Shown here piece by piece: positions 1 to 41,333 of a DNA stretch of 41,333 nt. The stretch lies in IMG/VR virus record IMGVR_UViG_3300036944_000439, positions 1-41,333 of that record, one strand, 5' to 3'. Under the pieces are notes generated by a model. It saw only the letters and a program-made list of their open reading frames with translations, was not told the origin of the DNA and did not search any database. Both the position numbers and the translations under genes were made by a program. Every line of letters starts with the position of its first letter. The stretch's first letter is position 1. This stretch comes from a virus.

Positions 1-300
1 AGAAATCAAACAGTAACAGAAGAAACTAAAGATAAACTTAGATTATCAGCAAAGCTTCAATTTTCAGATGAAGATAAGAAGAAAAAACACCGAGAAGCTT
101 GTTTAGAAAAAAATGCTAATCATAAAAGCAGCATATGGATCAACAATGGTGAAAAAAATAAAAGAATATATGAACACCAGTTAGAAGAGTATTTCAAACT
201 TGGTTTTAATAAAGGAAGGCTGTTAGGAGAAATAAAATTCTATGATCACGGCAATAGAAAAAGAGATAAATTTGGTAAATTCATTACTAAGGAGAATTAA
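1..300 (+). CDS. Homing endonuclease, C-terminal part (5' end outside window)
   Basis: An open frame runs from base 1 to a TAA at 298-300 (99 codons). Its first visible residues (TEETKDKLRLSAK) resemble the NUMOD3 DNA-binding repeat of phage GIY-YIG/HNH homing endonucleases. The later WINNG motif followed by a K-G-R ending (roughly residues 47-75) is the usual C-terminal module of these free-standing enzymes; the same module occurs in the endonuclease at 6880-7593. The catalytic domain lies outside the window, so the class cannot be told. The Shine-Dalgarno AAGGAG for the next gene sits in its last codons. It abuts a gene holding a group I intron, the arrangement seen where a free-standing endonuclease mobilises a neighbouring intron. 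Confidence 0.75.
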   Translation, partial: RNQTVTEETKDKLRLSAKLQFSDEDKKKKHREACLEKNANHKSSIWINNGEKNKRIYEHQLEEYFKLGFNKGRLLGEIKFYDHGNRKRDKFGKFITKEN

Positions 301-303
301 ATA

Positions 304-1468
304 ATGGAAGTTAAAGTTGACATCAACGAATTAAGAAAGCGTAAGCTTTTTGTCGCGGCCCCGATGTATGGTAAAACTGCCTTAATATAAAGCAATTTAT
401 ATTAATAATTGAGTGAATTGCTGGAAACTCCTTAGAGATAGTATTACTACAAAGTATTCTGAAAAGAAAAGCTTGAATGTTTGAAAAAATACTATATTGG
501 ACAATCAGCAGCCAAGTTCCGTTTAGGAAAAGGTTCAACGACTATCCCGATGGGGAGTAGAGAATAAGCTTAGATTCTCGAAGTGCTCAACTCCAAAATT
601 TTTTGGATGAAGATATAGTCTGATCTATATAGAAATATATAGCTAGGTTAACCTAGAATTTAGATGTTGCGATCTAAATTAAACATAAATGGGTCAATGT
701 GCAGGAATGTTCTGTAGATCTACAAATGATCTTTCCGCTGCCGCAGTTCATTATGGAATTGAGCTGCGATATTACTATCTATTCAATGAATCGCTAATCA
801 CCAGAGCCAGAAATTATTGCGTAGATGAGTTTATGCGTTCTGACTGTAGTCATATGCTATTCATCGACTCCGATATTGGATTCAATGCTCAAGACGTTAT
901 CACGATGCTAGCTCTGATGAGCGACGAATCCGAATATGACGTTCTCTGTGGTCCATATCCCAAGAAGTGTATCTCATGGGAAAAGGTCAAGGCCGCAGTA
1001 AATCTTGGTGTAGCCGATGAAGATGCTAACGTTCTAGAAAAGTATGTTGGTGATTATGTCTTCAACCCAGCTAATGGTCGTACAGAGATTCCTCTGGGTG
1101 AGCCAGTAGAAGTTCTAGAGTCTGGTACCGGGTTCATGATGATCAAGCGTTCTGCATTTGAGAAGTTCTCAGAAGTCTATTCAGACAGAACTTATAAGCC
1201 TGATCACGTTCGTACTGCTGCTTTTGATGGTTCTCGTGAAATCATGATGTACTTCCAGGCAGAGATTGATCCTGAAACCAAGCGTTATCTTTCCGAAGAT
1301 TATCTTTTCTGTCAGATGTCCCGCAAGGCTGGTCTCAAGGTCTGGCTATGCCCATGGATTCAGCTCCAGCATGTTGGTTCGTATATCTTCGGTGGATCTC
1401 TGGCTGACCTAGCTTCGATTGGTGCCTCGGCAACCGTCGACCCAGCAAAGCTCGGAAAACGAACTTAA
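304..1468 (+). CDS. Glycosyltransferase-like protein, gene split by a group I intron (join 304-372, 692-1468)
   Basis: Exon 1 (304-372) encodes 23 residues ending KLFVAAPMYG. In the unspliced frame it would stop at a TAA about six codons into the intron. Exon 2 (692-1468) resumes with GQCAGMF, so splicing gives ...MYGGQCAG... and a 281-residue protein. This restores the N-terminus of a family common in T4-like phages and cyanophages, annotated as family 2 glycosyltransferase: a P-M-Y-G-G-Q/M-C start, then FNESLITRARN, then a FIDSDIGF segment whose DSD resembles the metal/nucleotide-sugar DxD motif of GT-A folds. CGPYPKK and SGTGFMMI further match the family. The substrate is unknown. The ATG at 689 is not the true start: its AT lies in the intron and its G is the intron's last base. 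Confidence 0.85.
373..691 (+). ncRNA. Group I self-splicing intron (319 nt, no ORF)
   Basis: The conserved core is present in order: P (AATTGCTGGAAA, 416-427), Q (AATCAGCAGCCAAG, 503-516), R (GTTCAACGACTATC, 533-546) and S (AAGATATAGTC, 610-620). P4 can form from TGCTG 419-423 with CAGCA 506-510. P7 can form from GACTA 540-544 with TAGTC 616-620. P1 pairs exon bases 367-372 (TATGGT) with the guide GCCTTA at 379-384 with one internal mismatch, placing the hallmark U-G wobble at the 5' splice site. P2 is a perfect 10-bp hairpin (382-391/396-405) with a GCAA loop. Three hairpins follow S (625-642 with GAAA loop, 643-656, 657-680). The last intron base is G691. It encodes no endonuclease. Confidence 0.9.
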
Positions 1469-1471
1469 TAG

Positions 1472-1499
1472 TATACAATAATTGATTGTGTAGTATAAT
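1472..1499 (+). promoter_or_regulatory. Early-type promoter before the sliding clamp
   Basis: TATACA at 1472-1477, 16-base spacer, TATAAT at 1494-1499. The bases after the -35 (ATAAT) follow the phage-wide TNNACAWTAA pattern. It starts 4 bases after the glycosyltransferase stop and lies 30 bases upstream of the clamp ATG. Confidence 0.65.
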
Positions 1500-1528
1500 A
1501 AAGCATTAAACATTTTGGAGACCACAGT

Positions 1529-2170
1529 ATGAAATTAAGTGATAAGACTATTCAAGTTCTAAAGAATTTTTCTACTATCAATCAGTCGATTCTAGTTCGT
1601 CCGGGTAATTCTATCCGGACGATGTCGGCTCTTAGAAATATCTTCGCTCTCGCTGAGGTAGAAGAAACTTTTGATACCGAATTTGCTATCTACGATCTTC
1701 CGCGATTCTTAGGTACAATTTCAGTTTTCACCAACCCAGAATTTGATTTCAAAGAGAAGTATGTAACTATTGCTTCTGGCAAGCAGCGTGTAAATTATAC
1801 ATATGCAGACCCAAGCATGATTGATACTCCTCCGAATAAGGATATTAAGTTCCCTGATACCGACATCAACTTTACTCTGTCTCATGAACAACTCTCTGCA
1901 GTTATGAAAGCCGGATCAGTTCTACAGATGCCAGATGTTGCTATTACCGGAGCAGATGGTTTGATTACGATCAAGGCTATTGATTCCAAGAATTCTACCG
2001 CAGACGTCTTCAGTCTTGATATTTGTGAGACGACATCTGAATTCAACGTAGTCATTAAGCCAGAGCGTCTTAAGTTCATTCCCGGCGACTACGAGGTGAG
2101 TCTGACTGATTCTGGTATTTCTCGCTTTAAATGTGGAAATATTACGTATTGGGTGGCCACAGAAGCATAA
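1529..2170 (+). CDS. 45: Sliding clamp (DNA polymerase accessory protein, gp45-like)
   Basis: The 213-residue product matches T4 gp45 in length (about 228) and character: MKLSDKTIQVLKNFSTIN at the start, NQSILVRPGN near residue 18 and an LPRFLG segment near residue 57 that is typical of the family. The trimeric ring tethers gp43 polymerase to DNA. In T4 it also acts with gp33/gp55 as the activator of late transcription, which fits the TATAAATA late promoters found here. The start ATG has GGAG at about -11. It has its own upstream promoter and lies apart from the gp44/gp62/regA/43 block by the tRNA cluster, whereas in T4 gene 45 adjoins gene 44. Confidence 0.92.
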   Translation: MKLSDKTIQVLKNFSTINQSILVRPGNSIRTMSALRNIFALAEVEETFDTEFAIYDLPRFLGTISVFTNPEFDFKEKYVTIASGKQRVNYTYADPSMIDTPPNKDIKFPDTDINFTLSHEQLSAVMKAGSVLQMPDVAITGADGLITIKAIDSKNSTADVFSLDICETTSEFNVVIKPERLKFIPGDYEVSLTDSGISRFKCGNITYWVATEA

Positions 2171-2186
2171 AAGTTCCCTAAATAGG

Positions 2187-2214
2187 TTTACATTAAATGG
2201 AACTGGTATATAAT
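2187..2214 (+). promoter_or_regulatory. Early-type promoter before tRNA-Pro and the 2334 gene
   Basis: TTTACA at 2187-2192 followed directly by TTAA, 16-base spacer, TATAAT at 2209-2214. Same architecture as the sites at 2759, 9174, 20278 and 27258. Confidence 0.7.
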
Positions 2215-2231
2215 ATCTTTACTAACTTAAT

Positions 2232-2308
2232 CTGGATGTAGCTCAGCTTGGTAGAGCATCTGCTTTGGGAGCAGAGGGTCATCGGTTCAATCCCGGTCAT
2301 CCAGACCA
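2232..2308 (+). tRNA. tRNA-Pro(TGG)
   Basis: Acceptor CTGGATG pairs with CATCCAG. D-arm GCTC/GAGC; anticodon stem TCTGC/GCAGA with loop TTTGGGA, anticodon TGG. T-arm ATCGG/CCGGT with loop TTCAATC. Discriminator A and an encoded CCA. It is separated from the main tRNA cluster by one protein gene and has its own promoter. Confidence 0.93.
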
Positions 2309-2333
2309 AACTTTTTTGTTATGGAGATAAATT

Positions 2334-2762
2334 ATGAATTATATGCTTGAAATTACTACCTGGGAAAACGACGGAGACTGCTATAATATGAAGTCTCTTA
2401 AGAATCTGAGTAGGGATCACGTTGAGTTCTATATTCGGATTGCTAAGATGTTCTATAGTGCTCATAATTACCGGAATGGACCTAACGGATTTGGTAGTAC
2501 TGATGTCACCGAGATGGACGAAGCCGTTACCGAGGCCATTGATAAGGTCATTCTAGAGTTTCTTGCTGCTGGTAAGAGTGTTCCGGAATATTGGCACACT
2601 CCGCCCGAAGAACGAGACGAATATTTTAACTATGAAGACTTTCTCTGGGATATGGGCCTCGGATGTGGATATGAAAGTGACTACAGGCGAGTGTTTGAAA
2701 AGTTTAAAGTCTATGAAGTTCCTCAAGAACCGAAAGATGTAACTTCAGAATTTGTTGATTGA
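2334..2762 (+). CDS. Hypothetical protein, 142 aa
   Basis: Start ATG preceded by ATGGAGATAA (GGAG at a good distance). The protein is acidic and aromatic-rich, with no signal peptide, membrane segment or motif that I recognise. Residues 60-95 (TEMDEAVTEAIDKVILEFLAAG) look helical and amphipathic. It is cotranscribed with tRNA-Pro from the promoter at 2187. Its last codons contain the -35 box of the next promoter. Function unknown; probably an early phage protein. Confidence 0.8.
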   Translation: MNYMLEITTWENDGDCYNMKSLKNLSRDHVEFYIRIAKMFYSAHNYRNGPNGFGSTDVTEMDEAVTEAIDKVILEFLAAGKSVPEYWHTPPEERDEYFNYEDFLWDMGLGCGYESDYRRVFEKFKVYEVPQEPKDVTSEFVD

Positions 2763-2786
2763 CATTAAATGAATATGATATATAAT
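2759..2786 (+). promoter_or_regulatory. Early-type promoter for the tRNA/RNA cluster
   Basis: TTGACA at 2759-2764 immediately followed by TTAAAT, 16-base spacer, TATAAT at 2781-2786: the best -35/-10 match in the window. Expected start near 2793, ahead of the structured leader and the tRNA cluster. The -35 overlaps the TGA of the 2334 gene. Confidence 0.75.
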
Positions 2787-2792
2787 TACTTT

Positions 2793-3050
2793 ATCAATTA
2801 GATCTTTGACATTGCTAGAATTAGAACTGCTCAGGAGTAATTAACCAGAGTGCTGGTGGGTAACTGTTGTTATTCGCGATCAGCAAGTGCTGTTAGATTG
2901 TCCGCCCCGCGCGCTTGGAGACCAAGGTGGCCGATCTAATAAGCACCAGACTTGTGGCCCAGAGATGCTATCTCTGGTGTCCACTGCTCAAGTAGGCTTT
3001 AAGCCAAAAGAGAGCCGGTAGGGTAGTCCCCGTGACCGGCCAGATTTTAT
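2793..3050 (+). ncRNA. Structured non-coding segment, leader of the tRNA cluster
   Basis: About 260 bases with no convincing ORF between a strong promoter and tRNA-Arg. By eye it folds into: a long imperfect stem (GTGCT 2887-2891/AGCAC 2942-2946, TTAGAT 2893-2898/ATCTAA 2934-2939) capped by CTTGG 2914-2918/CCAAG 2922-2926; a hairpin CCAGAGAT 2959-2966/ATCTCTGG 2970-2977 closed by GTGG/CCAC; and a hairpin GCCGGT 3014-3019/ACCGGC 3035-3040 with inner GGG/CCC. It is more GC-rich than its surroundings, as expected for selected RNA structure. T4 also carries stable non-tRNA species (RNA C and D) in its tRNA cluster. I recognise no known RNA family. The boundaries are uncertain. Confidence 0.55.
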
Positions 3051-3128
3051 GCCCACGTAGCTCAGTGGATTCAGAGCAGCCGGTTTCTACCCGGCGGGTC
3101 GGGAGTTCGAATCTCTCCGTGGGTGCCA
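3051..3128 (+). tRNA. tRNA-Arg(TCT)
   Basis: Acceptor GCCCACG/CGTGGGT (terminal G-T), D-arm GCTC/GAGC, anticodon stem GCCGG/CCGGC with loop TTTCTAC (anticodon TCT), T-loop TTCGAAT, discriminator G, encoded CCA. Confidence 0.92.
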
Positions 3129-3134
3129 AAATAC

Positions 3135-3210
3135 GGACTTGTAGCTCAATTGGTAGAGCATCGGATTGTCTATCTGACGGTTGTGGATTCGAGTTCCATC
3201 AAGTTCGCCA
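3135..3210 (+). tRNA. tRNA-Asp(GTC)
   Basis: Acceptor GGACTTG/CAAGTTC, D-arm GCTC/GAGC, anticodon stem TCGGA/TCTGA with loop TTGTCTA (anticodon GTC), T-loop TTCGAGT, discriminator G, encoded CCA. Confidence 0.9.
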
Positions 3211-3232
3211 TTTATATGAAGGAGAATATATT

Positions 3233-3439
3233 ATGAGTAATACTTCAAATACAACCTCTGGCACTCCGGCTATCGGATTCTTGCCAGCTCTTGCTATCTT
3301 GTTTATCGCTCTGAAGTTGACAAATTTGATCACCTGGTCATGGTGGTGGGTTCTTTCACCTCTGTGGATCCCTTTTGCGATTGTTCTTGTAGTGGGTATT
3401 ATTTGGTTCTTCTTTGTTGTGTATAAAAGTACTAAGTAA
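3233..3439 (+). CDS. Small membrane protein, 68 aa, within the tRNA cluster
   Basis: The frame is open further upstream through tRNA-Asp, but the real start is the ATG at 3233 (AAGGAG 11 bases upstream), just after the tRNA ends. The protein has two predicted membrane segments, roughly residues 15-30 (IGFLPALAILFIALKL) and 43-65 (PLWIPFAIVLVVGIIWFFFVV), separated by an aromatic SWWWVLSPLW turn. Similar LKLT..I.WSWWWVL.PLW proteins are common in large phages and are often labelled transmembrane Fragile-X-F-associated-like. The function is unknown; the ends are charged and short. Confidence 0.85.
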   Translation: MSNTSNTTSGTPAIGFLPALAILFIALKLTNLITWSWWWVLSPLWIPFAIVLVVGIIWFFFVVYKSTK

Positions 3440-3446
3440 CTATCGT

Positions 3447-3521
3447 GCTTCTGTAGCTCAATTGGTAGAGCATACCACTGATAATGGTAAGACACTGGAT
3501 CGTAACCAGTCGGAAGTACCA
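3447..3521 (+). tRNA. tRNA-Ile(GAT), atypical T-loop
   Basis: Acceptor GCTTCTG/CGGAAGT, D-arm GCTC/GAGC, anticodon stem TACCA/TGGTA with loop CTGATAA (anticodon GAT). T-stem ACTGG/CCAGT, but the loop is ATCGTAA instead of TTCRANY. Discriminator A, encoded CCA. Confidence 0.88.
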
Positions 3522-3533
3522 TAAATAACAAAT

Positions 3534-3608
3534 GCCCTTAAAGCATTAATAGTGATGCACCGGCTTTGTAACCCGGAGAACCCTGGGCGGTACGGGGTAA
3601 GGGCACCA
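3534..3608 (+). tRNA. tRNA-Thr(TGT), non-canonical elbow
   Basis: Acceptor GCCCTTA pairs perfectly with TAAGGGC; discriminator A and CCA follow. The D-stem GCAT/ATGC closes a loop TAATAGTG without the usual GG pair. The anticodon stem CCGGC/CCCGG has a C-C mismatch next to loop TTTGTAA (anticodon TGT). The T-stem CCCTG/CGGGG closes a 7-base loop GGCGGTA rather than TTCGAAT. The overall geometry is intact, so this is either a working tRNA with an unusual D-loop/T-loop contact or a decaying gene. Confidence 0.72.
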
Positions 3609-3616
3609 GAAATTGT

Positions 3617-3699
3617 TCTGTCTTGGGGGAATTGGTAGACCCAGCGCACTGTTAATGCGCCGCGAAAGCGTTTCGGTTCGAGGCCGAAAGACAGAGCCA
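3617..3699 (+). tRNA. tRNA-Asn(GTT) with a class II long variable arm
   Basis: Acceptor TCTGTCT/AGACAGA, discriminator G, encoded CCA. Anticodon stem GCGCA/TGCGC with loop CTGTTAA, identical to the E. coli tRNA-Asn loop; G73 also fits Asn. The D-arm (GGGGAATTGGTAGACCC) is tRNA-Leu-like, and the variable region is an 11-base arm CGC-GAAA-GCG-T. T-stem TTCGG/CCGAA with loop TTCGAGG. Class II architecture is normally limited to Leu, Ser and bacterial Tyr. Confidence 0.88.
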
Positions 3700-3703
3700 T
3701 TTT

Positions 3704-3825
3704 ATCTTATTAGATGATTATATTAGACGGACGCCTCGAGCGAGTAGGTGGTTCGGTCTATTTGACGATAGGCGAAAGTATGTGCGTCAACACATCCGAT
3801 ATTTAATATAATCATCTAATAAGAT
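3704..3825 (+). ncRNA. Structured RNA candidate with 22-bp closing stem and kissing hairpins
   Basis: Bases 3704-3725 and 3804-3825 are perfectly complementary over 22 bases and enclose 78 bases. The stem can continue with CGGA 3728-3731/TCCG 3795-3798. Inside are a short CTCG/CGAG hairpin, a hairpin 3756-3761/3768-3773 with loop TTGACG (3762-3767), and a hairpin ATGTG 3780-3784/CACAT 3791-3795 with loop CGTCAA (3785-3790). The two loops are exact reverse complements, suggesting a kissing interaction. The element fits tightly between tRNA-Asn (ends 3699) and tRNA-Ala (starts 3829) and has no ORF. Confidence 0.7.
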
Positions 3826-3828
3826 TAT

Positions 3829-3903
3829 GGGGATTTGATGATAATGGTAGCATTCCTGATTTGCATTCAGGCTGTAGGGGTTCGATTCCCCTATTCTCCA
3901 CCA
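3829..3903 (+). tRNA. tRNA-Ala(TGC)
   Basis: Acceptor GGGGATT/ATTCTCC with a G-T wobble and one T-T mismatch. Short D-arm (ATG/CAT) with GG in the loop. Anticodon stem CCTGA/TCAGG with loop TTTGCAT (anticodon TGC), T-stem AGGGG/CCCCT with loop TTCGATT, discriminator A, encoded CCA. Confidence 0.85.
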
Positions 3904-3905
3904 CT

Positions 3906-3988
3906 GGGCTCCTAAGGGGGAACGTAGAGTCGCTCTCTACTAGATTAGTAGTTTATCGAATTTGACTACCACACGGCGTGCAAAGCCC
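3906..3988 (+). ncRNA. Second structured RNA candidate between tRNA-Ala and the next inverted repeat
   Basis: GGGCT 3906-3910 pairs with AGCCC 3984-3988 and encloses GTAGAG 3924-3929/CTCTAC 3935-3940 (loop TCGCT), GTAGT 3948-3952/ACTAC 3965-3969 and CAC 3972-3974/GTG 3978-3980. It has no tRNA signature (no T-loop, no CCA) and no ORF. The size, position and multi-hairpin layout resemble the neighbouring element, suggesting a second small stable RNA or a processing spacer. Confidence 0.45.
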
Positions 3989-3994
3989 GTACAG

Positions 3995-4144
3995 TATATT
4001 CTTGGTATTGGTGTTACGTTGTATAACATATAATATGTTATACTGAATTGTACACTAATCATAAGTATGGATACCTGAAGTCTTCAGGACTTTGGAGGGG
4101 TTCGACTCCCGTTTATGAGACGTAACACTAATACCAAGAATATA
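3995..4144 (+). ncRNA. tRNA-like element enclosed by a 24-bp inverted repeat
   Basis: 3995-4018 and 4121-4144 pair over 24 bases with a single G-U. Inside are an AT-rich hairpin (GTATAACA/TGTTATAC, about 4021-4043) and a tRNA-like piece (about 4058-4118). The latter has acceptor-like TCATAA/TTATGA, an anticodon-arm-like palindrome CCTGA/TCAGG around 4075-4089, and a T-arm-like GGGGTTCGACTCCC. There is no room for a D-arm and no CCA. The closing repeat ends one base before tRNA-Phe. It may be a D-armless tRNA relic or a distinct stable RNA whose stem directs processing. Confidence 0.55.
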
Positions 4145-4145
4145 T

Positions 4146-4221
4146 GCCGCTAAAGCTAATCTGGTGAAAGCGTCGGTCTGAAAAGCCGAAGAGTTTGGAT
4201 CGAAACCAAGTAGCGGCACCA
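4146..4221 (+). tRNA. tRNA-Phe(GAA), atypical T-loop
   Basis: Acceptor GCCGCTA/TAGCGGC, anticodon stem TCGGT/GCCGA with loop CTGAAAA (anticodon GAA), discriminator A, encoded CCA. The T-loop is ATCGAAA, starting with A instead of T. Confidence 0.9.
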
Positions 4222-4228
4222 TAATAAT

Positions 4229-4312
4229 GCCCATATGGCGGAATTGGTAGACGCGCTGCACTTAGAATGCAGTCTCAAAAGGGTGGGGGTTCGAGTCCCC
4301 CTATGGGCACCA
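4229..4312 (+). tRNA. tRNA-Leu(TAG)
   Basis: Acceptor GCCCATA/TATGGGC, Leu-type D-arm GGCGGAATTGGTAGACGC, anticodon stem CTGCA/TGCAG with loop CTTAGAA (anticodon TAG), variable arm, T-loop TTCGAGT, discriminator A, encoded CCA. Confidence 0.93.
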
Positions 4313-4320
4313 AAGATAAC

Positions 4321-4405
4321 GCCGAGATCGCCTGAGTGGACGGGCATCCGACTGTAAATCGGACATCTTAGGATACGGTAGGTTCGAACCCTACTCTCGG
4401 CACCA
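4321..4405 (+). tRNA. tRNA-Tyr(GTA)
   Basis: Acceptor GCCGAGA/TCTCGGC, anticodon stem TCCGA/TCGGA with loop CTGTAAA (anticodon GTA), class II variable arm ATC-TTAG-GAT as expected for bacterial-type Tyr, T-loop TTCGAAC, discriminator A, encoded CCA. Confidence 0.93.
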
Positions 4406-4411
4406 ACTCAT

Positions 4412-4486
4412 GCACCCGTGGACTAGTGGCTAAGTCACCACACTTTCACTGTGGAGAAGCCGGGTCGGAACCGGTCGGGTGTTCCA
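4412..4486 (+). tRNA. tRNA-Glu(TTC), atypical T-loop
   Basis: Acceptor GCACCCG/CGGGTGT, anticodon stem CCACA/TGTGG with loop CTTTCAC (anticodon TTC). T-stem GCCGG/CCGGT closes GTCGGAA rather than a TTCRANY loop. Discriminator T (G is usual for bacterial Glu), encoded CCA. Confidence 0.87.
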
Positions 4487-4506
4487 TTAATATCTAAGGA
4501 GAGCAT

Positions 4507-4776
4507 ATGTGGGTTGATACAAGTATAGAACCTGAATTGCGTGGTTATTACTTTGCCGGGTACATAAATCCAGAAGATAACGAAGTATACTACAAAAGTA
4601 TTGCGTATTCAGTAGAGAGAAATCGTTGGTGCGATTGGCGATATCTAGATCGTAGTTTAGTCGTTTTACGTTATGTACCAGCTACCCACTACCCGTTTTA
4701 CGGTGAAAGCGTGGTGCGGGCACAGCCGATGTATAAAGGACTAATGTCACAATTAAGGAATTTGAATCTGTTATAA
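4507..4776 (+). CDS. Hypothetical protein, 89 aa, within the tRNA cluster
   Basis: Start ATG with AAGGAGAG 7-14 bases upstream; the TAA is directly followed by tRNA-Lys. The small protein is rich in Tyr, Trp and Arg (YYFAGYINPEDNEVYYKS; NRWCDWRYLDRS) with no membrane segment or recognised domain. The N-terminal half reads like alternating beta strands. It lies inside the tRNA transcript, so it is probably expressed early. Function unknown. Confidence 0.75.
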   Translation: MWVDTSIEPELRGYYFAGYINPEDNEVYYKSIAYSVERNRWCDWRYLDRSLVVLRYVPATHYPFYGESVVRAQPMYKGLMSQLRNLNLL

Positions 4777-4777
4777 C

Positions 4778-4865
4778 GGGCTGGTTACCATAGCGGTCGA
4801 ATGGGGAGGGCTCTTAATCCTCTAGCGAAAGCTCATCGTGGGGTCGAATCCCACTCAGCCCTCCA
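4778..4865 (+). tRNA. tRNA with Lys anticodon (CTT) and a class II long variable arm
   Basis: Acceptor GGGCTGG/TCAGCCC, discriminator T, encoded CCA. D-arm CCAT/ATGG with a Ser-like loop AGCGGTCGA. Anticodon stem GAGGG/TCCTC with loop CTCTTAA (anticodon CTT, Lys). The variable region has 15 bases with an AGC-GAAA-GCT arm. T-stem GTGGG/CCCAC with loop GTCGAAT. The body looks like tRNA-Ser but the anticodon reads AAG, so the amino acid actually charged is uncertain. Confidence 0.85.
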
Positions 4866-4878
4866 ATAAATAAACAAT

Positions 4879-4953
4879 GCTGGTGTGGGGTTAATGGTAG
4901 CCCGCGGGGTTGTGGACCCTGAAGAATTGGATCGTAACCAATCACCAGTGCCA
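4879..4953 (+). tRNA. tRNA-His(GTG), atypical T-loop
   Basis: Acceptor GCTGGTG/CACCAGT (terminal G-T), D-arm GGG/CCC with GG in the loop, anticodon stem CGGGG/CCCTG with loop TTGTGGA (anticodon GTG), T-stem ATTGG/CCAAT with loop ATCGTAA, encoded CCA. The usual extra G-1:C73 pair of tRNA-His is not clearly present; the base before CCA is G. Confidence 0.85.
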
Positions 4954-4966
4954 TAAATAAAACAAT

Positions 4967-5040
4967 GCTGCGTTAGTATAATGGGATTATTACAGACTTC
5001 CAATCTGACGACGCGGGTTCGATTCCCGCACGCAGCTCCA
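4967..5040 (+). tRNA. tRNA-Gly(TCC)
   Basis: Acceptor GCTGCGT/ACGCAGC, anticodon arm CAGA/TCTG around loop CTTCCAA (anticodon TCC), T-stem GCGGG/CCCGC with loop TTCGATT, discriminator T, encoded CCA. Confidence 0.92.
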
Positions 5041-5048
5041 ATAATTAC

Positions 5049-5135
5049 GGAAGAGTGGCCGAGTGGTTGATGGCCCTAGTCTTGAAAACTAGTGAGGGTG
5101 AAAGTCCTCCGTGGGTTCGAATCCCACCTCTTCCT
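5049..5135 (+). tRNA. tRNA-Ser(TGA), CCA not encoded
   Basis: Acceptor GGAAGAG/CTCTTCC, Ser-type D-arm, anticodon stem CTAGT/ACTAG with loop CTTGAAA (anticodon TGA), variable arm GAGG-GTGAAAGT-CCTC, T-loop TTCGAAT. The gene ends T then CACT, so unlike its neighbours it lacks an encoded CCA. Confidence 0.9.
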
Positions 5136-5144
5136 CACTTCTAC

Positions 5145-5241
<97 letters not shown>

Positions 5242-5259
5242 ATATATATTATGTAACGC

Positions 5260-5333
5260 GGGCTCTGGACAGGGAAGTTATGTGATGGTCTGCAAAACCA
5301 TTTAGGCGAGGGCAGTACTCGCAGAGCCTTCCA
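5260..5333 (+). tRNA. tRNA-Cys(GCA), atypical T-loop
   Basis: Acceptor GGGCTCT/AGAGCCT, U73 (a Cys identity base) and encoded CCA. Anticodon stem ATGGT/ACCAT with loop CTGCAAA (anticodon GCA). T-stem GCGAG/CTCGC closes GGCAGTA, close to the GGCGGTA of tRNA-Thr and unlike TTCRANY. Its 3' end overlaps, antisense, the last codons of the homing endonuclease at 5302-5847. Confidence 0.85.
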
Positions 5334-5847
5334 TTTTTGATTTAACTCTGTAAAATTCGGGAAATTTAGGATTATCCACGCGATATCGCAGTTTTATCCC
5401 GGGATACGCCTTTTCAGCTTCTTTCATAGATGGATAAAATATACCTTCACAAAAAACGGGAACTCTATTAGCTATTAACGGTTTTCTGTGACCAGGTTTT
5501 CCTAACATCCCATATGTTGCATATGAATCTCTAGCTTTAGACTCATGATACTTTTTCATAGATTCTTTGAAATTGGGACTAGATGAAGTATCGCCTCCAT
5601 CACCACCAGTAGTCATGTTGTATTCTGGTTTAATTTTTTCAATCCAGTATTCTTCATTGTTACTTTCTTCTAATACTTCTAATATAAATGCTTCTTTTCC
5701 ATATTTTCTTATAGCTTTATGAAAATATGTTTTAGAGCCAGAATTTGAACAATATACATGTTTCTGAAATCTTTTTTCTACTGAAAATTTAGTTTTTCCA
5801 ACATACTGTTTACTATTAATGGTGTTGGTGATACAATAAATAATCAT
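5302..5847 (-). CDS. GIY-YIG homing endonuclease, 181 aa
   Basis: The N-terminus MIIYCITNTINSKQYVGKT matches the GIY-YIG signature (I-Y-x11-YVG), followed by FQKHVYCSNSGSKTYFHKAIRKYG (active-site Arg and strand-helix pattern) and EYWIEKIKPEYNMTTGGDGG, which supplies the catalytic Glu and the asparagine-containing end of the nuclease core. The C-terminal part is DNA-binding-like (NFKESMKKYHES). Start ATG with AAGGAG about 11 bases upstream on the minus strand, and a TATAAATA late promoter at 5913-5920. The frame ends inside tRNA-Cys, so about ten C-terminal residues are encoded antisense to that tRNA. It sits between the tRNA cluster and gene 44 as a free-standing mobile gene. Confidence 0.88.
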   Translation of the reverse strand: MIIYCITNTINSKQYVGKTKFSVEKRFQKHVYCSNSGSKTYFHKAIRKYGKEAFILEVLEESNNEEYWIEKIKPEYNMTTGGDGGDTSSSPNFKESMKKYHESKARDSYATYGMLGKPGHRKPLIANRVPVFCEGIFYPSMKEAEKAYPGIKLRYRVDNPKFPEFYRVKSKMEGSASTALA

Positions 5848-5912
5848 AGCTGGTTCTCCTTTGTTGAGCTAGTGTAGATGGGTTTCAGCCACGTTACCGC
5901 GATCTACATCAT

Positions 5913-5920
5913 TATTTATA
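5913..5920 (-). promoter_or_regulatory. T4-type late promoter TATAAATA for the 5302-5847 endonuclease
   Basis: Exact octamer on the minus strand, 65 bases upstream of the endonuclease start codon. It also lies in the leader of the plus-strand clamp loader gene. Confidence 0.6.
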
Positions 5921-5935
5921 ATAGAGAGAGTGAAA

Positions 5936-6883
5936 ATGACAAACAATAAAGAAGATTTTTTGTGGACTGAAAAGTATCGACCAAAGGTTATTGATGATAC
6001 TATCTTAACCGATGAACTAAAGACTACATTCAAGCAATTTGTAGCACAGAAAAACATTCCAAATCTTATTTTATCTGGATCTGCTGGAGTTGGTAAAACC
6101 ACCTCAGCTAAAGCTATGTTAGAAGAGCTTGGGTGTGACTACATCGTTATCAACGGTTCTATGAATGGCAATATCGATACGCTTCGTAATGAGATTCAGC
6201 AATTTGCTTCTTCAGTTTCTTTTACTGGTGGCAGAAAGTATGTTATTCTCGACGAGGCAGATTATCTAAACGCTAACAGTACACAGCCTGCTCTGAGAAA
6301 CTTCATGGAAGAATTCTCTAAAAATTGCGGCTTCATTCTGACTTGCAACTTCATCAATAAGATTATCGAGCCTCTTCGCTCTAGATGTTCTGTTATCGAC
6401 TTCAAGATCAAGAAGTCTGATACGCCGAAGTTAGCTATGCAGTTTCTCAAGAGAGTCTCTTTTATTCTAACTGCCGAAAAGGTTGAATATGATAAGGATG
6501 CTGTAGCTGAAGTTATCATCAAGTATTTCCCAGATTGGCGACGAGTTCTAAATGAGCTTCAGCGGTATTCCGCAACCGGTAAGATCGATAGCGGTATTCT
6601 GACTAACATCTCAGATAGTTCATTCAAAGTTCTAATCGGCTATCTCAAGGAAAAGAATTTTGCTGCTACTCGAAAGTGGGTTGCCGAATCTACAACTACC
6701 GATAACACGGAATTATTCCGCAAGTTTTATGATGTAGCATCTGATGTTATGGAGCCAGCTTCTATTCCGCAGTTGGTTATTCATCTATCTCTCTATCAGT
6801 ATCGTGCGGCATTTGCAGCTGATCCAGAAGTTAATCTTATGGCTTTCCTAACCGAAGTGATGTTCGACTGTCAATTCCGCTAG
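5936..6883 (+). CDS. 44: Clamp loader large subunit (gp44-like AAA+ ATPase)
   Basis: 315 residues counted from ATG 5936, which I prefer to GTG 5930 because GAGAGAG lies at the right distance; T4 gp44 has 319. Visible motifs: LWTEKYRP start, Walker A GSAGVGKTT (about 48-56), Walker B ILDEAD (104-109), and the SRC arginine-finger motif (about 149-151), all typical of RFC-type loaders. With gp62 it loads the gp45 clamp onto primed DNA using ATP. It is normally fused in one operon with gene 62, but here a minus-strand homing endonuclease separates them. The stop codons of the two convergent genes share the palindrome CTAG at 6880-6883. Confidence 0.95.
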   Translation: MTNNKEDFLWTEKYRPKVIDDTILTDELKTTFKQFVAQKNIPNLILSGSAGVGKTTSAKAMLEELGCDYIVINGSMNGNIDTLRNEIQQFASSVSFTGGRKYVILDEADYLNANSTQPALRNFMEEFSKNCGFILTCNFINKIIEPLRSRCSVIDFKIKKSDTPKLAMQFLKRVSFILTAEKVEYDKDAVAEVIIKYFPDWRRVLNELQRYSATGKIDSGILTNISDSSFKVLIGYLKEKNFAATRKWVAESTTTDNTELFRKFYDVASDVMEPASIPQLVIHLSLYQYRAAFAADPEVNLMAFLTEVMFDCQFR

Positions 6884-7593
6884 TTTAACAAACTTCTAAT
6901 AGCATTGGGTGTAACATTATACTTTTCAGCATATAGTTGACAAAATGCGCCCTTATAAGTTAGTTGTTTCCCATGCGGTGTGTGTGGAATTTCAATATGA
7001 ATATTCATATATGCATCGGTAATTTCTCGCTGAATTTCTGCAGTTAATTTTCGAGACCCATGATATTTGCCTTTTCTCTTATTACTCATAGCTAACTTAG
7101 ATGTATCACTGTGAAATTTGCCAAACATAGAATTATTTTTACCAGCAACTTTTCCAGTTTTGCTTAGAGATAATTTAGCTTTATGATCAGATGAAAAGTA
7201 TCTTCCTTCCGCCCAACCATCTTTGGTATATTCACTAAGACAAACTTTATCAACAAATTTAGAAATAAAACCATTATTCACCCAAACACGATTCCGAGTA
7301 TCAAATAATGCATTATCTGATTTGTTGATAAAATCATCACGAGCAGAAACGTTTAATCTCTTTAATACTCGTTCTTCCCATTTTCTTGCTTTATTAACCG
7401 ATGAAAATACCTTACGCACTTCATAAATAAATGATTCTTTTCCATGTTCATGAATTAATTGCTTTATGTAAGCGGATGAAGTATAGTAAGTTTTCCATAA
7501 GTCGTCTGGGTTACAGTCTTTAGAATATCTCACACCATAATAAAATTGATTAGTTGGCACACATTTAATTAAATAAGTATAAGGAATATTCAT
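6880..7593 (-). CDS. GIY-YIG-type homing endonuclease between genes 44 and 62, 237 aa
   Basis: The open frame extends to 7692, but the ATG at 7593 has CGGAGAAATTAAC just upstream and begins at the domain (MNIPYTYLIKCVPTNQFYYGVRY, a GIY-YIG-like strand pair). Further on: VWVNNGF...DGWAEGR, the same module as in the partial endonuclease at 1-300, then NUMOD3-like DHKAKLSLSKTGKVAGKNNSMFGK, and a C-terminal helical region (KGAFCQLYAEKYNVTPNAI) resembling an HTH. A TATAAATA promoter lies 21-28 bases upstream. The gene is free-standing, antisense to the replication operon, and its stop overlaps that of gene 44. Confidence 0.85.
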   Translation of the reverse strand: MNIPYTYLIKCVPTNQFYYGVRYSKDCNPDDLWKTYYTSSAYIKQLIHEHGKESFIYEVRKVFSSVNKARKWEERVLKRLNVSARDDFINKSDNALFDTRNRVWVNNGFISKFVDKVCLSEYTKDGWAEGRYFSSDHKAKLSLSKTGKVAGKNNSMFGKFHSDTSKLAMSNKRKGKYHGSRKLTAEIQREITDAYMNIHIEIPHTPHGKQLTYKGAFCQLYAEKYNVTPNAIRSLLN

Positions 7594-7613
7594 GTTAATT
7601 TCTCCGTTCAATT

Positions 7614-7621
7614 TATTTATA
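7614..7621 (-). promoter_or_regulatory. T4-type late promoter TATAAATA for the 6880-7593 endonuclease
   Basis: Exact octamer on the minus strand, 21 bases upstream of the preferred start codon. This supports that start and suggests late-only expression. Confidence 0.65.
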
Positions 7622-7656
7622 AGAAATGATTTTTTCATGTTTGATTGTAACTTCAA

Positions 7657-8046
7657 ATGAGTCCCTTTGACTTTATCAATGCGATAAGTCATACTAAAGT
7701 TGATCTCATTCGCACCGCCGATGATCCTGCTTCTGCCGAAAAATCATACAACTCATTCATTGTCAATCGTGGCTTAGCATACTATCCAGATACTGTTCTG
7801 TATGCTAATGAGATGAATATCTGTAATAACATTGACTCAAAACTAAAAAACGATTATCTAATAAATATCATTAGACCCAAGAAGAGATTCTCTAAATGGG
7901 CTAAACGAGTTTCAGTGGATGATCTAGAACTAATCAAGTCATATTATGGATATACCGATAATGTAGCTTCTCAGGTTCTTTCTATTTTGTCTGCTGATCA
8001 ATTAAAGATTATTAGACAAAAACAAGAACAAGGTGGCGTAAAATGA
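7657..8046 (+). CDS. 62: Clamp loader small subunit (gp62-like)
   Basis: 129 residues; T4 gp62 is longer at 187. The FIVNRGLAYYPDTVLYANEMN segment and RPKKRFSKWAKR match conserved gp62 positions (T4: [32 protein letters not shown]). It partners gp44 in a 4:1 complex that opens and closes the clamp. The position directly before regA and 43 is as in T4. No clear Shine-Dalgarno precedes ATG 7657 (TTGTAACTTCAA), which may reflect loss of its original upstream context when the endonuclease inserted. The end overlaps regA by 4 bases (ATGA). Confidence 0.85.
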   Translation: MSPFDFINAISHTKVDLIRTADDPASAEKSYNSFIVNRGLAYYPDTVLYANEMNICNNIDSKLKNDYLINIIRPKKRFSKWAKRVSVDDLELIKSYYGYTDNVASQVLSILSADQLKIIRQKQEQGGVK

Positions 8047-8435
8047 GTAATTTGATTGATGCATTAGTAGAGATTGAACTCCCAGATTCCGAAGCGTTCC
8101 TGAAGGTGAAAGAGACACTCACCCGAATTGGTGTAGCTTCCAGAAAAGACAATACTTTGTATCAGTCTTGCCATATCCTGCATAAGCAAGGTAAGTATTA
8201 TATCACGCACTTCAAGGAATTATTTGCTCTGGACGGTAAGCCAACAGATTTTTCTGAGAACGATGTTTCTAGAAGAAATACTATCGCCAACTTGTTAGAC
8301 GAGTGGGGTCTGATTAGAGTCTTGAATCAAAAGAAGACTGCTGATCCTGTAGCTCCCATTAGTCAGATAAAAGTTATTGCTTTCAAAGATAAAGACAACT
8401 GGATTTTACAGAGCAAATATAATATTGGAAAATAA
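8043..8435 (+). CDS. regA: RegA translational repressor of early genes
   Basis: 130 residues. EAFLKVKETLTRIGVASRKDNTLYQSCHILHKQGKYYITHFKEL aligns closely with T4 RegA (122 residues), as do DEWGLI and the C-terminal W...KYNIGK. RegA binds A/U-rich ribosome-binding regions of early mRNAs, including those for gp44, gp45 and itself, and shuts off their translation. The order 62-regA is conserved with T4. Start overlaps gene 62 (ATGA), consistent with translational coupling. Confidence 0.95.
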   Translation: MSNLIDALVEIELPDSEAFLKVKETLTRIGVASRKDNTLYQSCHILHKQGKYYITHFKELFALDGKPTDFSENDVSRRNTIANLLDEWGLIRVLNQKKTADPVAPISQIKVIAFKDKDNWILQSKYNIGK

Positions 8436-8894
8436 ATGAAAATTGGATTTGTAGCTTCTACTTTTGATCTGCTTCATGCCGGGCACATCTTGATGCTCAA
8501 AGAAGCAGCTTCTATGTGTGATTATCTTATTGTTGGTCTACATGTAGATCCTTCAGTTGAAAGATCTTCTAAGAATAAACCTGTTCAGACTCTGTACGAG
8601 AGGTTTATTCAGTTGGAGGGGTGTAAATATGTAGATGATATTATTCCGTATTCTACTGAGGACGAGTTAGTTAATATATTGAAAACACAAAAAATAAACA
8701 TTAGATTCTTGGGTTCTGACTACATTAACAGTAAATATACTGGCGAAGGATTAGTTAAAGAAGTGCATTTTCATAATAGAAATCATGATTATAGCTCTTC
8801 AGCTCTTCGACGTAAATTAACTCTACTCAGTTATATAGGAATCTCAAATGCTACAACTAATACTGACACTATTCAATCTCAAGCATATCTTTAA
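8436..8894 (+). CDS. Cytidylyltransferase-like nucleotidyltransferase (TagD/RfaE-type fold)
   Basis: 152 residues. The N-terminus GFVASTFDLLHAGHILMLKEA contains the HxGH motif of the nucleotidyltransferase superfamily, and the DYSSSALRRKL segment (about residues 117-127) corresponds to the second signature (ISTTxIR-like) that contacts the phosphates. GLHVDPSVER and FLGSDY are also typical of glycerol-3-phosphate cytidylyltransferase relatives. It probably transfers CMP or AMP to a small phosphorylated substrate, perhaps for DNA or surface modification; the substrate is unknown. The start follows the regA stop without a gap. In T4, gene 43 follows regA after a short 43.1-type ORF, so this gene is an insertion relative to T4. 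Confidence 0.82.
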   Translation: MKIGFVASTFDLLHAGHILMLKEAASMCDYLIVGLHVDPSVERSSKNKPVQTLYERFIQLEGCKYVDDIIPYSTEDELVNILKTQKINIRFLGSDYINSKYTGEGLVKEVHFHNRNHDYSSSALRRKLTLLSYIGISNATTNTDTIQSQAYL

Positions 8895-9036
8895 GATTAA
8901 GACCGACCCAACTGATATCGTAAAAGTAATCGATAAAGTTGAAGAAGTTATTCACGAACAACTCGAACCGGTTGTTCAACCCGAAGCAAAGCCTAAGGCT
9001 AAGCGTGGAAGAAAACCTAAACCTAAACCAGAATAA
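8848..9036 (+). CDS. Small basic-tailed protein with AT-hook-like end, 62 aa
   Basis: Starts inside the previous gene in another frame (47-base overlap) with TAGGAATCTCAA before the ATG. The N-terminus is hydrophobic (MLQLILTLFNLKHIF), followed by an acidic helix (VIDKVEEVIHEQLEPVV) and a Pro/Lys/Arg tail containing KRGRKPKPKP, an AT-hook-like RGRKP core. It may be a DNA-associated accessory protein; no family recognised. The lysine/proline tail is a low-complexity repeat. Confidence 0.6.
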   Translation: MLQLILTLFNLKHIFKIKTDPTDIVKVIDKVEEVIHEQLEPVVQPEAKPKAKRGRKPKPKPE

Positions 9037-9050
9037 ATGGAGAAATGATT

Positions 9051-9143
9051 ATGTCTAGCGAGAATATGTCTCTATACTTTACGTATGGAGCACTAATTGC
9101 ACTTGCTCTACTTCAAGTCATTGTAGTAGCAAGCGTTGTTTAA
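9051..9143 (+). CDS. Very small membrane peptide, 30 aa
   Basis: An ATG preceded by ATGGAGAAATGATT opens 30 codons: an N-terminal polar stretch (MSSENMSLYFTYG), then one hydrophobic helix (ALIALALLQVIVVASVV) to the stop. It has a good ribosome-binding site and is followed one base later by an intrinsic terminator, making it the last gene of the gene 44-62-regA transcript. Function unknown; single-span phage microproteins of this kind are common. Confidence 0.6.
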   Translation: MSSENMSLYFTYGALIALALLQVIVVASVV

Positions 9144-9144
9144 G

Positions 9145-9170
9145 AAAAAGGAGCAGAAATGCTCCTTTTT
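9145..9170 (+). terminator. Intrinsic terminator ending the gene 44-regA operon
   Basis: Perfect 10-bp stem AAAAAGGAGC/GCTCCTTTTT around a 6-base loop, ending in five T. The A-run and T-run make it potentially bidirectional. The polymerase promoter begins 4 bases later. Confidence 0.85.
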
Positions 9171-9173
9171 CTA

Positions 9174-9201
9174 TGTACATTAATCAATATTGGTGTACAA
9201 T
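9174..9201 (+). promoter_or_regulatory. Early-type promoter before DNA polymerase
   Basis: TGTACA at 9174-9179 followed by TTAATC, 16-base spacer, TACAAT at 9196-9201. The next gene starts at 9229. Confidence 0.7.
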
Positions 9202-9228
9202 ATACTATGAATTAAGAATGGAGGGTGA

Positions 9229-11700
9229 ATGAAATACTACACAAGTTTCTTTATTAATAGAGGACAGATTCATCTTCGCGGCCGTGAGAATGGCAAGAGG
9301 TTTTCTCGTAAAATCAAATGCAAGCCGTATCTTTTTGTCCCATCTAATAAACCAGATTCAGAATACAAATCTATTCATGGCAAATCTCTCGAACGTATGG
9401 ATTTCGAGAGTGTGTATGATGCTAGAGAATTCAAGAAGAAATACAAAGACGTGTCCGGCTTCGAAATCTATGGGTTAGATAAGCACGAGTATGCTTACAT
9501 CAACGATGCATTTCCAGGTGAATTAGAATTTGATACTAGTGAATTGAACATCGGTAAGATTGATATCGAAACTGATAATTCTCTAGATCCAAAAGCTGCT
9601 GATAAAGAAGTCACAGCGATCACCGTAATCAAAAACGATTTGATCATCACTCTTGGGTGTAAAGAATATAACGCGCCCGATGGCGTCATCTACATCAAGT
9701 GTAAAGATGAAACTCACCTGCTTCGCACATTTCTAGATGTCTGGGCTCAACTTGATCTAGATGTTATCAGTGGTTGGAATGTTCGCTTATACGATATTCC
9801 GTATCTATACAATAGAATTCTAAGAGTTCTCGGTGAAGAGTATGCAAACCAGCTCTCGCCTTGGGACGTGGTCCGAGAATCAGAACTAGAAATCAATAAC
9901 AAAATCAATTATGTTTATGAGTTGATGGGTATTGCTACTCTTGACTATCTGGATCTATACAAGAAGTTCACGTATGTTACTCGCGAGTCTTATAAGTTAG
10001 ATCATATCGCGTATGTCGAACTCGGTAAGAAGAAGTTAGATTATTCAGAATTTTCTAGCTTACCCGAGTTGTATAAGCACGATTATCAGAAATATATTGA
10101 CTACAACATTCAAGACACAGTTCTGATTTCAGAGTTAGATGAAAAGCTAAATCTAATTGAACTAGCTATCGCTATGGCATATAGTGCCAAGATCAACTTC
10201 TCTGATGTGTATTCACCAATCGCGACCTGGGACGTCATCATTCATAATGAGCTGATGGCTAACAAGATTGCGGTGTCTCCTCAGAAACAATCAAAAAAGA
10301 TGACGTTCGAGGGCGCATATGTGAAGCCTCCGCTCATCGGCAAACATGACTGGGTTGTGTCATTTGACGCCGAAGCTCTGTATCCCTCTACCATTGTTCA
10401 ATATAATATTTCACCTGAAACATACAGAGGAAAGCTCGGTAAGGTATATCCTATCTCTGAGCTGCTAACCGGTGATCTGAATTTATCCAACACGCCTCAA
10501 CAGTTGACTGATAATAATCTATCGTATACAGCTAATTCTTGTGTCTGGGATAAAGACTTCGAGGGATTATTCCCGCGACTCATCAAGCGTTTTCGAGCTG
10601 TACGTAAAAAGTTCAAGGGCATGATGCTTGATGCCAAGCGTGAGTACGAAACTAATCCGTCGGTGTCAGTAAAAAATGCTATCTCTAGATATGATAATCT
10701 TCAGATGGCTCGAAAGCTTCTACTGAATAGCTTGTATGGAGCTCTAGGTAATGCATATTTCAGGTGGTACGATCTAGCTTTTGCCGAGGCTATCACTCTG
10801 ACTGGTCAGCTTGTAATCAAGTGGGTAGAGAAAGATGTTAATGCATATCTGAATGGTGAGTTTAAGACTGTCGGCGAAGACTATGTTATCGCAATGGACA
10901 CCGATAGCTTATATCTCGACCTGGGTAAGTTGAAGCCAACTGGATCTATCACAGAAGTTATCGACTTTGTGAATGAATATTCCGAGACTCATATTGTACC
11001 AAAGATCGATGAAAGCTTAAATGCTCTCTATCAATATACACATGGGCATACTCCATTCTTGACTATGAAGCGTGAAGCTATTGCTTCTACTGGAATCTTC
11101 GTAGCAAAGAAGCGATATATGCTTAACGTGTATGATAACGAAGGTGTTCGTTATTCCGAACCGAGTCTTAAAATCATGGGCGTCGAGGCTGTTAAGTCAT
11201 CAACTCCTGAAGTCTGTCGCGAAAAGCTGAAGCAAGCTATCACAATTCTTATGAATGGTTCTGAATCAGATGTCATCAAGTTCATCGATGATTTCAGAAA
11301 GCAATTCAATAAGCTACCAGTTGAAGATATTTCTTTCCCAAGATCTTGCAACGGCATGGATACCTATGCTAATTCTACTACGATCTTTGGTTCTAAAACT
11401 CCCATTCAAGTCAGAGGTGGTTTAGTTTACAATCATTATCTAAAGCAGCTCGGCTTAGATAAAAAGTATGAGATTATCAACAACGGCGACAAAGTCAAGT
11501 ACTGTTACTTAAAGTTACCGAATCCTGTCCGACAGAACGTCATCAGCTATGTAAATAGATTGCCTGAAGAACTAAACCTAGAAAAGTACATTGATTATAA
11601 TACTCAATTTGAAAAAGCATTCCTTGATCCACTAAGCGGTATCTTGAGTGCCATTGGGTACAAATCAGAAAAAACTACTGATCTGAGTTCATTCTTCTAG
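9229..11700 (+). CDS. 43: Family B DNA polymerase (gp43-like)
   Basis: 823 residues (T4 gp43 has 898). The 3'-5' exonuclease motifs are present: Exo I KIDIETDN (about 110-117), Exo II GWNVRLYDIPYLYNR (about 183-197) and Exo III YNIQDTVLI. The polymerase motifs follow: A SFDAEALYPSTI, B KLLLNSLYGALGN and C AMDTDSLYLD with both catalytic aspartates. It ends in an acidic/hydrophobic tail (DLSSFF) that resembles the clamp-binding C-terminus of T4 gp43. Start ATG with GGAGG 7 bases upstream, under its own promoter. No intron or inserted endonuclease is seen. Confidence 0.97.
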   Translation: MKYYTSFFINRGQIHLRGRENGKRFSRKIKCKPYLFVPSNKPDSEYKSIHGKSLERMDFESVYDAREFKKKYKDVSGFEIYGLDKHEYAYINDAFPGELEFDTSELNIGKIDIETDNSLDPKAADKEVTAITVIKNDLIITLGCKEYNAPDGVIYIKCKDETHLLRTFLDVWAQLDLDVISGWNVRLYDIPYLYNRILRVLGEEYANQLSPWDVVRESELEINNKINYVYELMGIATLDYLDLYKKFTYVTRESYKLDHIAYVELGKKKLDYSEFSSLPELYKHDYQKYIDYNIQDTVLISELDEKLNLIELAIAMAYSAKINFSDVYSPIATWDVIIHNELMANKIAVSPQKQSKKMTFEGAYVKPPLIGKHDWVVSFDAEALYPSTIVQYNISPETYRGKLGKVYPISELLTGDLNLSNTPQQLTDNNLSYTANSCVWDKDFEGLFPRLIKRFRAVRKKFKGMMLDAKREYETNPSVSVKNAISRYDNLQMARKLLLNSLYGALGNAYFRWYDLAFAEAITLTGQLVIKWVEKDVNAYLNGEFKTVGEDYVIAMDTDSLYLDLGKLKPTGSITEVIDFVNEYSETHIVPKIDESLNALYQYTHGHTPFLTMKREAIASTGIFVAKKRYMLNVYDNEGVRYSEPSLKIMGVEAVKSSTPEVCREKLKQAITILMNGSESDVIKFIDDFRKQFNKLPVEDISFPRSCNGMDTYANSTTIFGSKTPIQVRGGLVYNHYLKQLGLDKKYEIINNGDKVKYCYLKLPNPVRQNVISYVNRLPEELNLEKYIDYNTQFEKAFLDPLSGILSAIGYKSEKTTDLSSFF

Positions 11701-11744
11701 CAGTTGCCATACATTGCATACATTTAACACACGGAGAAATACAA

Positions 11745-12809
11745 ATGAGTTTAATGGAAAAATTAAAGAAGAACTCTACTATCGAGGACACCGACATCCT
11801 CTCGAAATCAGAGATCTTTAACGTTAAAGACCAAATCCCAACAGCAGTTCCAATGATTAACGTAGCTCTATCTGGAGACTTAGATGGAGGATTGAGTTCT
11901 GGTCTAACTCTATGGTGCGGTCCGTCTAAGCACTTCAAGTCAGCTTTCTCGCTGCTTATGGCTAAGGCTTACATGGATAAGTATCCTGAATCTATTCTAC
12001 TATTCTATGATTCTGAATTTGGTACACCACGAGCATACTTCGAATCTTTTGAAATTGATATGACTCGAGTTCTACATACGCCGATCACTGATATTGAAAA
12101 GCTTAAGTTTGATATTATGAAGCAACTCGATGGCATTACTCGTAAGGATAAAGTCATCATTGTCATCGATTCGGTAGGAAATCTGGCTTCTAAGAAAGAA
12201 GTCGATGATGCCATGAATCAAAATCAAGCAGCAGATATGACCAGAGCTAAGCAGCTTAAGTCTCTGTTCAGAATGATCACTCCGCATCTGACTCTTAAAG
12301 ATATTCCGATGATCGTGGTCAATCATATCTATATGACTCAGGAAATGTATAGTAAGCCAGTTGTTTCTGGCGGTACTGGAATTTATCTGAGCTCTGATAA
12401 TATCTTCATCATCGGGCGTCAACAAGAGAAGGAAGGTAAGGATGTTGTGGGCTATCACTTCATTATCAATGTTGAGAAGTCACGACACACTAAAGAGAAA
12501 TCTAAGATTCCTGTTTCAGTTATGCACGACGGCGGTATCTCCAAGTGGTCGGGTCTACTTGAAGTAGCACTGGAAGGTAAGTTTGTTGTTAAGCCGAATA
12601 TTGGTTGGTATCAAAAGATTGATCCAGAAACTGGAGAAATCCTAGAACAGAAGTATCGAGAAAAGGCAACTAACACTCGCGAATTCTGGGAACCACTTCT
12701 AGCAAGTGAAAACTTCAAGAAGTATATTCGTAATAAGTTCCAGGTTTCGCATGGCGCAATCATGGAATCGGAAGTAGATGAATTAGAGAATATTGGAGAC
12801 GACGACTAA
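11745..12809 (+). CDS. uvsX: UvsX-like RecA-family recombinase
   Basis: 354 residues. Walker A is GPSKHFKS (59-66), the UvsX form that replaces the usual GKT ending. Walker B is KVIIVIDSVGNL, and an L2-like segment contains NHIYMTQEMYSKPVVSGGTG. The C-terminus is strongly acidic (ESEVDELENIGDDD), as in T4 UvsX, where it modulates filament binding. It forms presynaptic filaments for recombination-dependent replication and repair. Start ATG 11745 has CGGAGAAATACAA upstream. It overlaps the helicase gene by one base (TAATG), so recombination and replication are coupled in one transcript. Confidence 0.95.
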   Translation: MSLMEKLKKNSTIEDTDILSKSEIFNVKDQIPTAVPMINVALSGDLDGGLSSGLTLWCGPSKHFKSAFSLLMAKAYMDKYPESILLFYDSEFGTPRAYFESFEIDMTRVLHTPITDIEKLKFDIMKQLDGITRKDKVIIVIDSVGNLASKKEVDDAMNQNQAADMTRAKQLKSLFRMITPHLTLKDIPMIVVNHIYMTQEMYSKPVVSGGTGIYLSSDNIFIIGRQQEKEGKDVVGYHFIINVEKSRHTKEKSKIPVSVMHDGGISKWSGLLEVALEGKFVVKPNIGWYQKIDPETGEILEQKYREKATNTREFWEPLLASENFKKYIRNKFQVSHGAIMESEVDELENIGDDD

Positions 12810-14194
12810 TGATTGAAGATCACATTCTAGCTCATATTCTGGAAACTGAAACTTATGCTAGAAAAATTATTCCATTTGTTAAAGAAGAATACTTCGTTGA
12901 TGCTAAGCATCGGTTAATTTATGGAATGGTTAAAGCCTACCTTGAGGAATACAACTCTGTTCCAACCAAGGAGGCTTTAACCATCGATCTCAACAATGTT
13001 CGTGGTCTATCGGCAGATCTGTTTTCAGAGACGGTTCAAACTATTTCCGAGCTGAAAGCAGATCCACTGACTGATAAAAATTGGTTGATAGATCAGACCG
13101 AGAAGTATTGTAAAGAGCGAGCAATCTATATCGCTATCATGAATTCTATCAACATCATCGACGGTAAAGATAAGAATCAAAGCACTGGAGCTATCCCAAC
13201 TCTGTTGTCAGAAGCTCTAGCTGTTTCCTTTGATACTTCTGTCGGCCACGATTTTCTGAATGACTCTGACTCTAGATTTGATTTCTATCATCACCGCGAG
13301 CAACGAATTCCGTTTGACTTAGAGATATTCAATAAGATTACCGAAGGTGGCTTAACTAGAAAATCTCTTAATATCATTCTAGCTGCTACTGGTGTTGGTA
13401 AGTCTCTATTCATGTGTCACGCTGCTGCAGCTAATCTTACTGCTGGTCACAATGTTCTGTACATCACACTTGAAATGGCCGAGGAAAAGATTGCTGAACG
13501 CATCGATGCAAATCTTCTGAATGTTACTGTCGATGAGCTTAAAAACCTGACAAAGGAAGCATATGACAAAAAGATGGATCGTCTCAAGTCTAAGTGCAAG
13601 GGTAACATCATCGTCAAGGAATATCCGACTTCAGCTGCTGGTAGTTCTCATTTCCGTCATCTACTTCAGGAATTGAAGCTGAAGCGTAAGTTCATTCCAG
13701 ACATCATCTATATCGACTACCTAAATATTTGTGCATCGTCTAGAGTCAAGATGGGCAATTCAGTCAATAGCTATACCTACATCAAAGCTATTGCCGAAGA
13801 GTTGCGTGGCTTAGCAGTAGAATTTAATGTTCCGATTGTTTCGGCTACTCAGACAAACCGTGATGGCTATAATAACTCCGATGTCGATCTGGCTAATACT
13901 GCTGAATCATTCGGCCTTCCTGCTACAGCTGACGTGATGTTTGCTCTGATTTCGACTGAAGAGTTAGAAAATCTAAATCAACTTCTAGTAAAGCAGCTGA
14001 AAAATCGGCACGGTGCGATTACTGGAAAATACGGATCATTCGTAATCGGTATGGATAGATCTAAGATGCGATTATACGATGCAGAACCTTCGGCTCAGTC
14101 TTCATTTGCTAATGATGCTCCAGTTATGGATAGTAGTAGATTTAATGATGATTCTTCTCCATTTGAACTTAAAAGAAAAGGTAGTAGATTTTAA
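12809..14194 (+). CDS. 41: Replicative DNA helicase (gp41-like, DnaB family)
   Basis: 461 residues (T4 gp41 has 475). The N-terminal helical domain begins HILAHILETETYARKIIPFV. Walker A AATGVGKS lies at about 192-199; YITLEMAEEKIAERIDANLL is the H1a-like motif; IIYIDYLNIC is Walker B; and SATQTNRDGY is the sensor motif of hexameric DnaB/gp41 helicases. It unwinds the lagging strand template 5'-3' and with gp61 forms the primosome. TAATG start overlap with uvsX and ATG overlap with the next gene suggest coupled translation. Confidence 0.95.
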   Translation: MIEDHILAHILETETYARKIIPFVKEEYFVDAKHRLIYGMVKAYLEEYNSVPTKEALTIDLNNVRGLSADLFSETVQTISELKADPLTDKNWLIDQTEKYCKERAIYIAIMNSINIIDGKDKNQSTGAIPTLLSEALAVSFDTSVGHDFLNDSDSRFDFYHHREQRIPFDLEIFNKITEGGLTRKSLNIILAATGVGKSLFMCHAAAANLTAGHNVLYITLEMAEEKIAERIDANLLNVTVDELKNLTKEAYDKKMDRLKSKCKGNIIVKEYPTSAAGSSHFRHLLQELKLKRKFIPDIIYIDYLNICASSRVKMGNSVNSYTYIKAIAEELRGLAVEFNVPIVSATQTNRDGYNNSDVDLANTAESFGLPATADVMFALISTEELENLNQLLVKQLKNRHGAITGKYGSFVIGMDRSKMRLYDAEPSAQSSFANDAPVMDSSRFNDDSSPFELKRKGSRF

Positions 14195-14649
14195 TGAATT
14201 ATACATGTGATACAGAATTTAATGGCTTTGGTGGTGGACTTATTTCTTTAGCTCTTTACCGCGAGGATGGAGAAAGTTTATATTTAATCTACGATCTAAA
14301 AGAAAAGTTAGATCCATGGGTTGCGGAAAATGTGATTCCTCTGCTCAATAAAGATCTTCCGGAAAATACTGGAAAGCGACATCTGGTAGATGAATGGAAT
14401 GTCGGAGCAGATCTTATCGCAGACTTTCTGAAGGATGACCCAGAGCCGTATATCGTGGTAGACTGGCCAGATGATACAAAGTATTTCTGTCAGGCTATCA
14501 TGAAAGGTCCCGGCTTCATGGCAAACGTTAAGCGTGTAACCTTTGACATCGTAAGAGTAAATGCATATCCAAATGATAATGCTAAAGCTGTTCGACACAA
14601 TGCTTGGTGGGATGCTAAAGTTTTATTTGACAAACTGAATTTACAATAA
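14194..14649 (+). CDS. DEDD-type 3'-5' exonuclease-like protein
   Basis: 151 residues beginning MNYTCDTEFNGFGGGLISLALY, the D-x-E motif and glycine-rich strand of RNase H-fold 3'-5' exonucleases. VVDWPDDTKYF could carry the second Asp, and AVRHNAWWDAKVLFDKL resembles the final H-N-A-x-x-D of the DEDDh subclass. The pattern is similar to the Rv2179c-like exoribonuclease family found in many phages. Nucleic acid substrate unknown. It overlaps the helicase stop by one base and is the last gene before a new promoter. Confidence 0.75.
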   Translation: MNYTCDTEFNGFGGGLISLALYREDGESLYLIYDLKEKLDPWVAENVIPLLNKDLPENTGKRHLVDEWNVGADLIADFLKDDPEPYIVVDWPDDTKYFCQAIMKGPGFMANVKRVTFDIVRVNAYPNDNAKAVRHNAWWDAKVLFDKLNLQ

Positions 14650-14667
14650 TGTAAGATGTGGTATAAT
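14640..14667 (+). promoter_or_regulatory. Early-type promoter before the DNA glycosylase-like gene
   Basis: TTTACA at 14640-14645, followed by ATAATG, 16-base spacer, TATAAT at 14662-14667. The gene start is 14692, 25 bases beyond, with an AGGAG Shine-Dalgarno. Confidence 0.65.
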
Positions 14668-14691
14668 AAGAGATATATCATAGGAGAAATT

Positions 14692-15165
14692 ATGAATATC
14701 TTTGTGCTCGATTCTGACCCAGCTATTGCCGCTCGAATGCATTGCGATAAGCATGTAGTCAAAATGATTCTTGAGTTAGCTCAGCTTCTTTCCTCGGCTC
14801 ATCATATGCTCGACGAAAATCCTCTGTCTGACATCTATAAGTTGACTCACAAAAATCATCCTTGTGCAATCTGGGTCAGAACTACATCTGCTAATTATAT
14901 CTGGGCTCACAATATGTTCTTAGAACTATGTCGTGAGTACACTCGTCGGTATGACAAAGTTCATCTTACCGAAACCAAAATGCAGCATCTATGCATTCTT
15001 CCTGAAAATATTCCAGCTGGCCCTTTGACTGAGCACCCTAAATGTATGCCAGACGAATACAAGTGCGAGAATCCAGTTCAAGCTTATCAGCAGTATTATC
15101 TTGGCGCTAAGTCTGATATTGCTAAGTGGAAGCATAACAATCAGCCAAGTTGGTGGATTCTATAA
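14692..15165 (+). CDS. Putative pyrimidine dimer DNA glycosylase-like protein
   Basis: 157 residues from ATG 14692. The frame is open to 14656, but the upstream part overlaps the -10 box and AGGAG precedes 14692. The N-terminus MNIFVLDSDPAIAARMHCDKHVVKMILELAQLLSSA is characteristic of a phage family annotated as pyrimidine dimer DNA glycosylase (T4 endonuclease V superfamily, PF03013-like). NPVQAYQQYYLGAKSDIAKWKHNNQPSWW near the C-terminus is also conserved in that family. The annotation rests on family resemblance; catalytic residues cannot be assigned with certainty. It would act in repair of UV damage. Confidence 0.75.
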   Translation: MNIFVLDSDPAIAARMHCDKHVVKMILELAQLLSSAHHMLDENPLSDIYKLTHKNHPCAIWVRTTSANYIWAHNMFLELCREYTRRYDKVHLTETKMQHLCILPENIPAGPLTEHPKCMPDEYKCENPVQAYQQYYLGAKSDIAKWKHNNQPSWWIL

Positions 15166-15168
15166 ATA
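15161..15168 (+). promoter_or_regulatory. T4-type late promoter TATAAATA opening the plus-strand late block
   Basis: Exact octamer overlapping the stop codon of the preceding gene, 37 bases upstream of the 15205 start. It marks the switch from early to late genes on this strand. Confidence 0.65.
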
Positions 15169-15204
15169 AATGGAATTTATAAACAATTAGTCTGGAGATT
15201 AACT

Positions 15205-16269
15205 ATGGCAATGAAATCATTTAAGAGATTTCTAGAAGAATATTCTGACTTGATGGACGGTATTATTCTGAGTGAAAAGGCTAAAGATGACGCCTCTAAG
15301 CCAGGTGGCGCGTCTAACAACACCAAAGGTGTTCTTCATGAATTGTTAGTTGGTAGACACTTGAATGGTGGAAAGCATATGGAAGCTCACCATTCATATA
15401 GTGGAGAATCTCCCGAACAAGTTCATGATAAGCTAAGATCTCAGATTCATCCAGCTGACTATGACAAAATCAATAAGAATGCTCAGTCTGCGGCAGAAGA
15501 TATTAGAAAACAAGTTGAACGCAATGGACACAAAGTTGCACACGTAAAGTGGACTTCTAAGCCCGGTGATACCGAAAAGGTAACTGGGCACAAAGCTTCT
15601 CAAAAAGAAGATGCATCAGACATTTATGTTAGCACCAGAAATCATCCTGGTGCGCCGCTGCATCACCATGGAGTCAGTCTAAAAGTATCTGACAACTCTA
15701 GTAAAAATGTTCCTTCTTCAAATCTCGGTTCAAAGTTTACAGGATCGAAATCAAAGGAACTAATAAATTCACACCGAAAAGCTTTGATTGCTGCTCATCC
15801 TGCAATCGGAAAAATCCGCAATCCAAAAGAAAGAAAACAATATCTCAAGGACAATGACTCTGTCCGCGAAGATGTTAAGAGACGAAATAAAGAGCTTCTC
15901 AAGAAAACATCTGAATCACATGCAGACGAACTGCAACACCATCTTGATACCGGAAATCATGCGCATGTAATGAATCATCTTAGAACTGTTCTTGCTGCGA
16001 ATTCATCTCCTGCTCAACGTGATGGTGGTCATGGTTATATCAAGCACACAACATATCAGACTAAAGCTGGAACTCAACATCATACAATCGACCCGGGTTC
16101 GCACTACGAAAATTACTTAAATGATCATAGAAAAATTTCAGTAAAAGCAAGTGGCGGCAGCGTTCATTTTTATCATGACGGCAAAAAGATTGCGTCTCAG
16201 AGTCATAAGTTCAGCTCGCAGTCTGATCCGTTGAGTTCACTATCTAGTTCAGGGAAAGCTACAGTATAA
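15205..16269 (+). CDS. Probable virion-associated protein with PD-(D/E)XK nuclease-like pattern, 354 aa
   Basis: Lysine-, histidine- and serine-rich. After MKSFKRFLEEYSDLMDG come NTKGVLHELLVGRHLNGG (E46 in a helix), then EDASDIYVS (D139) and HGVSLKVS (K160). The order Glu helix, Asp strand, x-L-K strand is what a PD-(D/E)XK nuclease core looks like; this is my inference, not an established assignment. The N-terminal FKRFLEE type of start is frequent in T4-like virion proteins cut by the prohead protease. The C-terminal half (HHLDTGNHAHVMNHLR; GSHYENYL) is unassigned. It is the first gene behind a late promoter, and its stop overlaps the next ATG. Confidence 0.7.
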   Translation: MAMKSFKRFLEEYSDLMDGIILSEKAKDDASKPGGASNNTKGVLHELLVGRHLNGGKHMEAHHSYSGESPEQVHDKLRSQIHPADYDKINKNAQSAAEDIRKQVERNGHKVAHVKWTSKPGDTEKVTGHKASQKEDASDIYVSTRNHPGAPLHHHGVSLKVSDNSSKNVPSSNLGSKFTGSKSKELINSHRKALIAAHPAIGKIRNPKERKQYLKDNDSVREDVKRRNKELLKKTSESHADELQHHLDTGNHAHVMNHLRTVLAANSSPAQRDGGHGYIKHTTYQTKAGTQHHTIDPGSHYENYLNDHRKISVKASGGSVHFYHDGKKIASQSHKFSSQSDPLSSLSSSGKATV

Positions 16270-16916
16270 TGAATAACAGTCTAGTAGCTAAAATCAAAAA
16301 CATGCTTGAATTCTCTAAGAGAAACAGCAAGACTATGACTGGAGAGCCAGCAGACGATATTATCGTTCATCCCGGTGGTGGCACAACTTCTGTCAAGGAA
16401 GCAGCTAAGTATAATATCCCAAACGATAGATCTGATCTTGTTGGAGATGCAGATGTTGATATTGGCTTAGATAAAGATCTAGAGAAATCTGATACTAAGA
16501 AGCAACTAAAGCGTCGTAAAGCCATGAAGCTTATCAAAGCTATGGAAGGTGTAGATGACACCAGCTCAGACATTAGCTCTCCAACTGGTGGTCCACCGTC
16601 TCCATCAGTAGAAGCTATTCCTTCTACTAAAATCATGAAACCCAAGAAATCAAAGCCTCTTACTACAGAAGATTCAGACCCATGCTGGAAAGACTATAAG
16701 CAAGTTGGAATGAAAAAGAAGAATGGTAAAAAGGTTCCTAATTGTGTGCCCGAAGAAAGATCAGCTCATAGAATCAAATACAATGACATGACTAAACAAT
16801 GGCATCATTCATTCAATGGTGGCTTTACCTGGAAGCCAGTAACAGCCGAACAGGCTAAGTCAGTTAATGGAGCTAAATTCGCTGACATATCTGCTAGATT
16901 CAAATTAGATAAATAG
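16269..16916 (+). CDS. Probable virion-associated protein, 215 aa
   Basis: Begins at the TAATG overlap with the previous gene. The first 130 residues are low-complexity and charged (GLDKDLEKSDTKKQLKRRKAMKLI; a Pro/Ser-rich SSPTGGPPSPS linker). Then comes DPCWKDYKQVGMKKKNGKKVPNCVPEE, a motif shared by many phage virion and head-maturation-associated proteins, and a C-terminal segment with HSFNGGFTWKPVT. Two cysteines bracket the motif. No enzymatic function is evident; late promoter context supports a particle component. Confidence 0.72.
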   Translation: MNNSLVAKIKNMLEFSKRNSKTMTGEPADDIIVHPGGGTTSVKEAAKYNIPNDRSDLVGDADVDIGLDKDLEKSDTKKQLKRRKAMKLIKAMEGVDDTSSDISSPTGGPPSPSVEAIPSTKIMKPKKSKPLTTEDSDPCWKDYKQVGMKKKNGKKVPNCVPEERSAHRIKYNDMTKQWHHSFNGGFTWKPVTAEQAKSVNGAKFADISARFKLDK

Positions 16917-16938
16917 TATATAATACTAGGAGATAGTT

Positions 16939-17106
16939 ATGAGTACAAGCGACAACACTACACATGGATCAGCAAATTTAGACTTAGTTAAGAATCGATA
17001 TATCTCAGCTGAAACAGCTATTAGAGATATCATGAATCAAAACCGAAATCTAAGAAAAGAACACGACAAAGCTAGATTTGATTCTAGATCTGGCAATGCC
17101 GAATAA
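16939..17106 (+). CDS. Small hypothetical protein, 55 aa
   Basis: ATG 16939 follows CTAGGAGATAGTT (AGGAG well placed). The 55 codons (MSTSDNTTHGSANLDLVKNRY...DSRSGNAE) form a mostly helical, charged peptide with no membrane segment. It lies between two late genes and overlaps the start of the next ORF by 11 bases. Unknown function. Confidence 0.6.
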   Translation: MSTSDNTTHGSANLDLVKNRYISAETAIRDIMNQNRNLRKEHDKARFDSRSGNAE

Positions 17107-17272
17107 TTCAGTAATCAGTAAAAAGATTGAGCTTTCAGATTCGTCTGGAAATTCAACAAAGCAGCTTAAGAGTGGTGAAGGCTTCAACCTTAAGATTGAA
17201 TCTACCTCAATATTTGTGATAAAAGATAAAGAGTTCTCTAACTATAAATATAACAATAAACAAGGAGACTAA
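17096..17272 (+). CDS. Small hypothetical protein, 58 aa
   Basis: I choose ATG 17096 (MPNNSVISKKIELSDSSGNS). The open frame extends further upstream without a better start, and no strong Shine-Dalgarno is seen, so translation may depend on coupling to the overlapping upstream gene. The product is polar and strand-rich (FNLKIESTSIFVIKDKEFSNY). The late promoter of the next gene lies in its 3' end. Unknown function. Confidence 0.5.
   Translation: MPNNSVISKKIELSDSSGNSTKQLKSGEGFNLKIESTSIFVIKDKEFSNYKYNNKQGD
17243..17250 (+). promoter_or_regulatory. T4-type late promoter TATAAATA before the 17276 gene
   Basis: Exact octamer 26 bases upstream of the start codon; the AAGGAG Shine-Dalgarno lies in between. 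Confidence 0.65.
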
Positions 17273-17275
17273 ACC

Positions 17276-18094
17276 ATGTCACTATGGGGTAAATTAGATC
17301 GAGCAAACAATGCTCCAAAGTTCACACCACTTGCTGGCTCAAATGCCACAGGTAACGTTATGTTCGGCAATGCTACACCGGGAGCCTTCTCTGGCTTCTC
17401 GAATGGTGTTGTTGGTCTATTCGGTGTTGACCAAACAGAAGCCGGCGTAAAAGGCCGCGGCGTAACTCCTGGTTGGGTTATCGTTAAGACCGGAGAAGGC
17501 CCAGTAACAGCAGTAGTTGCATCTGGAGGACTCAATGTTGCTAACGGCGAAACCGTTACACTTTCAAACGGTTCAGCAAACGGCGTCATGACTCTAACCT
17601 CTAACGCCACTGGAAATATCGGGTCAGTCACAATCAATGATGGCGGCGTATTCCCAACAAACACATCAGTAGTAGTTGGTTTCAACAGACAGCGTAGCTT
17701 AAGAACAATCACCGTAGCTGGTACAGCAACTGGTTATAGCAATACAGATACAATTCGTGTATCTAACGGTATCACTAATGCTACAGCTACTCTAGTTACT
17801 AACTCGACTGGTGGATTCGTTACAGCTAACGTGACGATTAATAATATCGGTCTGTTCAGCAACACTACAGCTAACAACCAACTAGTAATCTCGGTTCTAG
17901 CTAACACGGGTGCTAACTCAGCTGGTTCGGGTGCAACCTTTACTGCTAACATCGCTCCTTCTACATCTGGATCGATCACAATTAGCACTCTTGGTGGTAG
18001 AGCTGGTCGAGTTCAATACGAAAATATCGCGGTCATTCGCAGCATGACAAATGCTGGTGCTGACGCCGAAGATACGCAGTTCCCTGACAGCTAA
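17276..18094 (+). CDS. Virion structural protein, Gly/Asn/Thr-rich with internal duplication, 272 aa
   Basis: The start MSLWGKLDRANNAPKFTP and the end GGRAGRVQYENIAVIRSM...DAEDTQFPDS are shared by a structural-protein family of T4-like phages. Between them, roughly residues 80-135 and 143-205 are two related beta-rich units, each with a VSNG/LSNG...AT(L/M)TL/V..NSTG...VTINN/DGG..F-N-T pattern. They look like inserted tandem beta repeats typical of capsid decoration or fibre domains. The composition (Asn, Thr, Gly, Ala; almost no Cys) suits an exposed extracellular protein. Own late promoter, SD AAGGAG. The exact position in the virion is not known. Confidence 0.78.
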   Translation: MSLWGKLDRANNAPKFTPLAGSNATGNVMFGNATPGAFSGFSNGVVGLFGVDQTEAGVKGRGVTPGWVIVKTGEGPVTAVVASGGLNVANGETVTLSNGSANGVMTLTSNATGNIGSVTINDGGVFPTNTSVVVGFNRQRSLRTITVAGTATGYSNTDTIRVSNGITNATATLVTNSTGGFVTANVTINNIGLFSNTTANNQLVISVLANTGANSAGSGATFTANIAPSTSGSITISTLGGRAGRVQYENIAVIRSMTNAGADAEDTQFPDS

Positions 18095-18110
18095 TAGTAA
18101 AGAGTAGATT

Positions 18111-18383
18111 ATGGCAAATACTGATATCAAACTTTCAGAGTTAGCAACAACAGCTACAGTAGCTAACTCTGACATTTTTGTGGTGGTTAGGAGTCCTAAC
18201 AGTTCTCCTACCACTAACACATTAACTCTAAATGTACTTAGATCCAATTTTCTTGTTGCAGATACTCCAGCGGATTCTAATGCTTTAACTATATCTAGTG
18301 GCGTTTTACTATATGATTCAGATTATCTATATGTAGCGACCGCCAACAATGTAGTTAAGCGAGTAGCACTGAGCTCGTTCTAA
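18111..18383 (+). CDS. Small virion protein with fibre-like N-terminus, 90 aa
   Basis: MANTDIKLSELATTATVANSDIFVVV is the motif often seen at the beginning of phage fibre and neck-associated proteins (K-L-S-E-L-x..-D-x-F-V-V). The rest is Ser/Thr/Asn-rich beta structure (ALTISSGVLLYDSDYLYVATANNVVKRV). It follows the structural gene at 16 bases and its stop overlaps the next ATG. Likely a particle component, perhaps the end of a trimeric fibre; low specificity. Confidence 0.7.
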   Translation: MANTDIKLSELATTATVANSDIFVVVRSPNSSPTTNTLTLNVLRSNFLVADTPADSNALTISSGVLLYDSDYLYVATANNVVKRVALSSF

Positions 18384-18772
18384 TGCTAGAAAAGTTAGAT
18401 GAAACTAACTTTGTTCTTTATTGTGCAAAGCATTATGATAACCCACAGTGCTTTGATACACAAGAGTTTCTAGATGATCTGAGTAGAATAAAGTATATCA
18501 AGAGATTACTGAATAAGTATGTAGAAAGTGGCGAGTTAAAAGATAGATTAATTCTAAACCACATTATAGTCCTATGCAATGTATTCGGTCCGCACGTCGG
18601 CCGAATACTTTTTTTTAGAATGAAGGGCCTCGAGAGCCAGATAAAACCATTCTTAGAATCTCTGGGTTATATGCCCAAGGCCATAAATAACATAGGATTT
18701 ATTCCGTACAACATCAACTCAGCTGATATAATTTCTGATCCAGCTATAGTAGAAGCACTGAAAAAACAATGA
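18383..18772 (+). CDS. Conserved T4-like phage protein, 129 aa
   Basis: The pattern NFVLYCAKHYDNPQCFDTQEF..DL.RIKYIKRLLNKY...GELKDRLILNHIIVLCNVFG is a recognisable conserved family of T4-like phages and cyanophages with no known function. It is predicted helical, with one possible Cys pair. Start overlaps the previous stop (TAATG). A terminator-like GC hairpin plus eight T lies inside the gene (18581-18616) at the point that encodes VFGPHVGRILFF. Confidence 0.8.
   Translation: MLEKLDETNFVLYCAKHYDNPQCFDTQEFLDDLSRIKYIKRLLNKYVESGELKDRLILNHIIVLCNVFGPHVGRILFFRMKGLESQIKPFLESLGYMPKAINNIGFIPYNINSADIISDPAIVEALKKQ
18581..18616 (+). terminator. Terminator-like hairpin inside a coding region
   Basis: GTATTCGG (18581-18588) pairs exactly with CCGAATAC (18601-18608) and is followed by eight T. 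In a non-coding setting this would be called an intrinsic terminator, but here it is inside a conserved ORF. It could attenuate transcription into the downstream DUF6321-like, spanin and coiled-coil genes, or be neutral. Confidence 0.45.
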
Positions 18773-19173
18773 GCAACTCAATAGACGAAGCTACATATCA
18801 AGGTAAAAAAGTTCCGCTTAACAAACCGATGAAGGGTGACGTTAAGAAGTCAAAAGTGTTTGTAGATCAAGACGGGGACGGAAAAGCTACCAAGGTTAAC
18901 TTTGGTGATAAGAAGCTGAGTATTAAGGACCACATTCCAGCTAGAAAGAAGTCATATTGTGCTAGATCGTCTGGCCAAGGTAATCTAAGAAACAAAGCTT
19001 CTGCTAACTACTGGTCTCGTAAAGCCTGGAACTGTGAAGATACTGGAGCTATGGGAACTTCAACCGCTGGAGTCTCTGGTGCAGGAGACAATCCAGATAA
19101 AACTGTTGTAAAGAAGTTGAGCTTTCCGATGTTACGTAGAAAGATGGCTCTAGTGAAGGGACTTAAAATATGA
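18769..19173 (+). CDS. DUF6321-like conserved phage protein, 134 aa
   Basis: The central segment AKKVNF/KVNFGDKKLSIKDHIPARKKSYCARSSGQG and NKASANYWSRKAWNC is characteristic of a T4-like/cyanophage family that I recall as DUF6321. Two cysteines about 30 residues apart (C-A-R-S-S-G and W-N-C) and many basic residues could bind metal or nucleic acid. Overlaps the previous gene (ATGA) and the next (ATGA), giving a tightly coupled late operon. Function unknown. Confidence 0.75.
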   Translation: MSNSIDEATYQGKKVPLNKPMKGDVKKSKVFVDQDGDGKATKVNFGDKKLSIKDHIPARKKSYCARSSGQGNLRNKASANYWSRKAWNCEDTGAMGTSTAGVSGAGDNPDKTVVKKLSFPMLRRKMALVKGLKI

Positions 19174-19688
19174 ACTTTGGAATCATACCAACACCATACA
19201 AAATTCTAGCTGGAGTTCTAGCGGTGATTTTGCTTCTGGGTGGAACATATATTAAGGGTTCTATGGACGGATCTTTCAAGACAAAAGCAAAGTATGAATT
19301 ACAAGCAGCAATAGATCAGGGCAAAATAAATGTGCTGAATACTAAATTAGCTGTAAACAATGACAAAATAGTAACAGAGTATGTAGATAAGTGGAATACT
19401 ATAAAGGAGAAAGAATATGTCTATGTTGACACCGCTAAAAATGGTGTGCCTGGTCAGTTTGATGTGTCTAACGGCTGGGTGCACCTTCATGACGCCGCGG
19501 CAAAAGCTGATAATGCCGACCCCACCCTCGCTTCTGATGCAAACTCCTCAGGGATTAAAGACAATCAGGCCCTCGCCGTCGTCGTCTCCAACTACGCCCA
19601 GTGTACCCAATACATCAACCAACTAAGTTCGCTTCAGAATTGGATTTCAACTCAACAAAAAGAAGTTGAGGCGGCTAATAAGAAGTAG
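19170..19688 (+). CDS. Rz-like inner-membrane spanin (i-spanin)
   Basis: 172 residues with an N-terminal membrane anchor (YKILAGVLAVILLLGGTYIKGS) and a periplasmic part that is helical at first (AKYELQAAIDQGKINVLNTKLAVNND) and then carries SNGWVHLHDAAAKADNADPTLASDANSSGIKDNQALAVV, a segment common in phage Rz-type proteins. It would span the periplasm with the Rz1 lipoprotein to fuse inner and outer membranes at lysis, implying a Gram-negative host. A second gene, Rz1-like, is nested in its +1 frame. It overlaps the previous gene by 4 bases. Confidence 0.85.
   Translation: MNFGIIPTPYKILAGVLAVILLLGGTYIKGSMDGSFKTKAKYELQAAIDQGKINVLNTKLAVNNDKIVTEYVDKWNTIKEKEYVYVDTAKNGVPGQFDVSNGWVHLHDAAAKADNADPTLASDANSSGIKDNQALAVVVSNYAQCTQYINQLSSLQNWISTQQKEVEAANKK
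19417..19626 (+). CDS. Rz1-like outer-membrane lipoprotein spanin, nested in the Rz-like gene
   Basis: 69 residues entirely inside the i-spanin gene in another frame. It starts MSMLTPLKMVCLVSLMCLTAGCTFM: an N-region, hydrophobic core and perfect lipobox L-T-A-G-C, so lipidation at Cys22 is expected. The mature part is proline/serine/threonine-rich (PTPPSLL; SPSSSPTTPS), as in lambda Rz1. AAGGAG sits 6-11 bases ahead of the ATG. The higher GC content of this stretch fits dual coding. With the i-spanin it forms the disruption complex of the last lysis step. Confidence 0.85.
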   Translation: MSMLTPLKMVCLVSLMCLTAGCTFMTPRQKLIMPTPPSLLMQTPQGLKTIRPSPSSSPTTPSVPNTSTN

Positions 19689-19722
19689 AATTATGTAACT
19701 CTAAGTTACAAGTTGTTGATTA

Positions 19723-19730
19723 TATAAATA
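19723..19730 (+). promoter_or_regulatory. T4-type late promoter TATAAATA before the 19803 gene
   Basis: Exact octamer 73 bases upstream of the next start codon. A separate TATAAT at 19741-19746 has only a poor -35, so the late motif is the better candidate. Confidence 0.55.
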
Positions 19731-19802
19731 TATGGTACGATATAATCACATTGGTTATAAATTAGTCGAAAGAAGCTAATAGCAAAAATAGGATTGTTTT
19801 GA

Positions 19803-20273
19803 ATGACCACGACAATAGAAACTAGAGTAGCAGTGATAGAAAGAGAGCTATCTCAAATAACTGGATTATTTGATAGACTAGACACTACTATTGATAAGCT
19901 TTCAGATGTGTCAAATTCAATTAAGCAATTACTAGCTGTACATGAAACCAAACTGTCCCAACATGAACAGACGCATCGCGATGTATATGATGAACTCGAA
20001 AGAAGACGAGCAGATACAACCGCGCAGCACGCAGCTATTCAGGGGCAGATGACGACAATGCAACAGAATTTCAAAAAAGAAATCGAAGATGTCGAGAAGA
20101 AAATCACGACTCAGATAACAGAACTTAGTGATAAGCAAACTAAGATGTTTGAGGGAATCTCAACCAGAACTAAAGTAATCGAGAACTGGCGTTGGGTTAT
20201 TATTGGAGCCGGTATGGTTCTATTCTATATTATTCAAACAACAAACGCGTTTGGACTACTTTTACCGCACTAA
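19803..20273 (+). CDS. Coiled-coil protein with C-terminal membrane anchor, possible lysis accessory
   Basis: 156 residues. Residues 1-130 are almost continuous heptad-like helix (TRVAVIERELSQITGLFDRLDTTIDKLSDVSN; KKEIEDVEKKITTQITELSDK), followed by WRWVIIGAGMVLFYIIQTTNAFGLLL, a single membrane span at the C-terminus. The layout resembles XhlA-type lysis accessory proteins and a conserved T4-like family of unknown function. The place directly after the spanins supports a lysis role, but a holin or endolysin is not visible in this window, so that remains inference. Confidence 0.75.
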   Translation: MTTTIETRVAVIERELSQITGLFDRLDTTIDKLSDVSNSIKQLLAVHETKLSQHEQTHRDVYDELERRRADTTAQHAAIQGQMTTMQQNFKKEIEDVEKKITTQITELSDKQTKMFEGISTRTKVIENWRWVIIGAGMVLFYIIQTTNAFGLLLPH

Positions 20274-20277
20274 GTAG

Positions 20278-20306
20278 TGTACATTAATTAACAGTTGAGT
20301 TATAAT
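20278..20306 (+). promoter_or_regulatory. Early-type promoter before primase
   Basis: TGTACA at 20278-20283 followed by TTAATT, 17-base spacer, TATAAT at 20301-20306. It lies 29 bases from the primase ATG and opens the long early operon to about 26 kb. Confidence 0.7.
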
Positions 20307-20334
20307 AGCTATATAATTGTAGTGGTGCTTGCTT

Positions 20335-21336
20335 ATGACTCTTTACACAGATATCAAATATGCGAATCTAGTTTCATCTAGATTAGAGCTATATAAGGTG
20401 ATTTCATCATCACCATTTAAAGCTGTAGCTCGATGCCCGCTATGCGGCGATAGTCAAAAAAATAAGTACAAAACTCGCGGATACTTTCTACAGTTCAAAG
20501 ATCGAGTAATCTTCAAATGTCATAACTGTGGAGTGTCGACCAATGTCAAGACTATTCTTGAGAAAGTAGATCCAAACCTAGCCAGAGAATATTCAGTAGA
20601 AACATACCGTGAGAAATATTCTCTACCCGAGTTTGTGCATAAGCCAACTCCACATGTTCACGTTAAACCAGAGATTCTGAAATCTCTCAAGACTATCTCA
20701 CAGCTGAACCACGAACATCCAGCTAAGAAATATGTCGTTAAGCGACAAATTCCAAATAAGTTTCATGCTAAACTATATTACTGTCCTAAGTTCAAGAGTT
20801 GGACCAATTCTCTGATTCCAGATAAGATCAAATCGTCATCTGATGAACCACGACTTATCATTCCTCTGATTGATTCTTTCGGTAGATTGTTTGGATATAC
20901 TGGTAGAAGTTTTGATCCAGCATCAAAAACTAAGTATATCACTATCATTCTAGATCCGTCTAAGCCAAAGATATATGGGCTAGATTCGATTGACATGAGT
21001 AAACGTAACTATATCACTGAAGGTCCCATCGATTCGATGTTCTTACCTAATGCTATAGCTATGACCGGCTCAGATTTTGATCTAAGGCACACTAACTACA
21101 ACACTGTTGTGGTATATGACAATGAACCTCGAAACAAAGAAATTGTCAACAAGATCCAGTCTGCTTTAACTGCTGGGTTGAAAGTGTGTATTTGGCCGGA
21201 CACAATCCAACAAAAAGACATCAACGACATGGTTATGTCTGGAATGACTCCAGAGAAAGTATTAAATATCATCGACAGCAATACTGTGTCTGGTTTAACT
21301 GGTAACTTAAAATTGAATTCATGGAGAAAAGTATGA
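20335..21336 (+). CDS. 61: DNA primase (gp61-like)
   Basis: 333 residues from ATG 20335 (the frame is open to a TTG two codons earlier); T4 gp61 has 342. The zinc-binding motif CPLC...CHNC is at about 34-37 and 62-65. The TOPRIM-like catalytic part includes YITEGPIDSMFL (conserved Glu) and VVVYDNEPR (D-x-E/N pattern). It synthesises RNA primers within the gp41-gp61 primosome. The end overlaps the next gene (ATGA). Confidence 0.93.
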   Translation: MTLYTDIKYANLVSSRLELYKVISSSPFKAVARCPLCGDSQKNKYKTRGYFLQFKDRVIFKCHNCGVSTNVKTILEKVDPNLAREYSVETYREKYSLPEFVHKPTPHVHVKPEILKSLKTISQLNHEHPAKKYVVKRQIPNKFHAKLYYCPKFKSWTNSLIPDKIKSSSDEPRLIIPLIDSFGRLFGYTGRSFDPASKTKYITIILDPSKPKIYGLDSIDMSKRNYITEGPIDSMFLPNAIAMTGSDFDLRHTNYNTVVVYDNEPRNKEIVNKIQSALTAGLKVCIWPDTIQQKDINDMVMSGMTPEKVLNIIDSNTVSGLTGNLKLNSWRKV

Positions 21337-21536
21337 ATGAATTAAACTTGTCAGCCCTCCCCGAGAATCTTCGCAAAACTCTTGTTGCTATTCTTGGACC
21401 AGTCGATGCTGAATTTTATGTAGAAGAAAAGCACTATATGGCAGAAAGTTATCCAGAGTTCTATCCTCTGATTACGTGGATGCTATGGAATGGATTTCGT
21501 TTTGGTGAAGAAGTAAGGATTAATATGTATGACTAA
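21333..21536 (+). CDS. Small hypothetical protein, 67 aa
   Basis: The frame also has an ATG at 21321, but ATG 21333 overlaps the primase TGA (ATGA) and has GGAG 8-10 bases upstream, so it is the better start. The product (MNELNLSALPENLRKTLVAILGP...) is helical and acidic with an aromatic middle (YPEFYPLITWMLWNGFRFG). No family recognised. It overlaps the next gene by 8 bases in the early operon. Confidence 0.65.
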   Translation: MNELNLSALPENLRKTLVAILGPVDAEFYVEEKHYMAESYPEFYPLITWMLWNGFRFGEEVRINMYD

Positions 21537-21828
21537 TTATGAAGATATCGTGTTATTTGAGGCTAATGATTTTAGAGATAAAATGAGTTTAGTTATAAGC
21601 CGAGATCCCACTTGGGATGGTTCTATATATCTTAATTTGAAACTACGTCAATTCAGAAGTTTTAAGGGTAAGCTTGCCGTAGCTAAAGAATATCTTTTCA
21701 ACAATGAAGAATGTATTTCTCAAGAGCTAATTTTAACTTATCCTGAGATTGTAGAACTTAGAGATAAGCTAAATGAGTTTCTAGAAGAACGAGCTACCAA
21801 AACAAGGAATAATAATGACAGAGATTAA
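21529..21828 (+). CDS. Hypothetical protein, 99 aa
   Basis: Starts inside the end of the previous gene (AAGGA about 9 bases upstream) and ends 14 bases into thyX. Acidic and helical, without membrane segments: DIVLFEANDFRDKMSLVISRDPTWDGSIYLNLKLRQFRSFKGKLAVAKEYLF. No known family. Translational coupling with thyX is likely. Confidence 0.7.
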   Translation: MTNYEDIVLFEANDFRDKMSLVISRDPTWDGSIYLNLKLRQFRSFKGKLAVAKEYLFNNEECISQELILTYPEIVELRDKLNEFLEERATKTRNNNDRD

Positions 21829-22486
21829 ATTAGTAGCAATGACTCAACCCGTTGGGTTAGACGGAGTCGAAACTGTAGAAGAATTTGTAGCTTGGGCTGC
21901 CAGAGTATCAAACCCAAATAACCAGAATAACTCTAAGACTGCAAAGAAGCTTATCAAGTATCTGCTTAATCATAAGCACTTTAGTCCATTTGAGATGGCA
22001 TCAGTGAGTATGCAGATCAAGACTACTCGAGATATCGCCAGACAAATTCTGCGTCATAGATCTTTTGCTTTTCAGGAATACTCTCAGCGATATGCTGTGG
22101 CTGATGACTTCATCACCCGTGAAGCTAGACTTCAGGATCTTAAGAACCGTCAGAACTCTATTTCGTTAGATTTAGAGAATGACGAGGGAATGCGTCGTCT
22201 GAATGAAGAGTTCAGAATGAAGCAGATGAAGCTCCTGTCTGATACTCAGGAAGTGTATGATTGGGCTCTATCTAATAATATTGCTAAGGAGCAAGCACGA
22301 GCAGTTCTTCCCGAAGGACTCACTATGTCTACGCTTATCATGACTGGTAGTGTTCGTAGCTGGGTTCATTATATCGATGTTCGAGCTGGTGAAGATACGC
22401 AAAAAGAACATCGCGATATCGCCAAAGCTGCCAAGTCAATCCTCCTAAATAATTTCCCAAGCCTAGGAGATTACTGGAATGATTAA
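21815..22486 (+). CDS. thyX: Flavin-dependent thymidylate synthase ThyX
   Basis: 223 residues. The ThyX signature region reads RHRSFAFQEYSQRY (80-93): the RHR, Gln-Glu, second Ser and Arg of the RHRxxSxxxxSxR motif are present, but the first Ser position is Ala85. LNHKHFSPFEMASVSMQI and PEGLTMSTLIMTGSVRSW (dUMP/FAD contacts) also match. It makes dTMP from dUMP using FAD, NADPH and methylene-tetrahydrofolate. T4 instead encodes the unrelated Td (ThyA), so this is a replacement. It overlaps nrdA by 8 bases: dTTP and dNTP supply are made together. Confidence 0.95.
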   Translation: MTEIKLVAMTQPVGLDGVETVEEFVAWAARVSNPNNQNNSKTAKKLIKYLLNHKHFSPFEMASVSMQIKTTRDIARQILRHRSFAFQEYSQRYAVADDFITREARLQDLKNRQNSISLDLENDEGMRRLNEEFRMKQMKLLSDTQEVYDWALSNNIAKEQARAVLPEGLTMSTLIMTGSVRSWVHYIDVRAGEDTQKEHRDIAKAAKSILLNNFPSLGDYWND

Positions 22487-24740
22487 TGTTACTAAACGTA
22501 ATGGAAGAAAAGAACCACTAGATCTAAGTAAGTTTCATAAAGTAGTAGCTAGAGCATGTGAGGGATTGTCAGGAGTTTCTCCCTCTCAAATTGAAATCAA
22601 TTCTCAAATTCAGTTTACTAACAATATCAAAGCTGCAGATATTCAAGAAACTCTCATTAAAGCAGCATCCGAACTTATTACTGAAGACGAACCAAACTAT
22701 CAATACGTAGCAGGCCGTCTTATCAATTATAATCTTCGCAAAGAGGTATATGGAAAGTATACACCAGATCATTTGTATGAGCATTATTGCAAGATCAGAG
22801 ATTTAGGTTATTATGATCAAGAGCTAGGTAGAGCTTATTCTAAGGAAGAGTTCGATGATCTGAATGAGTATATTGATCATGATAGAGATGAAATGCTTAC
22901 CTATGTTGCTATGGAACAACTTAGAGGCAAATACTTAGTTAAAAGTAGAGCATCCGAACAATTTTATGAAACTCCTCAGATGGCGTTCATGCTTATTTCC
23001 ATGACTCTTTTTCATAAAGAAACCTCTGATAGACTTAAGATTGTAAAGGAATTCTATGACGCGTTATCACAGTTTGATATATCTCTTCCAACCCCGATCA
23101 TGGCAGGAGTTCGAACTCCTCAGCGCCAGTTTAGCTCATGTACTCTGATTGAAGTTGGTGATTCACTAAATTCAATTAATGCTGGAACTTCTGCTATCGT
23201 AAAATATGTGTCACAGAAAGCAGGTATTGGTATTGGTGCTGGTAGTCTACGAGCAATCAATTCTCCAGTTAGAAATGGTGACACTATCACAACCGGTGTT
23301 CTACCATATTTCAAACTATTTCAAGCTGCAGTTAAGTCTTGTTCTCAGGGGAGTGTTCGTTCTGGTTCTGCCACTCTACATTACCCGCTTTGGCACCTAG
23401 AAGTAGAAGATCTTCTTGTTCTGAAAAATAACAAGGGAACTGAGAATAATAGAATTCGACACATGGATTACTCTGTTCAACTGAACAAAGTAATGTATGA
23501 ACGCCTTATCTCTGGTGGAAACATCACTTTATTCTCACCTCACGATGTTCCAGATCTGTATGATGCTTTCTTTGTTGATGTAGATAAGTTCAGAGAACTA
23601 TACGAGAAGTATGAGCGTTCAACCAAAATCAGAAAAAAGACTGTTAAAGCTTCTGAGCTATTCGGGGCGTTCATTCAAGAGCGAGTAAGCACTGGCCGAA
23701 TTTATCTGATGAATGTCGATCACTGCAATACTCATGGGGCGTTCCTTCCAGAAGTAGCTCCTATCAGAATGTCAAATCTCTGTCAGGAAGTTACTCTAAC
23801 AACAAAGCCACTGGAAAGCTTAGAAGACGCAGATGGTGAGATTGCTCTCTGTACTCTTGCTGCTATCAACATGGGTAAGATTAAAAAGCCCAGTGATTTC
23901 AGAAAGCCAGCTCGTCTACTAACTAGAGCTCTAGATAATCTATTAGACTATCAGACTTATCCAGTAGTAGCAGCTATGCTTTCTACTATGTCTAGACGCC
24001 CACTTGGCATTGGTATCATCAACTTAGCATATTGGATGGCTAAGAATGATATGACGTACAGCAATCCAAATCTAGATCTTATTGATGAATATGCCGAGGC
24101 TTTTTCATACTATCTTATTGAAGCTTCAGTAGATCTAGCAAAAGAGCGTGGCGCTTGCCCGAAGTGGAATGAGACGAAGTATGGTCACGGCATTCTACCA
24201 ATTGATACTTACAAGAAAGAAGTTGATGAACTGACTTCCAGAAAGCCAAGTTTAGATTGGGAGACTCTCAGAAGCAATGCTCTTGATTATCATATCAGAC
24301 ATTCAACTCTGATGGCGTTTATGCCAGCCGAAACATCAGCTCAGGTTTCAAACTCTACCAATGGTGTAGAACCACCCAGAGCTCTAGTTTCTATAAAAGG
24401 ATCTAAAGAAGGTGTTCTGAGACAAGTTGTACCAGAAGTTCGTAAGTTAAAGAATAAGTATGAACTACTCTGGGATATTCCCAGCCCAGAAGGTTACCTG
24501 AAGATTATGGCAGTTTGGCAAAAGTGGATTGATCAATCTATCTCTACCAATACCTCATACCCGTCGGGCGAACTATCTGAGGAAGAATTGCTTAAGCATA
24601 TCATTATGTGCTATAGATATGGAATCAAAACTCTGTATTATCATAACACAAACGATGGTGCTGGCGAAATCGAAGTTAAGGATTCTCCGATTGAAGAGGT
24701 TGCAGAAGCCGAAGAAGCTTGCGATAGTTGCACAATATGA
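22479..24740 (+). CDS. nrdA: Class Ia ribonucleotide reductase large subunit NrdA
   Basis: 753 residues (E. coli 761). An N-terminal ATP-cone-like start (MINVTKRNGRKEPLDLSKFHKVV) is followed by the catalytic set: SSCTLIE and ALCTLAAIN (redox cysteines), NLCQEV (thiyl Cys with its Asn and Glu), and a C-terminal C-D-S-C-T-I tail that shuttles electrons to the active site. All essential residues are present, and no intron or endonuclease interrupts it, although nrd genes are frequent intron targets in T4 relatives. It reduces NDPs to dNDPs with NrdB. Confidence 0.96.
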   Translation: MINVTKRNGRKEPLDLSKFHKVVARACEGLSGVSPSQIEINSQIQFTNNIKAADIQETLIKAASELITEDEPNYQYVAGRLINYNLRKEVYGKYTPDHLYEHYCKIRDLGYYDQELGRAYSKEEFDDLNEYIDHDRDEMLTYVAMEQLRGKYLVKSRASEQFYETPQMAFMLISMTLFHKETSDRLKIVKEFYDALSQFDISLPTPIMAGVRTPQRQFSSCTLIEVGDSLNSINAGTSAIVKYVSQKAGIGIGAGSLRAINSPVRNGDTITTGVLPYFKLFQAAVKSCSQGSVRSGSATLHYPLWHLEVEDLLVLKNNKGTENNRIRHMDYSVQLNKVMYERLISGGNITLFSPHDVPDLYDAFFVDVDKFRELYEKYERSTKIRKKTVKASELFGAFIQERVSTGRIYLMNVDHCNTHGAFLPEVAPIRMSNLCQEVTLTTKPLESLEDADGEIALCTLAAINMGKIKKPSDFRKPARLLTRALDNLLDYQTYPVVAAMLSTMSRRPLGIGIINLAYWMAKNDMTYSNPNLDLIDEYAEAFSYYLIEASVDLAKERGACPKWNETKYGHGILPIDTYKKEVDELTSRKPSLDWETLRSNALDYHIRHSTLMAFMPAETSAQVSNSTNGVEPPRALVSIKGSKEGVLRQVVPEVRKLKNKYELLWDIPSPEGYLKIMAVWQKWIDQSISTNTSYPSGELSEEELLKHIIMCYRYGIKTLYYHNTNDGAGEIEVKDSPIEEVAEAEEACDSCTI

Positions 24741-24802
24741 TAATTGTTGGAACTTCATTTATTATTATGGGAATCATCTGGTTAGCGATAGGAGACAACT
24801 AA
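24737..24802 (+). CDS. Hydrophobic 21-residue peptide ORF between nrdA and nrdB
   Basis: ATG 24737 overlaps the nrdA TGA (ATGA) and its TAA is immediately followed by the TTG start of nrdB (TAATTG). The peptide MIIVGTSFIIMGIIWLAIGDN is a single membrane helix. The exact fit between two coupled genes suggests it is translated, at least to couple nrdA to nrdB; the Shine-Dalgarno of nrdB (GGAG) lies in its last codons. No known homolog recalled. Confidence 0.5.
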   Translation: MIIVGTSFIIMGIIWLAIGDN

Positions 24803-25915
24803 TTGTCAGTATTCAATACGAAAAATAAAGAGAGTCACCTAGAACGGAATATGTTCTTCGGTGAAAGTGTAGACGTTGCCAGATATGATATTGTAAAGTA
24901 TCCGCAATTCGAAAAGCTCACAGACAAGCAGCTTTCATTTTTCTGGAGACCAGAAGAGATTGATCTTTCTAGAGACTCAAAGGACTTTCGTCTGCTGACT
25001 AATCCAGAGAAACATACTTTCACGTCAGTCTTAAAGCGACAAATCGTTCTTGACTCTGTTCAAGGCCGCGCGCCTTCATTGGCGTTTCTGCCAGTGTGTT
25101 CTCTTCCGGAGCTGGAGACGTTCATTCAAACGTGGGCGTTCTCGGAAACGATTCACTCTAGGTCTTATACTCACATTATCAGGAATGTTTATCCAAATCC
25201 GTCTATCGTGTTTGATGAAATTATGGATATTCCTGAAATCTTAGACTGTGCTATCGACATCAGCAAATATTATGATTCTTTGATAAACTGGAATACATGG
25301 AGCCAACGACCACCAGATGATACCGTCGGCGGTTGGAGTGTGTTCCATGAGTATGAACATAAGAAGAAATTATGGTTGTGTCTTAATGCCGTTAATGCAC
25401 TAGAGGGTATCCGCTTCTACGCATCCTTTGCGGCAAGCTGGAACTTCGCAGAGCTAAAGAAGATGGAAGGTAATGCCAAGATCATCAAGTTGATTGCACG
25501 TGATGAAAATGTTCACTTGGCCGCTACTCAACAAATGATTAAACTTCTTCCGAAGGACGATCCAGACTTCGTTAGGATTGCAGAAGAAACGCAGCAAGAA
25601 TGTGTTGAAATATTCGAATCTGTGTTCGAACAGGAATGCCGTTGGGCTGAGTATCTGTTCAAGGATGGTTCCATGATTGGTCTTAATGAAAAGCTACTCA
25701 AGGATTATCTCGAATGGATTGCTAATAAGCGAATGACTGCTATTGGTCTACCCACGAAATACAAGAATGGATCTAATCCTCTGCCGTGGACTCAAAAGTG
25801 GATTTCTGGTTCTGATGTTCAGGTAGCTCCACAAGAAGTAGAAATTACTTCATATCTTTCAGGTTCTATAAATAAAGACGTAAAAGATGACTCTTTTATC
25901 GGATGTCAATTATAG
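24803..25915 (+). CDS. nrdB: Class Ia ribonucleotide reductase small subunit NrdB (TTG start)
   Basis: 370 residues. The TTG at 24803 is preceded by TAGGAGACAACTAA and gives SVFNTKN..., the usual NrdB N-terminus; no ATG fits as well. Diiron and radical residues are visible: the LDSVQGRAP Asp, SETIHSRSYTHI with Glu, His and radical Tyr as in E. coli, and later EGIRFYASF and ARDENVHLAATQQ supplying Glu/Glu/His. The C-terminus DDSFIGCQL is the peptide that docks to NrdA. It overlaps neither neighbour but follows a microORF directly. Confidence 0.95.
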   Translation: MSVFNTKNKESHLERNMFFGESVDVARYDIVKYPQFEKLTDKQLSFFWRPEEIDLSRDSKDFRLLTNPEKHTFTSVLKRQIVLDSVQGRAPSLAFLPVCSLPELETFIQTWAFSETIHSRSYTHIIRNVYPNPSIVFDEIMDIPEILDCAIDISKYYDSLINWNTWSQRPPDDTVGGWSVFHEYEHKKKLWLCLNAVNALEGIRFYASFAASWNFAELKKMEGNAKIIKLIARDENVHLAATQQMIKLLPKDDPDFVRIAEETQQECVEIFESVFEQECRWAEYLFKDGSMIGLNEKLLKDYLEWIANKRMTAIGLPTKYKNGSNPLPWTQKWISGSDVQVAPQEVEITSYLSGSINKDVKDDSFIGCQL

Positions 25916-25932
25916 AACCATGAGAAAAATAT

Positions 25933-26091
25933 ATGAAAACACAAGACGGATGGTTATCATGTGATCATTGCGATTCAGAGTATAAAGTAGTAAGCGCTTT
26001 ATCAAACGCCAATATCGTATCATATTGCCCCTTCTGCGGAAGCGAAAATGAAGACGAGCTTCTAGCATTTGATGAAGACTATGACCAATGA
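25933..26091 (+). CDS. Small zinc-ribbon protein, 52 aa
   Basis: ATG 25933 opens MKTQDGWLSCDHCDSEYKVVS...SYCPFCGSENEDEL and ends TGA 26089-26091. Two CxxC pairs (CDHC and CPFC) about 24 residues apart form a rubredoxin-like zinc ribbon; the tail is acidic. Proteins of this shape are frequent in T4-like phages, with unknown role. It overlaps the next gene by 4 bases (ATGA). The ribosome-binding site is weak. Confidence 0.7.
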   Translation: MKTQDGWLSCDHCDSEYKVVSALSNANIVSYCPFCGSENEDELLAFDEDYDQ

Positions 26092-26486
26092 CTTGGCTCT
26101 ACAAGGGATCAGAATTTTCTGATCCTGAGTCATTTTATGGGTTTGTATACATTATAACTCACAAAGAATCTGGTAAAAAATATATCGGAAGAAAGTATTT
26201 TACTCTAGCTGGATACAAACAAGTAAACGGTAAGCGTAAAAAGATACGAAAGGATTCCGGTTGGCAAGATTACTGGGGGAGTTCTAAGACTCTTCTTGCT
26301 GAAGTAGAGGCTCAGGGGAAAGATAAGTTTACTCGAGAAATAGTTAGATTGTGTAAATCTAAGAGTGATTGCTCTTACCATGAGAGTAAGCTCATACTAG
26401 AGACTGATGCTCTACTTAAGGAAGACTATTACAATGAGTGGATCAGTGTTAGAATTAATAGTTCACATTTGAAGTCTATTAAATAA
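26088..26486 (+). CDS. GIY-YIG endonuclease-like protein (Seg-like), 132 aa, with replaced 3' end
   Basis: [22 protein letters not shown] (about residues 17-38) is a GIY-YIG motif. [31 protein letters not shown] supplies the middle strand-helix, and [14 protein letters not shown] the later Glu region. It lacks NUMOD repeats and may be a domesticated or minimal enzyme, since relatives are widely conserved in T4-like phages near nrdB. The last 17 codons (from NEWISVRI) are echoed by a second C-terminal fragment at 27023-27091 beyond the next homing endonuclease, so this 3' end was duplicated when that gene inserted. Confidence 0.8.
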
Positions 26487-27002
26487 ATATCTAGAAATTC
26501 CACCATTTTTTTCTAGATCTTCCCACCCAAAATAGAGCACTCCGTTGTACAACAGTTTCTTTTTGTGATCGTTTGACTTTTTGATGCCTCTCTTAGCTCT
26601 ACTTACTGATTCTCTATACTCATCAGTTTTCATGTATGATTTATCAAAAGCTTTCATCCTTTCTCGGACTTCCGGAGAATGACGCTTACCTTTAATCTTT
26701 TCAGAATGATTAGCTTTCCATTTTTCGGTTTTGGGAAATGAGCCACCCTCTCCGCCTTCAGCTAAATTAAGTAAAATTCCACCGTCTAATTTTCTTCCAT
26801 ACCACCGAATATATCTTCTTTCTAGAGCACATGCTCCAACATTTGTAAGATTTTTTTCTAAAAACACAATTTTATCTAAATCTTTTGGAGTAGATATTCT
26901 CCCGTGATCTGTATATGCTCTTCTGCCTTTGCCTTTACCTATATAATATGGCGTATTATCAGATTTTCGCAAATATGCATAAACATAGTAATTAGTAGAC
27001 AT
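26463..27002 (-). CDS. GIY-YIG homing endonuclease, 179 aa
   Basis: [26 protein letters not shown] is a clear GIY-YIG-type N-terminus of a common phage homing endonuclease group. It is followed by [30 protein letters not shown] (Arg and Glu of the nuclease core) and a NUMOD3-like [31 protein letters not shown]. Convergent with the 26088 gene, overlapping its last 24 bases, it is flanked on the other side by a duplicate of that gene's C-terminal coding region. No exact TATAAATA precedes it (the nearest is a GATAAATT), unlike the two other minus-strand endonucleases. Confidence 0.88.
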
Positions 27003-27022
27003 TTTGAATTTATCCTATGTGG

Positions 27023-27091
27023 AATGAGTGGATCAGCTGTAAGATAACTCGAATGCATCTCAAAGCGATCGAACTAAGCTCTGATAAGTAG
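27023..27091 (+). pseudogene. Displaced 3' end of the GIY-YIG-like gene at 26088
   Basis: From AAT 27023 the frame reads NEWISCKITRMHLKAIELSSDK to TAG 27089-27091. It shares N-E-W-I-S at the DNA level (AATGAGTGGATCAG) and a similar K/R-I-x-x-x-H-L-K pattern with the C-terminus of the intact gene ([17 protein letters not shown]). It lacks a start and is most simply the original 3' end, cut off when the homing endonuclease arrived with a new copy of the target gene end. Confidence 0.75.
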
Positions 27092-27239
27092 CGATCAACA
27101 CTGACGCACCCAAGAATAAGACCCATAGAGTTAGAAAAAAAGAAGCTAGAATAGCAAGAGTTAACATCATGACTGGAAACAGAATCATGAAGTCTAATGA
27201 ATGTCTGCCTCGCCAGATCCTAAACAGTAATTTTTTCAT
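27060..27239 (-). CDS. Possible small membrane protein, 59 aa
   Basis: A minus-strand ORF from ATG 27239 to TGA 27060 in a stretch without other genes. After a basic N-terminus (MKKLLFRIWRGRHSLD) it has FMILFPVMMLTLAILASFF and LTLWVLFLGASVLIA, two adjacent hydrophobic helices with positive-inside charge. The Shine-Dalgarno is weak (GAAAAG) and it overlaps the gene relic at 27023-27091 antisense. Composition argues for a real membrane protein; position argues for caution. Confidence 0.45.
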   Translation of the reverse strand: MKKLLFRIWRGRHSLDFMILFPVMMLTLAILASFFLTLWVLFLGASVLIATYQSLVRSL

Positions 27240-27257
27240 ACTTTTCGCTTTTTGTTG

Positions 27258-27285
27258 TATACATTAATGATATTTATGATATAAT
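27258..27285 (+). promoter_or_regulatory. Early-type promoter before the 27314-29749 operon
   Basis: TATACA at 27258-27263 followed by TTAATG, 16-base spacer, TATAAT at 27280-27285. The first gene has AAGGAGG and ATG at 27314. Confidence 0.7.
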
Positions 27286-27313
27286 GAATATATAGTATAC
27301 AAGGAGGCGCGCT

Positions 27314-27475
27314 ATGGAACTTAAAGTTTTCGAATTACCTAATGATGAAAATCTATTGATTCTGGAAGAGAAGTTTTGTGAGCTGGTCAATAGGTATAGA
27401 AAGAACCCAACCGACTTAGATCCAGTAGAATTAGACTACATGGACTGGGCTAATAATGTTTTAATCGGGATTTAA
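27314..27475 (+). CDS. Small hypothetical protein, 53 aa
   Basis: ATG 27314 has AAGGAGG 7-13 bases upstream, one of the strongest ribosome-binding sites in the window, directly behind an early promoter. The 53-residue product (MELKVFELPNDENLLILEEKF...MDWANNVLIGI) is acidic and helical. No family recognised. High early expression and small acidic character would fit a host-takeover protein, which is only a guess. Confidence 0.68.
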   Translation: MELKVFELPNDENLLILEEKFCELVNRYRKNPTDLDPVELDYMDWANNVLIGI

Positions 27476-27478
27476 TGG

Positions 27479-27721
27479 ATGACAGTAGAAGAAGAATATC
27501 AAAAGCAACTAGAGCAGTCTGAAGCTAAGCGCCGATTGCATGAATTGTTCAATCGATTTCCGCTGAATGTTCAGGGCCTGATTTTGAGTAAGTATAGTGG
27601 CATTTTCAACTACTATCATGAGGTTGATGAACAGACCATTCATAACATGTGCGATAATCTACAGGCTGCTCTAGACGTTGAAGACGCTAGACTATACGAG
27701 GTATATAAGGACCTGATTTGA
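27479..27721 (+). CDS. Hypothetical protein, 80 aa
   Basis: Starts 3 bases after the previous stop (TAATGGATG). Predicted all-helical: EEEYQKQLEQSEAKRRLHELFNRFPLNVQGLILSKYSGIFNYYHEVDEQTIHNMCDNLQAAL. No membrane segment and no known motif. The tight operon spacing supports expression from the 27258 promoter. Function unknown. Confidence 0.68.
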   Translation: MTVEEEYQKQLEQSEAKRRLHELFNRFPLNVQGLILSKYSGIFNYYHEVDEQTIHNMCDNLQAALDVEDARLYEVYKDLI

Positions 27722-27722
27722 T

Positions 27723-28070
27723 ATGAAACCTCTGATTCACGCTAAGATTAGTGTAAAGCGGCATGGTGGAACTGTAGAAGATTATCTACCCATTCACAAT
27801 TTTATTGATCAGACTAAGTCTGCTATGCCCGATGTTCGGCACCGAGCTATCTTGCATTCTGCATTTGGATGTTATCTAGCCGAGCAAGTGTTTGGTGTGT
27901 ATATCACTAATGCTCAGGGTAAGGACATCTCAGTTCGAGATATTGCGGAAGAACACATTCAAGATGACCTCGGAACAATTCCAACTCTAGAACGTTGGTT
28001 GAGGAATTTACCAATTGAACCTTGGATGTCTGGGGCTCATAAGCGAACTAAAACAGAAAACGTAGACTAG
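27723..28070 (+). CDS. DUF6915-like conserved protein, 115 aa
   Basis: HAKISVKRHGGTVEDYLPIHNFIDQTKSAMPDVRHRAILHSAFGCYLAEQVFG and ISVRDIAEEHIQDDLGTIPTLERWLRN are characteristic of a conserved phage and bacterial family that I recall as DUF6915; the H-R-A-I-L-H-S-x-F-G core has possible metal-binding histidines. The function is not established. AAGGA precedes the start inside the previous gene's end. Confidence 0.78.
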   Translation: MKPLIHAKISVKRHGGTVEDYLPIHNFIDQTKSAMPDVRHRAILHSAFGCYLAEQVFGVYITNAQGKDISVRDIAEEHIQDDLGTIPTLERWLRNLPIEPWMSGAHKRTKTENVD

Positions 28071-28079
28071 GAGAATATT

Positions 28080-28634
28080 ATGACGATTAGAATTGAAGAT
28101 TTACAGACCATCATGGACGATAAGCTTCGTGAGCTCGAAAAGTTTAGGTTAGAATACGCTGAGAAACTGAAGGTAGATTTCCAGAAGGTTACCGATAGTA
28201 TGTTTACGGATACTGGAATTCAGGCTATCGCCTGGACTCAGTATACTCCGTACTTCAATGATGGTGATGAGTGTGTGTTTAGTGTAAATGAGCCTACGTT
28301 TATTCTGGGCAGGTTTGATCCTGATGAAGAAGTAGACTCGGTGTATGATTACGAGGATGATGAGAAGTACGAATTGTACGCTTATTTCAGTGACTGGACC
28401 CGAGAATCTTATAAAAAGCAAATCGAATCGGGTGATCCGTCCCTTTGGGTTCGGACTGCGTTTGATAATATGACTAAGCAAGATGAGAAGTATGGACATA
28501 TTCATGCGCTCTACGAATCATTCTATCAGATCATCGAGACTCATTCAGATCTGATGAAGTATATCTATGGAGATCATGTTCAGATTGTTCTGTCTAAGAA
28601 TAAGACAAAGGTTCTAGAATTTGATCATGATTAA
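28080..28634 (+). CDS. Conserved hypothetical protein, 184 aa
   Basis: AGGAGAATATT before the ATG. N-terminal coiled-coil-like helix (IEDLQTIMDDKLRELEKFRLEYAEKLK), then AWTQYTPYFNDGDECVFSVNEP, a segment I recognise from hypothetical proteins of other large phages, then a very acidic stretch (DPDEEVDSVYDYEDDEKYE). No catalytic motif seen. It overlaps the next gene by 8 bases. Confidence 0.75.
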   Translation: MTIRIEDLQTIMDDKLRELEKFRLEYAEKLKVDFQKVTDSMFTDTGIQAIAWTQYTPYFNDGDECVFSVNEPTFILGRFDPDEEVDSVYDYEDDEKYELYAYFSDWTRESYKKQIESGDPSLWVRTAFDNMTKQDEKYGHIHALYESFYQIIETHSDLMKYIYGDHVQIVLSKNKTKVLEFDHD

Positions 28635-29061
28635 GTGGTTCTATAAACTTTTCCCGTGGTTCGATAAGCGGGAAAAGTTTCCTCTTGATGAATCTATAGA
28701 TTTACGGTATTGGACTCATATTGGGTATAGCACGTTCTATTATCATACGGAAAAGGGCAAGGATGATATTATTGCTAAATTCGCGGTACATCTCTTTGAG
28801 GGCAAAGATGATCCAAGCAAAAAGCGGTTATCAAAAATCCTTTTAACTCAAGGTTATCTTTCTAAATATGCTGCTCAGCCGGAATTACACAAGTATTATA
28901 GCGAATTCGTTTTGCCATGGTTAGCTGGATGTGTAGAAACTGAGAGCGTAGTGCGATACTATTCTCTCAATTACAACGCGCCTGAAGAGTCCGACAAAAA
29001 GCCAACGATTAGTTCTATTTCTGATAATGTAGTTACTGTAGATTTTGGAGAGAAGAAATGA
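28627..29061 (+). CDS. Hypothetical protein, 144 aa
   Basis: I start at ATG 28627 (MIKWFYKLFPWFDKREKFP); an in-frame alternative at 28621 adds two residues. The N-terminus is aromatic and amphipathic and could touch a membrane. The rest (HTEKGKDDIIAKFAVHLFEGKDD; LPWLAGCVETESVVRYYSLNY) has no recognised domain. It ends within GAAGAAATGA, coupled to the next small gene. Confidence 0.68.
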   Translation: MIKWFYKLFPWFDKREKFPLDESIDLRYWTHIGYSTFYYHTEKGKDDIIAKFAVHLFEGKDDPSKKRLSKILLTQGYLSKYAAQPELHKYYSEFVLPWLAGCVETESVVRYYSLNYNAPEESDKKPTISSISDNVVTVDFGEKK

Positions 29062-29192
29062 ATACCGATGAAATTTCTATGCAAGAATTCCGTAGTGATT
29101 GGCAATATCTGGTGGCAGTCCTTAAGGAACGAAGTGACAATGAACGACAATTATATGATGAAGAAGATGAGTTATGTCTAACAGATTCGTAA
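29058..29192 (+). CDS. Small acidic protein, 44 aa
   Basis: ATG 29058 overlaps the previous stop (ATGA) and has GGAGAGAAGAA upstream. The product MNTDEISMQEFRSDWQYLVAVLKERSDNERQLYDEEDELCLTDS is strongly acidic and helical. Its end overlaps the start of the metallophosphoesterase gene by 19 bases in another frame. Function unknown. Confidence 0.55.
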   Translation: MNTDEISMQEFRSDWQYLVAVLKERSDNERQLYDEEDELCLTDS

Positions 29193-29749
29193 TTTCTGAT
29201 ACACATTTTGGTCACACTAATAGTTGGGCTAAATTCAAGAGAGCAGACGGTACACCCCTACGAGCATTTGAATCTACTGAAGAAATGGATGAAACCATGG
29301 TTTCTAGGTGGAATGCTGTCGTTAATCAACGAGATACAGTATACCACTGCGGAGACGTAGTTATCAACCGAAAGAGTCTTCAGATTATTAAGCGGCTGAA
29401 TGGTCGTAAGATTCTGATTCGCGGAAATCATGATATCTTTCGAGATGAAGATTATCGCGAAGTGGGGTTCGAACAGATTCATGGAGTGAGAGTCTTTACT
29501 GACCAGTTTATTCTATCTCATATTCCTTTACATCCCGATAGTGTAAGCGAAAGGTTTAGAGTAAATGTTCATGGGCATCTACATTCTCATGAAGTTATGC
29601 TGAATGAAGAAATTGATCCTCGGTATATTTGTGTATCAGTAGAACATACTGATTACGCTCCTATTAGTTTTGATCAACTAGAATTTCGTATTCAGAGGCG
29701 ATGGGGATTAACTGGATATAATCCTCCCGTTAGAACTCGGGCAGTATAA
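29174..29749 (+). CDS. Calcineurin-like metallophosphoesterase
   Basis: 191 residues with the full motif series: SDTHFGH (D-x-H, residues 8-14), HCGDV (GD, about 59-63), RGNHD (GNHD, about 84-88), SHIPLH and the closing HGHLH (about 134-138). These bind two metal ions and hydrolyse phosphodiesters or monoesters. Phage members are common and may act on cyclic nucleotides or nucleic acid ends; the substrate here is unknown. It is the last gene of the early operon and is followed at once by a terminator. Confidence 0.9.
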   Translation: MSNRFVISDTHFGHTNSWAKFKRADGTPLRAFESTEEMDETMVSRWNAVVNQRDTVYHCGDVVINRKSLQIIKRLNGRKILIRGNHDIFRDEDYREVGFEQIHGVRVFTDQFILSHIPLHPDSVSERFRVNVHGHLHSHEVMLNEEIDPRYICVSVEHTDYAPISFDQLEFRIQRRWGLTGYNPPVRTRAV

Positions 29750-29753
29750 AAAA

Positions 29754-29781
29754 AAAGAGGGGAGATTGCTCTCCCCTCTTT
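29754..29781. terminator. Bidirectional intrinsic terminator between early and late operons
   Basis: A perfect 12-bp stem AAAGAGGGGAGA/TCTCCCCTCTTT around a TTGC loop, with an A-run on one side and a T-rich stretch on the other. It sits between the converging metallophosphoesterase gene and the major capsid gene, so it can stop transcription from both strands. Confidence 0.92.
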
Positions 29782-29804
29782 CGTCTTTTCCGGTGTAGCG
29801 GATA

Positions 29805-31160
29805 TTAGAGAATGTTGTTGATCAGTGATCTTCTGTAATATACGTTTACGTTCTGGACTAGTGTACCATCGGATCCGTTGGCACCACGTGAGAATGGATT
29901 GGCTACCATGCCGTAACGTGTCTTGAATCCAATCTTTGGCTGGAAGCTGTCTTGTCCAACTGCACGAACCATTTGAAGAGGAACATATGGGCAGTAGAAT
30001 AGACCGGCGTCAAAGGCCGAAGAACCCTTATAGCCAACTACCATGAAGTTACCAGCTGCGTAAGGATCGATATAAACCTTGATGCGGCCATTTAGAACAC
30101 CGGCAAAAGTATTGCCTGTGTCGTCAACTTGTAGGTTGTTGCTGTTAAGAGCAGGAGCGTAGTCTAGGACACCTGCCATTTGAAGAGCTGAAGCAACATC
30201 TGAAGAACAGATGATGATGTTACCCTTACCACGACGCGTAGCCTTAGAGATAGCATTACATTCGCGTTCGATCTGGAACATTAGACCCTTGAACTTTTCT
30301 ACTGACCAACGGCCGTTTGCGTCGACGTCTAGGTCGAATGTACCGGCTGTAGTTGTATCAGCCGAACCAGCAGTAGCCGAAAGAACGATAGAACGAACTA
30401 CTTCACGGTTGATATCCGAAAGGATTTCAGCTTGTAGAAGTGTAGCTAGTTCTGTCTCAGCGTCTAGACCATGGATCTTCTTCAGGTCTTGTGCTAGTTC
30501 GATAGAATATTCAGCCTTAAGGGCACGTGACTTAGCAGAAACGGTAACCTTATCGATGCTGAATGCCATCTGGTTGAAGTCTACGTTACCAGTAGAACCA
30601 AGAGCTTCAGCCTGAGCTGTTGACATACCAGCAGCAAAGTTATAAAGTTCTGAGTTACCCGAAACAGTAGTAGAAGTGTTAACTCCGTAGATGCCACCCC
30701 ATGTTGCGTTTGCACCACCGAATACTTGGTTGTTACCAGTACCGTTTAGCGAACCACGAGTAGAAGCACCAGTATTTGGCTCGTAGTAGAATGCGTTGGC
30801 ACCCGACTGCGAATCATACTGAGGACGAAGAGCAAAGATTAGACCAGTTGGGCCTGTCATTGGCTGAACGCCGCAGATGTCATAAGCAATGAGGTTAGGC
30901 ATTGCACGACGAACTAGATTGATTAGAACTGGGTCATAATTCTGAACGCCAGCTGCTAAGTTGGTAGGAGCTGCACCAGATGTTTCTAGTAGAGAACCGG
31001 AAACGCCACCCATGATTGAGGCGTCTTCTCTGATTGCTTCTTCGGTGTTCTCAAGAAGCTGAGCAGTAACGGCCTTACGGTGAGCAGATTGGATAGATGG
31101 TAGCTCGGAATGATTGATAAGTGGAGCCCACTTATTTTGAATTTCTTCTTGAAGATGCAT
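29805..31160 (-). CDS. 23: Major capsid protein (gp23-like)
   Basis: 451 residues (T4 precursor 521). The HK97-fold family signatures of gp23 are visible: LVRRAMPNLIAYDICGVQPMTGPTGLIFALRPQY near residue 83, and the C-terminal GYKGSSAFDAGLFYCPYVPLQM...RYGMVANPF. The N-terminal ~59 residues are a helical propeptide ending SGSLLE/TSG, which fits the T4 prohead protease rule (L-x-E cleavage); an earlier LLE at about 35-37 is a second candidate. Behind a TATAAATA late promoter, with scaffold and protease genes upstream as in T4. Good Shine-Dalgarno (AAAGGGAA) on the minus strand. Confidence 0.96.
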   Translation of the reverse strand: MHLQEEIQNKWAPLINHSELPSIQSAHRKAVTAQLLENTEEAIREDASIMGGVSGSLLETSGAAPTNLAAGVQNYDPVLINLVRRAMPNLIAYDICGVQPMTGPTGLIFALRPQYDSQSGANAFYYEPNTGASTRGSLNGTGNNQVFGGANATWGGIYGVNTSTTVSGNSELYNFAAGMSTAQAEALGSTGNVDFNQMAFSIDKVTVSAKSRALKAEYSIELAQDLKKIHGLDAETELATLLQAEILSDINREVVRSIVLSATAGSADTTTAGTFDLDVDANGRWSVEKFKGLMFQIERECNAISKATRRGKGNIIICSSDVASALQMAGVLDYAPALNSNNLQVDDTGNTFAGVLNGRIKVYIDPYAAGNFMVVGYKGSSAFDAGLFYCPYVPLQMVRAVGQDSFQPKIGFKTRYGMVANPFSRGANGSDGTLVQNVNVYYRRSLINNIL

Positions 31161-31192
31161 GTTGAAGTTCCCTTTCGTTTATATCTTAATAT

Positions 31193-31200
31193 TATTTATA
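31193..31200 (-). promoter_or_regulatory. T4-type late promoter TATAAATA of the capsid gene
   Basis: Exact octamer on the minus strand, 33 bases upstream of the gp23 start codon, in the gap after the scaffold gene. Confidence 0.75.
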
Positions 31201-31204
31201 AGAA

Positions 31205-32356
31205 TTAGTTTTTTGAGGCTAGTTTTGAAGCTTGGGTGATATATGCTGCCATAGCGCCTGTAACTCTAGGTGCTTCTGGCTCGTCTGAGTATTCAACTTC
31301 TTCATTGAGAGTTGAAACCTTAGGCGTCTTAGGATTGGTTGAGAAATAAGTTTCCTTGATAATATCAATCTTGCTTGCATATTCGTCTACTGAATCATAT
31401 GCAATACCTTCCGATAGAGTACGAAGCTTTTCTACCTGAGTAGAAGCTAGGCCTTCTGATACGCTATGGAAAATATTCTCGATCTTAAGATTTTCGATTT
31501 GCTCAGCAAGTTCATAATTCTTTTCGATCTGAGAATTGATTGTGCTTTCCAGATCTTCGATGTGTTGAGTCATTTCGGAAACAACATCTACTTGATCATC
31601 TGGAATGCTTACATAGTTTTCTTCAAATAAACCCTTGAGGCCTCTCATGAAGTCCTCGGCCATTTCAACCTTAAGACCGGTTTCTACCTGAAGAGCATTC
31701 TCTTCTAGCCAAGCTACTACTGCTGTAGAGAGATACTTATCTACAGATTCTACTAATTCTTCATAAGCAACATCAATAGCTTCTTCTAGAAGATTATCAA
31801 ACTCTTCTTCGATTCTAGCTACTTCACTAACTAATCTAGCATTGATAGCGGCTTCAAATACAACTGAAGCTTTATTCTTTAGATCTTCTGAAAGCTCGTC
31901 ACCGGCAAAAATTTCTTCGACGTCTTCCTTGTAAGCTTTACCACCACCAGCTGAAGTTGGCGATGTACGGATTTGGCTTCTTTCACCTTGACCGGTGGCT
32001 GAACCACCTGTGTCGCCGGCTGGAGGAGCTGAAGCATTAGCTGGAGCTGATGTTGGTGAAAGTCTTAATTGACCTTCCGAACCTGACTTATCAGCTGAAC
32101 GCTTGTTGTTTTCACCAGATACTCCAAGACCCTTGAAGATGTCTGATAGTTCATCTTTACTTAGACCAGAGATGTTATTCATGATGGCGCTTAGTACTTC
32201 AGACTTAGTAGTCGCCGAATATGAAGATTCTCCACCATCTTTGTCAGCCGAACGATGTGCACTTCCGCCAGCATCAACTGGATCGGCTGTAGTGCTTTGG
32301 CGATCTGAAGACTTGAACTCATTTAGTTCTTCTTCGTTAATAATTGCTTTTGGCAT
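31205..32356 (-). CDS. 22: Prohead core scaffold protein (gp22-like)
   Basis: 383 residues (T4 gp22 has 269). The C-terminal half is a long acidic coiled coil (EVARIEEEFDNLLEEAIDVAYEELVESVDKYL; MTQHIEDLESTINSQIEKNYELAEQIENL) typical of gp22. The N-terminal 130 residues are a Ser/Gly/Ala/Pro-rich disordered extension with two similar segments (LRLSPTSAPANAS and IRTSPTSAGGG). It builds the inner core of the prohead and is degraded by the gp21 protease. Located between gp21 and gp23 as in T4, with its own late promoter. Confidence 0.9.
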   Translation of the reverse strand: MPKAIINEEELNEFKSSDRQSTTADPVDAGGSAHRSADKDGGESSYSATTKSEVLSAIMNNISGLSKDELSDIFKGLGVSGENNKRSADKSGSEGQLRLSPTSAPANASAPPAGDTGGSATGQGERSQIRTSPTSAGGGKAYKEDVEEIFAGDELSEDLKNKASVVFEAAINARLVSEVARIEEEFDNLLEEAIDVAYEELVESVDKYLSTAVVAWLEENALQVETGLKVEMAEDFMRGLKGLFEENYVSIPDDQVDVVSEMTQHIEDLESTINSQIEKNYELAEQIENLKIENIFHSVSEGLASTQVEKLRTLSEGIAYDSVDEYASKIDIIKETYFSTNPKTPKVSTLNEEVEYSDEPEAPRVTGAMAAYITQASKLASKN

Positions 32357-32389
32357 AGTACTAAACTCCTTAGAATATGATTATATAGT

Positions 32390-32397
32390 TATTTATA
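32390..32397 (-). promoter_or_regulatory. T4-type late promoter TATAAATA of the scaffold gene
   Basis: Exact octamer on the minus strand, 34 bases upstream of the gp22 start; AAGGAG follows. Confidence 0.7.
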
Positions 32398-32403
32398 ATA
32401 TTG

Positions 32404-33072
32404 TTATTTTGTAACAAGAGAAGCTAAGAATTGCTCGAATAGAGAGTATTTTGTCTCTTGAATTTTACGAACAGTTGCTTTATCTAAGAATTTCTTAGTA
32501 GACTCAACAACTTCCATAGATTTCCAGCTAGCTGATGCTGCGTCATAAACCCAGTCAGTGCCTTCCATTACTGCTTCAACATAAGCAATGTGAGCAGATG
32601 GATCGGCAACAATATCGGCTGCCGTGGCTAACATAAAGTCTTCCCCGACTCTCATGATTCCATCTCTGTCACGAGTAACTGTACCCATGCCACGAGAAGA
32701 TACTCCGAGCTTACCACCAGATTCAAGAATCCCTTTGGCGATATTTCCCATTGGAGTATCAGTGAGTTTAGCTTTACCGATGAAATTAGATCCGTCTTGC
32801 TCTAAGCTGACAATCATATGCGAAATACGATCTAGATTAATGCCTGGACCTTCTGGGTGACCTAGCTCTCCAAACGCACGATTTTGCTTGATATACTTTT
32901 CATTATATCTAGCAACTTCTTTAGCTAGAATTCTGCTTTCGTAGATTCTGCCATTGCGATTTGGTACGTCACCCATAAGAAATGGGCCGGTAATATATGT
33001 GTTCTTCTTACCAGCTTCAGTCTGTTCATTTAGAACTTCGACATTCTCTAGTGTTTCGCAAATAAGTTTCAT
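32404..33072 (-). CDS. 21: Prohead core protease (gp21-like)
   Basis: 222 residues (T4 gp21 has 212). YITGPFLMGDVPNRNGRIYESRIL at the start, FGELGHPEG (conserved His, about residue 70) and GVSSRGMGT (conserved Ser, about 124) are the hallmarks of the U9/S78-type phage prohead proteases. After assembly it cuts gp23, gp22 and gp67-like core proteins at (L/I)-x-E sites and itself. The place between the head-internal genes and gp22 matches T4. Confidence 0.94.
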   Translation of the reverse strand: MKLICETLENVEVLNEQTEAGKKNTYITGPFLMGDVPNRNGRIYESRILAKEVARYNEKYIKQNRAFGELGHPEGPGINLDRISHMIVSLEQDGSNFIGKAKLTDTPMGNIAKGILESGGKLGVSSRGMGTVTRDRDGIMRVGEDFMLATAADIVADPSAHIAYVEAVMEGTDWVYDAASASWKSMEVVESTKKFLDKATVRKIQETKYSLFEQFLASLVTK

Positions 33073-33083
33073 CTTAGTTATCC

Positions 33084-33425
33084 TTAATACGTAGACGTTA
33101 AGATTGTAGAAGTTTTACCAAGATTCAACATAATAGAAGCTGAAGACGAGGTTGTAGATAAGACTAGGTTAGCTGTGGAGTTTGAGGTAATCGCCATCCC
33201 GGCTGAATTCAGATCCCAGACACCAGTGTTATTGGCAGTCTGAAATACTGTAGTTGCTCCGCGCTTAATAGTCCAATCACCGGTCCAGAAAATCTTAACA
33301 ATCGAAATTGCGGAAACGGTTTCAACAGATGTATTTGGTGAAGCAAAATCAGTTAAATTATATGTAGTGTTTGCCGTGTCAAGTGTTGTAACGTGGCCGG
33401 CTCTTCGATTACTAATGATGGCCAT
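33084..33425 (-). CDS. Small virion protein, 113 aa
   Basis: MAIISNRRAGHVTTLDTANTTYNLTDFASPNTSVETVSAISIVKIFWTGDWTIKRGATTVFQ: a beta-rich, Thr/Ser/Asn-rich sequence with almost no charged residues beyond the N-terminus. Similar small ISNRRAG-type proteins occur in the same head-gene neighbourhood of T4-like cyanophages. Possible capsid decoration or vertex protein; not proven. Start overlaps the stop of the upstream gene (TAATG). Confidence 0.7.
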   Translation of the reverse strand: MAIISNRRAGHVTTLDTANTTYNLTDFASPNTSVETVSAISIVKIFWTGDWTIKRGATTVFQTANNTGVWDLNSAGMAITSNSTANLVLSTTSSSASIMLNLGKTSTILTSTY

Positions 33426-33970
33426 TACTGATTAGCCTTTCTTTTTACGAGAATTTTTTGTGCCATTGATGCTCGATCAGCTTTAGCATAATCGACGTTT
33501 GGCTTTGGTGTTTTTGCGCCGGTATTAATCTGTGCAGTTCTAGCTTTAATTCGTGCATCTGGATCATACGCAGCTTCAGGCTCAGGAATTTTACCACCAG
33601 ACAATCTCATCGAATGCATATTGTCAACATTAGCGCCAATATACTTTCTAACTTTATCTTTTTCTTCTGGCTTTTGCGGCTTACCTAGATGAAACAGAGC
33701 ATTTCTTGCATGAAAGCGAGATACGTGATGTGTCTTACCGTTATCAAATGTAACGTCGCCACCCTCATGTGTGTCTGTAGCTTTTAGAAGATGATCGGTG
33801 AATGAAGGCTTTTCGCCATCTGCACCGGCTTCGTCGTTGGTCATGTTTCTGCCCTTAGAAGCACCAAACGACTTAGAGCCCTTAGGACGACCACGGCCGC
33901 GCTTAACTGGAGCTTCTGAGCCTTCTGTTTCTTCTTCTAATTTTCTTAAGAACTCTGAAAATGTCGTCAT
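33425..33970 (-). CDS. Probable internal head protein with AT-hook, 181 aa
   Basis: MTTFSEFLRKLEEETEG is the amphipathic start shared by several prohead-core-targeted proteins in this phage. It is followed by KRGRGRPKGSKSFG, a classical AT-hook (RGRP core) that binds AT-rich DNA minor groove. The rest is basic and polar (NGKTHHVSRFHARNALFHLGKPQKPEEKDKVRKYIG). A DNA-binding protein packaged in the head is the simplest reading (inference). A near-late-promoter AATAAATA lies at 33995-34002. Confidence 0.68.
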   Translation of the reverse strand: MTTFSEFLRKLEEETEGSEAPVKRGRGRPKGSKSFGASKGRNMTNDEAGADGEKPSFTDHLLKATDTHEGGDVTFDNGKTHHVSRFHARNALFHLGKPQKPEEKDKVRKYIGANVDNMHSMRLSGGKIPEPEAAYDPDARIKARTAQINTGAKTPKPNVDYAKADRASMAQKILVKRKANQ

Positions 33971-33993
33971 CTGAATAATCCTTTGTTGGTTAC

Positions 33994-35694
33994 TTATTTA
34001 TTTGTTTTCTTAGCATCTAATCTAGCCTGAGCAATCTTGATATACTTATCGCGCTTAGCTCCACGAGCTTGAACTTTAGCATCTCCAGATCTATCGTGAA
34101 CATAATCCATATCATGATCATTATATTCTGATCCACGATAATCGTTATTGTCAGCAGACTCACGATCATCTTCGGCCTTGGAAATATACTTCTTTAGTTT
34201 AGCAGTGGAAGATTCTGCTATAGAAGCTCTATGTTTTTTTGCTTTTTCTAAAGCGGCGTCTGCATCAGATTTATACTCATCGTGATGATCATGAATATGT
34301 TGTTCGGCTTGTTTAGCAGTTTCATGGTATGTCCAGCTTTTAGGTATGTTGTCGCCCGCACCCCCACGAATAACGGGGCCGTGGGGATGATAACTTGCGA
34401 AATACTTTGGGTCATGACCAGTCATTGACGGCCCATCAGTTCTATTCCAAATCGTACCAATATGATTTCCGGCTTTAGACATAACTTTTTTATGTATTTT
34501 ATCGTCTCTAGTAGCGTCTTTATACGTTTCGTTTGTTGCACCGTAGAACTTATCATCTCTAGCTTTATTTTTTGCGTTGTTATCATCTACCTTAGATAAG
34601 AATGTTCTATCGATATGAGCATATCTCTTATGATCATTAGTTAGAGGGGCTGTTGGATTTTTTGCAACAAATGAGCCTGGTCTATGCTTAGCATAATGAG
34701 CTCTGACTTGAGAATCTGACATAGGAGATTCACCCTTTGCTAATCCAGTAAGAGGATGAGCTTCGAGCTTAACTTGGTGCATTAAGTTTGTTTGATACTT
34801 ATTACCAGATTGAACTACTTCTTCTTTAGATAAGATCTTATGAGCTCTGCTTATTCCGGCTGCTCTTTTAGAAATAGTTTTGTGAGCCTTTTTAATATCA
34901 TCATCAGTAGCAGACAACTGTGTTTTAAGATCCATTTCATCTGGCCCACCGCGATTACCAGAACCGGGAATGCGGCCATAATTAGCGAGAGCATTTTTTT
35001 CCCATTTATGATTATCTATTTTAGCAGTACTGGCTGATAATCCGACTCCCCACTTACCAAATGCTTTATCTGAATATCTTGCTGCTAGATCTTTGGAAAT
35101 TTCGTCCAGATCTTCAGCTTCTTCATTCTTCATAGACTTATTATTACCAGAATCAGACACAGACTTATAGACATCATCTAGTAGACTCTTAACTTCATTT
35201 AGCTTTGTCTGAGTATCTGGATCAACATCATCCATATCGTCGTCGTCCAGTTCGTCATGCAGCTGAGCTGCTTGAAGAGCAATCTTTTCTAGAACTGACT
35301 TGAATCCGTTTGGATCTTTAGGAGCCTTAGCCGATGAATTATCTACGATCTTTTGATCATTTCCAGTTGGAGGAGAAGAATCAGATGACGATGGATTATC
35401 AGATCCAGCAGACTGAGAATCTTCTTTAATTTTAGTCATGATTCGTCTAGTAGCTTCTGACACACCCTTGAGCTTAGTCTGAGTTTTAATATCAGTGCCA
35501 CCTTTTCCAAGGTGGGGTGGTTCAGCTTTAATGTTTGATGCATTGAACACGTCATCGCCGTTGCCATTTCTGTCGGCAATTTTATTCTTGAGATGCATCT
35601 TCCAGAATTTCTTGTCACCATCAGACTTAGGTACTAGAACATCTGACTCTGAATCATTATTTGATTTTCTGCTAGGTGTGTCTTCTTTATTCAT
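33994..35694 (-). CDS. Large hydrophilic head-associated protein, 566 aa
   Basis: The frame is open to 35784, but the first 30 codons are shadow of the acidic tail of the upstream gene; ATG 35694 (MNKEDTPSRKSNNDSESD) is preceded by GAGGATG and overlaps that gene by 8 bases. The protein is extremely polar (Lys, Asp, Ser, Asn, His), with disordered N-terminal 150 residues, an acidic DELDDDDMDDVDPD patch and a C-terminal LKKYISKAEDDRES...KRDKYIKIAQARL module that recurs in phage virion proteins. Occupies the T4 gene 68 position between gp67 and gp21 but is far larger than gp68. Likely an internal head or core protein. Confidence 0.72.
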   Translation of the reverse strand: MNKEDTPSRKSNNDSESDVLVPKSDGDKKFWKMHLKNKIADRNGNGDDVFNASNIKAEPPHLGKGGTDIKTQTKLKGVSEATRRIMTKIKEDSQSAGSDNPSSSDSSPPTGNDQKIVDNSSAKAPKDPNGFKSVLEKIALQAAQLHDELDDDDMDDVDPDTQTKLNEVKSLLDDVYKSVSDSGNNKSMKNEEAEDLDEISKDLAARYSDKAFGKWGVGLSASTAKIDNHKWEKNALANYGRIPGSGNRGGPDEMDLKTQLSATDDDIKKAHKTISKRAAGISRAHKILSKEEVVQSGNKYQTNLMHQVKLEAHPLTGLAKGESPMSDSQVRAHYAKHRPGSFVAKNPTAPLTNDHKRYAHIDRTFLSKVDDNNAKNKARDDKFYGATNETYKDATRDDKIHKKVMSKAGNHIGTIWNRTDGPSMTGHDPKYFASYHPHGPVIRGGAGDNIPKSWTYHETAKQAEQHIHDHHDEYKSDADAALEKAKKHRASIAESSTAKLKKYISKAEDDRESADNNDYRGSEYNDHDMDYVHDRSGDAKVQARGAKRDKYIKIAQARLDAKKTNK

Positions 35695-35902
35695 AGTCAT
35701 CATCCTCGTAATCGTCTGATTCATAATCGTCTTCGTCTTCGTCTTCATCTGGATCAGGTGCACCATTGAAAACAGATTGTGCAATTTCTTCTCTCTTAAA
35801 TTCTAGAGCTGAAGCTAACTTGTTCATCATAACTTTGTTGAGCTCGGCGCTAACCTTAAGGTGATCTTTATTTAGAATGTGATTCACTAATTCGTCAGAC
35901 AT
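35687..35902 (-). CDS. 67: Prohead core protein (gp67-like)
   Basis: 71 residues (T4 gp67 has 80). The N-terminal half is helical (MSDELVNHILNKDHLKVSAELNKVMMNKLASALEFKREEIAQSVF), the C-terminal 25 are almost all Asp/Glu/Tyr (DPDEDEDEDDYESDDYEDDDYE), the same layout as T4 gp67. The gene follows portal gp20 directly, as in T4. It helps scaffold assembly and is cut to internal peptides by gp21. The acidic-tail DNA is a low-complexity GAY repeat. Confidence 0.85.
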   Translation of the reverse strand: MSDELVNHILNKDHLKVSAELNKVMMNKLASALEFKREEIAQSVFNGAPDPDEDEDEDDYESDDYEDDDYE

Positions 35903-35936
35903 GTTGAAGAATTCCTTTAAGTTGGTAATAATATAT

Positions 35937-37697
35937 TTATTGTTTATTTGGGCTTGATGCTTTTGAGGCTACAGACTTAACAGCCTTTATAGCTTTCTTG
36001 TGGTGCTCAGGAACATTTCGAGTGAATGTTTTGTTAGAGCCTCTGACGATAGAAGTCTTCACTGGAGGACCACCGCTTTTAGTTTCCTGTGGCTTATCTG
36101 GAGCCGAATCTTTTGGCGTAGGAGTATCAGCTGGAGCATCTCCGGGAGGTCCGTCTTGTCCTGGTGGTCCGCCAATAGGATTGTCCAGAGGATCCAACAT
36201 TCCCGGAGGAGGCGGCTCAGACGCGATCTGATCGTCCATAGCTTTGATTTCTTCGTCCGATAACATGAGAATATTCTTCTTGACCCATTCAGCAGAATAA
36301 TATCTTCCGACGTATGGGTCAATCTGTGCTAGCGTATTTAATCTCTCACGTAGAATTTCGGCGTCTTTTAGTTCAAAGAAATAGTTGTCGTTATTAAACT
36401 TGAAGTATAGCTTATTCTTGTATTGCTCCCAATCTAGGGAAGTGACAATACCCTTTAGAATAAGTTGCTTTTCTAGAGCATCAAGAAATAGCTGAGAGAA
36501 TCTTAGTCTTAGCTTATTGATGAATTTCTGGAACTTCAATTCGTCTTGTGTAATTTCTGCTGATCTTCCGATATTGAATCCAGCTGCTTCGGAATCTAAT
36601 CTAGAAAGAGGAACAGTTAGAGCCTTATATAATTTCTTTTCAAAATATCTAACGTCTGAAAGTTCACCTAAGTTTTGACCAGACGGAAGAGTAGAAATTT
36701 CAGTTCCTCGGCCACCTTCACGACGAGGAAGCCAATAGTCTTCTAACATTGTCATGAATTTTCTGTCGTCACGGACTTCACCAGTCGTAGCGTCATACAC
36801 TAATCTGTTTTTGTGACGTGACATCATATCACGAACATATTGCTCAGCTTTCATCTTTGGGAGGTTACCAACATCGATGTAGAAGATTCGACGTTCTGGT
36901 GCTCTTGAGATTCTATAAATTACAGTAGCATCTTCTAGCATTCTAAGCTGATTGAGCGGTTTGATTGCTTTATGGAGATAACCCAGAACTAACTTATTAT
37001 CTTTATCGGTTAAACCCGAAGTAAGATGAATGATAGAATCTTTAGCAATTTTTAGTCCTTGGTTTTCCATTCCAGTTGTTGTACTGGCTCCACGGAAACC
37101 TCGGTCGGTATATACATAGAATTCGCCAGCAGCAACGTTAACAAAAACATCGCCGCGGCGTTCTCTACGCATATTTCTAACTTTACGAATTTTTCTTGGG
37201 TCAATATATCTAAGCTCTTGAAGTCCGAGTCTTGGATTAGTCTCATCGATCATGGCATGATAATATAATCTACCATCTACATACCAACGACGAAAGATTT
37301 CATAACCAGAATTGTTTAGATTAAACAACTCCGATACTGTATTCCATTCTTCAGTAATTTGATTCTTGATTTTATCTGGAACTTTAAGATCATCTAGGTT
37401 GTCTAGATTGATTTCGACAATAGGTTTAGTGTCGTCCTTGACAATAGCTTCATTGACAATTTCATCAATAGCTTGTTCTAATTCTGGTTGGATTGCCATC
37501 TCACGATACTTAGAAACAATCTCAGCTTCAGTTTTAGCTGAGCCTTCTAGATCTAAATATGTACCGTACGCGCCACCTGCAGATACAGTTAAAGCTCCGT
37601 CGTCTGTCTCCACTGGAGCAAACGACGGAACCGAAACGACTTCGTCTTCTTCTTTTCTTTTGATTTCAAATCCGAATAATTGGAATCCGCCAGCCAT
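35937..37697 (-). CDS. 20: Portal protein (gp20-like)
   Basis: 586 residues (T4 gp20 has 524). Core features of the T4 portal family: YREMAIQPELEQAIDEIVNEAIV near residue 65, RRWYVDGRLYYHAMID, LQELRYIDPRKIRKVRN, and RISRAPERRIFYIDVGNLPKMKAEQY, then LEDYWLPRREGGRGTEISTLPSGQNLG and LYKALTVPLSRL. The C-terminal ~80 residues are a Pro/Gly-rich extension (ASEPPPPGMLDPLDNPIGGPPG) ending in basic residues, longer than in T4. It forms the dodecameric vertex for DNA entry and neck attachment. Confidence 0.95.
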   Translation of the reverse strand: MAGGFQLFGFEIKRKEEDEVVSVPSFAPVETDDGALTVSAGGAYGTYLDLEGSAKTEAEIVSKYREMAIQPELEQAIDEIVNEAIVKDDTKPIVEINLDNLDDLKVPDKIKNQITEEWNTVSELFNLNNSGYEIFRRWYVDGRLYYHAMIDETNPRLGLQELRYIDPRKIRKVRNMRRERRGDVFVNVAAGEFYVYTDRGFRGASTTTGMENQGLKIAKDSIIHLTSGLTDKDNKLVLGYLHKAIKPLNQLRMLEDATVIYRISRAPERRIFYIDVGNLPKMKAEQYVRDMMSRHKNRLVYDATTGEVRDDRKFMTMLEDYWLPRREGGRGTEISTLPSGQNLGELSDVRYFEKKLYKALTVPLSRLDSEAAGFNIGRSAEITQDELKFQKFINKLRLRFSQLFLDALEKQLILKGIVTSLDWEQYKNKLYFKFNNDNYFFELKDAEILRERLNTLAQIDPYVGRYYSAEWVKKNILMLSDEEIKAMDDQIASEPPPPGMLDPLDNPIGGPPGQDGPPGDAPADTPTPKDSAPDKPQETKSGGPPVKTSIVRGSNKTFTRNVPEHHKKAIKAVKSVASKASSPNKQ

Positions 37698-37739
37698 TCA
37701 ATTAACTCCTACTCATTATAATAAAGGGATATATTCTAT

Positions 37740-38303
37740 TTATCCCTGATCGCCAATGCTGCCAGTAGTAGTTCCGGCAGAATCTAGAACCCAATTGTCG
37801 TACTCGAACGTAACCTGGAATTCTTCTACTGCGTTTGTAGAATCCCAATTTAGACCGATGTCACCAATAACTGATGGATAGAGACCCTCGAACTTGTAGG
37901 TTCTAAGAGTTTCACCAGTCTTAGCATACTGAGTAACTGTAGCATTAGCCTTGAATCCTAGGCCACGAACAATTCTCTTGTTTCCGCGATATTGGTTAAT
38001 CGCATTTGACCAAGTTTCTAGAGCATTTCTGATCTGGAAATCTTCGTCGTTGATGACAGTTGTCTGCCAAGGTTGGAAAGTACGATCGCCTGGAAGCTTA
38101 AGTTCACGCCCGAAATATGATACTGGAATAGTAGCTTCAACAGAAGCAGGAATAGAAGCAGCTCTAATTAGCATTGGAGCTTTAATTAGATCTAAACCAG
38201 GAACCCCCGGAGGGGCAACAAGCTGCACCGAGAATAGCGTAGCTCTTGCTCCTCCGAATGTTAGATTACTCTTGAATGATGTTACACTAAAATCTTTAGC
38301 CAT
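37740..38303 (-). CDS. 19: Tail tube protein (gp19-like)
   Basis: 187 residues (T4 gp19 has 163). Typical start with GGARATLFSVQLVAPP, then PMLIRAASIPASVEATIPVSYFGRELKLPGDRTFQPWQTTVINDEDFQIRNALETWSN, the conserved tube-protomer region, and a C-terminal EEFQVTFEYDNWVLD. Hexamers of it form the inner tail tube under the gp18 sheath. The gene lies between sheath and portal, as in T4, with AAAGGAG before the start. Confidence 0.95.
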   Translation of the reverse strand: MAKDFSVTSFKSNLTFGGARATLFSVQLVAPPGVPGLDLIKAPMLIRAASIPASVEATIPVSYFGRELKLPGDRTFQPWQTTVINDEDFQIRNALETWSNAINQYRGNKRIVRGLGFKANATVTQYAKTGETLRTYKFEGLYPSVIGDIGLNWDSTNAVEEFQVTFEYDNWVLDSAGTTTGSIGDQG

Positions 38304-38327
38304 TTTTTTTCTCCTTTAATTTTCTAA

Positions 38328-40403
38328 TTATACTGAGCCAACGATCTCGGAGAAGTCGACGCCGGATCTTACTGCAACAAAGTTAAGTTGAATGTAATTG
38401 ATAGAATATTGTGGCTTGATGTAGATGTCACCAATGAACTGATTCGAATCAAGCACCTGCGGAGTGTTATTAGTTTCATCGCAAACTACCTTGAAGTCAA
38501 TAATACCACGACGTCCCTTAACATCGAATAGGAAAGGCTCTACTAAGTTCTTGAATAGAGCTCTTGTATATTCGTCATTATACTCGAATAGCGAAGATTT
38601 TGCAGCGATAGCGATAGCCTTTTCAAGAGTAATGAATAGTCTACGAACGTTAATTCTATCGAAAGCAGAAGGTCTGCCAAGTAGAGTTTTGTCGCCGTAA
38701 AGAATTGTACCTTGACCGTCAAATGTAACGATTGGGTTAATATCTGATTTATAAAGAACTTCTCTTTCAGCTGGACCTGGGTTCTTAGCTAGACGAATTA
38801 CGTTCTTGATTTGGCCACGCTGTAGACCAGCTGGTGAGAACCAAGGATCGCGAGTTGTATCAGTTCTAACACAAGTACCTGCAGTGTCACCATTCATTGG
38901 AACCCAACGACGAACGTCATTGTACTTATCGTACATTTGCTTATATCCGCTATCAAGCACTCCGTATGAAGTTGCAGTAGAAAGGTTATTTCTGAAAGCA
39001 ACCATGTTGGTTACTGCATCACCACCAGTTGTTTGAACAACCGAGTCAGGCTTAGCTGGAGAAATAAATGCCACGCAATCTTTACGGTATTCTACGATGT
39101 TGCCGATTACATAGTTAGCAATAGTAGAATAGTTAGTCGATGAGCTAGATGGTGAAGTAGTTTCAGCAGTTACACCACGAGCCTTACCTAGAATAACTAG
39201 AGAAATATCAACATCTTGTGGATTCTTGAATAGATCATATCCACCAGTTAGAGCTGATAGAGAGCAGTTAGCTTCATCATTACCATCACCACCACCAGCA
39301 AGAGTTACTGTGTATGGAGAACGGTTAGTCGATGATGCTACTGAAGCAGCTGCGGCCGAAGCTGCACCTGATCTATCTGTAATAGCCCAGATATACTGTG
39401 AAGTATTATTCAGAACAGTCTTGTAGTAATTTGTGCTGCCGTCATCAGTCTTGGCGTCAGTGGCACGAGATAGACCTCTGAACACTTCAAGAACCGTACC
39501 TGCAGTTCCACTGAATAGACCATTCTTATCTACTACTACGACGTGCATTTCGTCTACTGCGGTATAGCCCTTAGTAGCTAGGAAGTTCGAAGTTCTTGGT
39601 GCCTTATCTACTAGGTTAGCATATTCCCAACGAGACTTAACTGTAGTTTGGTTTACGTTAGCTGGCAGAAGAATTGGTAGCGAAAGAGAAACTGTAGCTG
39701 TTGTAGTATAAGTACCGGAGTTAGAAGTTTCTGAGTTAGAAGTAGAAACCGCCGTTACGCTTACAGTCTGTAGCCCGAGAGTTGTGTTTCCGATTTCTAG
39801 AACGTCACCAACTGCTAGATATGTTACTAGAGTCTGTGCAGCCGAGTTAGCAACACCAGCAGTGTTGGCTTGGATTGACACAGTTAGTGTATTAGATCCA
39901 GTGTTAGATTGTACTGCGAATGATGTAACGTTTGTGAATGATGCAGTGAATGTGTTTACGCTTACTGTTTCTTCATAAGCATTGGCGCTATCGCAAACAG
40001 AAACCTTCAGGCTGTTGCCTAGCGAGCTAGGATACTTAGCAAGATAAGTTACGTTAGCTGTTACTGTTGTGTTAGCGAAATCGTCTTCGTTCTTAATGGC
40101 GAAGCCGGTTACTGCACCCGTGTTTGCATATGCGTTATTTGCACCATCGATAACACGAACTACGTATAAGTTATTGCCGTAAGCTAAGAAGTTAGCTGCG
40201 GTAAAGAATGTTTCATAGTTAGCATCGGTAGGTACACCGAATTTTGTGGCAAGAGTTGCTTCAGAGTCAACCAGAGTTCTAACTCCAACTGGACCCCAAT
40301 TTAAGATGCCTGCGAATGCGCCGGCGGTAGTAGATACGTTTGGTACTACTGTAGTAAGATCAATCTCACTTACATTAACGCCTGGACTAATTTGAAATGC
40401 CAT
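38328..40403 (-). CDS. 18: Tail sheath protein (gp18-like)
   Basis: 691 residues (T4 gp18 has 659). Starts MAFQISPGVNVSEIDLTTVVPNVSTTAGAFAGILNWGPVG, the common sheath N-terminus. The middle part (about 110-260) is an Asn/Thr/Ser-rich variable insertion, the exposed domain. The C-terminal domain ...FINVRRLFITLEKAIAIAAKSSLFEYNDEYTRALFKNLVEPFLFDVKGRRGI...IDFKVVCDETNNTPQV is strongly conserved. It forms the contractile sheath, so this is a myovirus. Exact late promoter upstream. Confidence 0.96.
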   Translation of the reverse strand: MAFQISPGVNVSEIDLTTVVPNVSTTAGAFAGILNWGPVGVRTLVDSEATLATKFGVPTDANYETFFTAANFLAYGNNLYVVRVIDGANNAYANTGAVTGFAIKNEDDFANTTVTANVTYLAKYPSSLGNSLKVSVCDSANAYEETVSVNTFTASFTNVTSFAVQSNTGSNTLTVSIQANTAGVANSAAQTLVTYLAVGDVLEIGNTTLGLQTVSVTAVSTSNSETSNSGTYTTTATVSLSLPILLPANVNQTTVKSRWEYANLVDKAPRTSNFLATKGYTAVDEMHVVVVDKNGLFSGTAGTVLEVFRGLSRATDAKTDDGSTNYYKTVLNNTSQYIWAITDRSGAASAAAASVASSTNRSPYTVTLAGGGDGNDEANCSLSALTGGYDLFKNPQDVDISLVILGKARGVTAETTSPSSSSTNYSTIANYVIGNIVEYRKDCVAFISPAKPDSVVQTTGGDAVTNMVAFRNNLSTATSYGVLDSGYKQMYDKYNDVRRWVPMNGDTAGTCVRTDTTRDPWFSPAGLQRGQIKNVIRLAKNPGPAEREVLYKSDINPIVTFDGQGTILYGDKTLLGRPSAFDRINVRRLFITLEKAIAIAAKSSLFEYNDEYTRALFKNLVEPFLFDVKGRRGIIDFKVVCDETNNTPQVLDSNQFIGDIYIKPQYSINYIQLNFVAVRSGVDFSEIVGSV

Positions 40404-40448
40404 TGTGTCGTCTCCTTCAACAAAAAACTTGGTTAGAATAGTCGTTAT

Positions 40449-40456
40449 TATTTATA
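40449..40456 (-). promoter_or_regulatory. T4-type late promoter TATAAATA of the sheath gene
   Basis: Exact octamer on the minus strand, 46 bases upstream of the gp18 start codon, in the gap after the terminase gene. Confidence 0.75.
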
Positions 40457-40468
40457 AAATCCAAGTTC

Positions 40469-41333
40469 TTAAAAGAATGCAGAGAACCCGTCGTCATCTC
40501 CGAATGGATCGATTTGACCGATTCCGTCATCTTGAAATCCAAACGGAGTCATCTCAGTTTCTGAAATAGAGGCTTCATCTGATAGCATGTGCCTTACGTC
40601 GGTCTCGGTGATTTCCTTGAAATAAGTTTGGTTCACCAACCAAGAAAACAGAACACAACACATGACTAAGTCATCGTGGTGTCCTTCTTCGGCTTCATAT
40701 GACGCTTTGTTTTCAATGAAACGCGCCATCTCATAAAGCAGATCAAAATCATTAATTATGAGCTTATCATTTTCTACCAGAGATTTGAAGTTACCACACC
40801 CAATTCTCTTTACTTGTTTAGTAGTTCTGATTCCCATTTGTGATCGACCGGGACCAAACCCACCACCAAGTCTCTGACCGTTTCGACCTTTGACTTGCGT
40901 AACCAGAACATTTTCATATTCTAAGTCTTGATATAGAATGTCTGAAACCTGTTGCCCAATATCATTTGTTTCAACGAGAACAAACGCGGTGTTGTACATC
41001 TTAGCCAGCTGATAGATGATGTTCGGATAGACTAGAGGAGAAATATCATTAGCTCTAAACTTAGCGACGATCTTATACGGAATAGAAGCAACGTCAAACA
41101 CAACGCAAGCAGAATAGTCAATGTCGACTCCTCTGGAAGTATCTACTGAAATAACGTACTTGTGATGAGGAATCGGGTTTTCGTAGATGTCTACGTTATG
41201 ACTTCTAGTTATTGGTTCAATATAAGTTAATCTCTGGAGGACCTTACCATCGATTAGTGTGTTAGACGAACCAAGGAATTCACATTCAAACTCTTGTGAG
41301 AACTGACGCTCTGATGTGTTTGAGATAGTTTCT
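40469..41333 (-). CDS. 17: Large terminase subunit (gp17-like), C-terminal nuclease part; 5' end outside window
   Basis: The frame continues without a stop to the window edge; the GTG at 41101 is internal (Val). The visible 287 residues carry the RNase H-fold packaging nuclease: HKYVISVDTSRGVDIDYSACVVFD (first catalytic Asp), VETNDIGQQVSDILYQDLEYENV (catalytic Glu/Asp region), GIRTTKQVKRIGCGNFKSLVE and YEAEEGHHDDLVMCCVLFSWL with the final Asp pair. These are diagnostic for T4 gp17, which translocates and cuts DNA at the portal. The ATPase domain lies beyond the window. The C-terminus is acidic (FGDDDGFSAFF). Confidence 0.95.
   Translation of the reverse strand, partial: ETISNTSERQFSQEFECEFLGSSNTLIDGKVLQRLTYIEPITRSHNVDIYENPIPHHKYVISVDTSRGVDIDYSACVVFDVASIPYKIVAKFRANDISPLVYPNIIYQLAKMYNTAFVLVETNDIGQQVSDILYQDLEYENVLVTQVKGRNGQRLGGGFGPGRSQMGIRTTKQVKRIGCGNFKSLVENDKLIINDFDLLYEMARFIENKASYEAEEGHHDDLVMCCVLFSWLVNQTYFKEITETDVRHMLSDEASISETEMTPFGFQDDGIGQIDPFGDDDGFSAFF

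Follow-up and report, generated by a model that had tools for sequence, protein, structure and literature searches.

The 122-nt element at positions 3704-3825 of the window, the 41,333-nt (41.3-kb) virus record from an uncultured T4-like phage that was analysed here, is best explained as a stable, rnaC-like kissing-loop RNA, with a probability of roughly 0.6. The RNA is real and probably functional, and we most likely see in it a form of T4 rnaC that is either strongly diverged or convergent in function. Its two hairpin loops, UUGACG and CGUCAA, match those of T4 rnaC (species 1) exactly in both sequence and order; rnaC together with rnaD (species 2) makes up the two annotated small stable RNAs of the T4 tRNA cluster. 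An earlier note on this DNA had proposed a new stable RNA. A stable kissing-loop RNA is indeed the best-supported reading, but the loop module itself is not new, being present already in the annotated T4 rnaC that has been seen on Northern blots.

The element is located in a + strand tRNA array that has the replication genes gp45 and gp44 on either side. ARAGORN placed tRNA-Asn (GUU) at 3617-3699 (+) and tRNA-Ala (UGC) at 3829-3903 (+), the latter also found by the Rfam tRNA model, which leaves 4 nt after tRNA-Asn and 3 nt before tRNA-Ala. A tRNA-Thr (UGU) further upstream, at 3534-3605, was missed by ARAGORN and scored 29.6 bits, barely over the Rfam tRNA cut-off; its T-arm is unusual. The ends of the element are formed by a perfect inverted repeat on the + strand (3704-3725 and 3804-3825, 22/22 complementary, enclosing 78 nt), and the earlier claim that a 22-bp repeat fills the space between two tRNAs is exact in its coordinates. 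In the predicted fold this closing stem, P1, is extended to 24 bp by the pairs G3726-U3803 and A3727-U3802. The description of the spacer as AT-rich applies to the stem (14% G+C) but not to the core (51% G+C).

With both loops kept open as a constraint, the element folds into a four-way junction of -44.5 kcal/mol. Inside P1, the strand CGGA at 3728-3731 (+) pairs with UCCG at 3795-3798 to form P1b, followed by hairpin A (3732-3750, +; CGCCU/AGGUG), which contains the heptamer CGAGUAG at 3741-3747. Arm 1 (3752-3776, +) consists of UUCG/CGAA, a 1-nt bulge on the 5' side and UCUAU/AUAGG, and carries loop 1, UUGACG, at 3762-3767; its innermost hairpin reads CTAT-TTGACG-ATAG (3758-3771). Hairpin 2 (3781-3794, +) has the stem UGUG/CACA and loop 2, CGUCAA, at 3785-3790. 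The two 6-nt loops are exact complements at the positions that had been claimed for them.

The structure is unusual compared with shuffled sequence. The full element has a minimum free energy of -46.2 kcal/mol (z = -6.5), and none of 200 shuffles was as good. A perfect inverted repeat of at least 14 bp in a comparable size range was found in 0 of 200 dinucleotide shuffles of positions 3001-5300, and when the core was shuffled 20,000 times, only one shuffle contained any complementary pair of 6-nt hairpin loops. Both the z-score of the whole element and the rarity of the loop pair bear out the statement that such a design is not expected by chance. In 2.86 Mb of related phage DNA (both strands), ten complementary pairs of 6-nt hairpin loops were found, and the window element is the sole case in a tRNA array. 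Without its closing stem, the core is no more stable than shuffled sequence (z = -0.3).

The interpretation of the loops as a kissing pair is mainly supported by the rnaC family. T4 rnaC has the hairpins CGTTT-TTGACG-GAACG and then GAGTAG-CGTCAA-CTACTT. By blastn, rnaC is present in about 720 phage records, with more divergent relatives in addition, and in phage records its genes mostly carry no annotation or are covered by predictions of hypothetical proteins or tRNAs; no Rfam family was found for T4 rnaC or rnaD. In an aligned collection of 33 members from Straboviridae and Marfavirus, the loops are exactly complementary in 33/33, in three sequence variants: in addition to the T4 type, TTGATG/CATCAA occurs in Yersinia phage fHe-Yen9-01 and TTGGCG/CGCCAA in the two Marfavirus-type members. 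In a scoring of the alignment that counted the kissing helix, pairing was intact in 97% of cells, and both sides changed in 32 of 49 pairs. In the kissing helix itself 100% of cells pair, and its two double changes, first noticed in 13 sequences, are few as independent events but both compensatory; the supporting stems covary freely. That two lineages altered both loops together supports the kissing pair for rnaC. The comparison thereby gives rnaC a tertiary contact backed by covariation. No earlier report of a loop-loop contact in rnaC was found in searches of the open-access literature, and we know of none.

The earlier note had suggested looking for covariation among homologs of the segment. 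Close homologs of the element were not found, which confined this test to rnaC; there the loop covariation came out positive, so that the proposed kissing pair is backed at the level of the T4 rnaC family and, in the element, by the identity of the loops. Judged from the window RNA alone, the folding energies make kissing plausible.

Beyond the loops, the two RNAs share a bulge on the 5' side below the loop-1 helix, and both T4-type rnaC and the element have CGAGUAG upstream of loop 1. Both occupy a tRNA-cluster spacer, flush between tRNAs and on the same strand; rnaC members lie between tRNA-Trp and tRNA-Gly in KaAlpha, CW742 and COW86c, and between tRNA-Phe and tRNA-Trp in EcS1. Sequence identity is confined to the loops, their GCGTCAAC context and CGAGTAG. 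The overall architecture differs: in rnaC the closing helix is short, arm 1 is made of three helices, the linker is longer and a T-arm-like hairpin lies at the 3' side, whereas the element is closed by a 22-bp stem, carries an additional 5' hairpin and has no T-arm. The T-arm-like 3' hairpin (CCUGGUUCGAAUCCAGG type), a helix found in all aligned rnaC members, does not occur in 3704-3825, nor do the conserved closing helix and the GAGG/CCUU helix of rnaC, in place of which the element has the A+T-rich P1.

With default filters, a covariance model based on 13 rnaC homologs gave no match to the element; with filters off, only local matches of 3.5-4.0 bits to the two hairpins were obtained, and a 7.8-bit match fell on the opposite strand. 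Applied to the window, 37 tRNA-bearing loci and 28 whole records, the same model gave top non-rnaC matches that lay on or abutted tRNAs, mainly via the T-arm, and these were rejected. A descriptor of the hairpin pair (loop TT[AG]N[CT]G, a reverse-complement loop within about 110 nt downstream, stems of at least 4 bp summing to at least 9) matched only rnaC genes and the window element in 7.8 Mb searched on both strands.

Searches for relatives of the element itself were unproductive. Rfam returned a plant miRNA match (E = 1.8) that was dismissed as chance, and blastn in phages gave only 24-nt chance matches. One viral scan with a loop-motif pattern contained no second case with both hairpins among the matches listed, another recovered T4-type rnaC plus chance matches, and the others gave nothing or chance matches, three of which were copies of one coding gene. 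A pattern made from the conserved rnaC ends retrieved further rnaC only, and none of the 15 matches of a pattern scan of GTDB genomes (0/15) had the hairpins. Intermediates between the element and rnaC were found neither with the IMG/VR patterns, nor in GTDB genomes, nor in the whole records of distant T4-like genomes that were searched. Because the covariance model, the T-arm-like hairpin, the closing helices and the search for intermediates all fail, we do not file the element as a member of rnaC. It has the rnaC loop module and probably works like rnaC. A common ancestor is likely, but the searches brought up no close relative that would allow shared descent to be told from convergence.

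Long stems are a recurrent feature of tRNA arrays in these phages. The window has a second such element at 3995-4144 (+), with 32-nt arms that are 88% complementary and an end 1 nt before tRNA-Phe; its fold is also much better than shuffles (z = -7.2) and encloses a T-arm-like hairpin (GGAGGGGUUCGACUCCC), no kissing loops were found in it, and Rfam gave a T-loop fragment only. The 91 nt between tRNA-Ala and this second element (3904-3994) form several hairpins, fold no better than shuffles (z = -0.6) and may be a degenerate tRNA. In 1.43 Mb of related loci, a census of perfect stems of at least 14 bp with loops of 40-220 nt placed 11 of 15 in or near tRNA arrays, which account for 8.6% of the bases (nominal p = 2e-9, with overlapping entries in L114 and duplicates in L122/L146). 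These T4-like phage arrays include three stems in a row in L114 (12124-12576), two of them with the same stem sequence, and others in L122 (6255-6391), L146 (4456-4592), L138 (11691-11853), L158 (11994-12119) and L100 (3674-3869). In all of these loci and in both window elements, the 3' arm usually stops a few nucleotides short of the next tRNA, and several of the long-stem elements enclose T-arm-like hairpins. Compared with each other, the L122 and L114 stems, which are homologous, show compensatory differences at three pairs and a single change of G-C to G-U; the three differences being compensatory, the pairing has been kept. As candidates for rnaC, the stems of these loci and window 3995-4144 were rejected because the descriptor found no kissing loops. 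Taken together, the long-stem elements suggest that processed RNAs of several kinds reside in these phages' tRNA arrays, with long-stem RNAs that standard annotation has overlooked.

The occurrence of such stems in related phages, mostly without kissing loops, also speaks for another explanation of the element, in which the stem serves only as an RNase III site in tRNA-operon processing and the core is filler that is rapidly degraded. The position of the 22-bp stem against the tRNAs and the unremarkable folding of the core alone agree with this. However, a loop pair that is identical to that of rnaC and arises in 1 of 20,000 shuffles is unexpected in filler, and most tRNA junctions of the array have no such stem, making this explanation improbable. 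Somewhat more credible, but still unlikely, is that TTGACG and CGTCAA pair with each other as a single ordinary nested hairpin without any tertiary contact. The energies of the full element are close, at -44.5 kcal/mol for the kissing fold before loop-loop energy is counted, -45.6 for the nested helix and -46.2 for the pseudoknot-free minimum, and the nested helix is the minimum when the core is taken alone. On the other hand, each of the two segments is also the loop of a stem of its own, and the loop-loop pairing, worth -5.5 kcal/mol as a free duplex, would give the open-loop fold about that much or more and take it below the pseudoknot-free minimum. For most rnaC members tested, the nested alternative is far worse in energy.

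A further possibility is that the element is an independent structured RNA of unrelated function, which shares its kissing pair with rnaC by chance or convergence and not by descent. The absence of model-level similarity, the different order of the arms, the missing T-arm and the lack of intermediates all favor this. Against it, rnaC's exact hexamer would be hit with a chance of about 1 in 4,096, supposing that any 6-nt kissing pair suffices, the location in a tRNA spacer agrees with rnaC as well, and the descriptor found nothing else in 7.8 Mb; we regard an independent origin as rather doubtful. A feature acting at the DNA level, such as a cruciform, a replication or recombination site, a MITE-like insertion or a terminator, is very improbable. 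Cruciform extrusion would be possible for a perfect inverted repeat of 22 bp, but the core is structured, G+C-rich and RNA-like in composition, the strand is that of the tRNAs and of rnaC, and no copies of the element were found elsewhere. The MITE and terminator readings were rejected, as no target duplication is visible at the element ends and a scan of the element found no terminator-like site. A plain tRNA was likewise discarded, ARAGORN having no match over the element.

Other RNAs encoded near phage tRNA genes offer partial parallels. The element resembles phage tRNAs and tmRNA in where its gene lies, in its multi-branched fold and probably in the way it is processed, but it has no Rfam or ARAGORN match, T-arm, CCA end or tag reading frame. 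Like the element, rnaD is a small RNA of a tRNA cluster, stable and of unknown role; however, the descriptor detects no kissing pair in it, and we noticed no sequence in common. GOLLD and ROOL are far larger than the element, GOLLD often exceeding 800 nt, and Rfam gave no match to either in it. Both are phage RNAs found near tRNA islands, with unknown role, and kissing loops are part of their assembly (PMC12286853). The two T4 RNAs are late transcripts validated by Northern blotting, rnaC being detected as a discrete species (PMC9697503), and the role of rnaC was given as unknown in papers from 2010, 2022 and 2025 (PMC3014915; PMC9697503; PMC12685909), the last of which describes an evolution experiment with a recurrent SNP in rnaD (PMC12685909). 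The two loops appear to be the functional heart of rnaC, since they are almost all that a very different phage has retained of it, and the loop match makes the long-standing question of rnaC's job testable.

For the element as an rnaC-like kissing-loop RNA, the following working can be proposed. Judging from gene order, the tRNA array and the element would be transcribed as a single precursor. With 22 perfect base pairs, P1 offers the continuous double-stranded RNA of about two turns (at least 20 bp) that characterizes RNase III stems; it would be a good substrate for this enzyme and be cut by it, and such processing is plausible. A cut by RNase P at the 5' end of tRNA-Ala would fix the 3' side of the element. 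The two helical turns of P1 may keep the core apart from the adjoining tRNAs, and the core would fold as a four-way junction of P1, hairpin A, arm 1 and hairpin 2, with arm 1 and hairpin 2 locked by the 6-bp UUGACG/CGUCAA kissing pair, as covariation indicates for rnaC and the identical loops suggest here. Such a compact fold could withstand nucleases and act late in infection, like the late T4 rnaC. The partner might be a host factor of RNA processing or translation with affinity for tRNA-like RNA, which is a weak guess. It would be a long shot to place the element and rnaC in a wider class of phage RNAs from tRNA arrays, with a closing stem just before the next tRNA, in which rnaC-type loops would also pair between molecules to give dimers or oligomers, a miniature counterpart of GOLLD and ROOL.

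Elsewhere in the window, genes for GIY-YIG / SegE-like homing endonucleases are present at 5302-5847 (-), 6880-7692 (-) and 26088-26486 (+); two of the three lie near the tRNA array, a position comparable to that of segB in T4. A group I intron is located at 339-642 (+) (Rfam RF00028, 82.7 bits).
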